Assembly: GCA_913058185.1 (NCBI GenBank) | Contig: CAJXQX010000032.1 | Coordinates: forward strand, 1 to 40,656 | DNA from: an uncultured Verrucomicrobiota bacterium | GTDB lineage: Bacteria > Verrucomicrobiota > Verrucomicrobiia > Opitutales > Opitutaceae | Direction of reading: 5' to 3' | DNA: 40,656 nt | Shown here: one piece after another, positions 1-40,656 of the stretch | Numbering within the stretch: the stretch's first letter is position 1 | Layout: each line of letters opens with the position of its first letter | Made by a program: the position numbers and the translations under genes | The notes under the pieces: model-generated | What the model was told of the DNA's origin: nothing | The model's input: only the letters and a program-made list of their open reading frames with translations | Database searches by the model: none

Positions 1-379
1 CAACGATACATTGAGCGCCGAATCGAGCGGATGCTTCGCGAATAAGTTCAGGATTCTTGATCGCCGCAGTATTGAGGGACACTTTGTCGGCCCCGGATTT
101 CAACATGGCTTCGATATCAGCTACGGTGCGTAATCCTCCGCCTACGGTGAGGGGCATAAAACACTGTTCAGCGGTGGCGGCGACCACGTCGTGCATGATC
201 GAACGACCGTCACTGGATGCGGTAATATCTAGAAAAACCAACTCATCCGCCCCTTGAGCATCGTAAGCTTTCGCACATTCCACGGGATCACCTGCATCGC
301 GAAGCTCTTTGAACTTCACGCCCTTGACCACGCGACCATTGGTCACGTCCAGGCAAGGAATGATTCTGCGCGCTAACAT
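1..379 (-). CDS. hisF: Imidazole glycerol phosphate synthase cyclase subunit HisF (5' part; runs off the left edge)
   Basis: HisF forms a complex with the glutaminase HisH and converts PRFAR plus ammonia into imidazole glycerol phosphate and AICAR in histidine synthesis. The ATG lies at 377-379 and about 126 codons are visible. The N-terminus [20 protein letters not shown] carries the general acid/base Asp11 and the first phosphate-binding region of the (beta/alpha)8 barrel. LVFLDITAS (strand 2) and the GGGLR loop follow in the expected order. The visible part stops just before the strand that should carry the second catalytic aspartate (about position 130), so that residue cannot be checked. 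It reads leftward, and no hisH or other his gene is visible. The family assignment is firm. Confidence 0.95.
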
Positions 380-390
380 TTTCCAAGTAT

Positions 391-488
391 GAAGTTAGAG
401 GTAGGAAGTAAGAAGCCGATGCTGATTTACCAAATCTAATCCGAGATTAATTCCACCTCTTACTTCAAACTTCGTTCTTCTTACTTTC
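391..488. repeat. Degenerate GAAGTAAGA-type purine repeat with inverted arms, upstream of hisF
   Basis: Two purine-rich tracts face each other across the 113-bp gap between hisF and the next gene. The left tract (391-415) reads GAAGTTAGAGGTAGGAA and continues into AAGTAAGAAG. The right tract (451-488) is its pyrimidine counterpart: TTCCACCTCTTACTTC, then CTTCTTACTT. Positions 391-407 pair with 451-466 with one mismatch and one bulge, and 404-415 pairs with 477-488. The order of arms is A-B-A'-B', which is not a simple nested hairpin. The unit looks like a degenerate tandem repeat. It lies where the hisF leader or promoter would be. Confidence 0.45.
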
Positions 489-492
489 TCAA

Positions 493-2250
493 CTAGTCCA
501 TCGTGGTCACATCCGGCTCGTAACTTACCGCGAGGCGGTAGATGTTGCCGGGACGCATGATCAGCGGATGGTCGCGTTCGAGAGTCTGCACGTAGTGAAC
601 CTTGCCGTAATTCGTGCGGTATGTCGGATCATTGGTCACCACTTCGGTCTCTTGCCAAACGCCTTGGAAATCGTCCTTGGTGACCGTGCAACGATGGCCT
701 TCGGGCCCAAGGGCCAGCGAACCACCGACATGGTAGATTGAGTGTGGTGCCGCGATCGCGAGCATGAAGCGGAACCGATCCAACGTGACTTGCTGACGGA
801 CCGTGTAGGCGAATTCGGCGCTGATCCGAGGGCCAGCGAAATTCCACTGAACCTTGACCGTGCCCAATCCTTTGAGGACCTCCTGTTCGGTGGTAATCAG
901 ATCGGGTTGATCGTAGCGGAAAAAGAAGCTGCGGCGGAGGCCAAGGCCGGTGACACAGTTTTTGCCGTAGAACGCCGGAATGGTGACTTTGTCACCGAAG
1001 GTAAGTTCAGGCACCATGATCGGCGCGTAGACATTATTGGGCCAATCGAAGATACCCGGACTGTGCGGAAATGGTAGGGTATCCGAAGTTGCGGAACCGG
1101 CGGCTGCGCTGAGCGGAATCTGGGCATGTAATCCACTGTCCGGATCGCGGTAAAGGAAGACGCCCTGTTCCTTGCGGTTGGACTTATCGAAAATAACGAA
1201 ACGTCCGGTGGTGCGAGGAGGTTCAGGCAAGACCTGCCCAGCTGGCATGTGGACGGTTTTCGCGAGACGCGACCATTGGCAAAGGTAACGGGCGGCGTCG
1301 AAATTGGCCATCCGCGTGGTGTGTCCTTCGTAGGCGGTGCGCTCCGCGTCACGGACATCTAAATCACCACGATCTTGGTCCAAGTATGTCTGGTAAAAGA
1401 AGAGGAAGAGTCGGCGCAGAATATCGAAATATTTAGATTTCTGATCGTCAGGGATCCAACCATCGCGAAGCCCTTGTAAAATCAGACTGATGCAGTGCAT
1501 CTGTCCGTATGCGCCAGCCGCACGTCCGAATGCCCAGCCAAGACCATCGGCACGGACGAGATCCGGCATCATCTTGATGTATTTTTCGGCGTAGGTGCGG
1601 AGAGTGGGAAGCTTTCGATCCCGCACGCCGCTGTTGGCGTGGAGTTGGAGAGCGGAGCGGATGAAGACGAGCGACATCACACCGTAGAGATTGAAGTTAC
1701 CGCCAAAACCTTCGGTGGAGTCGTCGATGAATCCATTGGAGCTGGTTTGGTTGATTCGGTCGACGTAACGTTCGATCAAACGGGAGGTCTCATCCTTCTT
1801 GGACAGACCAAACGAGAAACGGGCGACGGCCTTGGCTACGTTGAAAGCCTGCCAGTGATTGTCGTAGTCCGAGCGATGGAGGAGGGACTTGTCGATACGC
1901 TCCTGCGTTTCGGTTACGAGGCGTTCCCAGACTTGGTTGCGTTCCTTGGAAGGTCCAAAGCTCAGGAGGCCCAATGCGCCGTAAGCGAGACCGTTCTCCT
2001 CAGCGGGTTCAGTAAATACCTGAGCCGTAACCGTGCGGGCGGTGAGGTCGATGAGATCGTGACCCTCAAGGGTCGTTTCCCCGGTGGCCCGATAAAATTC
2101 GCCCATAGCGTAGGCCGCATGGCCAGGCTCGTCGCCGCGGGATGCTTCGCCCTCAAAGGGAGTGATGGTGCCGTCAGGCTGGATGGAGGCAAGATTGTGG
2201 CCCAAAATGGAACGGGCCATATCGAGACACTGCTCGGAGAAACTATGCAT
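493..2250 (-). CDS. Conserved hypothetical protein, 585 aa, probable helical-toroid fold plus beta-rich C-terminal half
   Basis: I do not recognise this protein with certainty. There is no signal peptide or membrane segment, so it is probably cytoplasmic. Residues about 20-330 are helical and rich in aromatic/Gly motifs such as DYDNHWQAFNVAKA, GFGGNFNLYGVMSL and LGWAFGRAAGAYGQMH. These look like the repeated helical hairpins of (alpha/alpha)-toroid carbohydrate-active proteins, with a loose resemblance to DUF2264/heparinase-like families. The C-terminal part (about 340-585) is predicted beta-rich, as in polysaccharide-lyase-type two-domain proteins. It starts at an ATG (2250) and reads the same way as rho upstream, 154 bp away. 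A role in polysaccharide or oligosaccharide handling is inference from fold impression only. Confidence 0.7.
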   Translation of the reverse strand: MHSFSEQCLDMARSILGHNLASIQPDGTITPFEGEASRGDEPGHAAYAMGEFYRATGETTLEGHDLIDLTARTVTAQVFTEPAEENGLAYGALGLLSFGPSKERNQVWERLVTETQERIDKSLLHRSDYDNHWQAFNVAKAVARFSFGLSKKDETSRLIERYVDRINQTSSNGFIDDSTEGFGGNFNLYGVMSLVFIRSALQLHANSGVRDRKLPTLRTYAEKYIKMMPDLVRADGLGWAFGRAAGAYGQMHCISLILQGLRDGWIPDDQKSKYFDILRRLFLFFYQTYLDQDRGDLDVRDAERTAYEGHTTRMANFDAARYLCQWSRLAKTVHMPAGQVLPEPPRTTGRFVIFDKSNRKEQGVFLYRDPDSGLHAQIPLSAAAGSATSDTLPFPHSPGIFDWPNNVYAPIMVPELTFGDKVTIPAFYGKNCVTGLGLRRSFFFRYDQPDLITTEQEVLKGLGTVKVQWNFAGPRISAEFAYTVRQQVTLDRFRFMLAIAAPHSIYHVGGSLALGPEGHRCTVTKDDFQGVWQETEVVTNDPTYRTNYGKVHYVQTLERDHPLIMRPGNIYRLAVSYEPDVTTMD

Positions 2251-2404
2251 ACGGAGGGAGTTGCGGCGTGGACTGCGCTGACACGTGATTGGACAGCGGA
2301 ACGAGAATTAGTTCAGAGTTTTTGACGCCTGCGCAAGGGGGAAACGATGGTGCAGGTGACGAGTTAGTAAAAATGGGGAGCGTGCAGGCTTAATTAACGC
2401 GCTC

Positions 2405-3610
2405 TTAGCTGGAGATGAGCTCGAGGAATTCGGCGTTTGTTTTGGTCTTCGAGAGACGTGAAATCATCGTTTCGGTGGCTTCTTCGATCTTCTGTTGAAC
2501 GAGGGCGCGGCGGAAAAAATGGATACTATCTAGATCCTTGGGTTCGATCAGTTTCTCTTCCTTACGGGTGCCGGAGCCTTGAATGTTGATCGCGGGCCAT
2601 AGGCGCATCTCGGCGCATTTACGGTCCAATACGAGATCGCTGTTACCCGTGCCCTTGAACTCTTGGAAAATCACGTCATCCATCCGACTGCCTGTTTCCA
2701 CCAGAATCGAGGCGACGATGGTGAGCGAACCAGCCTCTTCGGTATTTCGAGCCGAGGCGAAGATTTGACGCGGTTTCTCGAGCGCACGCACATCGAGACC
2801 ACCGGAGCCCGTCCGGCCGGAGTTGCGTAGGGTGTTGTGAGCGCGAGCGAGGCGGGTGAGGGAATCGAGCAGGATAACGACGTCGCGGCCGCACTCGACG
2901 AGACGGCGTGCCCGGTCGATGGCCATATCGGCGATACGGATATGGCTTTGGACCTGCTCATCATTTGAGGAGGCCCAAACTTCGGCACCGGTAACGCTGC
3001 GTTTGAAATCAGTGACTTCTTCAGGACGCTCATCGACGAGCAGCACCATAACGTGACATTCAGGATGATTCTCGATCACACCGAGGGCAATGTCGCGCAG
3101 CAGGGTCGTTTTGCCGGTGCGGGGAGGCGCGACCACGAGGCCACGGGTGCCCTTGCCGATGGGGCAAAATAGGTCGATCGCCCGGGTGGTGATGCGACCG
3201 TCTTTGGTTTCGAGGTTCAGTTTTTCCTCGGGGGAAAGACTCGTAAAATTCAGGAAATCCCACTTCTCCTTTCGATCTTCGATGGAGAGGCCATCCACTG
3301 AATCGATGAAACGCATCTTCGGATTCGGGAATCGTCCTTCGGCCGGGAACGCTTTGCCCTTAATTTGGCTGCCTTGGCGTAATTTGAAGCGGCGGATCAA
3401 CTCTTTCGGCACGAATGTATCGTCGGGGCGACGTTTGCCGTAGCGTTTGAGATCGAGGAGCACGCCGTTGCCGCCGTTTTGTTTATCGATGTCGAGAATT
3501 CCATCCACCTCCACGAGGTTAAGCTCTCTTTCAGAAGCTGGCTTAGGGGTGGGTTTCTCCTCTTGAGGAGCTTCGGGGGCTGGTTCGGGCGGAGATTCGG
3601 ATTTTGGCAT
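2405..3610 (-). CDS. rho: Transcription termination factor Rho
   Basis: Rho is a hexameric RNA-dependent ATPase/helicase that ends transcription of untranslated RNA. The ATG at 3608-3610 gives 401 residues. A longer in-frame reading to 3739 exists, but its extra N-terminus has no family character. A charged, Pro/Glu-rich leader (1-30) precedes the RNA-binding cold-shock-like domain. Next come Walker A APPRTGKT (about 161-168), the catalytic-glutamate region [10 protein letters not shown] (about 193), Walker B VVILLDS (about 244-250) and the Q/R-loop region ending [15 protein letters not shown]. The N-terminal Rho helix-bundle domain of E. coli Rho seems reduced or absent. It is divergent from acs, 142 bp away. 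Bacterial rho genes are often autoregulated, but no leader attenuator is evident here. Confidence 0.96.
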
Positions 3611-3663
3611 GGGAAGTGTTTTAAAAAAAGTGCAGTAGAAAGGCCCAATCAAGCGGCAGGCGC

Positions 3664-3692
3664 TTGACGCATCTCGTAGGCAGCGGGATAAA
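3664..3692 (+). promoter_or_regulatory. Candidate sigma70-type promoter for acs
   Basis: TTGACG (3664-3669) and GATAAA (3687-3692) are separated by 17 bp, close to the sigma70 consensus. Transcription would begin near 3699 and leave a leader of about 54 nt before the GTG at 3753. It lies in the divergent rho-acs gap. The assignment rests on sequence match alone. Confidence 0.45.
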
Positions 3693-3752
3693 AAGTGGCC
3701 CCGGCCGGATGTGCCGCGGAAAAGATAAATCTTAACCACAACGATCCAAAAC

Positions 3753-5702
<1,950 letters not shown>

Positions 5703-5757
5703 CCCGCCGCAATTTTCGCGGATCGCACCTAATATTGGCGAAGCTCGGATCCACCCC

Positions 5758-6291
5758 ATGAGATCTTCGCTTCGTCAATCAGGGTGTGCCGCGGGAGCGA
5801 ACGCATCGCGGGGTTTTACCCTGATCGAACTACTTATCGTCATTGCGGTGATCGCGGTGTTGACCGCTATCACGCTGGGCATTTCCGGAGGCGCTCGCGA
5901 ACGCGCCGCCAACGATCGCGTCAAATCGGAGTTGGCTGTGCTCAGCACGGCTCTTGAACGCTATCGGGTGGTTTATGGGGCCTACCCGCAGGATTCCCAA
6001 AATCCGACGGCTTTGCTTCAATCATTGAGCGGTGAACTCACGCCCACCGGTGGGGTCGCCAATCGGGCGCCTTTTATTACTTTAGCGGGACTGATTCTGG
6101 ATGACTCCGAAACCGCCATCGTCGACCCTTGGGATCAACCCTATGTCTACGTGCCATTCAGCTCCGGGGTTCGTCGCGGATTTCGGCTCTACTCGATTGG
6201 CTTAGACGGCCTCGATCTACCGCCAACCACGTCGGGAGAATGTGACGAATCAGCTGACGGAAATTTGGACAACGTCTACGCCCATCGCTAA
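5758..6291 (+). CDS. GspG-like type II pseudopilin (first copy)
   Basis: This is a 177-residue prepilin-like protein of the type II secretion/type IV pilus family. After a 19-residue basic leader comes the prepilin peptidase site G19|FTLIELL, with the conserved Glu at mature position 5, then one hydrophobic helix (about 20-42). The C-terminal globular part resembles GspG: RVKSELAVLSTALERYRVVYGAYP, then DPWDQPYVYVPF and LYSIGLDG, the major-pseudopilin motif for a regular fibre subunit. It heads a run of seven same-strand genes, with the next start 11 bp downstream. No GspD, GspE, GspF or peptidase gene lies in the window, so assembly must use machinery encoded elsewhere. Confidence 0.88.
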   Translation: MRSSLRQSGCAAGANASRGFTLIELLIVIAVIAVLTAITLGISGGARERAANDRVKSELAVLSTALERYRVVYGAYPQDSQNPTALLQSLSGELTPTGGVANRAPFITLAGLILDDSETAIVDPWDQPYVYVPFSSGVRRGFRLYSIGLDGLDLPPTTSGECDESADGNLDNVYAHR

Positions 6292-6302
6292 GGTTCACCT
6301 TC

Positions 6303-6905
6303 ATGATCACCGCACGACGCACTCGAGCCTTCACGTTGATAGAGCTGCTGACGGTGATCGCCATCGTGGCAATCCTCAGCGCGATCATCATTCCCACCGT
6401 CGGTGGTGCTCGTAACTCAGCCAATCGTGCAGCGGCTAAAGCCCAATTTAATCAATGGGCTGCAGCGATGGAGTTGTATCGGCAGGAATACGGTTTTTAT
6501 CCCGATATAGCGCCAACCGGTCTCGTCGATCCGGACCGATTTTCCGCCGAATTGACGGGACAAACCTTGGCCGGAGTTTCGGTGCGGGGGAATTCCGCCT
6601 GGGGCAATACCAAGGGATTGAGTTTTTATGCGCTCGCGGCCGGTGATCTCGATGAAACCGGGAACGAACTGGTGGATGCTTTTGGAAATACCGAAATTGC
6701 GATGCGTCGTGATACCAACCGCGACGGGCGTATCAATGCATCTGACACCGGAAGCTGGGTGTCCGTCGATGGCGTGGAATCCGCGGGGCTTTCGCCGACG
6801 ACTTTACCGAAAGCTATTCCAACCACCGGCGTGCGGGCTGGAGTGGTGTTTTATTCGGCGGGCCGAGGGCGTGATGAAACCGATATGGTGCTGAGCTGGC
6901 AGTAG
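6303..6905 (+). CDS. GspG-like type II pseudopilin (second copy)
   Basis: This 200-residue protein has a short basic leader (MITARRTRA) and the cleavage motif A9|FTLIELLTVIAIVAILSAI. Alanine rather than glycine occupies the -1 position, which prepilin peptidases can accept. Glu is kept at mature position 5. The globular part again starts with a GspG-like helix (FNQWAAAMELYRQEYGFYP). It ends in a segment with an Asp/Asn-rich loop (RRDTNRDGRINASD) that could bind calcium, as GspG does; that is inference from composition. It is diverged from the copy just upstream, which suggests an old duplication giving two related fibre subunits. It is 11 bp after the first pilin gene and 8 bp before the next. 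Confidence 0.87.
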   Translation: MITARRTRAFTLIELLTVIAIVAILSAIIIPTVGGARNSANRAAAKAQFNQWAAAMELYRQEYGFYPDIAPTGLVDPDRFSAELTGQTLAGVSVRGNSAWGNTKGLSFYALAAGDLDETGNELVDAFGNTEIAMRRDTNRDGRINASDTGSWVSVDGVESAGLSPTTLPKAIPTTGVRAGVVFYSAGRGRDETDMVLSWQ

Positions 6906-6913
6906 TTTATTTG

Positions 6914-7522
6914 ATGAGCCCATCTCGTTCCTTCACTTCACGCGCCACTCGGGCCTTCACCCTGATCGAGATACTGGTCGTGATGGGCATCATGGCGGTG
7001 GTGGCAACGATCGTGGGTGTCGGATTGAGTCGGGGAGGGGAAGGCGCTGCTTTGACGGCCGGGCAATCACTGCTGGTGTCGCAACTCAATGCCGCGCGAG
7101 CCCAGGCGGCCTTAGGCGCATCACGATCCGCATTAGTGGTTGCCGCGGATGCCAGTGATCTCACCCGTGATCATCGCTTCTTGGTGGTGGCGATTGAGGC
7201 TGCGGGGATTTGGCGGGCAGTTAGTGACGGAACCACGTTGCCAAATAGCGTGCTGGTGCGCGGTCTCTCGGAAGGAAGCACTTTGCTGACCCAGACTTTG
7301 GCGGTGGCACTAGATCCGGGAGATACCACCACGACGTGTTCGGCAGTTGTTTTTGAGGCCGAAGGGCGTATCTCGACCGTTGGAGGCGGAGTGATCTGGT
7401 TGAGCGTGGGAATACGTAACGAAGACGGGTGGAGTTTTTCGCCCGATGCGCCCAGTCGCGGCATTTCCATGAGTCGTTACGGCGCGATCACCCCGCTGGA
7501 TGATTGGGAAGGCGTATTTTGA
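6914..7522 (+). CDS. GspH-like pseudopilin (candidate Verru_Chthon cassette protein D)
   Basis: This 202-residue protein has the N-terminal motif TRA|FTLIEILVVMGIMAVVATI: Ala at -1, Glu at +5, then one membrane helix. The body has the GspH/FimT type of layout, with small residues, then LLVSQLNAARAQAA, then beta strands. An adjacent TTG (6911) is also in frame, but the ATG at 6914 is preferred. Its position directly before I-, J- and K-like genes matches the minor-pseudopilin order H-I-J-K of type II systems and the four-gene Verru_Chthon cassette (A-D) described for Verrucomicrobia. Its stop overlaps the next start as TTGA (7519-7522), which suggests translational coupling. Confidence 0.85.
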   Translation: MSPSRSFTSRATRAFTLIEILVVMGIMAVVATIVGVGLSRGGEGAALTAGQSLLVSQLNAARAQAALGASRSALVVAADASDLTRDHRFLVVAIEAAGIWRAVSDGTTLPNSVLVRGLSEGSTLLTQTLAVALDPGDTTTTCSAVVFEAEGRISTVGGGVIWLSVGIRNEDGWSFSPDAPSRGISMSRYGAITPLDDWEGVF

Positions 7523-7980
7523 AATCACGCCGCGGTTTTTCGTTGGTGGAGGTGGTGGTGGCTGTGGGGGTGTTTGTGGCCGGCGTGGTCGCGGCGGTTG
7601 CGTTGCTTTCGCAAACGACCGACTCGGCCGGACAATGCCTGTCCGTGGCAGCAGCGGGTCGGGTGGCCCAATCGAGCGCGGTGCTGCTGCGACAGTTGCC
7701 TTGGGATGAGGTGGTCACGCGTCTGAATTCAGAAGACGAAATCTTCGCCACCCGGGATGGTGATCTCATCGGGTGGTTCGATGAAGTCGCCGAGGCAGAA
7801 GCCTATTTCGTAATGAGTCTTGCTCGGGTTGAAAATCTTTCACCGATTGGAAATGATGCGTCGGCAGCCTACCTGGCGTTGCGACTCGAGCTACGTTGGC
7901 CACTGCGACAAGACGGCGCCGGGCGAATCGCTCCGAAATTCCAAGAGAGTCTAATTCGGAATGTGGTGGTGAACCGATGA
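7519..7980 (+). CDS. GspI-like pseudopilin (candidate Verru_Chthon cassette protein B)
   Basis: This 153-residue minor pseudopilin has the N-terminus MKSRRG|FSLVEVVVAVGVFVAGVV: a short basic leader, Gly at -1 and Glu at +5. The SLVEV signature is typical of GspI. I chose the TTG at 7519 because it overlaps the preceding stop as TTGA and has a GGGAAGG ribosome-binding-like sequence 5 nt upstream (7507-7513). A TTG at 7504 is also in frame but lacks this support. GspI subunits normally form the core of a pilus-tip complex with GspJ and GspK-type partners, and genes of those two types follow directly. Its stop overlaps the next ATG as ATGA (7977-7980). Confidence 0.85.
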   Translation: MKSRRGFSLVEVVVAVGVFVAGVVAAVALLSQTTDSAGQCLSVAAAGRVAQSSAVLLRQLPWDEVVTRLNSEDEIFATRDGDLIGWFDEVAEAEAYFVMSLARVENLSPIGNDASAAYLALRLELRWPLRQDGAGRIAPKFQESLIRNVVVNR

Positions 7981-8678
7981 ATGATGCGCGCCGAGCATTT
8001 ACATTGGTTGAGTTACTGGTCGCGGTGGGAATCACCGCGGTTCTGGCCGCGGTGTTGTTAAGTCTGGTGACCTCGACTCTAACGCTCTGGGAGCGGTCAG
8101 CCAGCGCGCTCGCGATGGATAATCAGGCGACTCTTGTTCTTGATCGATTGGCTCGGGACTTGGAGTCGGCCGTGGTGCGGGAGAACCTGGGCGATACTTG
8201 GATCGAACATGCAGTTGGTGACCGTGGCACCACCCAACTTCGTCTATTCAGCCAACTCACCAACACCTCCGGCGAAGTAAATGATCCAGCGACGATTCGT
8301 GAAGTAACTTATCAACTCACCACTGCGGGTGAATCGGGAAGACTGTATCGTCTCGAAGGCACCGCGATCGCAGCCCTGACCAGCGGATACGCCTGGCAAG
8401 TCTGGCCGACGCAGCCAGCTGATGAGTTTTTGTTGAGCGAAGGAATGCGGCAATTAGATCTGAAATTCTATGTCGATCAGACGACAGAGATCACGTCTCC
8501 GAGTTTGACGAATTGGCCAGCGTTCGTGCGCGCAGAGTTGGTCTTGTTGTCGCCCGACGGCGTCGCGCGATTGAACGCAGTCGCGGCCGGGCAATCCGAT
8601 GAGCTGATCGATCAGATCATCGATCAAACCTCACGTCGCTTCGTGCAATGGATCGAGATGGGTGGTCACCCGTGGTGA
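7977..8678 (+). CDS. GspJ-like pseudopilin (candidate Verru_Chthon cassette protein C)
   Basis: This 233-residue protein has the N-terminus MNDARRA|FTLVELLVAVGITAVLAA, with Ala at -1, Glu at +5 and one hydrophobic helix. The region after the helix (LSLVTSTLTLWERSASALAM, then LVLDRLARDLESAV) is typical of GspJ/PulJ-type minor pseudopilins, which have a long helix followed by a beta-sandwich head. The ATG at 7977 overlaps the previous stop as ATGA. An upstream in-frame reading from 7896 would add 27 residues inside the previous gene and displace the pilin signal from the N-terminus, so it was rejected. The stop is coupled to the next gene as GTGA (8675-8678). Confidence 0.86.
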   Translation: MNDARRAFTLVELLVAVGITAVLAAVLLSLVTSTLTLWERSASALAMDNQATLVLDRLARDLESAVVRENLGDTWIEHAVGDRGTTQLRLFSQLTNTSGEVNDPATIREVTYQLTTAGESGRLYRLEGTAIAALTSGYAWQVWPTQPADEFLLSEGMRQLDLKFYVDQTTEITSPSLTNWPAFVRAELVLLSPDGVARLNAVAAGQSDELIDQIIDQTSRRFVQWIEMGGHPW

Positions 8679-11467
8679 GGCAGAGCGAAAAGGGATTGGC
8701 CCTGCTATTGGTGGTTTCACTGATGGCACTGGTGACGCTGCTAGTGGTCAGCCTAGCCGTCGTCACGCGAGTGGAGACTCAGGTGGGCGCCACGCGAGCA
8801 ACTCAAGATCAAGCGCGACAAAACGCGCAGCTGGCCGTGCAAGTCGCCCTCGGCCAATTGCAGGAACTCGCAGGACCGGACCGTCGGGTTACCGCGACCG
8901 CGGAAGCGACGGGAAGTACCAGCAATCGACATTGGACCGGCGTGTGGCGCAGCGATACTAACGGCACAGCCCCGCTCGCCTGGTTGGTCAGTGGTGAAGG
9001 GAGTGATCCCTCCAACGATGCAACCCCATCTCGGGGGCGAGTCGTGCTGGTAGGCGAATCGAACGGGTCGGAGGAAACGGAAGTGGTTGCGTCGCTCGAA
9101 GTGCTTGCCGAATCAGGAATCGCCCGGGGCGCTTTCGCCTATTTCATCGCTGACGAAGGGGTGAAAGCACGGCTGATGCCCTCAATGTCGACCGCAGCAT
9201 CGAGCGACATGCTCGAACAACGTCTTCCGCTTCTTGGGGGCACACAACCGGTTGGGTTCGCGAATGAAGTCGGGGTGGATCCCCTGAGCACCACGTTTCA
9301 AAGCCAATTGGAGGCGCTCTCAAGTCGGGAACAATTCCCGGCGTTGCTAAGTTCTGCTGATGACGAACCGACTCGGGAACGGTGGCACGATTATACCGCG
9401 TGGAGCCAGGGCCTGCTTGTCGATGTGAATCGAGGGGGCTTGAAGACCGACCTGACCGATTCCGGCGACACGGTGATTCCAGGTTTGAGTGCCTTCAGTG
9501 ACTTAATTACTCCCGATCGCACTGCCAGCCTCAGTCCGGTCTATCCCATTCGAGCCGCCAGTGGGTCATCAGGGGATTTGTATGATGGTATCCACCCGAT
9601 CATGACACAGCTGGGATTACAGTTCAGTGTGCACACGATTTCATCCAGCTCCCGAACACTTGAAACGCGGCTACGGTTCTTCGTGGAATTAGCCAATCCG
9701 TTCAGCTCGGCCCTGGAGTCCGAAGACTTACGGTTGGTCGTCAGCGGGATGCCCGACACGATTCAGATCGAATCGAGAACGCTCAACACCACGCGTGATC
9801 ACGGTGGCGCCACCGTGGATCTCGAGCCGCTCTACGCCACGCATACGGATGGGACGGGCGCACCCGCGATCGAGTTTGATTTGCCTTTCGAGGATGAGAC
9901 CTGGGCGCCCGGCCGGGTAGTCTCGTGGCGCCTGCAGTCAGGAAACACCATGAGCGAGGCCGCAAATCGCGAGATGGTATACGATGCAAGCTCTCGCACC
10001 AGTTATTGGCGGGAGCGACCGGGCGGAGGTCTTGACGGACCCGATTCATTGGTGAATTCGAGCGAGCTCAGATTTACTGGCACCGAGGACTGGCGCCTGC
10101 GGGTTGAGCTACAACGGAACAACGGCGAGGTGCTATTTTCCGCAACGCTTCCGGAGTTCTATCAAGTTGATACGGCGTGGCAGGATGCCAATTCCACGCT
10201 CCCTGATTTTGGGGTTCATGTTCAGCTCGTGGATCGAAACCTATCCCAAGATGCCGACGGTGCCTCAGACTGGATGATGGAGGATTTGCCCAGCGATCTG
10301 AGACGAGATGAGTTCGACGAAGTGTTCTGGTTGCCAACCGTAGACCTGGAAAGTGCGTCCTACAATACGTCTTTTTCGGCGCCAAATTCGGGAGTTGAGG
10401 CGCGCCAGCTTTTTAATCGTGACCCGGTCGAACGGACTTACCTCAGTTACTACCAACCGAGTTTCAATAGCGACATCGCGCTCTTCGAACTGCCTCGGCA
10501 AGGATGGCGTTCGGTGGGAGGATTGCAGCATCTCGCATTTGCCGATGCTCCAATCTACAATGTGGGGAATTCATGGAGCGAACGGAACGATTGGTTCGAT
10601 CGCTATTTCTTTTCGGACGAGCGATCGACCGATAGTGCTGATTTGGAGGATCTGGTGTCGGGAAACTTCAATTTCAATAGTGTGAATGCGTCAGCCTGGG
10701 AGGCGATTCTTAGAGGAATGGGAGTCGGAATCGGAGAGTATGGTTTCGCCTATGTAGAACACGTGGAGAACTCCGGAGAGATTGGAGGAGCTGGAGCAGC
10801 CTCGGTTTCGTTTCCCGTTGCTCGGTTCAGTCAATCGAGCGGAGAGATGTGGGAGCTGTCACCTGACCCCGAAAACTTCCAAGAGGTTTTGCGCACCTAT
10901 CGTCGAGGATTACGAGGACTGACCGAATCCCAAGTAAATGGTTTAGCGGTAGAAATTGCGAGCAACGTGCAGCGCCGCATTTCTGCCCAAGGGCCTTATC
11001 GTAGCGTGGAATCTTTCTTAGCGCTGGATGGGTTGTTCGGTGGTGATAATATTTTGGAATATTCGATCGCGGAATATGATGACTCGGTGGCTGCGAGTGA
11101 GCGGATTAATTGGGATCAATATTTCCCAGACTCACCGATGAAGATTGATACGGCAGCGCCGGCATTTATCACTTCGGCTGATTTGATGACAGCGCTTGCA
11201 CCCGTAGTGAACGTGCGATCGGACACCTTTGTGATTCGGGCTTTTGGTGAGAGCGTTGAACCGACTTTAGAGGCGAGTTATACCTCGTCGGAACCGACGG
11301 CCCGGGCTTGGCTGGAGGCAGTGGTGCAACGCTATCCGGAGGGCGTGGATGCATCGGACTTTGTTGATGGCACGAGTCGCGATTGGTCGCAGATGATTGC
11401 CGAACCCCAATGGGGCCGAAAGTTTCGCATCATTGCCTTACGCTGGTTGACGGAGGATGATCTATGA
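8675..11467 (+). CDS. Very large GspK-like pilus-tip protein (candidate Verru_Chthon cassette protein A)
   Basis: This 930-residue protein begins MRQSEKG|LALLLVVSLMAL, a pseudopilin-type leader and membrane helix in which Glu5 is replaced by a hydrophobic residue, as in GspK tip subunits. The next stretch (ARQNAQLAVQVALGQLQELA, then GPDRRVTA) matches my memory of the Verru_Chthon cassette protein A family. Normal GspK is about 330 residues, so the head domain here is nearly three times larger. Near residues 740-800 is a helical block (LTESQVNGLAVEIASNV, YRSVESFLALDGLF) that recalls the helix-hairpin part of GspK. The GTG at 8675 is chosen because it overlaps the previous stop; an in-frame ATG at 8648 would add nine residues. 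Its stop overlaps the next gene as ATGA. Confidence 0.83.
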   Translation: MRQSEKGLALLLVVSLMALVTLLVVSLAVVTRVETQVGATRATQDQARQNAQLAVQVALGQLQELAGPDRRVTATAEATGSTSNRHWTGVWRSDTNGTAPLAWLVSGEGSDPSNDATPSRGRVVLVGESNGSEETEVVASLEVLAESGIARGAFAYFIADEGVKARLMPSMSTAASSDMLEQRLPLLGGTQPVGFANEVGVDPLSTTFQSQLEALSSREQFPALLSSADDEPTRERWHDYTAWSQGLLVDVNRGGLKTDLTDSGDTVIPGLSAFSDLITPDRTASLSPVYPIRAASGSSGDLYDGIHPIMTQLGLQFSVHTISSSSRTLETRLRFFVELANPFSSALESEDLRLVVSGMPDTIQIESRTLNTTRDHGGATVDLEPLYATHTDGTGAPAIEFDLPFEDETWAPGRVVSWRLQSGNTMSEAANREMVYDASSRTSYWRERPGGGLDGPDSLVNSSELRFTGTEDWRLRVELQRNNGEVLFSATLPEFYQVDTAWQDANSTLPDFGVHVQLVDRNLSQDADGASDWMMEDLPSDLRRDEFDEVFWLPTVDLESASYNTSFSAPNSGVEARQLFNRDPVERTYLSYYQPSFNSDIALFELPRQGWRSVGGLQHLAFADAPIYNVGNSWSERNDWFDRYFFSDERSTDSADLEDLVSGNFNFNSVNASAWEAILRGMGVGIGEYGFAYVEHVENSGEIGGAGAASVSFPVARFSQSSGEMWELSPDPENFQEVLRTYRRGLRGLTESQVNGLAVEIASNVQRRISAQGPYRSVESFLALDGLFGGDNILEYSIAEYDDSVAASERINWDQYFPDSPMKIDTAAPAFITSADLMTALAPVVNVRSDTFVIRAFGESVEPTLEASYTSSEPTARAWLEAVVQRYPEGVDASDFVDGTSRDWSQMIAEPQWGRKFRIIALRWLTEDDL

Positions 11468-12195
11468 AGATGAAACGTTTGGTCTTAAGTTTGGCTCTTG
11501 GGGTGGTGTTGCCGTCGTCAATGCTGGTTGCTCAATCAGCAACTCCATCAACGCTTGAATTTGAATTCTCAATCATGGCTTGGGAGCGCATGCGGGATGT
11601 CGGATACGCTCAGTTAAAGGCTGAAGCGCGCAGTAAACCACGGCCGATTGCAGAGGACTTTGAGATCATCCCTATGCGGGTTTCTTCTCAGGGGAGGAGC
11701 GACCTGTATCACTACGTAGGACCAACGCCGGTTCGTTTGGTGGCTACTTCTAGCGAAGGTGAATCACTTCGAGCGACTCGGATGATCGGAGCCATCTCCG
11801 AACTGCGGATTCCGCAACGAGCGATGTTTTTGATTGGGCCGGCAGAGGAGGAATCGGTGAATATCAAATTACTCGATGATTCGCCTGCGGCCTTTCCGGG
11901 ACAGCACGTTCGGATTGTGAATTTGGCCGGTGAATTGGTTCAGGGCACACTCGACGGTCAGGCGTTTCGGGTGGATGCGACGCGGGCGGTTTTGCCCCCG
12001 AAACGGGTCAGCGAGAGTGTGCGCGTTGGGGTGGCTTATGAAAAACAGGGTCGCCCGATCATCATCTTTGATCAGTCGCTGCGGATTGGATCCGAAGAAC
12101 GCATCATGTTGGTTTTTTTACCCCCGTTTAGAGCCGGTGCCGATGTGCGCGTGCGGGTGGTTCGAGATCAGATATTTGTGCCTGCCGAACCGTAG
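11464..12195 (+). CDS. Exported protein of unknown function, last gene of the pseudopilin operon
   Basis: This 243-residue protein has an N-terminal signal peptide (MKMKRLVLSLALGVVLPSSM) with probable cleavage after about residue 24. The mature part is predicted all-beta. Motifs such as AMFLIGPAEEESVNIKLLDD and HVRIVNLAGELVQGTLDGQ look like beta-sandwich strands. No catalytic motif is evident. The ATG overlaps the stop of the large tip gene as ATGA, so it is very likely translated with it and works with the fibre, for example as a periplasmic or surface partner; that role is inference from position. It ends 6 bp before the convergent dehydratase gene. Confidence 0.75.
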   Translation: MKMKRLVLSLALGVVLPSSMLVAQSATPSTLEFEFSIMAWERMRDVGYAQLKAEARSKPRPIAEDFEIIPMRVSSQGRSDLYHYVGPTPVRLVATSSEGESLRATRMIGAISELRIPQRAMFLIGPAEEESVNIKLLDDSPAAFPGQHVRIVNLAGELVQGTLDGQAFRVDATRAVLPPKRVSESVRVGVAYEKQGRPIIIFDQSLRIGSEERIMLVFLPPFRAGADVRVRVVRDQIFVPAEP

Positions 12196-12201
12196 TCGAT
12201 T

Positions 12202-14877
12202 TTAGGTGGAAACACCCAACGGCCCTCGGGCGAATTGGAAGTCAACGAATCCCGTTTGGTTGGCGATCGGGGTGTGGCTTTCGTTCAAAGTATCTTGCAG
12301 TAGGGTTTTTATCTGCGCGTGGGTCGTTGCGGAATCGTGGCCATTGAGTATAGTATCGACGTCGCGGTGACTGCTCGCAGGGAGCACGGGGAATTCGGCG
12401 AGTTGCAGGACGGGGATGAGTGGATGTCCTTGTTGGGGAGTGTTTCCAACCAAACCAACAACGAGATGTGATCCGCAGGCGCCAAGACTGGTTAAGTTTT
12501 CGACCCAGTGGTCACTGTCAGTTTGAACCACATGCAGTCCGGGATGCTTGAGGGCTTCACCATTCGCCAGGGTCGCATGGGGCGTGAGGTCCTGGAGCAA
12601 CTCGTCTCGAAATATAGTGTTGGCCAGCAGGGGATCGCTTTCGGGGAGCAGAATGGAACCTCCCGCGTCGAGCACATCCGTGGTGAGTTGGCAGAGCGCC
12701 TTCGCCGTTGCGGCGCTAGCGACCGAAGCGGACAGCAGGGCGAGGCGGATTCCCGCGAGATCAAAACGGAGTTCATCCGAAGACTCGGAGTTGTGACGAT
12801 CGGTTTGGGAGAACCAGGATTCAACCTTGGTAATGCTCTGGTCGATACCTCCATCGAGCTGCACGCTAGCCCAGCCAAATCGATCGAGGGGCAATCCAGC
12901 CGTTTCAAAATAACGGCGCATTACGTCGTTCGGGATTTTTTCACAACCATGCTCCAGTAGCAGGGCAGCGGAGACATTGGGATGGGTAGCGTAGCCGTGA
13001 TAAGTGCGGCACAACGTCCGATACATCGTTTCACCGCCAAATCCGCAGCCTTCACTGTGGGGTAGCGCGACGAAACGAGAGAGGCCCAATTGGGCGGCGT
13101 GTGGTCCATCGTTCAGGCGATTTACGGCCATTCGAGCGATTTGCGAAGAACACATGCTCGTGGGCAAAACGAGACCGACGCGCTCAGTTGCGATCGGGTT
13201 TTCGGGAGCGTCGCGACTGGGAATTAAGGGTTGGCCAGATGGGACTTCGCGTGTGCGAAGCGCTTGGAGATTGCGGCCATCCTGCTGCTGCCAATTGCGC
13301 CAGAGTGATGACTGGGAGTGACCCGCGAGTTCGCCTTTGGAGCGTTGTCCTGACGCCGTGGCGATTAATAGATTCAATGATTCGTCCGTGAGCGACTCCA
13401 ACGATTCACCGTCGAGGTAACGGCCCGCATTGATGTCCATTTCGTTAATTAACAGCTGATGCCGTCGTGTGGTCGTCGTGATCTTCAGCGTGGGAACGAA
13501 AGGGAAGTTTGTGACTGAGCCATTGCCGGTGATGAAGACGATTAAGTTACAGCCGGCTCCCACCTGACCGCCAATGGCCTCAAGATCATTGCCGGGGCTA
13601 TCCATGAAATAATAACCGGGAGGGTTGAGCGGCTCGGCGTAGTCGATCACGTGGTCCAGCGGTGTGCGGGGATCCTTCTTTTGCACCGCACCGAGTGATT
13701 TGAGGGCAATGTTGTAGAGCCCACGAAACTTGTTACCGGCCGATGGGTTGGCCTCGGGGGTGACCCCGTGCCAGCTCATGCGCTCTTTAAAGTTGGCGAT
13801 ACAGTCGAGCAGGGCGTGCGCGACGGGAGCAGACTTGATATTGCGCATGAGGTGATCCTCCGCACCGACGATCTCGTCGGTTTCACATAAGACTCCAATA
13901 CCGCCGTGGCGCACGATCTCATGGGTCAGAGCGCCGGCCAGAGGATTACCCGAAATGCCGGAGAACGCGTCCGAGCCACCGCATTGCAGGGCTATGCGAA
14001 GTTCGCTCAAGGGTTCGGCGCTGCGCGTGAGGGCCGCGACGTTGGGAAGCCACTGGCGCACGGTTTCTTCACCGGTGGCCAACGCGGCCGCCAATCCGTG
14101 GTCGATACTCAGAAACTGGTGCGTCACCTCATCGAGGGGGTAGCCGTTATCACGCATGAAGGTTTCCAGCCGAGCGTTGGTGATGGCCTCTTCGCCATAA
14201 TCCACGGCCAGCACCGCACCGACATTGGGGTGGATCATGAATCCCGCCAGAGCCCGCAGAATCTCCGCGGCGTTGTTCGGTTCTTCCGCCTCACCGCCTT
14301 CGGTGTGAGCGATAGCGACGACGCCATCGATGCCAGGGAATAATTTGGCGGTCGATTGCAGGCGGGCGGTGAGTTGACGCGCGAAACTCGCGGTTCGCGA
14401 CGTAGTGCCCAAAATCACGATCGTATTGCGGGTGCCCACGCCGCGGTTTCTGGATCGACGAAAGCCTTGGAACGTCCGGCGTTCTGTCGCGGGAGAAATC
14501 GTAGCAGGAGCGGGAAGCTCGGCCTCGTTTAGTTCGAAAGGCACGAGGTGGTCGGCGAAATTGGCCGTGTCCGGCAAGGTGATGGCTCTCTGTCGCACCC
14601 GCAGGGCCTGTAAGGTTGAGTCATTGCAGACAGTGTCCCCCGGAGCGATGGACCGGGTGGCGTGACCAAAGGGGAGTTTCCAAGAATTTAAGGCGTCGCC
14701 CGTAGCAATCGATTGAACCGCGAAGCGATGTCCTTCGAGAACCGTGTGAGAAATGGTCGCGAGCCCTTCAGGCAACAGCACGGACGTGCCCGGCTGAATT
14801 TGGCGGATAGCAATGGCTACATTGTCGCCCGGGGCAGGGAGGCGACCAATATCATGCAACGTGAGGGGATCCGGCAT
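12202..14877 (-). CDS. Double-length UxaA/GarD-family (altronate/galactarate dehydratase-like) protein, 891 aa
   Basis: Family members dehydrate sugar acids (altronate, galactarate) using a bound metal and are about 500 residues long. Here 891 residues hold an N-terminal SAF domain (about 15-90) and two copies of the enzyme core. Copy 1: middle domain 140-280 (GVGTRNTIVILGTTSR, FPGIDGVVAIAHTEGG, IHPNVGAVLAVDYGEE) and C-terminal domain 290-500 (LQCGGSDAFSG, ANPSAGNKFRGL, DINAGRYLDG). Copy 2: middle domain 565-690 (LPTSMCSSQIAR, ALPHSEGCGFGG, THPNVSAALLLEHGCE) and a weaker C-terminal domain 705-850. Family cysteines are missing in copy 1's middle domain but present in copy 2's. The QCGGSD motif is present only in copy 1. 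The substrate is unknown, and no uronate pathway gene is adjacent. Confidence 0.88.
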   Translation of the reverse strand: MPDPLTLHDIGRLPAPGDNVAIAIRQIQPGTSVLLPEGLATISHTVLEGHRFAVQSIATGDALNSWKLPFGHATRSIAPGDTVCNDSTLQALRVRQRAITLPDTANFADHLVPFELNEAELPAPATISPATERRTFQGFRRSRNRGVGTRNTIVILGTTSRTASFARQLTARLQSTAKLFPGIDGVVAIAHTEGGEAEEPNNAAEILRALAGFMIHPNVGAVLAVDYGEEAITNARLETFMRDNGYPLDEVTHQFLSIDHGLAAALATGEETVRQWLPNVAALTRSAEPLSELRIALQCGGSDAFSGISGNPLAGALTHEIVRHGGIGVLCETDEIVGAEDHLMRNIKSAPVAHALLDCIANFKERMSWHGVTPEANPSAGNKFRGLYNIALKSLGAVQKKDPRTPLDHVIDYAEPLNPPGYYFMDSPGNDLEAIGGQVGAGCNLIVFITGNGSVTNFPFVPTLKITTTTRRHQLLINEMDINAGRYLDGESLESLTDESLNLLIATASGQRSKGELAGHSQSSLWRNWQQQDGRNLQALRTREVPSGQPLIPSRDAPENPIATERVGLVLPTSMCSSQIARMAVNRLNDGPHAAQLGLSRFVALPHSEGCGFGGETMYRTLCRTYHGYATHPNVSAALLLEHGCEKIPNDVMRRYFETAGLPLDRFGWASVQLDGGIDQSITKVESWFSQTDRHNSESSDELRFDLAGIRLALLSASVASAATAKALCQLTTDVLDAGGSILLPESDPLLANTIFRDELLQDLTPHATLANGEALKHPGLHVVQTDSDHWVENLTSLGACGSHLVVGLVGNTPQQGHPLIPVLQLAEFPVLPASSHRDVDTILNGHDSATTHAQIKTLLQDTLNESHTPIANQTGFVDFQFARGPLGVST

Positions 14878-14972
14878 GATTGGGAAGTTACTCGAATCGA
14901 ATCAATGAATCCAAGTCCGGACTCTCGCGGGCCTCATTATTGAGACCATTTCGAGATTCTCTAAATCGAAAG

Positions 14973-15047
14973 TGGTGCCAGAGGGCGGATTTGAACCGCC
15001 GACCAACGGCTTATGAGTCCGCGGCTCTACCACTGAGCTACTCTGGC
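14973..15047 (-). tRNA. tRNA with CAU anticodon (elongator Met most likely; Ile2 possible)
   Basis: The 75 nt include an encoded CCA end (14973-14975). The acceptor stem GCCAGAG pairs with CTCTGGC. The D-arm is GCTC-AGTGGTA-GAGC, the anticodon loop is CTCATAA (anticodon CAU), and the T-arm is GGCGG-TTCAAAT-CCGCC. The last pair of the anticodon stem (31-39) is A.G rather than Watson-Crick, and the first is G.U. The variable region TGGTC is like that of E. coli tRNA-Ile2, whose CAU is modified to lysidine, so identity between Met and Ile2 is not settled by sequence alone. It lies between vapC and the dehydratase gene on the same strand. Confidence 0.9.
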
Positions 15048-15063
15048 GTTAATAGGAGGGCGG

Positions 15064-15092
15064 AGCGAAGAAATGCCAGCCCCCCTTGTCAA
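15064..15092 (-). promoter_or_regulatory. Possible promoter for the CAU tRNA
   Basis: On the minus strand a perfect TTGACA (15092-15087) lies about 40 bp upstream of the tRNA. A -10 element 17 bp further would be TTCGCT, a poor match, so only the -35 half is convincing. It lies in the gap between vapC and the tRNA. Confidence 0.3.
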
Positions 15093-15117
15093 GCGTTGGA
15101 ACGGTATTCAGAAAGAT

Positions 15118-15531
15118 TCAGGTTCCCCAAGGATTGACCAATGAAACGCCCGTCGCGGAAAAATCACGTAAATTACGAGTAGCCAAAGTGAGTTTGTGTT
15201 CTCGCACGGTCGCAGCGATCAGAGCGTATTCGATGTGGAGTTGGAGTCCTTGGGCGGCGTGTCCGGCTCGCATTTCGGCAGCGGTGGAAGCGATGGCAGT
15301 TGAGATCGGAAGAATTTGAGGAGCGAATTTTTGCTCAATTTCTCCGACCCATTTTAGTAATCGTTCACGTTTTTTGGATAATTTTACCAGATGAGCTCCG
15401 TGCCAAAGTTCATGGAGAGTTATGACGGAAAGAAAACTGTGCGGAAGTGAGGCGCAATATCGGATTACATTAAGATCCGGACGAGGACGGGCCAATTCGC
15501 TGACTACATTTGTGTCGAGGAGAATGGACAT
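15118..15531 (-). CDS. vapC: VapC/FitB-type PIN-domain toxin, with one altered acidic site
   Basis: PIN-domain toxins are metal-dependent RNases held inactive by a partner antitoxin. This 137-residue protein starts MSILLDTNVVSEL with the first acidic residue (D7). It has the conserved Glu in VITLHELWHG and ends with TLATRNLRDF and a NPWGT tail like FitB. The usual Asp before the ALIAAT helix is Tyr here (HIEYALIAAT), with a Glu just before it, so one metal ligand is lost or shifted by one position. It starts at ATG 15529-15531, 12 bp after the antitoxin stop, in normal antitoxin-toxin order. It may be an active variant or a toxin losing activity. Confidence 0.88.
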   Translation of the reverse strand: MSILLDTNVVSELARPRPDLNVIRYCASLPHSFLSVITLHELWHGAHLVKLSKKRERLLKWVGEIEQKFAPQILPISTAIASTAAEMRAGHAAQGLQLHIEYALIAATVREHKLTLATRNLRDFSATGVSLVNPWGT

Positions 15532-15543
15532 CGAACGGTGGAC

Positions 15544-15801
15544 TTAGTCCTCTGAGAATTGAATTCCCGTTCGCGACGAGACACCCCGATCGGGGATCTC
15601 CAGATCAACACGGGGCGACTCTTCGACGAGGAATTTACCCAAGGGGGTCGATGGTGCTGTTCGTGCGTTCCACTCCTCTTGGGAAACGACCACGCAGGGA
15701 TTGCGGGCACCGATTATTTGCGGGCCCCGTTTACGTGCTTGATTGAGAACCTCAGATAATCGGCTCTTTGCATCGCTTACTTTCCACACAGTCTGATCCA
15801 T
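15544..15801 (-). CDS. Phd/YefM-type antitoxin of the VapC pair
   Basis: This is an 85-residue small protein. The N-terminal half (MDQTVWKVSDAKSRLSEVLN) has the Phd/YefM DNA-binding fold signature, and GARNPCVVVSQEEW is the usual strand region. The C-terminal third (STPLGKFLVEESPRVDLEIP) would be the flexible part that wraps the toxin; FLVEESPRVDLE is typical of Phd-type partners of FitB/VapC toxins. Antitoxins of this kind neutralise the toxin and repress their own operon. It is directly upstream of vapC. A near-consensus promoter lies just before the ATG (15810-15838) and an imperfect inverted repeat overlaps its -10 element. Confidence 0.87.
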   Translation of the reverse strand: MDQTVWKVSDAKSRLSEVLNQARKRGPQIIGARNPCVVVSQEEWNARTAPSTPLGKFLVEESPRVDLEIPDRGVSSRTGIQFSED

Positions 15802-15809
15802 ATAGTGGT

Positions 15810-15838
15810 CGATAATGGACTGCTTTACGAATTGTCAA
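15810..15838 (-). promoter_or_regulatory. Near-consensus promoter of the toxin-antitoxin operon, with overlapping inverted repeat
   Basis: On the minus strand TTGACA (15838-15833), 17 bp and TTATCG (15815-15810) form a good sigma70-type promoter. The -10 box ends only 8 bp before the antitoxin ATG (15801), so the transcript would be leaderless or nearly so. TCCAT (15797-15801) and ATGGA (15815-15819) form an inverted repeat that spans the -10 box and the start codon and could be the antitoxin operator. Confidence 0.55.
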
Positions 15839-15857
15839 CAAGGGTCGTGGTTCGCGA

Positions 15858-16208
15858 CTAGGCTAGGCCTTCTAGTAACGCCTGCAGCTCCATCGCGGGG
15901 GCTTCGTGGTCTTGCGCGATGGCGAGTTGAAGGGCGGCTTCGAGCAGTGGTTTGGCGGCAGCTTGGTTCTCCTGTTTTAGGAGTAGTTTGCCGAGTGAGA
16001 TGCGGGGCAACATCCAGTCGGCTTTGGCGGCGACGCAAATTTCGTAGTGCGTCTGGGCGGCGGCCGATTCTCCGGCGGCATCTAGGGCCTGGGCTAAGCT
16101 GAAGCGGAACATCTCGTTCTGAGGATGTTGCGTGACGAGCTTTTGAAAGCGTTCGATGCGAGGGTTCCGCCTAGGCCCTGGCTCCGGCGAGATCGGTGGA
16201 ACGGTCAT
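15858..16208 (-). CDS. Small TPR-repeat protein
   Basis: This 116-residue helical protein has a Pro-rich N-terminal 15 residues. Two to three tetratricopeptide-like helix pairs follow (NEMFRFSLAQALDAAGESAA, AQTHYEICVAAKADWMLPRI, SLGKLLLKQENQAAAKPLLE). TPR domains act as protein-protein scaffolds. There is no signal peptide. Its ATG overlaps the stop of the PP2C phosphatase gene upstream as ATGA (16205-16208), so the two are probably translated together and may interact; that is inference. It ends 56 bp upstream of the antitoxin start. Confidence 0.8.
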   Translation of the reverse strand: MTVPPISPEPGPRRNPRIERFQKLVTQHPQNEMFRFSLAQALDAAGESAAAQTHYEICVAAKADWMLPRISLGKLLLKQENQAAAKPLLEAALQLAIAQDHEAPAMELQALLEGLA

Positions 16209-16933
16209 GCAGGGAGAATTTCCACCAACACGGCGGTCGCATTGTCGGGTCCGCCGCGGGAGTTGGTTAGTGCTACGATTTGGGCGAGGCGTTCGGCCGG
16301 AGCGCAGCTTTGTTGCACGTGCTCTTTCAATTCTTCGATTGAAAGGACTCCCGTGATTCCGTCAGTGGCGAAGAGTAGTTGGTCTCCGGGAGCCAGTTTG
16401 TGAGTCGTCAAATCGGGGCGGGCGCGGTCGGGTTGACCCATGACCCGGACCAACGAGAGACGATGTCTTTCTTCCGGCATAGGGATCTTCGGATTGTTTT
16501 TGGCTTCGTTTTCGGCGGAGTGATCTTCGGTCAGGCAGTTCGTGACTGCTGAGTTAAAAAGATGGCAGCGGGAGTCGCCGACATGGGCTAACCAGAGTTC
16601 ATCACCGTGAATGAGACCACCGGTGAAGGTGCTAGCGATGCCGTGGTTGGGACTGATCAGTTGGCCTAGGTTAAATACCTGATCGTTGGCCGCCTCAATT
16701 AAGGGTTTCCAATCACTGAGTTGAACCGGAGGGCACCGGGAGATCTGAGAGGTTAATGAATCGACGACACATTGCGCCGCCTGGGCTCCCATGGGCAGTC
16801 CGCCCACGCCATCCGCGACGCCGAATAGATTCAAATCGGATTCACGTAGGAACCGATCTTCGTTCTTCCGCCTAACCCGCCCGATATCGGTGATCGCGGT
16901 GGCTTGGATGCGTAAAGGAGGAGTTTCAGACAC
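16205..16933 (-). CDS. PP2C-family serine/threonine protein phosphatase (Stp1/PrpC type)
   Basis: The enzyme removes phosphate from Ser/Thr residues using two metal ions. The 242-residue length is typical of the single-domain soluble type. Motifs in order: RRKNEDRF (D26), VADGVGG (D41-G42), STFTGGLIHGDELWLAHVGDSR (about 101-122), FATDGI (D191) and GGPDNATAV (D230). All the core metal-binding aspartates are present, so it should be active. Such phosphatases usually sit beside a Hanks-type kinase or an FHA protein, but none is in this window. It is coupled to a TPR protein gene downstream and is 48 bp from the DinG-like helicase gene upstream. Confidence 0.93.
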   Translation of the reverse strand: MSETPPLRIQATAITDIGRVRRKNEDRFLRESDLNLFGVADGVGGLPMGAQAAQCVVDSLTSQISRCPPVQLSDWKPLIEAANDQVFNLGQLISPNHGIASTFTGGLIHGDELWLAHVGDSRCHLFNSAVTNCLTEDHSAENEAKNNPKIPMPEERHRLSLVRVMGQPDRARPDLTTHKLAPGDQLLFATDGITGVLSIEELKEHVQQSCAPAERLAQIVALTNSRGGPDNATAVLVEILPA

Positions 16934-16981
16934 AGGCTTAAATTCGGAAATTCTGTTCAGGCAGGCAAGAGCGGTCGTTGC

Positions 16982-19054
16982 TCAAACGAAGGGTTCGAAG
17001 CGTAATTCGCGATTTTCACGATTTATTCGAACGACATCAGGACGCGGCAAGGTGGATAGAAACCAACGGCCGTAGGGTTTCTGGACGATTCGGGAATCGA
17101 GCACGGTGATCACACCCTGATCGTTGATGGTTCTAATGAGGCGGCCTACGCCTTGGCGGAATTTCACCAAAGCATCGGGCAGCGTGAGTTCGCTGAATGG
17201 ATTGCCGCCTTGATCACGAATCCATTCGGTGCGCGCTTCGGGGATGGGGTGAGTCGGAACCTCAAAAGGGAGTCGTGTGATAATGACCTGAGACAGTGCA
17301 TCGCCCGGCACGTCGATGCCGGTCCAGAAACTGTCGGTGCCGAATAAAATGGCATTGCCGGATTCGCGCATTTTGTCGGCCAAGGCGGTGCGGGAGAGAT
17401 CGCCGCCTTGCCGCAAGAGCGGCCGCCCCGCGGCCAGGTAGTCGGCCTCGAGCTCGCCCGCGACGTGGCGCAGGTCGGCGTAGCTGGTGAACAGCACGAG
17501 CGTGCCGCCATCGGTGGCCAAGGTGCAGTAGCGGATGTAGTCCACCAGAGCGCTCAAATCGAGTCGGGCTTGATCGCGGGTTGGTGCCGGAATGTCCGTC
17601 GCGACAAAGGCGCGGAAGTTGCGGTTGAAATCAAAAGGCGAGTGCTCGATGGCGGCAGTGACTTCCTCTGCGCCCATGCGGGATTGAAATGCATCCATTT
17701 TGTCGGCCAATGCGAGGGTAGCACTGGTGCAGACGACCGAGGTGCCGCAATTCAAAAGCTCGGCGCGAATAAACGGAGCGATGTCAATGGGTGCGGTGCG
17801 CAGCGTGACGATGGTGTTGCGCCGTCCGGAGCGCTCGATCCAATACACCTCCTTAGAAGGTTCGGCGACGGCGAGGAACTGGGTGATCCGAGCCCGGTAG
17901 GTGCTGACGCGGCGGGCTTGCTCGAGCAATTCGTCGCGTTCGCGTCCGTCGTCGAGTTTGTCGGCGCGGCGCCGCACGGCACTGTGAAGTAGAGCGAGAG
18001 GGTCGTCCATCCACGGTTCGGCGAAACCGGTTTCGCGGATACGGGTGACGAATTGTTTCTGGAGGAGTTTTTCGGCTAGAAAGGTGAAAAATTGTTTCGA
18101 GCCTTCGAGCGCATCGACCACGAGTTGCCGCTCGGCCGGTCCCCCGTGTTTCACCATGAGTCCGCGTTTGGTGCGCGGATTATAGAGGTATTTCAACATG
18201 CGGTCCGTGCCGTAGGAGCTGAGATGCAGGCCGCAGTGTTCGGTTGCGACCGCAGGCACGGTGTGCGCTTCGTCCAAGACCACAAAATCATCCGGCCAAA
18301 GGACGCCGCGGGTCCCGCCATTCTCACCGGCTCCGGCCGCGATGTGGGCGAAGAGCAACGAGTGATTTACGATGATCACGTGGGAATTAGCGATGCGGGC
18401 ACGGGCTTTTTGATAAAAACAGGAGGCGTGGTCGCAGTATTTACGGGAGCACGACGACGAGTCGGCGTTGACCAGTTCCCAAACCTCGTAGGATGGCGAC
18501 GGAGAGAGCTCGTGACGCAATCCATGTTCACTTTCCGCCGCCCATTTGGCGATACGCTGGAGCTCCGTATGTTCGCTGGTGGGGATGAGCTCCTGCTTGT
18601 CGCGCAGGGCGTTGGCGAGGCGGGAGGTGCAGAGGTAGTTGCCCTTGCCGACGAGCACGGTGGATCGGAAATCGGAATACCGGCTTATTGAGTCGTGGCT
18701 GGCGAAGACTTTCCGGCACAGCGGCAGATCCTTGCGGTCGAGCTGCTCCTGCAACGCGATGGTGTGGGTGGAGACGATGAACTGACGATCTTGGTCAACC
18801 GCCTGGATGATGCCCGGCAGAAGGTAGGCGAGGGATTTTCCCACGCCCGTGCCGGCCTCGAATAGCAATGAATCGTCAGTCGATTGAGCCGAAGCGACTG
18901 CGCGGGCCATGGCTTCCTGCTGGGGGCGATGCTCGAGTTGTAGCTCGTTGGCCAGAATGCCGTCTTCCGCGAACAGGATCGAGGTCAACTCCGGGGCGCG
19001 GGAACGCGGGGGCGGCTCGGGCAGAGCATCGGAGGGCGTGGATAGACCGATCAT
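16982..19054 (-). CDS. DinG/Rad3-type ATP-dependent DNA helicase
   Basis: This is an XPD/DinG-like superfamily 2 helicase with 5'-3' polarity expected. The ATG at 19052-19054 gives 690 residues; a longer reading to 19105 adds 17 residues without family character. Walker A is FEAGTGVGKSLAYLLP, motif Ia is STHTIALQEQL, and the DEAH box is VVLDEAH. The C-terminal half has the motif VI-type FRQGVGRLIRT. Between motifs Ia and II the cysteines of NYLCTSRL and SCSRKYCDHASCFYQKAR match the spacing of the 4Fe-4S cluster in this family. A role in resolving R-loops or other DNA structures is inferred from family knowledge. It is upstream of the PP2C gene and divergent from the metal ATPase gene. Confidence 0.92.
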   Translation of the reverse strand: MIGLSTPSDALPEPPPRSRAPELTSILFAEDGILANELQLEHRPQQEAMARAVASAQSTDDSLLFEAGTGVGKSLAYLLPGIIQAVDQDRQFIVSTHTIALQEQLDRKDLPLCRKVFASHDSISRYSDFRSTVLVGKGNYLCTSRLANALRDKQELIPTSEHTELQRIAKWAAESEHGLRHELSPSPSYEVWELVNADSSSCSRKYCDHASCFYQKARARIANSHVIIVNHSLLFAHIAAGAGENGGTRGVLWPDDFVVLDEAHTVPAVATEHCGLHLSSYGTDRMLKYLYNPRTKRGLMVKHGGPAERQLVVDALEGSKQFFTFLAEKLLQKQFVTRIRETGFAEPWMDDPLALLHSAVRRRADKLDDGRERDELLEQARRVSTYRARITQFLAVAEPSKEVYWIERSGRRNTIVTLRTAPIDIAPFIRAELLNCGTSVVCTSATLALADKMDAFQSRMGAEEVTAAIEHSPFDFNRNFRAFVATDIPAPTRDQARLDLSALVDYIRYCTLATDGGTLVLFTSYADLRHVAGELEADYLAAGRPLLRQGGDLSRTALADKMRESGNAILFGTDSFWTGIDVPGDALSQVIITRLPFEVPTHPIPEARTEWIRDQGGNPFSELTLPDALVKFRQGVGRLIRTINDQGVITVLDSRIVQKPYGRWFLSTLPRPDVVRINRENRELRFEPFV

Positions 19055-19157
19055 GAAAGCAGGTGCGTAAGAATCAAACCGAAGAACGTTCCGACTGGAA
19101 GGCACCGGTGCAATTCGGATTTACGCTTAAGGTGAATCAATCCACATTTTCAGGGAG

Positions 19158-21419
19158 ATGCCGAATTCAGCCAAAATCGCCCCATGGACGGAAACGCTGG
19201 TGGCTTTTTTGCGCTCCGAGCCAGGCTTGGAGGCGGTGCGCGTGGATCCTACGACGCGAAAAGTGGCTGTGGCGACGTTGGGCGAGGTGGACGAGCAGCT
19301 GCTCCGCGAGCGATTGCGAGAGGTATTGGAGCGCATCGAGGCGGATTTACCGGTGAGCGATCAAACCGAGCCGGCGGTGGGTGGTGGATTCACGGTGCAA
19401 CGTGATGGATCTCAAACGGAGGTAGCCGCTCCCTCCTGTGAATCCGCACCCAATCTCTGGCGTTGGCGGGAGTTTTCCTGGCCTGACCCAGAGAAATCGG
19501 AAGACGATTCTCATGATCACGAAGATCATGATTGGCGCTTTTTGGCTGGGTTGGCGGGACTGTGCGGCGGGCTCGGCTTGGTGAGCTGGTGGTCGGGGCG
19601 CGGGAGTGAATCGATCACGACTCTCTCTCTTATCCTAGCAATGGGGGCGTTGGTTGCAGGGGGGTGGGATGCGGCGATTGATTCGTGGGCTAATATCAAG
19701 AAACGGAAACTGGATATCCATTTCCTGATGCTCGCGGTCGCGATCGGGGCGGTGAGCATCGGGGCGTGGTATGAAGCCATATTTTTGCTATTTCTGTTCA
19801 GTGCCTCCGGCGCGATGGAAGCCTTCGCCTTGGATCGAACCCATCGGGCGGTCGACGCGTTGTTGCAGTCGGCTCCGAAACGCGCGTTGCGGTTGGACGA
19901 ATCAGGCCGAGAAATCGAAGTCGCGGTCGAAACATTGTGTGTCGGTGACCGCGTGGCGGTTAAGCCGGGCAGTGCGTATCCGGCGGATGGAGACATTGAA
20001 TCGGGGAGCAGTGCGAGTGACGAATCGACGCTGACCGGCGAATCGGTGCCAGTGGAAAAATCGCAGGGCGATTCGGTTTTCAGTGGCACGATAAATCTGT
20101 GGGGCGCGGTGATTTATCAGGTGCAGCGCTTGCCGGCGGAAAGCACCCTGCAGAAGATCATTCGGCTCATCCAGACCGCCCAAAAACTGCGAGCGCCGAG
20201 CGAACGATTCACCGATAAGTTTGGTGGGCGCTACACATTGCTGGTGTTGGGGGTGTGTTCAGCCATGTTTCTAATTTGGTGGTTGGGCGTGGGGTTACAT
20301 CCGTTCGTGAATGTCGGTGACGAAACCTCCGCATTCTATCGGGCGATGACCCTACTGGTGGTGATGAGTCCCTGCGCGTTGGTGCTCTCGATTCCTTCCG
20401 CCATTCTAGCGGCGATTGCTTGGGGGGCACGCCATGGGATTCTATTTCGAGGAGGAGGCGCCATTGAAAAATTAGCCGGTATCAAAACGGTGGCTCTGGA
20501 TAAAACGGGCACGCTGACCACTGGTGAACTGAAGGTGGTGGGATACGAAAGTCTGCCCGCGGGCCAAGAGCAGGAAGTGATGGAGCTGGCGCTGGCGCTG
20601 GAAGCGAACTCACTCCATCCGATCGCCCGGGCCATCGTGAAGGATGCCCGCAGTCGAGGCACCGCCGAGAAGGCCGTGGCTGATTTTACGTCACTGACGG
20701 GGCAGGGGGTAAAAGGCCGCGTAGGGGATTCGCGGATACTGTTGGGGCGGCGAGAACTCCTCCAGGACGGACCGTTATCCAAGTGGGCCGAAGCACTGCC
20801 GCCAGCGGCCCCAGAGTTGGCCGAAGTCTGGATCGTGAGTGACGCGTTAGTCGGTCGAGTGCTTTTGCAGGATGATATCCGTCAATCCTCCGCGGGGGTA
20901 TTGAAACAGCTCCAGGAGTTAGGTCTACGGACGGTGATGTTGACGGGTGACCGGCGGCAAACTGCTGAGAAGGTCGCGACCGAATTGGGGATTGATGAGG
21001 TTCGGGCGGGTCTCACGCCGGAAGACAAAGTGGCGGCGATTTCTGAACTGCGGGCGCAGCGGGGATCGATCGCCATGGTGGGAGATGGGGTAAACGATGC
21101 ACCGTGTTTGGCGGCGGCCGATGTGAGTATTGCGATGGGCGCGCGGGGCAGTGATGCGGCACTGGAACAAGCCGAAGTCATTTTGATGGAGGATCGCATC
21201 GAAAATGTGCTCGGAGCGTTGCTGCTCAGTCGTCGGGCGAGGCGGGTGATCTGGCAAAACCTGACCATCTCGCTGGGTGTGGTGGTCGTGATGGCGGTGG
21301 CTTCAATCGCCGGTGTGGTGCCGCTCGGGTTAGGCGTGGCGGCGCACGAAGGCAGCACGGTGCTGGTCTGTTTGAATTCGCTCCGGTTACTTTGGGGCGG
21401 CGGAAAAAGCATAAGTTAA
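19158..21419 (+). CDS. P1B-4-type heavy-metal-transporting ATPase (SPC/HEGS type)
   Basis: This 753-residue pump should export a transition metal across the inner membrane at the cost of ATP. Residues 1-85 form an HMA-like ferredoxin fold without the CxxC metal site. A linker with DDSHDHEDHDW (116-126) follows, then the transmembrane core. The membrane metal site reads S404-P405-C406 instead of CPC, and the last membrane region has H730-E-G-S-T. Together these mark the P1B-4 class, linked to Co(II), Fe(II) or related metals. The phosphorylation site is DKTGTLT (D448), with TGES in the actuator and GDGVNDAP in the hinge. A zinc/cadmium role cannot be excluded. No metalloregulator gene is adjacent. 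It is divergent from the helicase gene. Confidence 0.93.
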   Translation: MPNSAKIAPWTETLVAFLRSEPGLEAVRVDPTTRKVAVATLGEVDEQLLRERLREVLERIEADLPVSDQTEPAVGGGFTVQRDGSQTEVAAPSCESAPNLWRWREFSWPDPEKSEDDSHDHEDHDWRFLAGLAGLCGGLGLVSWWSGRGSESITTLSLILAMGALVAGGWDAAIDSWANIKKRKLDIHFLMLAVAIGAVSIGAWYEAIFLLFLFSASGAMEAFALDRTHRAVDALLQSAPKRALRLDESGREIEVAVETLCVGDRVAVKPGSAYPADGDIESGSSASDESTLTGESVPVEKSQGDSVFSGTINLWGAVIYQVQRLPAESTLQKIIRLIQTAQKLRAPSERFTDKFGGRYTLLVLGVCSAMFLIWWLGVGLHPFVNVGDETSAFYRAMTLLVVMSPCALVLSIPSAILAAIAWGARHGILFRGGGAIEKLAGIKTVALDKTGTLTTGELKVVGYESLPAGQEQEVMELALALEANSLHPIARAIVKDARSRGTAEKAVADFTSLTGQGVKGRVGDSRILLGRRELLQDGPLSKWAEALPPAAPELAEVWIVSDALVGRVLLQDDIRQSSAGVLKQLQELGLRTVMLTGDRRQTAEKVATELGIDEVRAGLTPEDKVAAISELRAQRGSIAMVGDGVNDAPCLAAADVSIAMGARGSDAALEQAEVILMEDRIENVLGALLLSRRARRVIWQNLTISLGVVVVMAVASIAGVVPLGLGVAAHEGSTVLVCLNSLRLLWGGGKSIS

Positions 21420-21471
21420 GGAACAAACAATTCAGGACGAAGGTCGCACCGGTTGGGCCAGCACCTTTGTT

Positions 21472-22044
21472 ATGAAAACACACCCTCTCGTCTGTCACTT
21501 CGGCCTGGGATGCGTCGCTCTTTTGTGGAGCGGTTTCACGTTTCCCTCGAGCGAACCGCTCATTCCTCAATCTCAAGTCGGCGTCGCCGCGACGTTGAAA
21601 CAGGGCACGGTCGTTCAGGTCGCATCCGTTATGATCGAGGGTGATAAAACGAATCTCGGCACGGTGGGCGGTGGAGCCATCGGTGGAGCGGGCGGCGCTG
21701 GGGCAGCCAGCGGGCGTTATGATGCGGGTGGAATACTCGCGGGGGCGGTTGGGGCCGCGGCTGGAGCGATTGTCGGACAGGCGGTGGAAGAACGCGTCAC
21801 TCGGGAAGAAGGCCAACGAATCACGCTGCGTCTCGACAACGGCGACATGATCGAACTCGTGCAGTCGGCGGAAGATGGTTTTTTCAGGGAAGGCGATCGC
21901 ATCGACGTAGCGGTGGGAGCCGGGAACACGCGGGTTTCCATGTCGATGGGGATCGATCTCGGCCCTTCTGGAGATCCGACTTGGTATGAAAATGAGCGGG
22001 AAAATGCCAGTAACCACACGCCGCCAAACGTAGCGCGGAACTAA
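21472..22044 (+). CDS. SlyB-like glycine-zipper envelope protein, lipobox cysteine lost
   Basis: This is the first of three tandem paralogues, 190 residues. An N-terminal hydrophobic signal (about 1-24) ends in LLWSGFTFPSS, where the next paralogue has ILSGCTFPSS. The lipid-attachment Cys is Phe22 here (TTC against TGC, one base). The body starts with a SlyB-type strand (VVQVASVMIEGDKTNLGT), then a glycine-zipper hairpin (about 64-100; GGGAIGGAGGAGAAS, AGAVGAAAGAIVG), then a beta domain (GQRITLRLDNGDMIELVQ, FFREGDRIDV). SlyB/Pcp family proteins are outer-membrane lipoproteins linked to envelope stress. Without the Cys this copy is probably secreted or anchored by its signal sequence. The C-terminus has a PTWYENE motif shared with the third copy. 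Confidence 0.82.
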   Translation: MKTHPLVCHFGLGCVALLWSGFTFPSSEPLIPQSQVGVAATLKQGTVVQVASVMIEGDKTNLGTVGGGAIGGAGGAGAASGRYDAGGILAGAVGAAAGAIVGQAVEERVTREEGQRITLRLDNGDMIELVQSAEDGFFREGDRIDVAVGAGNTRVSMSMGIDLGPSGDPTWYENERENASNHTPPNVARN

Positions 22045-22178
22045 TTCTAGGGTGAAATGCCCAGAAATTCCGGTTATATTCACTCTGAATTAGGTTTTGC
22101 AAATCATTGTACTTGAGCGATTACGGCGTAAGAGTATGTATTGCAGCCACTCGGTTTTAGCTCGCGGCCTGTCCTGAA

Positions 22179-22652
22179 ATGAAAACACCCCAATACTCTC
22201 TCAGTTTCCTGGCATCGCTGGCATTTATTTTGAGCGGATGCACGTTTCCATCTTCTGCTCCGATGGTTTCGAGAAGCCAAGTCGGCAACGTGCAATCGCT
22301 CGATTTAGGTCTGATCGTCGCAGTGCGTGATGTGGTCGTCGATGGAGAGAAAACGATTCTAGGTCTTTCTGGCGGCGCCGCGGTTGGCGGAGCCGCTGCC
22401 ACCCCCGGCAGTTACAGCACGGGAGCGATTTTGGCCCAAGCCGGAGCGGCGGTGGTCGGTGCGGTCGCTGGTTCTGCGATCGAAGAGGCGGCAACCCGTG
22501 AACAGGCTCAGGAGCTCACCATCGAGTTGGATGGCGGTCGGGTTATCGTGATTATCCAAGAAACGCCCGATGGTAAATTTCGCCAAGGGGATCGCGTTCA
22601 GGTGAATAGTGGTGGTTGGGGACCGGCAACGGTCCGTCTCACTTCGAGTTAA
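22179..22652 (+). CDS. SlyB-like glycine-zipper lipoprotein (second of three)
   Basis: This is a 157-residue lipoprotein. The signal peptide MKTPQYSLSFLASLAFILSG ends at lipobox Cys21, so outer-membrane or periplasm-facing anchoring is expected. The strand LGLIVAVRDVVVDGEKTILG precedes a glycine-zipper hairpin (about 65-105; GGAAVGGAAATPGS, AGAAVVGAVAGSAIE). The C-terminal beta domain is ELTIELDGGRVIVIIQE and FRQGDRVQV. It is shorter than its neighbours and lacks the WYE tail. It follows the first paralogue by 134 bp and precedes the third by 23 bp, so copies 2 and 3 may share a transcript. The exact role is unknown; the family is associated with membrane integrity. Confidence 0.85.
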   Translation: MKTPQYSLSFLASLAFILSGCTFPSSAPMVSRSQVGNVQSLDLGLIVAVRDVVVDGEKTILGLSGGAAVGGAAATPGSYSTGAILAQAGAAVVGAVAGSAIEEAATREQAQELTIELDGGRVIVIIQETPDGKFRQGDRVQVNSGGWGPATVRLTSS

Positions 22653-22675
22653 GAATCCCTTTGAAAGAATCCGCG

Positions 22676-23308
22676 ATGAGTAAACAAACGACACAGCGAT
22701 GGTTTTGCCTAGGGCCGATGGTGCTGGGCTTAAGTCTCTGGACGGGATGTGAATCCACCTCATCTAATCCCGAGGTGATGACTGCTCAATCGACGGGCGC
22801 TGCGACTCAGCTCGAGCGGGAGGGACCTCCGCGGGTCATGAGTTCAGGTCAATTGGCCGCGAACGTGAAGTTTGGCCGCGTGCTTTCATCGGAACCGGCC
22901 ATGATCGAAGGCAAACGGGGAATTGTCGGCTCCTTGGGTGGCGCCGCGGCTGGGGGCATGGCCGTTAAACCACAGATCCGATCCACGGGAGATTTAATAG
23001 TAGGCACGATCGGCGCGATCGGTGGGTCAGTGGTAGGTTCGGCCACGCAGGAGGCCATGTCTCGAACTCCCGGGCAGAGAATTACTATCGGATTAGAGAA
23101 TGGCGAAGTGGTGGTCATTCAACAGGACGCCGATGAAGGCATGTTCCGTGAGGGTGCCGCCGTTAAATTAGTGCAAGGCCCCAAGGGCGCTTATGTGACT
23201 CCGGCTACAGCCGATGATCGAAAGAAAGTCGCCGAAGCGCGCGAAGCATCCGGGCAACCTTCGTGGTATGAGAAGGACAAGAAGTCCGAGTCTAATCGAC
23301 AATATTAA
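22676..23308 (+). CDS. SlyB-like glycine-zipper lipoprotein (third of three)
   Basis: This is a 210-residue lipoprotein. The ATG at 22676 is preferred over an upstream in-frame start at 22616, because it places the signal MSKQTTQRWFCLGPMVLGLS at the N-terminus and the lipobox Cys at residue 25 (LWTGC). A Ser/Thr-rich linker of about 35 residues follows. The SlyB-type core is KFGRVLSSEPAMIEG, GGAAAGGMAV, IVGTIGAIGGSVVG and GQRITIGLENGEVVVIQQ. The tail PSWYEKDKKSE echoes the first paralogue. The stop overlaps the 3' end of the convergent L,D-transpeptidase gene by 17 bp. Confidence 0.85.
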   Translation: MSKQTTQRWFCLGPMVLGLSLWTGCESTSSNPEVMTAQSTGAATQLEREGPPRVMSSGQLAANVKFGRVLSSEPAMIEGKRGIVGSLGGAAAGGMAVKPQIRSTGDLIVGTIGAIGGSVVGSATQEAMSRTPGQRITIGLENGEVVVIQQDADEGMFREGAAVKLVQGPKGAYVTPATADDRKKVAEAREASGQPSWYEKDKKSESNRQY

Positions 23309-23828
23309 CCCAGTCGCCGACGCGAACCCGGTCGAATAGCTCGATCATATCCAAATTGCGCAGTTGCACACAACCGCCACTGGCCGGTCGACCAATCGCT
23401 TCTTCGTGGTTGGTCCCGTGGAAGTAAATGTAGCGTTCGTAGGAGTCTCGATCTCCTCCCCGATTGTAGCCGGGTTCTAGGCCCCGCAGCCAAAGGATGC
23501 GGGTGGTGATGAGATTGCGGACATTCTCTTCGGGCGAAAGTTCGTTGAAGTGATGACCGGTCGCCACGCGTCCCTTGAAAACCATGCCCGGGGGTTGGCC
23601 GGCACCGATCCGCTCGGCGATAATATGGAGACCTTTGGGGGTCCCGAGAGAGTTTTTCTGATTGGAGGGTGGTTCAAGACCGGTTGAAACCGTATAGTCA
23701 CCCAAGACTTCAGAGCCTTGGAAGAGGCGCAGCGTCTGGTGCGACAGGCTGACTTGCAGCAATCGTTCTGCGGGCTTGATGCCCAGCGCTTCGCCACTTT
23801 GGATGGCCAGTTCCCATGGAGACTCCAT
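23292..23828 (-). CDS. L,D-transpeptidase (YkuD domain)
   Basis: YkuD-domain enzymes make 3-3 crosslinks in peptidoglycan or attach proteins to it. This 178-residue protein is almost all catalytic domain. The start LLQVSLSHQTLRLFQG is the typical first strand pair. The active-site motif is YIYFHGTNHEEAIGRPASGG followed by CVQL, giving His137 and Cys153, and DMIELFDRV follows. No signal peptide is visible at the chosen ATG (23826-23828), which is unusual for an enzyme that must act outside the cytoplasm. The N-terminus may be longer than annotated, or export may be by another route. It starts 1 bp from the divergent asd gene and overlaps the third SlyB-like gene at its 3' end. Confidence 0.9.
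   Translation of the reverse strand: MESPWELAIQSGEALGIKPAERLLQVSLSHQTLRLFQGSEVLGDYTVSTGLEPPSNQKNSLGTPKGLHIIAERIGAGQPPGMVFKGRVATGHHFNELSPEENVRNLITTRILWLRGLEPGYNRGGDRDSYERYIYFHGTNHEEAIGRPASGGCVQLRNLDMIELFDRVRVGDWVNIVD
23816..23828. promoter_or_regulatory. 13-bp palindrome shared by the starts of asd and the L,D-transpeptidase gene
   Basis: ATGGAG-A-CTCCAT is a perfect 6-bp inverted repeat around one base. Its right arm contains the start codon of the minus-strand L,D-transpeptidase (CAT 23826-23828). Its GGAG (23818-23821) sits 8 nt before the asd TTG (23830) and can serve as its ribosome-binding site. It could fold as a small hairpin in the asd mRNA that hides the ribosome-binding site, or it could be a protein site. 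That is inference. Confidence 0.4.
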
Positions 23829-23829
23829 T

Positions 23830-24876
23830 TTGAATAATACCAGTTACGTTGTAGGTATCGTCGGCGCCACGGGTGCGGTCGGTCAAGAGTTGGTGCGATT
23901 GCTGCACGAGCGAAATTTTCCGTTGGCCCAGTTACGACTGTTCGCCTCGGCCCGTTCGGTGGGTAAAGAATTTACCGTCGGTGATCAGACTTTGACGGTG
24001 GAGGAGGCTAAGCCGGGCGTATTCGCCGGGGTTGATTTGGCCTTTTTTGCGACGAGTGGTGAAGTCACCCAGGCTCTGGCGCCCGATGCGATGGCCGCGG
24101 GCTGCGTGGTGATCGACAAAAGTTCGGCCCTACGAATGCGCGAGGACGTGCCGTTGGTGATTCCCGAGATCAATCCCGAGAGGCTGAAGCAGCACGGCGG
24201 AATTGTGGCTAATCCAAATTGTTCGACGGCCGTGATGCTGATGGGACTGTGGCCGCTTCACCAGGCATTCGGCCTGAAGCGCATTTTTGTTTCCACCTAC
24301 CAGTCCGTTTCCGGCACAGGCGCTGAGGCGCTCGAGGAGCTCGAGGCTCAGGTGTTGGCTTCGGTGCACGGCGAACCACTCAAACATAAAGTGTATGCGC
24401 ATCAGATCGCCTATAACTGCATTCCTCAGGTCGATACTTTTGGTGACGACGGATACACGGGGGAAGAGACCAAGATAGCTGACGAAACCCGCAAGATCAT
24501 GGGACTGCCAGATATCAAGATTTCTGCGACTTGCGTGCGGGTGCCGGTCGTGCGGGCGCATTCGATTTCAGTCAGCGCGGAATTCGAACGCCCGGTGGAC
24601 GTGGCTCAGGCGCGCGCCGCCGTGGCTGCCTTTCCTGGCGCTGAACTCGTCGATGATCCAGAAAACGAACTTTTTCCGACCCCCGTCGATTTTGCCGAAA
24701 AGGTGAAATGCGGGGTAGGTCGTATTCGGGTGGATTCTGCGTTCGATAATGGGCTCTCTTTTTGGGTTACAGGGGACAATTTGTGGAAAGGTGCTGCCTT
24801 AAATGCAGTGCAAAATGCCGAGCTGATGATGGCCGAAGGGTGGTTAAAACCGACTGCTCCGACCCCTCAATTCTGA
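23830..24876 (+). CDS. asd: Aspartate-semialdehyde dehydrogenase
   Basis: The enzyme reduces aspartyl phosphate to aspartate semialdehyde with NADPH, the branch point to lysine, diaminopimelate, threonine and methionine. The TTG at 23830 gives 348 residues that begin right at the Rossmann motif VGIVGATGAVGQE. The nucleophile is C131 in IVANPNCSTAV. The segments YQSVSGTGAEALEELE and RVPVVRAHSISVSAEF carry substrate and catalytic residues. A longer reading from 23776 would run into the divergent L,D-transpeptidase gene and add no conserved sequence. GGAG at 23818-23821 is the likely ribosome-binding site. The neighbouring cell-wall gene fits the need for diaminopimelate, although the two are divergent. 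Confidence 0.95.
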   Translation: MNNTSYVVGIVGATGAVGQELVRLLHERNFPLAQLRLFASARSVGKEFTVGDQTLTVEEAKPGVFAGVDLAFFATSGEVTQALAPDAMAAGCVVIDKSSALRMREDVPLVIPEINPERLKQHGGIVANPNCSTAVMLMGLWPLHQAFGLKRIFVSTYQSVSGTGAEALEELEAQVLASVHGEPLKHKVYAHQIAYNCIPQVDTFGDDGYTGEETKIADETRKIMGLPDIKISATCVRVPVVRAHSISVSAEFERPVDVAQARAAVAAFPGAELVDDPENELFPTPVDFAEKVKCGVGRIRVDSAFDNGLSFWVTGDNLWKGAALNAVQNAELMMAEGWLKPTAPTPQF

Positions 24877-24906
24877 GGCGAACCCAACAATCACTGTAAT
24901 TTACCC

Positions 24907-24936
24907 TTGTCAGAGAGCCCTCCGAAACGCTTATGT
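24907..24936 (+). promoter_or_regulatory. Candidate promoter for tRNA-Val and the ilvHC genes
   Basis: TTGTCA (24907-24912) and TTATGT (24931-24936), 18 bp apart, lie 13 bp before the tRNA. The start point would be at about 24943. No separate promoter is evident between the tRNA and ilvH, which is only 32 bp downstream. Confidence 0.4.
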
Positions 24937-24949
24937 CCGCCGTTGGTTA

Positions 24950-25026
24950 GGACGCCTAGCTCAGTTGGTTAGAGCATCTCGTTTACACCGAGAGGGTCGG
25001 GGGTTCGAGTCCCTCGGCGTCTACCA
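24950..25026 (+). tRNA. tRNA-Val (UAC anticodon)
   Basis: The 77 nt include an encoded CCA (25024-25026). The acceptor GGACGCC pairs with GGCGTCT (one G.U). The D-arm is GCTC/GAGC, and the anticodon stem-loop is TCTCG-TTTACAC-CGAGA, anticodon UAC. The T-arm is CGGGG-GTTCGAG-TCCCTCG-like. All arms are well formed. It lies between asd and ilvH on the same strand. Confidence 0.95.
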
Positions 25027-25058
25027 GATCAAATCCTGCCTTGGCGGGAGGTGATCCC

Positions 25059-25583
25059 ATGACCGTTTCAGCTTCCATCAAACCTCTCTCAGTCACCAAA
25101 CAATTCCATCCCATGCTTCATACGATATCCGTCCTCGTTGAGAATCAGTTCGGTGTGCTAGCCCGCGTTTCCGGCATGTTCTCCGGCCGCGGTTTTAACA
25201 TCGACTCCCTGAATGTCGCGCCTACTCAAGACGCGGGGTTTTCCCGGATCACGGTGGTATTAAAGGGAGGCGATTCCTCGCTCGACCTAGCGATCAAGCA
25301 ATTACGGAAATTGGTAAACGTCGTCGAAGTGACGGACTTCAAAATCGGTGAGGCCGTTTTGCGCGAACTCCTCCTGGCAAAAATCAAGGCCGATACGAAC
25401 ACCCGTTCGGAGATTATTCAAATCTGCGATATCTTCCGCGCCAAGATCGTGAACGTCGCGGCCAACGAGGTGATTGTCGAAATGACCGGCAATAAAAATA
25501 AGGTTTCCGCCTTTCTCGGCCTGATCGAACCCTTTGGAATCAGTGAATTGGCCCGAACCGGTCAGTTAGCCCTGACGCGCTGA
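25059..25583 (+). CDS. ilvH: Acetolactate synthase small (regulatory) subunit
   Basis: This subunit binds valine and controls the catalytic IlvB/IlvI subunit in branched-chain amino acid synthesis. The ATG at 25059 gives 174 residues and has an excellent ribosome-binding site (GGGAGGTGAT, 25047-25056). The ACT domain starts MLHTISVLVENQFGVLARVS and continues GMFSGRGFNIDSLNV, the valine-site region. The C-terminal domain (ELLLAKIKADTNTRSEI and later) is the second half usual for IlvH. About 24 extra residues precede the ACT domain. The large subunit gene is not in the window. ilvC follows 45 bp downstream and tRNA-Val ends 32 bp upstream. Confidence 0.95.
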   Translation: MTVSASIKPLSVTKQFHPMLHTISVLVENQFGVLARVSGMFSGRGFNIDSLNVAPTQDAGFSRITVVLKGGDSSLDLAIKQLRKLVNVVEVTDFKIGEAVLRELLLAKIKADTNTRSEIIQICDIFRAKIVNVAANEVIVEMTGNKNKVSAFLGLIEPFGISELARTGQLALTR

Positions 25584-25628
25584 AGCTACCGCATACTATT
25601 TTAACTCAACCCCCACTGGAAAACTAAC

Positions 25629-26654
25629 ATGCCTGCCAAAGTATACACCGACAAGGATGCCGATCTCGCCATCCTCAAGAATAAGACCGTCGCCGTGATC
25701 GGATACGGTTCCCAAGGACACGCTCACGCGTTGAATCTGAAGGACTCCGGCGTCAACGTGATCATCGGACTCTACAAGGGTTCGAAGTCCGCCAGCGTCG
25801 CCCGCAAACAAGGGTTCAAAGTTTATGTCACGTCCCAAGCCGTAAAACGCGCTGACGTGATCATGGTCGCTTTGCCCGACATGGTTCAGGCCGAGGTCTA
25901 CGAAAACGAAATCGCTCCGAACCTGAAGGAAGGGAAGACGCTGCTCTTCTCGCACGGACTCGCGGTGCACTTCGACTTGATCAAGCTTCCTGAGGACGTG
26001 GACTGCATCATGGTCGCGCCAAAGGGCCCGGGCCACATGGTCCGTCGTCTGTATCAAGAGGGAAAAGGTATGCCTGCTCTTATCGCGGTGCACCAAAACA
26101 AGTCCCGCAAGGCCAAGAAAGTGGCACTCGCTTGGGCCAAGGGCATCGGATCAACCCGTGCGGGTGTGCTCCAAACCACATTCAAGGAAGAAACCGAGAC
26201 CGATCTCTTCGGCGAGCAAGCCGTGCTCTGCGGTGGCGCCAGTGCCCTCGTGCAAGCTGGATTTGAGACTCTGGTTGAAGCCGGGTATCAGCCTGAAATG
26301 GCTTACTTCGAGTGTTTGCACGAGCTGAAGCTCATCTGTGATCTCATGTATGAGTCCGGTATCGCGGGAATGCGTTTCTCGATTTCCGAGACTGCCAAAT
26401 ATGGTGACATCACGCGTGGCCCTCGGGTCATCAACGCCGACGTTAAGGCTGAGATGAAGAAGATCCTTGATGAGATCCAGACCGGTAAGTTCACCAAACA
26501 ATGGGTGCGCGAGCACAAGAGTGGCTTGAAGAAATACAACAAGCTCCTCAAGGCCGGCGAAAAGCACCAGATCGAGAAGACCGGTGCTCGCCTGCGTTCC
26601 ATGATGCCTTGGATGGCCAAGAAGAACATCAAGGGCGTTGCGGCCAGCTACTAA
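25629..26654 (+). CDS. ilvC: Ketol-acid reductoisomerase (class I)
   Basis: The enzyme isomerises and reduces acetolactate or acetohydroxybutyrate with NADPH and magnesium. The 341-residue length is the short class I form. The nucleotide site is [21 protein letters not shown]. The segment FSHGLAVHF and the catalytic region [11 protein letters not shown] follow. The magnesium/substrate acidic residues are in [19 protein letters not shown] and in [16 protein letters not shown]. The start is ATG with a purine-rich upstream region (CACTGGAAAACTAAC) but no strong Shine-Dalgarno. It is co-oriented with ilvH as in many bacterial ilv operons. Confidence 0.97.
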
Positions 26655-26765
26655 GCGTTTCTAGATTTACTTCTGGTTAGACTTTCGGGTCACGACGAGT
26701 TGCGAGTTCGCTTGCTGCTCATCGTGGCCCGCTTTCTTTTTGGAGCATTCAAACCCCGCCCGATC

Positions 26766-27626
26766 ATGGATAAATTAACCCTAGCCACCCGTAAAAGTCC
26801 GTTGGCCCTCGCGCAGACCCATCAAGTGGCCGCGCATCTGCAGCAAGCTCTCGGCGTGGAGGTCGAGTTATTAACGATCACGACCACGGGAGACCGACAA
26901 GCGGCTTGGTCACTGGAAGAAAAGGGAGGGAAGGGACTCTTCACCAAGGAACTGGAGGAGGCGTTACTCGAGAAGCGGGCCGACATAGCGGTGCACAGCG
27001 CGAAAGACCTGCCAGGGGACCAACCGGAAGGTTTGGTCGTGGCGGGGTATTTGCCGCGGGTTGATCCCCGTGATGTATTAGTGGTGCGGAAAGGAATTGA
27101 AGAACCACAAACCGTCGCAACCGGAAGTCCCCGACGCCGGCTCCAGTTGGGTATGCTTTATCCGAATATCGAATTTTCGGAAATCCGCGGCAATGTGGAC
27201 ACCCGGTTGCGTAAGATCGGCCAAGATGGCGTCGCCGAAGCCACCGTATTGGCGGCAGCGGGACTTTCCCGCCTCGGTATTGGCTCATGGCCGGGGACCG
27301 AATTCCGAGTTTTAGGGGTCGAATCGATGGTTCCGGCGGTCGGGCAGGCAGCGGTTGCAATTCAGTGCCGTTCAGAAAATCAGCAAAAATTTTCAGCAAT
27401 TTTGGATGCCGAAACCTTGCAAAATGTTGCCTTGGAACGGGCGTTTCAATCGCTCTTGGGAGGAGGGTGCCACACCGCATTAGGGGTGCATGCTACGGCC
27501 GATACATTGTGGTTCTTCCACGATGAAATAGGTTTACGGAGTTTTCCGCTTACCTCGAGTGACCTAAGTTCTCCAGATGAATTCGCTAAAAACCATCTCT
27601 TACGCATGGGGTTTGCGTTAAAATAG
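26766..27626 (+). CDS. hemC: Porphobilinogen deaminase (hydroxymethylbilane synthase)
   Basis: The enzyme links four porphobilinogen units into hydroxymethylbilane on a dipyrromethane cofactor. The ATG at 26766 gives 286 residues, starting MDKLTLATRKSPLALAQTHQ. Conserved parts: ITTTGDRQAAWSLEEKGGKG, FTKELEEALLEKRADIAVHS (catalytic Asp region), KDLPGDQPEGL, ATGSPRRRLQL (arginines) and SEIRGNVDTRLRK. The cofactor cysteine is C235 in GGGCHTALG, where GGCQVPIG is more usual. Only about 50 residues follow, so the C-terminal domain is shorter than the roughly 75 of most homologues. An upstream TTG at 26700 is in frame but adds nothing conserved. hemL lies at the right edge of the window, not linked. 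Confidence 0.94.
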   Translation: MDKLTLATRKSPLALAQTHQVAAHLQQALGVEVELLTITTTGDRQAAWSLEEKGGKGLFTKELEEALLEKRADIAVHSAKDLPGDQPEGLVVAGYLPRVDPRDVLVVRKGIEEPQTVATGSPRRRLQLGMLYPNIEFSEIRGNVDTRLRKIGQDGVAEATVLAAAGLSRLGIGSWPGTEFRVLGVESMVPAVGQAAVAIQCRSENQQKFSAILDAETLQNVALERAFQSLLGGGCHTALGVHATADTLWFFHDEIGLRSFPLTSSDLSSPDEFAKNHLLRMGFALK

Positions 27627-27740
27627 GACATTAAGTGAAATTTCATTTACATGAATAGGCCCGTTTTCACCTAAAGTAGGGTTTATTACCTAGGCAATTC
27701 CGGTGTTATTGTTTCACATTGGCATCAGCCCTTCCTAATC

Positions 27741-30700
27741 ATGAAAAGATTCGTCCCCAGACTTTCGCTCGGACTCATTGCCTCAACGCTGGCTTTCACG
27801 GCCCAAGCGCAACGGCCAACCACCTCAGTCGGATATTTTCCCGAGTCCGTCCGAGTGGAAGGTGCTTCGCCGGTTTACCATTTCCACATCGTGGATGTAT
27901 CCTCGCCGAACACCGTGACCGGAGAGACGACAGCCGCCGTTCGCTTCAATAACGAGGCCTTACCCGGTGGAGTCGCGGATGAAGTGGCGTTGTCCCACAT
28001 TAAAGGAATCGTGGAACTGCCACTAGGGACAGTGACACCGTTGATCGAAAATGATGATGGCGTCATGGTTCCGTGGGCGGATGAACTTGCGGATTACGAC
28101 GAGTCCATTGTGCGTCCCTGGTTAGTGGGAATTGTCGGAGAGACAAGTGGGGTGTTAAATGGCCTGCAGACTTTGACCTACAGCGCTTCGTTGAACGCCT
28201 CCGAGGCCGACACCGGAATTGTTTCACCGCATCAGGCCAAACCAAGACCATCGGAATCATTTATCAGGGTTCATCAGATGCATTCAGTGGAGCCTATGGC
28301 TACAAGATGCTGGTCGAAGACTTTCCGTCGGAGAATCTAGGCACAATCCGCAATGCTGGCACTTTCATCAATGCGACGAGGTGATCCTGTTATCGACGGA
28401 TCCCCTCCAGTTCCGGCTATTGCTTCTCCCGGAGAGATCGAACTCTTTGTTTACAATATTGGCGGTGATCCCGTTCAAGTTCCGATTCTGGTGACTGGCC
28501 AAGCCGAAGAAGGATACCCCATCACCGACTTTTCCATATCGGTCACGGATCGCGGGGACGTCACGGCTGCTTCGAATATTCTAGGACTCAATTCCACCTT
28601 CGTTACTGGGCTATAACGCTAGATTACACCGATGGTGGAATCTACGATATTACGGTAGCAGCATCCAATTCGGTAGGCGACGCCTTCACTTCCTCGCCAT
28701 TCGAGGTATTCCGAGATCTGCCTGCTCCTACGATTGCAATCAGCGGTCCAACCGAGGGTCAGGTCTTCACTTACAACCTCCGATCTGAAACCGGAGTAAG
28801 TATCCCGGTAAGTGTTACCGCAGCGACGCTGGAAAATGGGCGTGCGATTGAGGGCATTCAGACCTTAACCGCTGAGATTGGCGGAAACTCCGTGACTCTC
28901 GCCGACTGTTCAATTGGCCAACTTAACCCAACCGGCAACGGCACGTGGTTTGGCACCGCCGGCACCTACACCGTCATCGCCGAGACAACGAACAACCCAT
29001 CTGATCTTTCGAACGATCCTAGCATTACGCCCAACTCGGATTCGGCCACGGATGCTGTTACTTTCACGATCGAAGCGGTTTACCCAAATCCAACGGTGAG
29101 TATCACATCGCCAATTGATGGCACTTCTTACCAACGTATCGCGGGTGACCTCGCTACCATGATCGATTATACGATCGCTGGTGGTATCATTTTCGGAAAT
29201 ATCGAAACCGTCGCTCTCACCATCACCTCGGGTTCCGGTGACACGGTAAGCTACACTTCCAACGTTACGGGCGAAGGCTCAGCTGCCATTGCGGTGACGG
29301 TATCATCTCCGCCCTCGGTAGCGATTCTTACACCATTGCCGTTACCGTCACCAGCGATCAAGGCCTGACGGCCTCCGACAGTGTTGCGGTGGTGGTTAAC
29401 GAAATCACCACTACGCCACCCACGGTAGGGGTCAATTTGCCAAACGGCTCAAGCTACACCTTCGAAACCGGCTCCGCTGGCTCGACGGTTCCGGTCACCT
29501 TCACCGCGGCCACTGACTTCGGTGTGATCGACACCCTCACCGGCTCGTTGGATACCACGCCTGTCACTGACATCTCGATCACATTAGATGGTATTTCGAC
29601 TCCCTTGACTACCGGCACCAGCGAATTGCTGATCTCGGTCCCCGGTTCCTACACCATCACGGCCACAGCCACCACGGCATATGGCCTAGCCGTAGCCTCC
29701 ACGTCCTTCACGGTTGAAGAGAGCGCCAAGCCAACGGTTACCATTCTAACGCCTGACGATAGCTTAACGGTCAACCGTTTCGAAAGCGATCCGGTTTCCC
29801 AAATCGACTTCACCTACGCCTCTTCGATTGCAGCGGGCACGATCACTCAAATCGACGTGACCGTAAATGGTTCACCATTCGTCACCACGACGAGTGGCCT
29901 CGGATCAGCTGCAGTCACGGGAATTGGCACCCTCAACTCGAGCGCTACTGAAACCTTTGTGATCGTAGTCACCGCAACTTCTGATCGCGGTGAAACTGCT
30001 TTTGATCAAATTACGGTCAATGTCATTGAAAGCGATGACCCAGTGACCAATGAAAATTGCACTGCAGAGATTCAATGGCTGCGCCCCATTACGTTGGGCA
30101 AGATCCTCAACGCCGGTCAAAAACTGCCGATCAAATTTAAGTTACGCTGTATCGAAGACGGTGAATATATCTTGGACGACGGGGTCGTGATCGCGATCAA
30201 CATTGAACCAAACGGTGACGCTACGCTCTATCCTTCAGGTCAGAACCCGAACAATGAGACCTACAAGATCACAGGGCCGATGTATCACAAAAATTTCCGC
30301 ACCGATCGGAATGAAGCTCACGAGTATCGCGTGGAAGTATACCGCCCAGCTGCTCCGGGTTCGCTCGAATATAGGTCCCTCGGATCAAAGCTATTCCGCA
30401 CCAAACTTTCCGGCAAATCCGATAAGAGCGACAAGTCGGTTAAGAGTGGAATATCCGATAAGTCGGGTAAATCCGACAAGAGTGACAAATCAGGTAAGTC
30501 AGATAAGAGCGGGAAATCTAATAAACCCGACAAGAGTGGAAAGTCTGATAAGTCGGGTAAAAGCGACAAATCGGGTAAGTCCGACAAGAGTGACAAATCT
30601 GATAAGTGGGGCAAATCCGACAAATCAGGTAAATCGGACAAGAGCCTCAAAACCGAACGCAGCTCCAAGAGCTCCAAATCTGACGACGGTAGAAAGTCGA

Positions 30701-30786
30701 ATAAAAGTGGTAAATCCAACAAATCATCCACGAGCGTTTACCAGGCGTGTATCAACTGGTGGAATTCCTGGAGTTTCGGCGGATAA
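27741..30786 (+). pseudogene. Large secreted Ig-like repeat protein with PxKF-type domain and KS-rich tail; broken by four frame changes
   Basis: One coding sequence is spread over three frames. The first segment (27741 to about 28222) starts with a signal peptide (MKRFVPRLSLGLIASTLAFT). The second (about 28223-28380) reads TKTIGIIYQGSSDAFSGAYG. The third (about 28370-28608) reads GDPVIDGSPPVPAIASPGEI. The fourth (28616 to about 29300) reads TLDYTDGGIYDITVAASNSV. The fifth (about 29302-30786) is open to the end. The middle holds several bacterial Ig-like beta domains, then a PxKF-type domain (LPIKFKLRC, about 30120) and a (G/D/N)KS repeat tail. Adding one base at three points and removing one gives a continuous 1015-codon frame. 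Three shifts fit loss of one base from a homopolymer: TTTT near 28220, GGGG near 28608, GGG near 29299. This could be true decay or assembly error. It is probably a surface or matrix protein. Confidence 0.75.
30410..30735 (+). repeat. (G/D/N)-Lys-Ser tripeptide repeat region
   Basis: About 30 copies of a three-residue unit, mostly GKS and DKS (for example SGKSDKSGKSDKSGKSDKS), form the C-terminal tail of the broken secreted protein. A unique end (VYQACINWWNSWSFGG) follows. Ser codons vary among TCC, AGC, TCG, AGT, TCT and TCA and Lys between AAG and AAA. The 9-bp DNA period is therefore degenerate and the repeat is kept at protein level. The tail is strongly basic and Ser-rich. Confidence 0.85.
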
Positions 30787-30814
30787 TTAACTGTTTAAAC
30801 AGCTCGCAAATTTC

Positions 30815-30841
30815 GGGTCTCATGAATGTGAGGCCCTTTTT
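30815..30841 (+). terminator. Rho-independent terminator after the secreted-protein gene
   Basis: GGGTCTCA (30815-30822), a 6-nt loop and TGAGGCCC (30829-30836) form an 8-bp stem with one G.U pair, followed by TTTTT (30837-30841). Confidence 0.8.
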
Positions 30842-30923
30842 GTGTTCAGATAAATTCAACCTCCTCAAGCGCGAGGAAATTGAGTAACCTCATTTTATCT
30901 TGTCACCATCCTTTAACCTAAAC

Positions 30924-31571
30924 TTGTCCCGCTTACTCTGGGTGCTCTGGGGTGTCGCCGTTGGATTGGTCGCGATTCATGTCATCCTGAATCTGGTGCA
31001 TTATTTATAAACCGATCTGCCTTGGTTGGCCCGGCAGATATTTGATGTGGATGAAGAGGACCGTTTCCCTACGTGGTTCTCGGCGATGCTGCTGCTCCTG
31101 ACCTCGGTTAGCCTATGGGTTAATGCGCGGACCCTACAATCGAGTGACTCATCGCTGGTGGAGCGCTGGTATCTGTTGTCGGTCGGTTTCCTCCTGCTCT
31201 CTATCGACGAGATTGCCGGGATGCATGAGACGCTCAACAGCATCGATATGATGGGAGATATGTCATGGACGATCCCTGGAGCGATTGTGGCTGGATTGGC
31301 TGGGCTCTACTTTGTCCCGTTTCTACTCAAGCTACCTCGACCCCTTGCGATTCGTTTTGTGCTGGCCGGGGCCGTCTATTTGGGCGGAGCCCTTGGCGTC
31401 GAGGTGCTGACGGATCCATATCTGGAAAACGACGAACTAAATACGCTGGCCTACAATCTCTGGACCGCTCTGGAAGAGTCGATGGAGATAGCCGGAGTGT
31501 TGATATTCCTCGGCGGTCTTTTCCCACTTTTACGCACGGGAACACCACGCCTCCAAGTGCAGTTGGATTGA
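30924..31571 (+). pseudogene. Multi-span membrane protein gene split by an in-frame TAA
   Basis: From a TTG at 30924 (or at 30900) the frame reads LSRLLWVLWGVAVGLVAIHV and LNLVHYL, a clear membrane helix, then TAA (31008-31010). The same frame goes on without shift as TDLPWLARQIFDVDEEDRFPTWFSAMLLLL and at least four more helices to 31571. The FDVDEEDRFPTWFSA motif followed by alternating helices and LLLSIDEIAGMHE is typical of a family of bacterial membrane proteins of unknown function, in which the first helix precedes this motif. The downstream part alone (from a TTG at 31026) lacks helix 1. A single nonsense change or a sequence error explains this. It ends 6 bp before convergent rsmA. Confidence 0.7.
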
Positions 31572-31577
31572 ACGGGT

Positions 31578-32417
31578 CTATTCGGCCTTAAGTCTTTGCC
31601 AGGCGACGGTCGGAATTTGTTCGGGTCGTGCGCGATGATCGAGTCCTTCGTTTCGCAGCGAATCTATCCACGACTTACCTCCGTCGGGCAGTTTCTTCCG
31701 TAGTAACGCCCCGATCTGTTTTCGTCGCTGTTGGAAACACTCGCGAATTAGAGTTTTGGTCTTCGAATCGAAGAGGAAAGGATCCGACTTTAACCGAATA
31801 TTAAGGAGGTAAGACTCCACATCCGGACGCGGAAAAAAACAGTTTGCTGGCACCTTGTGTCCCGGATCGATAGCATAGACGGACTGTAGGAAAATGGAAA
31901 TAGATCCGAATTGTTTGCTTCCGGGGTCGGCGGCAAAACGATCCGCAGCTTCCCGTTGTAACATGAGCACCATTCGCGTCGCCAAAGGAGTCTGTAACAT
32001 GGCATCTAACCACGGCGTGGAGATGGCGTAGGGCAGGTTGGCCACGACTTTGTAACCGGATTCAGTCACAATCGATTCAGTTAAATTGGCCCGGGGATGA
32101 TCGAGCGCATCACCTTCCATCAAATTTAAAGTCTCAGGATACTGGGGGAGGAGATGGGTTCGAAGGTGATCGGTCAGTTTTGGGTCATATTCGATAGCCC
32201 AAACGTGAGCGCCAGCTTGCAAGAGCGTCTCGGTCAAGGTCCCTAGACCCGGGCCGATTTCCACGATAGAGTCTCCCTGACTCACCTGAGCGAGCTTGAG
32301 GGATTTTTCGACGATATTGCTATCTACCAGAAAGTTCTGTCCCAAGTTCTTACGAGGACGATGCTCCAGCTGCTTGAGCACGGAACTGGTTTCGGTGGGA
32401 GTCATCGCCATTGCCAT
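31578..32417 (-). CDS. rsmA: 16S rRNA dimethyladenosine transferase (KsgA)
   Basis: The enzyme dimethylates two adjacent adenines near the 3' end of 16S rRNA with S-adenosylmethionine. The 279-residue protein starts MAMAMTPTETSSVLKQLEHR; three ATGs at positions 1, 3 and 5 are possible starts. PRKNLGQNFLVDSNIVEK is the conserved N-terminal box. The SAM site is SIVEIGPGLGTLTETLL and WAIEYDPKLTDHL, and the adenine-binding motif is VVANLPYAISTPWL. The FGSISIFLQSVY and FFPRPDVESYLL segments are typical. It is convergent with the membrane pseudogene and divergent from mscS. Confidence 0.96.
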   Translation of the reverse strand: MAMAMTPTETSSVLKQLEHRPRKNLGQNFLVDSNIVEKSLKLAQVSQGDSIVEIGPGLGTLTETLLQAGAHVWAIEYDPKLTDHLRTHLLPQYPETLNLMEGDALDHPRANLTESIVTESGYKVVANLPYAISTPWLDAMLQTPLATRMVLMLQREAADRFAADPGSKQFGSISIFLQSVYAIDPGHKVPANCFFPRPDVESYLLNIRLKSDPFLFDSKTKTLIRECFQQRRKQIGALLRKKLPDGGKSWIDSLRNEGLDHRARPEQIPTVAWQRLKAE

Positions 32418-32505
32418 AACTTCAATCTCTGCTCACATTCAGGTCAATCAATGCGTCAATATAGGGTATTGAACCTAGTCAAAAAAGTTAACCTGATTAC
32501 CCCTC

Positions 32506-33333
32506 ATGGAAGATTCCACTCATGCAGTAAAACAATGGCTCATGACCGACGGTGTCGACTGGGCCATCAATATCGTGATGGCCTTGGCCATTTTTATTAT
32601 CGGTCGCATGATCGCGAGGATCCTCACCGGAATGCTGCGAAAAGGCTTCGTTAAGAGCGGAATGGACGAAACCTTGGCTGGTTTCCTCTGCGAGATTGCC
32701 AAAATCTTGATGACCTTGGTTGTGGTTATGGCCGCGCTGGGGAAATTGGGCATCAACACGACCTCTTTCGTCGCTATTCTCGGTGCCGCTGGACTGGCCG
32801 TTGGTTTGGCTCTCCAAGGGTCATTGGCGAACTTCGCTTCTGGCGCGATGATCATATTCTTCCGTCCCTACAAAGTGGGTGACTTCATTGAAGCCGGTGG
32901 AACCAAGGGCATCGTGGAAGAAATCAGCATCTTCAACACGAACATGCGCACGCCACAGAATCAGGTTGTGATCGTGCCTAATGGTCAAATTACCGGTGGA
33001 ACGATTGTGAACTATTCGGTTAAAGATACGCGCCGAATCGATCTGACTATGGGCGTAAGCTATAACGACGATCTTAAGGTGGCAAAAGAGACCATCTGGA
33101 ACGCCCTGAAATCTGACGAACGCGTCCTGAAAGATCCTGATGCTATTGTTGGGGTGATGAATCTCGGCGAAAGTAGCGTCGATATCGTGGTGTGGTTCTG
33201 GGTTAAGTCCCCAGACTTTCTCATGACGAAGATGGATATGACCGAACGCCTGAAGCTCGACCTGGAAGCTGCTGGCTGCTCGATCCCTTATCCGCAAAGC
33301 GATGTGCACATGTTCGACGAGAAATCTGCTTAA
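32506..33333 (+). CDS. mscS: Small-conductance mechanosensitive channel (MscS family)
   Basis: MscS channels open under membrane tension to release solutes during osmotic downshock. The 275 residues match the small E. coli type. Three membrane helices are at about 16-40, 60-78 and 83-115. The pore helix region GAAGLAVGLALQGSLANFAS has the Gly/Ala pattern of TM3, followed by MIIFFRPYKVGDFIE. The beta domain has NTNMRTPQNQVVIVPNG, and the C-terminal alpha/beta domain ends near SIPYPQSDVHMF. It is followed by a strong terminator at 33359-33388 and is divergent from rsmA. Confidence 0.95.
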   Translation: MEDSTHAVKQWLMTDGVDWAINIVMALAIFIIGRMIARILTGMLRKGFVKSGMDETLAGFLCEIAKILMTLVVVMAALGKLGINTTSFVAILGAAGLAVGLALQGSLANFASGAMIIFFRPYKVGDFIEAGGTKGIVEEISIFNTNMRTPQNQVVIVPNGQITGGTIVNYSVKDTRRIDLTMGVSYNDDLKVAKETIWNALKSDERVLKDPDAIVGVMNLGESSVDIVVWFWVKSPDFLMTKMDMTERLKLDLEAAGCSIPYPQSDVHMFDEKSA

Positions 33334-33358
33334 ACCGCAGGTTCGCAAAAATACTTTT

Positions 33359-33388
33359 AAGACGGACCTTCGGGTCCGTCTTTTTTTT
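33359..33388 (+). terminator. Rho-independent terminator of mscS, possibly bidirectional
   Basis: A 10-bp perfect stem (AAGACGGACC / GGTCCGTCTT) with a TTCG tetraloop is followed by eight T's, counting from 33381. It lies in the 63-bp gap between convergent mscS and trpC. On the minus strand the run is interrupted (TTAAAAGTATTTTT), so termination of trpC is possible but weaker. Confidence 0.92.
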
Positions 33389-33396
33389 GCGTCAAA

Positions 33397-34191
33397 TTAG
33401 CGGAATGATTCCAGCAGTCCGGCCGGATCGTTGGACTTCATCAACGATTCACCGACGAGCACTCCGTGGGCTCCGCAGGCTTTGGCTCGGGCGGCGTCAG
33501 CCGCAGTGTGGATTCCGCTCTCACTGAGTGCGACCACACTCGTGGGGAATTGAGGGATGAGCTTTTCGCTCAGACCAATGTCTGTTTTAAATATCGCCAG
33601 ATCCCGGTTGTTCACGCCGATGATCTTCGCTTCATGCGCGACCGCGCGCTCGAGTTCATCCTCGGCATGAACCTCAAATAGCGAATCCAAGCCGGCCGCG
33701 TTTGCGGACTGATATAACCAGCGTATCTCATGGTCGGATAGCGCTCGAACGATGATCAAAATCGCACTGGCTCCAGATTCCCGCGCTTCGCGAACTTGAA
33801 TCGGGTGGACCATGAAATCTTTGCGCAAGCAGGGCACCGCGGTCGGGCATGATTCAAAAGAATGAGTCACATCCTTCAGGTCGGTAAGCGTGCCTCCGAA
33901 AAACTTGGTGTCCGTTAGGACTGAGAGGCAATCAGCCCCGGCACTTTGGTAACGAGCGGCTTGGGTTGGTGCGTCAATTCCCGGGGCAATTTCACCAGCC
34001 GAGGGCGACTTACGTTTGATTTCCGCAATTACGGCGAGGTTTTGATCGGGCCGACGGAGGGCGGATATAAATGAAGGTGGGGAGGGAAGCCCGGCATTTA
34101 GGGTGCTCAGTTCCTCCAGGGATACATCACGCATCCGAGGCGCTACCTCCTTGCGTTTCCACGCCATGATTTCAGTTAACTTATCAGCCAT
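33397..34191 (-). CDS. trpC: Indole-3-glycerol phosphate synthase
   Basis: The enzyme closes the indole ring in tryptophan synthesis. The ATG at 34189-34191 gives 264 residues starting MADKLTEIMAWKRKEVAPRM. An ATG 21 bp upstream (34212) is in frame but adds only MCFVESS. Conserved phosphate-ring and catalytic segments: VIAEIKRKSPSAGEI (Lys), CLSVLTDTKFFGGTL, CLRKDFMVHPIQVREARESG, IIGVNNRDLAIF and ALSESGIHTAADA. The order is that of a complete (beta/alpha)8 barrel. No other trp gene is in the window. It is divergent from mazG by 155 bp. Confidence 0.96.
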   Translation of the reverse strand: MADKLTEIMAWKRKEVAPRMRDVSLEELSTLNAGLPSPPSFISALRRPDQNLAVIAEIKRKSPSAGEIAPGIDAPTQAARYQSAGADCLSVLTDTKFFGGTLTDLKDVTHSFESCPTAVPCLRKDFMVHPIQVREARESGASAILIIVRALSDHEIRWLYQSANAAGLDSLFEVHAEDELERAVAHEAKIIGVNNRDLAIFKTDIGLSEKLIPQFPTSVVALSESGIHTAADAARAKACGAHGVLVGESLMKSNDPAGLLESFR

Positions 34192-34346
34192 TGAGGATTC
34201 CACGAAACACACGTTGTTCGCGATAACCAGTCTTGAATTTCACTTCCGTCCCCTGAAGGCCGAGCGGAGGCGTGACTTTTTCGAATTATGGCGTCTGGTC
34301 TTCACTTTTGCGTGTGTTTCGGGGGATTCGCAGTTTGGGTGATTTC

Positions 34347-35012
34347 ATGAGCAATTTGCATGAACTCCGTCAAACGATTGCGCGGCTCAGGGCTCCCGAT
34401 GGTTGTCCCTGGGATCAGGAGCAAACCCACGAGTCCTTGGTGCGTTGCCTCATTGATGAAGTAAGCGAATTGATCGATACCATTGACCGGGCGGACCTGC
34501 CGCACATGCGCGAGGAATTGGGAGATGTTCTCATCCAAGTCTATTTCCACGCTCAGATTGCCGAGGAAGCCGGCTTGTTCGATCTCGAGGATGTTGCTCG
34601 TGACGTGAATGAGAAACTGCTCCGAAGGCACCCTCATGTCTTCGGCGACCATGCTCGCTTGGATACGGCGAGACAAGTGATCACCAAATGGGAGGAAATA
34701 AAGGCTCAAGAAAAGAAGCATGGAGTCCCGAGCAAAGGGCTTTTTAAAGCTCAGCCTCCGAGACTACCGGCTACGATGTTCGCGGAAGCGGCGTGGAAAC
34801 AAATCGTCAAAGGGAAATTGAAGATTCCAGAATCTGCCCAAGCCGAGGAAGTTTCCGAGATCGCCGAGCAACTTACCGAAGAAGAATTGGGCCGCCGGTT
34901 ATGGGTGTTGGCCGCAGCAGCCCGGGCGCGTGGCATGGACCCAGAGGGCGCGTTGCGTCGTCATATAAACACGGTTATTACAGATGTTGAAGCGCTCAAC
35001 CAAGACGACTGA
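34347..35012 (+). CDS. mazG: MazG-family nucleoside triphosphate pyrophosphohydrolase
   Basis: MazG hydrolyses NTPs and abnormal dNTPs to monophosphates, which limits mutagenesis and modulates ppGpp in E. coli. The ATG at 34347 gives 221 residues starting MSNLHELRQTIARLRAPDGC, with the diagnostic CPWDQEQTHESL. The metal-binding motif of the all-alpha fold is DEVSELIDTI plus MREELGDVLIQVYFHAQIAEE. A second, weaker helical segment (WKQIVKGKLKIPESAQAEEV and later) corresponds to the second MazG domain, which is reduced compared with the E. coli protein. An upstream in-frame ATG at 34272 adds sequence without family character. The stop is 10 bp before the recombinase start I prefer and overlaps the alternative one. 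Confidence 0.93.
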   Translation: MSNLHELRQTIARLRAPDGCPWDQEQTHESLVRCLIDEVSELIDTIDRADLPHMREELGDVLIQVYFHAQIAEEAGLFDLEDVARDVNEKLLRRHPHVFGDHARLDTARQVITKWEEIKAQEKKHGVPSKGLFKAQPPRLPATMFAEAAWKQIVKGKLKIPESAQAEEVSEIAEQLTEEELGRRLWVLAAAARARGMDPEGALRRHINTVITDVEALNQDD

Positions 35013-35022
35013 GCGGCGAGAG

Positions 35023-35940
35023 ATGTCCCCTGGAGTTCGGGAGGCATGGCTTGTTTCGTATCTGGATTGGTTATCCAAGGAACGGCGTTACTCGGTCCAC
35101 ACGGTTCGTAATTACGAGCACGCTTTTAGAGATTTCTACCAGTGGTTGGACGATTCTAAAATGGTCGAAAAGCCTTTCGACGAACTGACCCGCCGAGAGA
35201 TGCGGGACTACGTGGTAGAGGCCCAGCGCCGGTTCGATCGGCGCACGCTTCATCTCCATGTGTCTGGATTGAGGTCCTTTTTTAGATACTGGGTGACTCG
35301 CAAACGCATGCTGAGGAATCCTCTCACCGGCATTCCTTTACCTCGTTTAGTGAAACGTCTGCCCAAGTTTTTGACCGAAAAACAGATGGAGGCGCTGTTG
35401 CTCGGCCCTCAACGGTTATTGGAAAACGAATCAATTGATGACTTCACCTCGTGGCGCGATCGCCTCGTCATGGAATTGCTCTACGGCGCAGGGCTACGGG
35501 TAAGTGAACTGTGTGCCTTAACTTACTCCGATATTGAGTTCGCCTCCGGCAGTGCCCGCATAATGGGTAAGGGAGGAAAGGAACGAATTTGTCCACTCGG
35601 AGAGGTATGCATGGCCGTGTTAGGGCGCTGGCAAAACCAATTTTCTAAAAATTCCGCACCACGTGATCGCGTCGTGACGGGATCGAAGGGGCAACCACTC
35701 GGCCCACGGGAAGTCCAACTCATGTTGAAGAGGTATTTAGCGTTAGCTGACTTACCTTCGGATATTACGCCCCACAAGATCCGTCACAGCTATGCGACTC
35801 ATCTGCTGAACGCGGGGGCCGACTTACGGCTCGTGCAAGAGCTACTGGGGCACGCTAGTTTGTCCACCACCCAAATTTACACTCACGTAAGTGTGGCGCG
35901 CCTCAAAGAAGTGCATCGCCAAGCGCATCCTCGCGCTTGA
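35023..35940 (+). CDS. XerC/XerD-type tyrosine recombinase
   Basis: Xer recombinases resolve chromosome dimers at dif sites. The ATG at 35023 gives 305 residues, the usual Xer length; an ATG at 34984 would add 13 residues and overlap mazG. The SAM-like N-terminal domain (YLDWLSKERRYSVHTVRNYE) has the typical Xer start. Catalytic residues in the 305 numbering: R159 (GAGLRVSEL), K183 (GKGGKER), H251 and R254 (HKIRHSY), H277 (LGHASLSTTQ) and Y286 (YTHV). All are present. No dif-like site or mobile element is seen nearby, so a chromosomal housekeeping role is likely. XerC versus XerD cannot be settled by eye. Confidence 0.92.
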   Translation: MSPGVREAWLVSYLDWLSKERRYSVHTVRNYEHAFRDFYQWLDDSKMVEKPFDELTRREMRDYVVEAQRRFDRRTLHLHVSGLRSFFRYWVTRKRMLRNPLTGIPLPRLVKRLPKFLTEKQMEALLLGPQRLLENESIDDFTSWRDRLVMELLYGAGLRVSELCALTYSDIEFASGSARIMGKGGKERICPLGEVCMAVLGRWQNQFSKNSAPRDRVVTGSKGQPLGPREVQLMLKRYLALADLPSDITPHKIRHSYATHLLNAGADLRLVQELLGHASLSTTQIYTHVSVARLKEVHRQAHPRA

Positions 35941-35951
35941 ACTGAAGGTAA

Positions 35952-38240
35952 TTAATGCAACGGATGCCGTTCGGAAACAACATTACCGGCTTCATCTTCT
36001 AAGTAAACTTCGACACTGGTTGCGGGCCCCAAAGTATCCAGTCGCACTTGGGTCGTAAATGTCTCCGACGGACTGTCCAGAATTCCATCCGCGGGTTGTC
36101 CGAGTTCAATTTCGAGCCCGCTGTTGAATACCAGTTTTGCGCCGGCGATCAGTGATACCTGATCCGTTCCAGCTATGGTGATCCCGAGGAAACTTGATTC
36201 ACGGGTTAGCTCAAATTTGGTGATATCCGGCGGCGTGAGATCGATCACCAAATCGTCGGTTTGGAAAGTAACGGAGCGTCTTTGGGCTAGAGCTCGAGGG
36301 GCCCGCTCACTTAAAACTAATCGCGTGAAATACGTGCCTTCCTCCAAGGTGGTGCGGTCGAACTGAAACCATTCGGCATCGGTTTCAATCGCTAGATCCG
36401 TCCATTCCGTCTTGCCTTCAGCTCGGATAGAGAACGTGGAGACGAGGTTGTCGTTATCCGCGTCACTCGTGGTCCACATCACCACTTGGGCCCCAGGTTG
36501 CGGGACGACTTGACTGGCCAGTAGAAATTGACGACGTCTTTCCGATTCAGATTTGTTGGCGGAGGGAGATGTCCCGATAACTTGTCCCAGAGTCATATTG
36601 GGGGTGTTGCCGGTGCTGCTGGTTCGAGCGACCAAACCAAAATTGGGAGAAATTAGGCGAAATGATTTCAATACGGGTCGACGATTCTGGGGCACAAAGT
36701 AGACCTCCGCTTGATCAAGTTCGACGGACGCTTCGAGTGAACTTGGTAGCTCAATTTTGATCTGCAGAAACTGCCCCGTAAGTCCGGGAGCCAACCAACC
36801 ATCATGCCTTTGCAACGCTTCGGTCCATGGGGTCCATCCTTCGACTAAGTCTCGGCCCCGGTTAGCGCGCATATGCACCGTTAGATCTGCGCGATCCAAA
36901 TTTCGGATTCGATTAAAGCGCAGTGCGCCGATTTCGCTGGGAGACAGTAGGTTGATGCGCCGAGTGGTGGCCTCTCGAGCATTTGCATCAGAAAATCTCA
37001 GTAAGCTTAAGCCGGCTGGGTTGTTCGTGATGGCTAGAAAATCCGACCCGGAATCCATCGCAACGATTTCCGAGATTTGAGCTGAGTTACTCCCCGCGAA
37101 TGAAATGGCGCGTCGTTCGGCCGGATCGTAACCGGAAAGTTCACCATCATCTCCACCCGGGAGTATCAACAGATCGCGGTAAGGCACGATTTGATACATG
37201 GCCAAGTTACTTCGACTCGATAGCGATTCCGGCAGACCTCGATCGGCTGGAATTTTAAAGAGTTGGCTCCGGCCGGAGAATTTAACAACCGGTGGCGCTT
37301 CCATAATGGAAGGGGCGGGGGAGGGAGCGGTGGGTTCTCCGTCCGCTTTCTTTTCGGTCGTTTCCGTGGTCGGCGTAACGTTAGTCGAGCCTGAAATACG
37401 CCGAGACGCGGTGCCTTTGGCTGAGACCAGGGTCGTATAAATATCACCGTTTTCACTCTGGAATATGTCGGTAATCTCACCACTTTCCTGATCCAGGAGA
37501 ATTAACGGGTCTCCACCTGCCTTCGGAAACTCATAGAGGTTTCCACTGGGGGCTGATCCGGCCAAAATTCGACCGTTTGAGTTCCAGGCGAGTTGACGGA
37601 TATTGCGGTCGCGCACTTTGCCCCAAAGTTCGACACCCCGATCGTCGAGAGAGTCTTCCGGCCCGGATTTGAGTAATTGCCTCAAATTAATGTGATAGAT
37701 GGATCCTGGATTTCCCGTGGATACCCAAATATTTTTCTGCGCGTCGTCGATTAGAATATCCAGAATTGAATCTGCGGGGAGAGCCACGGATGCCTGTTCT
37801 TCCCCGCTCTTGTTCAAGATTAAAAGGGTGGCGTCGGGAGCGGTTCCGGCTACGACCATACCGTTCGAAAGGTGTTTCAAGGTAAACACGTGATTTCCGC
37901 CTGTTTCCGCCCATGGCGCGGCGGAAAAGGTGCCGCCTGAGGCATCCACTTCGATTTCCAAAATCTTCCCACTCGGCCCGGTTCCCACCAACCAACGTTG
38001 ATCGGAGACCGCTTCAATATCCCACCAAAGGTCAGCCACCGGGTTTCCGGCCAATGCACTCAATTGAGGGCCCGTGATGATTCGCCCGTCCGAGCGGATG
38101 GCTAGTCCCTTGAGATCGCGCGAAGGCACCTCTCGATAAAAGTTTAGGTTTTGGCTCTTAGAAAAAGTAACCGCCGAATCGGCTATTAGAGAACCGCCGA
38201 TGACCAGCGAAGTGATAAAGAGGGCGAGGAGTCGCTTCAT
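35952..38240 (-). CDS. Exported beta-propeller/beta-sandwich protein of unknown function
   Basis: This 762-residue protein has a signal peptide (MKRLLALFITSLVIGGSLIA, cleavage near ADS). Residues about 45-420 are propeller-like, with repeated short phrases such as GRIITGPQL, RWLVGTGPSGKILEIE, NGMVVAGTAPDATLLIL, KNIWVSTGNPGSIYHI and GRILAGSAPSGNLYEF. These recall NHL/WD40/two-component-sensor propellers. A Pro/Thr/Ser-rich linker (about 285-315) interrupts the propeller. The C-terminal part (about 450-762) is predicted beta-sandwich, with DNDNLVSTFSIR and DITPPDITKFEL-type Ig strands. It is 7 bp downstream of the S55 protease gene, so it is probably a partner or substrate of that protein. Function unknown. 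Confidence 0.82.
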   Translation of the reverse strand: MKRLLALFITSLVIGGSLIADSAVTFSKSQNLNFYREVPSRDLKGLAIRSDGRIITGPQLSALAGNPVADLWWDIEAVSDQRWLVGTGPSGKILEIEVDASGGTFSAAPWAETGGNHVFTLKHLSNGMVVAGTAPDATLLILNKSGEEQASVALPADSILDILIDDAQKNIWVSTGNPGSIYHINLRQLLKSGPEDSLDDRGVELWGKVRDRNIRQLAWNSNGRILAGSAPSGNLYEFPKAGGDPLILLDQESGEITDIFQSENGDIYTTLVSAKGTASRRISGSTNVTPTTETTEKKADGEPTAPSPAPSIMEAPPVVKFSGRSQLFKIPADRGLPESLSSRSNLAMYQIVPYRDLLILPGGDDGELSGYDPAERRAISFAGSNSAQISEIVAMDSGSDFLAITNNPAGLSLLRFSDANAREATTRRINLLSPSEIGALRFNRIRNLDRADLTVHMRANRGRDLVEGWTPWTEALQRHDGWLAPGLTGQFLQIKIELPSSLEASVELDQAEVYFVPQNRRPVLKSFRLISPNFGLVARTSSTGNTPNMTLGQVIGTSPSANKSESERRRQFLLASQVVPQPGAQVVMWTTSDADNDNLVSTFSIRAEGKTEWTDLAIETDAEWFQFDRTTLEEGTYFTRLVLSERAPRALAQRRSVTFQTDDLVIDLTPPDITKFELTRESSFLGITIAGTDQVSLIAGAKLVFNSGLEIELGQPADGILDSPSETFTTQVRLDTLGPATSVEVYLEDEAGNVVSERHPLH

Positions 38241-38247
38241 AAAAAAA

Positions 38248-40026
38248 TTAGTCAGTTACCACTAAAGGACGGCGAACGAGTCCGGGTACGAGGCGGTCGT
38301 CCAAAAGATGTGATTCCCACAGAACTTCGCGGGCTTTTCGTTGGGTGAATCTTGCCTCATCAGCACCGCCGGCAATTCGAGCCAATGATCCCGGAAGCTC
38401 TAGAGTGGTGCCGGTTTGATCGAGAAAGACCTCAGTCGGCGTCAGCACCGCGACATAGATTCCGTCGGGCGCTCGTTGAGCGCGAAGCACGTCAAGGTAG
38501 GTTGAGAAATCACGAATCTGGCTGACGGGGTAGGTGCGTTGTCCCCCGGTGAGCAGGTCGAGCGTGGGGCCATTGGTGATGACTACTTCTAGGGTTTCAC
38601 CCACCCAATCTGGTTGAATGGGGATGTCGATCGATGCCGCCCAGGGTTGTGATTGGAAATTACGTAAGGAGAGGGTTACTGAAACCGATTCGCCGGGACG
38701 GGCTGATCGGTGCGACAGGCGAACATTATCCAAACTAGTTGTCGGGTTTACCGGCAACTCGGAGACGGAAAAAACTACGCGTTCGGGGAATGCTTCCTCT
38801 ACGGGGTTTTGCAGCCAGGTAGACAGGTCTCGGGTGAGTCCATTTAGTCCGTCCCGAAAACTTTTTGGGCCCGCATAAAGCTGCTCCATAATGAGTTTTT
38901 CACCACCGGAAAAATCAATGCGGGCCTCGACCGAAAACCCGGCCACCAAACCAGAATCATTGGAGCCAAGCACGGCCTGGGATAACCCCATTGCGGTTAT
39001 CATTGGAGTGATTTGGGGGTGGCGAACGGTCGAAAACTCCAGGGTGCGATACGGGGTATGCACGGTCACCGGAATCATCACCGGGCCTTCACCAAGCTCC
39101 CCGTAGATAGCGGATAGGCGATCTTGACGAACGGTGCCGATTACTGCGCCGGTATTCGAAATTTTAACCGAACTCATGTTTGAGGGTAAGATCGTAACGA
39201 TCTCCGCCGCGGTCATCGGCATTTCAACTTCACCGAGCCCGAGGAGCGGATGGCCAAAGGCCAATACGCGGGTGCCATCAACTTGAGAAACGGTCCCCGT
39301 TCCTGCCATCGTGATGTCTCCAATTGCGAGGGCAGCACCGACCGCTTGTCCGGCGGTTAACTGAATAGGTTCTCCCGAATGGGTATCTCCTGAAGTATCA
39401 AGTGATCCGCCGAGTGTCGTGGTGGCTATGCCCAACTCCGCTAACGGTTGGGCCATCAATTCCGCGACCTGCGGAGCGAGGCCTCCGATGCTGAATACCG
39501 GACTTAAAGGAGTGAGGCCATCGTTTCGTGAATCTAGGTTCGTGGCTTTTGTTCCGACGGGGAGAGGGCCTGAAGGAGAGCTTCGATCTGAGTTGTCGGC
39601 TATTCGCCGAACCTCCAACAGATCTTCGGCCGGAGTAAATCCGGCAAATCGCACGGTTTCAAAACGCTGCACCTGATAGGACAACGCTCCCGCAAATCGA
39701 CCGTCGATGTAAAGTGGACTGCCACTCATTCCTGCAACAGCTCCCATATGTTGCACCCGCTCATCCGTGAGCTCGCAAAGGATCATTGATTTACCAGGGC
39801 CCAGCGCGTTCTGAATCACTCCGGTCACTTCAACGGAGAAGGCTTCGGGTTCAGTGCCGCGAAAAACTGTCCAGACCTCGCCCTGCATTCCTGCCTGTAA
39901 TTCTTCCAGGGCAAGAATCGGCGAATTTATGGGCTGCTCACTGAGCGCGGCATTCGCGCCCATGGCCAAGCAAAGCGCTGCAACGGCGGAGAGATGAACT
40001 CGAAAAGCTAAGCGGAAATGAATCAC
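38248..40026 (-). CDS. Exported SpoIVB-like S55 peptidase-domain protein
   Basis: This 592-residue protein starts at GTG 40024-40026, overlapping the hemL stop as GTGA. The N-terminus [20 protein letters not shown] is a signal peptide. Residues about 35-260 form an S55 (SpoIVB-type) serine-peptidase domain with [20 protein letters not shown] and the nucleophile motif [15 protein letters not shown] (S101/S103). [18 protein letters not shown] and [12 protein letters not shown] follow. S55 peptidases cleave regulators across a membrane in spore formers; in Verrucomicrobiota a spore role is not expected, so the substrate is unknown. The C-terminal part (about 330-560) is beta-rich. It is followed 7 bp later by the propeller gene. 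Confidence 0.86.
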
Positions 40027-40656
40027 AGTTTTTTAATCACACCCGTCATGATATCACAGGCGCGATCGATCGCGGCTCCTTCATGGGCGGTGCTGATGAA
40101 GCATGTCTCAAATGCACTGGGCGGCAAGTAGACCCCCGCATCTAAGCAACCGCGAAAAAAGCGCCCGAATAATTCAGCGTCGGTGGTCTGGGCCGAAACC
40201 AGATCGCACGCGGGAGTATCGGTAAAGAAAGTGCACCACATCGAGCCCTTTTGGGGAACTTGATGCGCGATGCCACGAGCGGTTAAAGCCTCGCTCAATG
40301 CTGATTGGATTTTCTGCCCTAGGGTGTTCAGGCTCTCGTAGACACCGTCAATCTGCAGGAGTTTCAAAGCCGCGATGCCTGCCGCCATGGCGAGGGGGTT
40401 ACCGCTCAGGGTGCCAGCCTGATAAACGGGGCCTTCAGGGGCGAGAAAATCCATAATATCGGCTCGTCCCCCAAAGGCTCCCACCGGTAGTCCGCCGCCG
40501 ATGATTTTGCCTAATGTCGTGAGGTCCGGAGTGATTTGCTCGATCTCCTGCACGCCTCCCTGTGCCAAACGAAATCCCGTCATGACTTCGTCGAAAATCA
40601 GGACGGATTCATGTTGTTTGGTGATTTCGCGCAAAAATCTCAGATACCCCTCAGCC
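40023..40656 (-). CDS. hemL: Glutamate-1-semialdehyde 2,1-aminomutase (3' part; runs off the right edge)
   Basis: HemL is a PLP enzyme that makes 5-aminolevulinate from glutamate semialdehyde in the C5 pathway of haem synthesis. About 211 C-terminal codons are visible. [14 protein letters not shown] holds the PLP-aspartate region, and [19 protein letters not shown] holds the Schiff-base lysine. [16 protein letters not shown] and [14 protein letters not shown] are typical of HemL rather than other class III aminotransferases. Its stop overlaps the S55 protease start as GTGA. hemC elsewhere in the window shows that the same pathway is present. Confidence 0.95.

Follow-up and report, generated by a model that had tools for sequence, protein, structure and literature searches.

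The window, by which we mean the whole analysed stretch of 40,656 nucleotides of contig CAJXQX010000032.1 from an uncultured bacterium of the Opitutaceae, encodes on its minus strand a double-length protein of the UxaA/GarD type. The reading frame at 12202-14877 contains no internal stop codon and specifies 891 amino acids. Its parts, with the evidence for each in brackets, are the following. Double-length proteins of this kind are called doubles here, ordinary single-length enzymes singles, and the three cysteines of the middle domain the triad.

12202..14877, minus strand: gene for the double-length UxaA/GarD-type protein, 891 aa (reading frame, Pfam)
14593..14877, minus strand: SAF domain, residues 1-95, single copy, with the motif G49-H50-R51 (Pfam, 3k3s_A)
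14026..14487, minus strand: middle domain of copy 1 (GD_AH_second), about residues 131-284, without the triad (Pfam, alignment)
14425..14430, minus strand: R150-N151 of RVGTRN, found in copy 1 only (57/57 doubles)
14395..14397, minus strand: R161, aligned with UxaA C132 (Cys in 0/57 doubles)
14293..14295, minus strand: G195, aligned with UxaA C166 (Cys in 0/57 doubles)
14191..14193, minus strand: E229, aligned with UxaA C199 (Cys in 0/57 doubles)
13288..14025, minus strand: C-terminal domain of copy 1 (GD_AH_C), about residues 285-530, with its pocket motifs preserved (column conservation)
13981..13983, minus strand: C299 of QCGGSD, the fourth conserved cysteine (57/57 doubles; codon re-read)
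13729..13749, minus strand: NPSAGNK loop, residues 377-383, missing in copy 2 (alignment)
12778..13191, minus strand: middle domain of copy 2, about residues 563-700, with the triad preserved (alignment)
13150..13152, minus strand: C576 of the triad (57/57 doubles; codon re-read)
13045..13047, minus strand: C611 of the triad (57/57 doubles; codon re-read)
12943..12945, minus strand: C645 of the triad (57/57 doubles; codon re-read)
12205..12762, minus strand: shortened C-terminal domain of copy 2, about residues 706-891, without the pocket motifs and with S716 aligned to the fourth cysteine (alignment)

Pfam and alignment together give a layout of one SAF domain (residues 1-95), a copy 1 core, a linker and a copy 2 core. 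GD_AH_second and GD_AH_C are each matched in two stretches, in that order (E 2.7e-42 and 2.5e-83), which is the domain order of the UxaA/GarD superfamily (PF04295 and PF20629). The SAF domain has one Pfam match, at 14.4 bits under the cut-off of 21, and is assigned despite this score because 3k3s_A, a fragment of the Shigella altronate hydrolase, matches it both by sequence (E 7.2e-07) and by fold (Z 13.4). Of the SAF motif, H50 is present in 56 of 57 doubles and R51 in all of them. The original prediction had described two enzyme cores after a single SAF domain, and the Pfam matches and both comparisons with 3k3s_A agree with that description. In the genome from which the window comes, which is 99.18% complete, PF20629 has one match, this gene itself.

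The cysteines invariant in singles map to C132, C166 and C199 of the E. coli UxaA middle domain, and to C264 of its C-terminal domain. In copy 1 of the window's protein the three middle-domain columns hold R161, G195 and E229, and C299 and the NPSAGNK loop are kept. Copy 2 has C576, C611 and C645; S716 replaces its fourth cysteine, and the NPSPGNK block is gone by deletion. A copy 1 middle domain devoid of these cysteines next to a C-terminal domain that keeps QCGGSD and NPSAGNK, with the cysteines kept and QCGGSD lost in copy 2, is what had been read from the sequence at the outset, and alignment and re-read codons confirm that three cysteines in copy 2 and one in copy 1 is the real pattern. 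Each chain therefore carries the full set, divided between its cores rather than held within one. The presence of all four in one core is not decisive for superfamily membership, since the triad is missing from two of the 47 singles as well.

In the accessible text of a study of D-arabinonate dehydratase (PMC6336799), cysteines 134, 173, 208 and 276 of that enzyme are described as conserved in the UxaA/GarD superfamily except in sulfolactate sulfo-lyase, and are suggested to bind ferric iron in the case of a rubredoxin-type enzyme. An EPR signal near g 2 was compared there with [3Fe-4S], and a figure legend mentions effects of Cys-to-Ser changes on activity (PMC6336799). In view of the EPR signal, the centre may be something other than a single iron held by four cysteines. 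Matched by their order, these four residues would correspond to UxaA C132, C166, C199 and C264.

A scan of genome contigs found relatives of the 891-aa protein at 45 loci, in Opitutae and other Verrucomicrobiota, Caldilineaceae, Gemmatimonadota, Latescibacterota, Poribacteria and Trueperaceae. The 39 loci spanning at least query residues 12-875 were kept, and together with the window's protein all 40 show the same division of cysteines. Six truncated loci were dropped; five of them agree at the columns they cover, and the sixth, a fragment of 152 aa (L046), was left out. Fifteen doubles from further genomes and two on plasmids of the cultured species Rubrobacter indicoceani and Pantoea soli, both annotated only as 'UxaA family hydrolase', were added to give 57 near-full-length sequences. 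These span eight phyla, with pairwise identities from 36% to 98% and 21 clusters at 60% identity. Copy 1 has no cysteine at the triad columns and always keeps C299, and copy 2 always keeps the triad and never the fourth cysteine, in 57 of 57. Stray cysteines occur in 19 copy 1 middle domains and 42 copy 2 C-terminal domains of the 57, and even at the commonest column they reach at most 5 and 16 sequences, respectively. Because every double divides the cysteines identically, the split is not due to chance. The original prediction had expected the pattern to recur in homologues, and so it does; no double keeps or loses the four cysteines alike in both copies.

Beyond the cysteines, the division of conserved positions is lopsided. 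Across 32 singles, 87 columns reach a conservation of 94% or more; 12 of them belong to the SAF domain and 75 to the core. When a column is called copy-specific if it is kept in at least 36 of 40 doubles in one copy and in at most 4 of 40 in the other, copy 1 alone keeps 30 of the 75 core columns and copy 2 alone keeps four, and a further ten are kept in both. Those specific to copy 1 include two residues of RVGTRN (Arg and Asn), three of CGGSD (Cys, Ser and Asp), residues of NPxxGN, and UxaA Lys358 and Lys428. The four of copy 2 are the three triad cysteines and UxaA Gly421; the last counts against a composite site, as its column sits in the degenerate C-terminal domain of that copy. The RVGTRN residues R150 and N151 are present in copy 1 of all 57 doubles; in copy 2 the Arg is found in 1 of 40 and the Asn in 0 of 40. 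Columns at least 98% conserved number 81 of 246 in the copy 1 C-terminal domain and 11 of 186 in that of copy 2. Given 30 core columns kept only in copy 1 against four kept only in copy 2, copy 2 appears to add little besides its cysteine triad, the SAF domain, RVGTRN and the substrate pocket being those of copy 1. The copy 1 middle domain is nevertheless under constraint even with its triad lost, and not in general decay, because its HTEG loop is conserved and Asp226 is found in 56 of 57 doubles. Were the active site contained within one copy, the triad and the pocket would be expected in the same copy, and they are observed in different ones. The complementary halves of the original prediction thus survive for the cysteine set, which is divided across the copies, but not as an even sharing of roles; the predicted site is drawn nearly all from copy 1, plus the copy 2 triad.

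The scanned neighbours of the window's gene include no sugar genes, and PF20629 has no match in two single-contig genomes of the same genus. Both observations would suit a decaying or non-catalytic pseudo-enzyme, or a fusion produced by assembly. Such an origin is very improbable, as the same long frame recurs in 57 sequences from eight phyla, including the two plasmids of cultured species, and the copy 1 C-terminal domain is conserved to the extent given above.

The single-length controls comprise 34 proteins with a SAF domain, namely E. coli UxaA, GarD, 30 from the window's class, and L143 and L144 from another phylum, and 13 without one in the chain. All 34 SAF-bearing singles have the four cysteines in one copy, as do 11 of the 13 others. 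The remaining two, L089 and L097, are without the triad and keep the fourth cysteine and pocket residues, so the fourth cysteine can have a role where the triad is absent, and a pocket may likewise function in its absence. These two proteins argue that not every member of the family has a simple iron site with four ligands. They also lend some support to a reading in which copy 1 works alone without a triad, and the copy 2 middle domain binds a metal or Fe-S centre structurally or for regulation, with no common pocket; the exemption of sulfolactate sulfo-lyase from the cysteine conservation, as worded in the accessible text of PMC6336799, points the same way. We consider this reading unlikely. 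The copy 2 triad is kept in 57 of 57 doubles although the C-terminal pocket of that copy is gone, a stand-alone copy 2 was not found among the genomes searched, and the tree described below sets copy 1 of the doubles apart from the triad-less singles.

The whole chain was modelled with AlphaFold2 from an alignment of 41 rows, giving a pLDDT of 84.8 and a pTM of 0.86, with low-confidence stretches at three pocket loops (about residues 191-200, 371-390 and 610-614). Residues 285-704 alone, predicted without an alignment, gave a pLDDT of 36.2 and a pTM of 0.26. Residues 8-531 of the model, that is copy 1, superpose on one chain of 6u7l, the only full-length structure of the family that was found, with a Z of 44.1 over 438 aligned residues at 2.8 A, and Foldseek agrees (E 5.4e-33); the double therefore has the superfamily fold of this solved member. 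A pTM of 0.86 was judged too high for loosely tethered halves, which suggests that the two cores are confidently placed relative to each other. Since copy 1 matches a whole 6u7l chain, it has the ordinary within-chain arrangement, and a site joining the copy 1 C-terminal domain to the copy 2 middle domain, if this is how it is formed, would lie between two chains in ordinary enzymes. A composite site could also form between two long chains, in a domain-swapped homodimer of doubles, rather than within one. GarD is reportedly a dimer, which would favour such an assembly, but the confident single-chain model suggests that the cores pack within one chain, and we regard the swapped arrangement as improbable.

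We think it likely, from the cysteine pattern and the predicted structure, that the double is a fused UxaA/GarD pseudo-homodimer with one composite active site. The C-terminal domain of copy 1, together with the copy 1 SAF domain and RVGTRN, would meet the middle domain of copy 2 to form the single site, whose iron centre would be held by the three cysteines of copy 2. The opposite pair, the copy 1 middle domain and the copy 2 C-terminal domain, would be dead and serve as a scaffold. In the ancestral homodimer each site would have been formed in trans with the cysteine triad of the neighbouring subunit, and after fusion one of the two sites could then be dropped without rearrangement. Supply of the missing residues by another family member was considered and rejected; with one PF20629 match in the window's genome, no second gene of the family is there to supply them. 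The pattern has no exception in this sample, and it is explained most simply by a composite site in a fused pseudo-dimer. That one chain replaces a homodimer, as had originally been proposed, fits the pTM of the model, the match of copy 1 to one 6u7l chain, and the grouping of each copy in a single clade.

This grouping comes from a tree of 77 rows that covered 24 of 55 doubles, 14 of 32 SAF-bearing singles and 15 further singles (L143 and L144 among them with SAF), and from whose alignment the four cysteine columns were meant to be left out. The copy 1 sequences group in a single clade (support 97/98), as do those of copy 2 (100/100), and this fits a single ancient duplication or fusion that later spread. 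The branches of copy 2 are long and the tree program warned of long branches meeting, which makes the position of copy 2 relative to the singles unsure.

The distribution of the doubles is patchy. A profile of copy 2 (A2), built from 26 of 39 listed rows and used to seek a stand-alone copy 2, matched 6 of 223 genomes of the order (E 1e-20), 6 of 350 genomes of the phylum of the Caldilineaceae genome (E 1e-15) and 4 of 337 genomes of the window's phylum (E 1e-15), with 1 of 6 in a small trial. All strong matches lie in frames of at least 885 aa, and no stand-alone copy 2 gene, such as a two-gene intermediate would have, was found among the genomes searched, in many of which no more than 6 to 9 of the first-look candidates were scored, so that a weak case could escape. 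The only matches in shorter frames, G525 and G802 (about 61 bits), proved to be single-length enzymes with all four cysteines. One Caldilineaceae genome carries two doubles and one single. In a phage collection seven records match, and in none does a single place cover 80% of the query.

Gene neighbourhoods point to sugar acids in some of the relatives. The double at L009 lies near genes for an aldo/keto reductase, a DHDPS-type aldolase, an MFS transporter and an enolase-family protein, that at L010 near a DHDPS gene, and that at L027 near an aldo/keto reductase, an amidohydrolase and a mannitol dehydrogenase. In the Caldilineaceae group, L035 has MFS and PfkB genes, and the same gene clusters recur in 13 and 11 loci. 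The Pantoea soli double is accompanied by an FAH-family protein, a 2-keto-3-deoxygluconate permease and a GntR regulator. The Rubrobacter double lies between two Nramp metal transporters with a GntR regulator adjoining, and a four-carbon acid sugar kinase/PdxA pair is found about 6 kb away. The neighbours of the remaining scanned loci are unrelated or ambiguous. From these patchy neighbourhoods the substrate is probably a sugar acid, and the predicted reaction is most likely its iron-dependent dehydration.

Family markers set the doubles apart from the named enzymes. The window's protein scores 195.3 bits against TIGR03248, the galactarate dehydratase equivalog, far under its cut-off of 730.85, and the plasmid doubles score 165.2 (Rubrobacter) and 181.4 bits (Pantoea). 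The column of UxaA Arg416 in TGRGT holds Arg in 34 of 34 SAF-bearing singles; in the doubles it holds Asn (55 of 57) or Ser (2 of 57), which by this marker, one of our own choosing, places them outside altronate dehydratase UxaA. At the column of UxaA Gly350 all 47 singles have Gly, and all 57 doubles have Arg385. The two changes could reflect a shifted carboxylate contact.

The best literature matches among open-licence papers include none that reports a double-length form by title or abstract, and the accessible parts of PMC6336799, PMC12632266, PMC11775122, PMC11199699 and PMC13406643 contain no mention of a double-length member. Among the matches listed for fused pseudo-dimers, none is specific to the UxaA/GarD family. 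The family is present in at least eight phyla, and its conserved natural split of three cysteines and one predicts a site that crosses the dimer interface in ordinary UxaA/GarD enzymes. The doubles further offer a clear example of homodimer fusion in which one of two trans sites may have been kept. More tentatively, the fusion might be read as a natural dissection of the site, with one chain giving the SAF domain, RVGTRN and the C-terminal domain and the other the triad; on that view ordinary UxaA/GarD enzymes would have to be obligate dimers whose iron sites form in trans, and the doubles, in which Asn or Ser replaces Arg416 and Arg replaces Gly350, would be a new subfamily acting on a different substrate.

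Among known systems, the double resembles E. coli GarD (6u7l) in the order of SAF, second and C-terminal domains and in its pocket motifs. GarD is single-length with four cysteines in one copy, whereas the double has two cores, one SAF domain and a split cysteine set, and carries Asn452 where GarD has Arg. With UxaA and D-arabinonate dehydratase (PMC6336799, in its accessible text) it shares the superfamily, the four cysteines and, near some doubles, genes for sugar acids; those enzymes are single-length with undivided cysteines, and the doubles replace the Arg416 and Gly350 of UxaA. Sulfolactate sulfo-lyase SuyAB is an exception to the cysteine conservation, as is copy 1 with its triad lost, but SuyAB is heteromeric, as far as the accessible text of PMC6336799 describes it, and the double, a single chain holding the full cysteine set, falls outside that enzyme. 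Fused pseudo-dimers, in which a homodimer has been duplicated and fused and one of its two sites kept, form a general class. The double would be like them in its duplication, its fusion and the loss of one site, and unlike them in that the residues of the surviving site are split across the copies, with three cysteines in one and the fourth in the other.

The gene for the double-length UxaA/GarD-type protein (the double) is bordered in the window by a tRNA gene on one side and by a run of genes on the opposite strand on the other.

5758-12195, plus strand: run of genes that terminates against the double gene
14973-15047, minus strand: tRNA-Met gene, on the same strand as the double gene and roughly 95 bp upstream
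15118-15801, minus strand: PIN-domain protein gene and, upstream of that gene, a Phd/YefM-like antitoxin frame; the two adjoin tRNA-Met

At least two genes of the plus-strand run encode prepilin N-terminal methylation motifs, one of them being T2SS G-like. Relatives of six genes from this stretch (clusters 26-31) are found in the same order in L002, the closest relative. The order tRNA-Met then double is also common to the window and L002, where tRNA-Met lies at 151-225 and the match begins at 451. The Phd/YefM-like frame has a Pfam match slightly below the cut-off, and together with the PIN-domain protein beside the tRNA it probably constitutes a toxin-antitoxin pair.

Other RNA genes were found near doubles elsewhere. 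Four of the 27 loci scanned (L005, L008, L012 and L021) carry a tmRNA at a distance of 0.5 to 4 kb from the double. Both Caldilineaceae loci scanned, L030 and L035, have tRNA-SeC approximately 3 kb from the double, adjoined by a conserved gene whose product is about 436 aa long and has no Pfam match in L035. Additionally, a PhyH-family gene is close to the double in two unrelated genomes, one of Caldilineaceae (L035) and one of the Verrucomicrobiota group (L146).

L030, 2877-2974: tRNA-SeC gene
L035, 2832-2929: tRNA-SeC gene
L035, 1939-2817: PhyH-family gene
L146, 9747-10706: PhyH-family gene

The Caldilineaceae genome that contains L035 (G465) encodes two different doubles, in frames of 943 and 952 aa, as well as one single-length relative. 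Two other single-length UxaA-type proteins, L089 and L097, have no SAF domain; both have lost all three middle-domain cysteines while retaining the C-terminal cysteine, and in both the TGRGT Arg (Arg416 of UxaA) is replaced by Gln. These two proteins are possibly sulfolactate sulfo-lyase-like.
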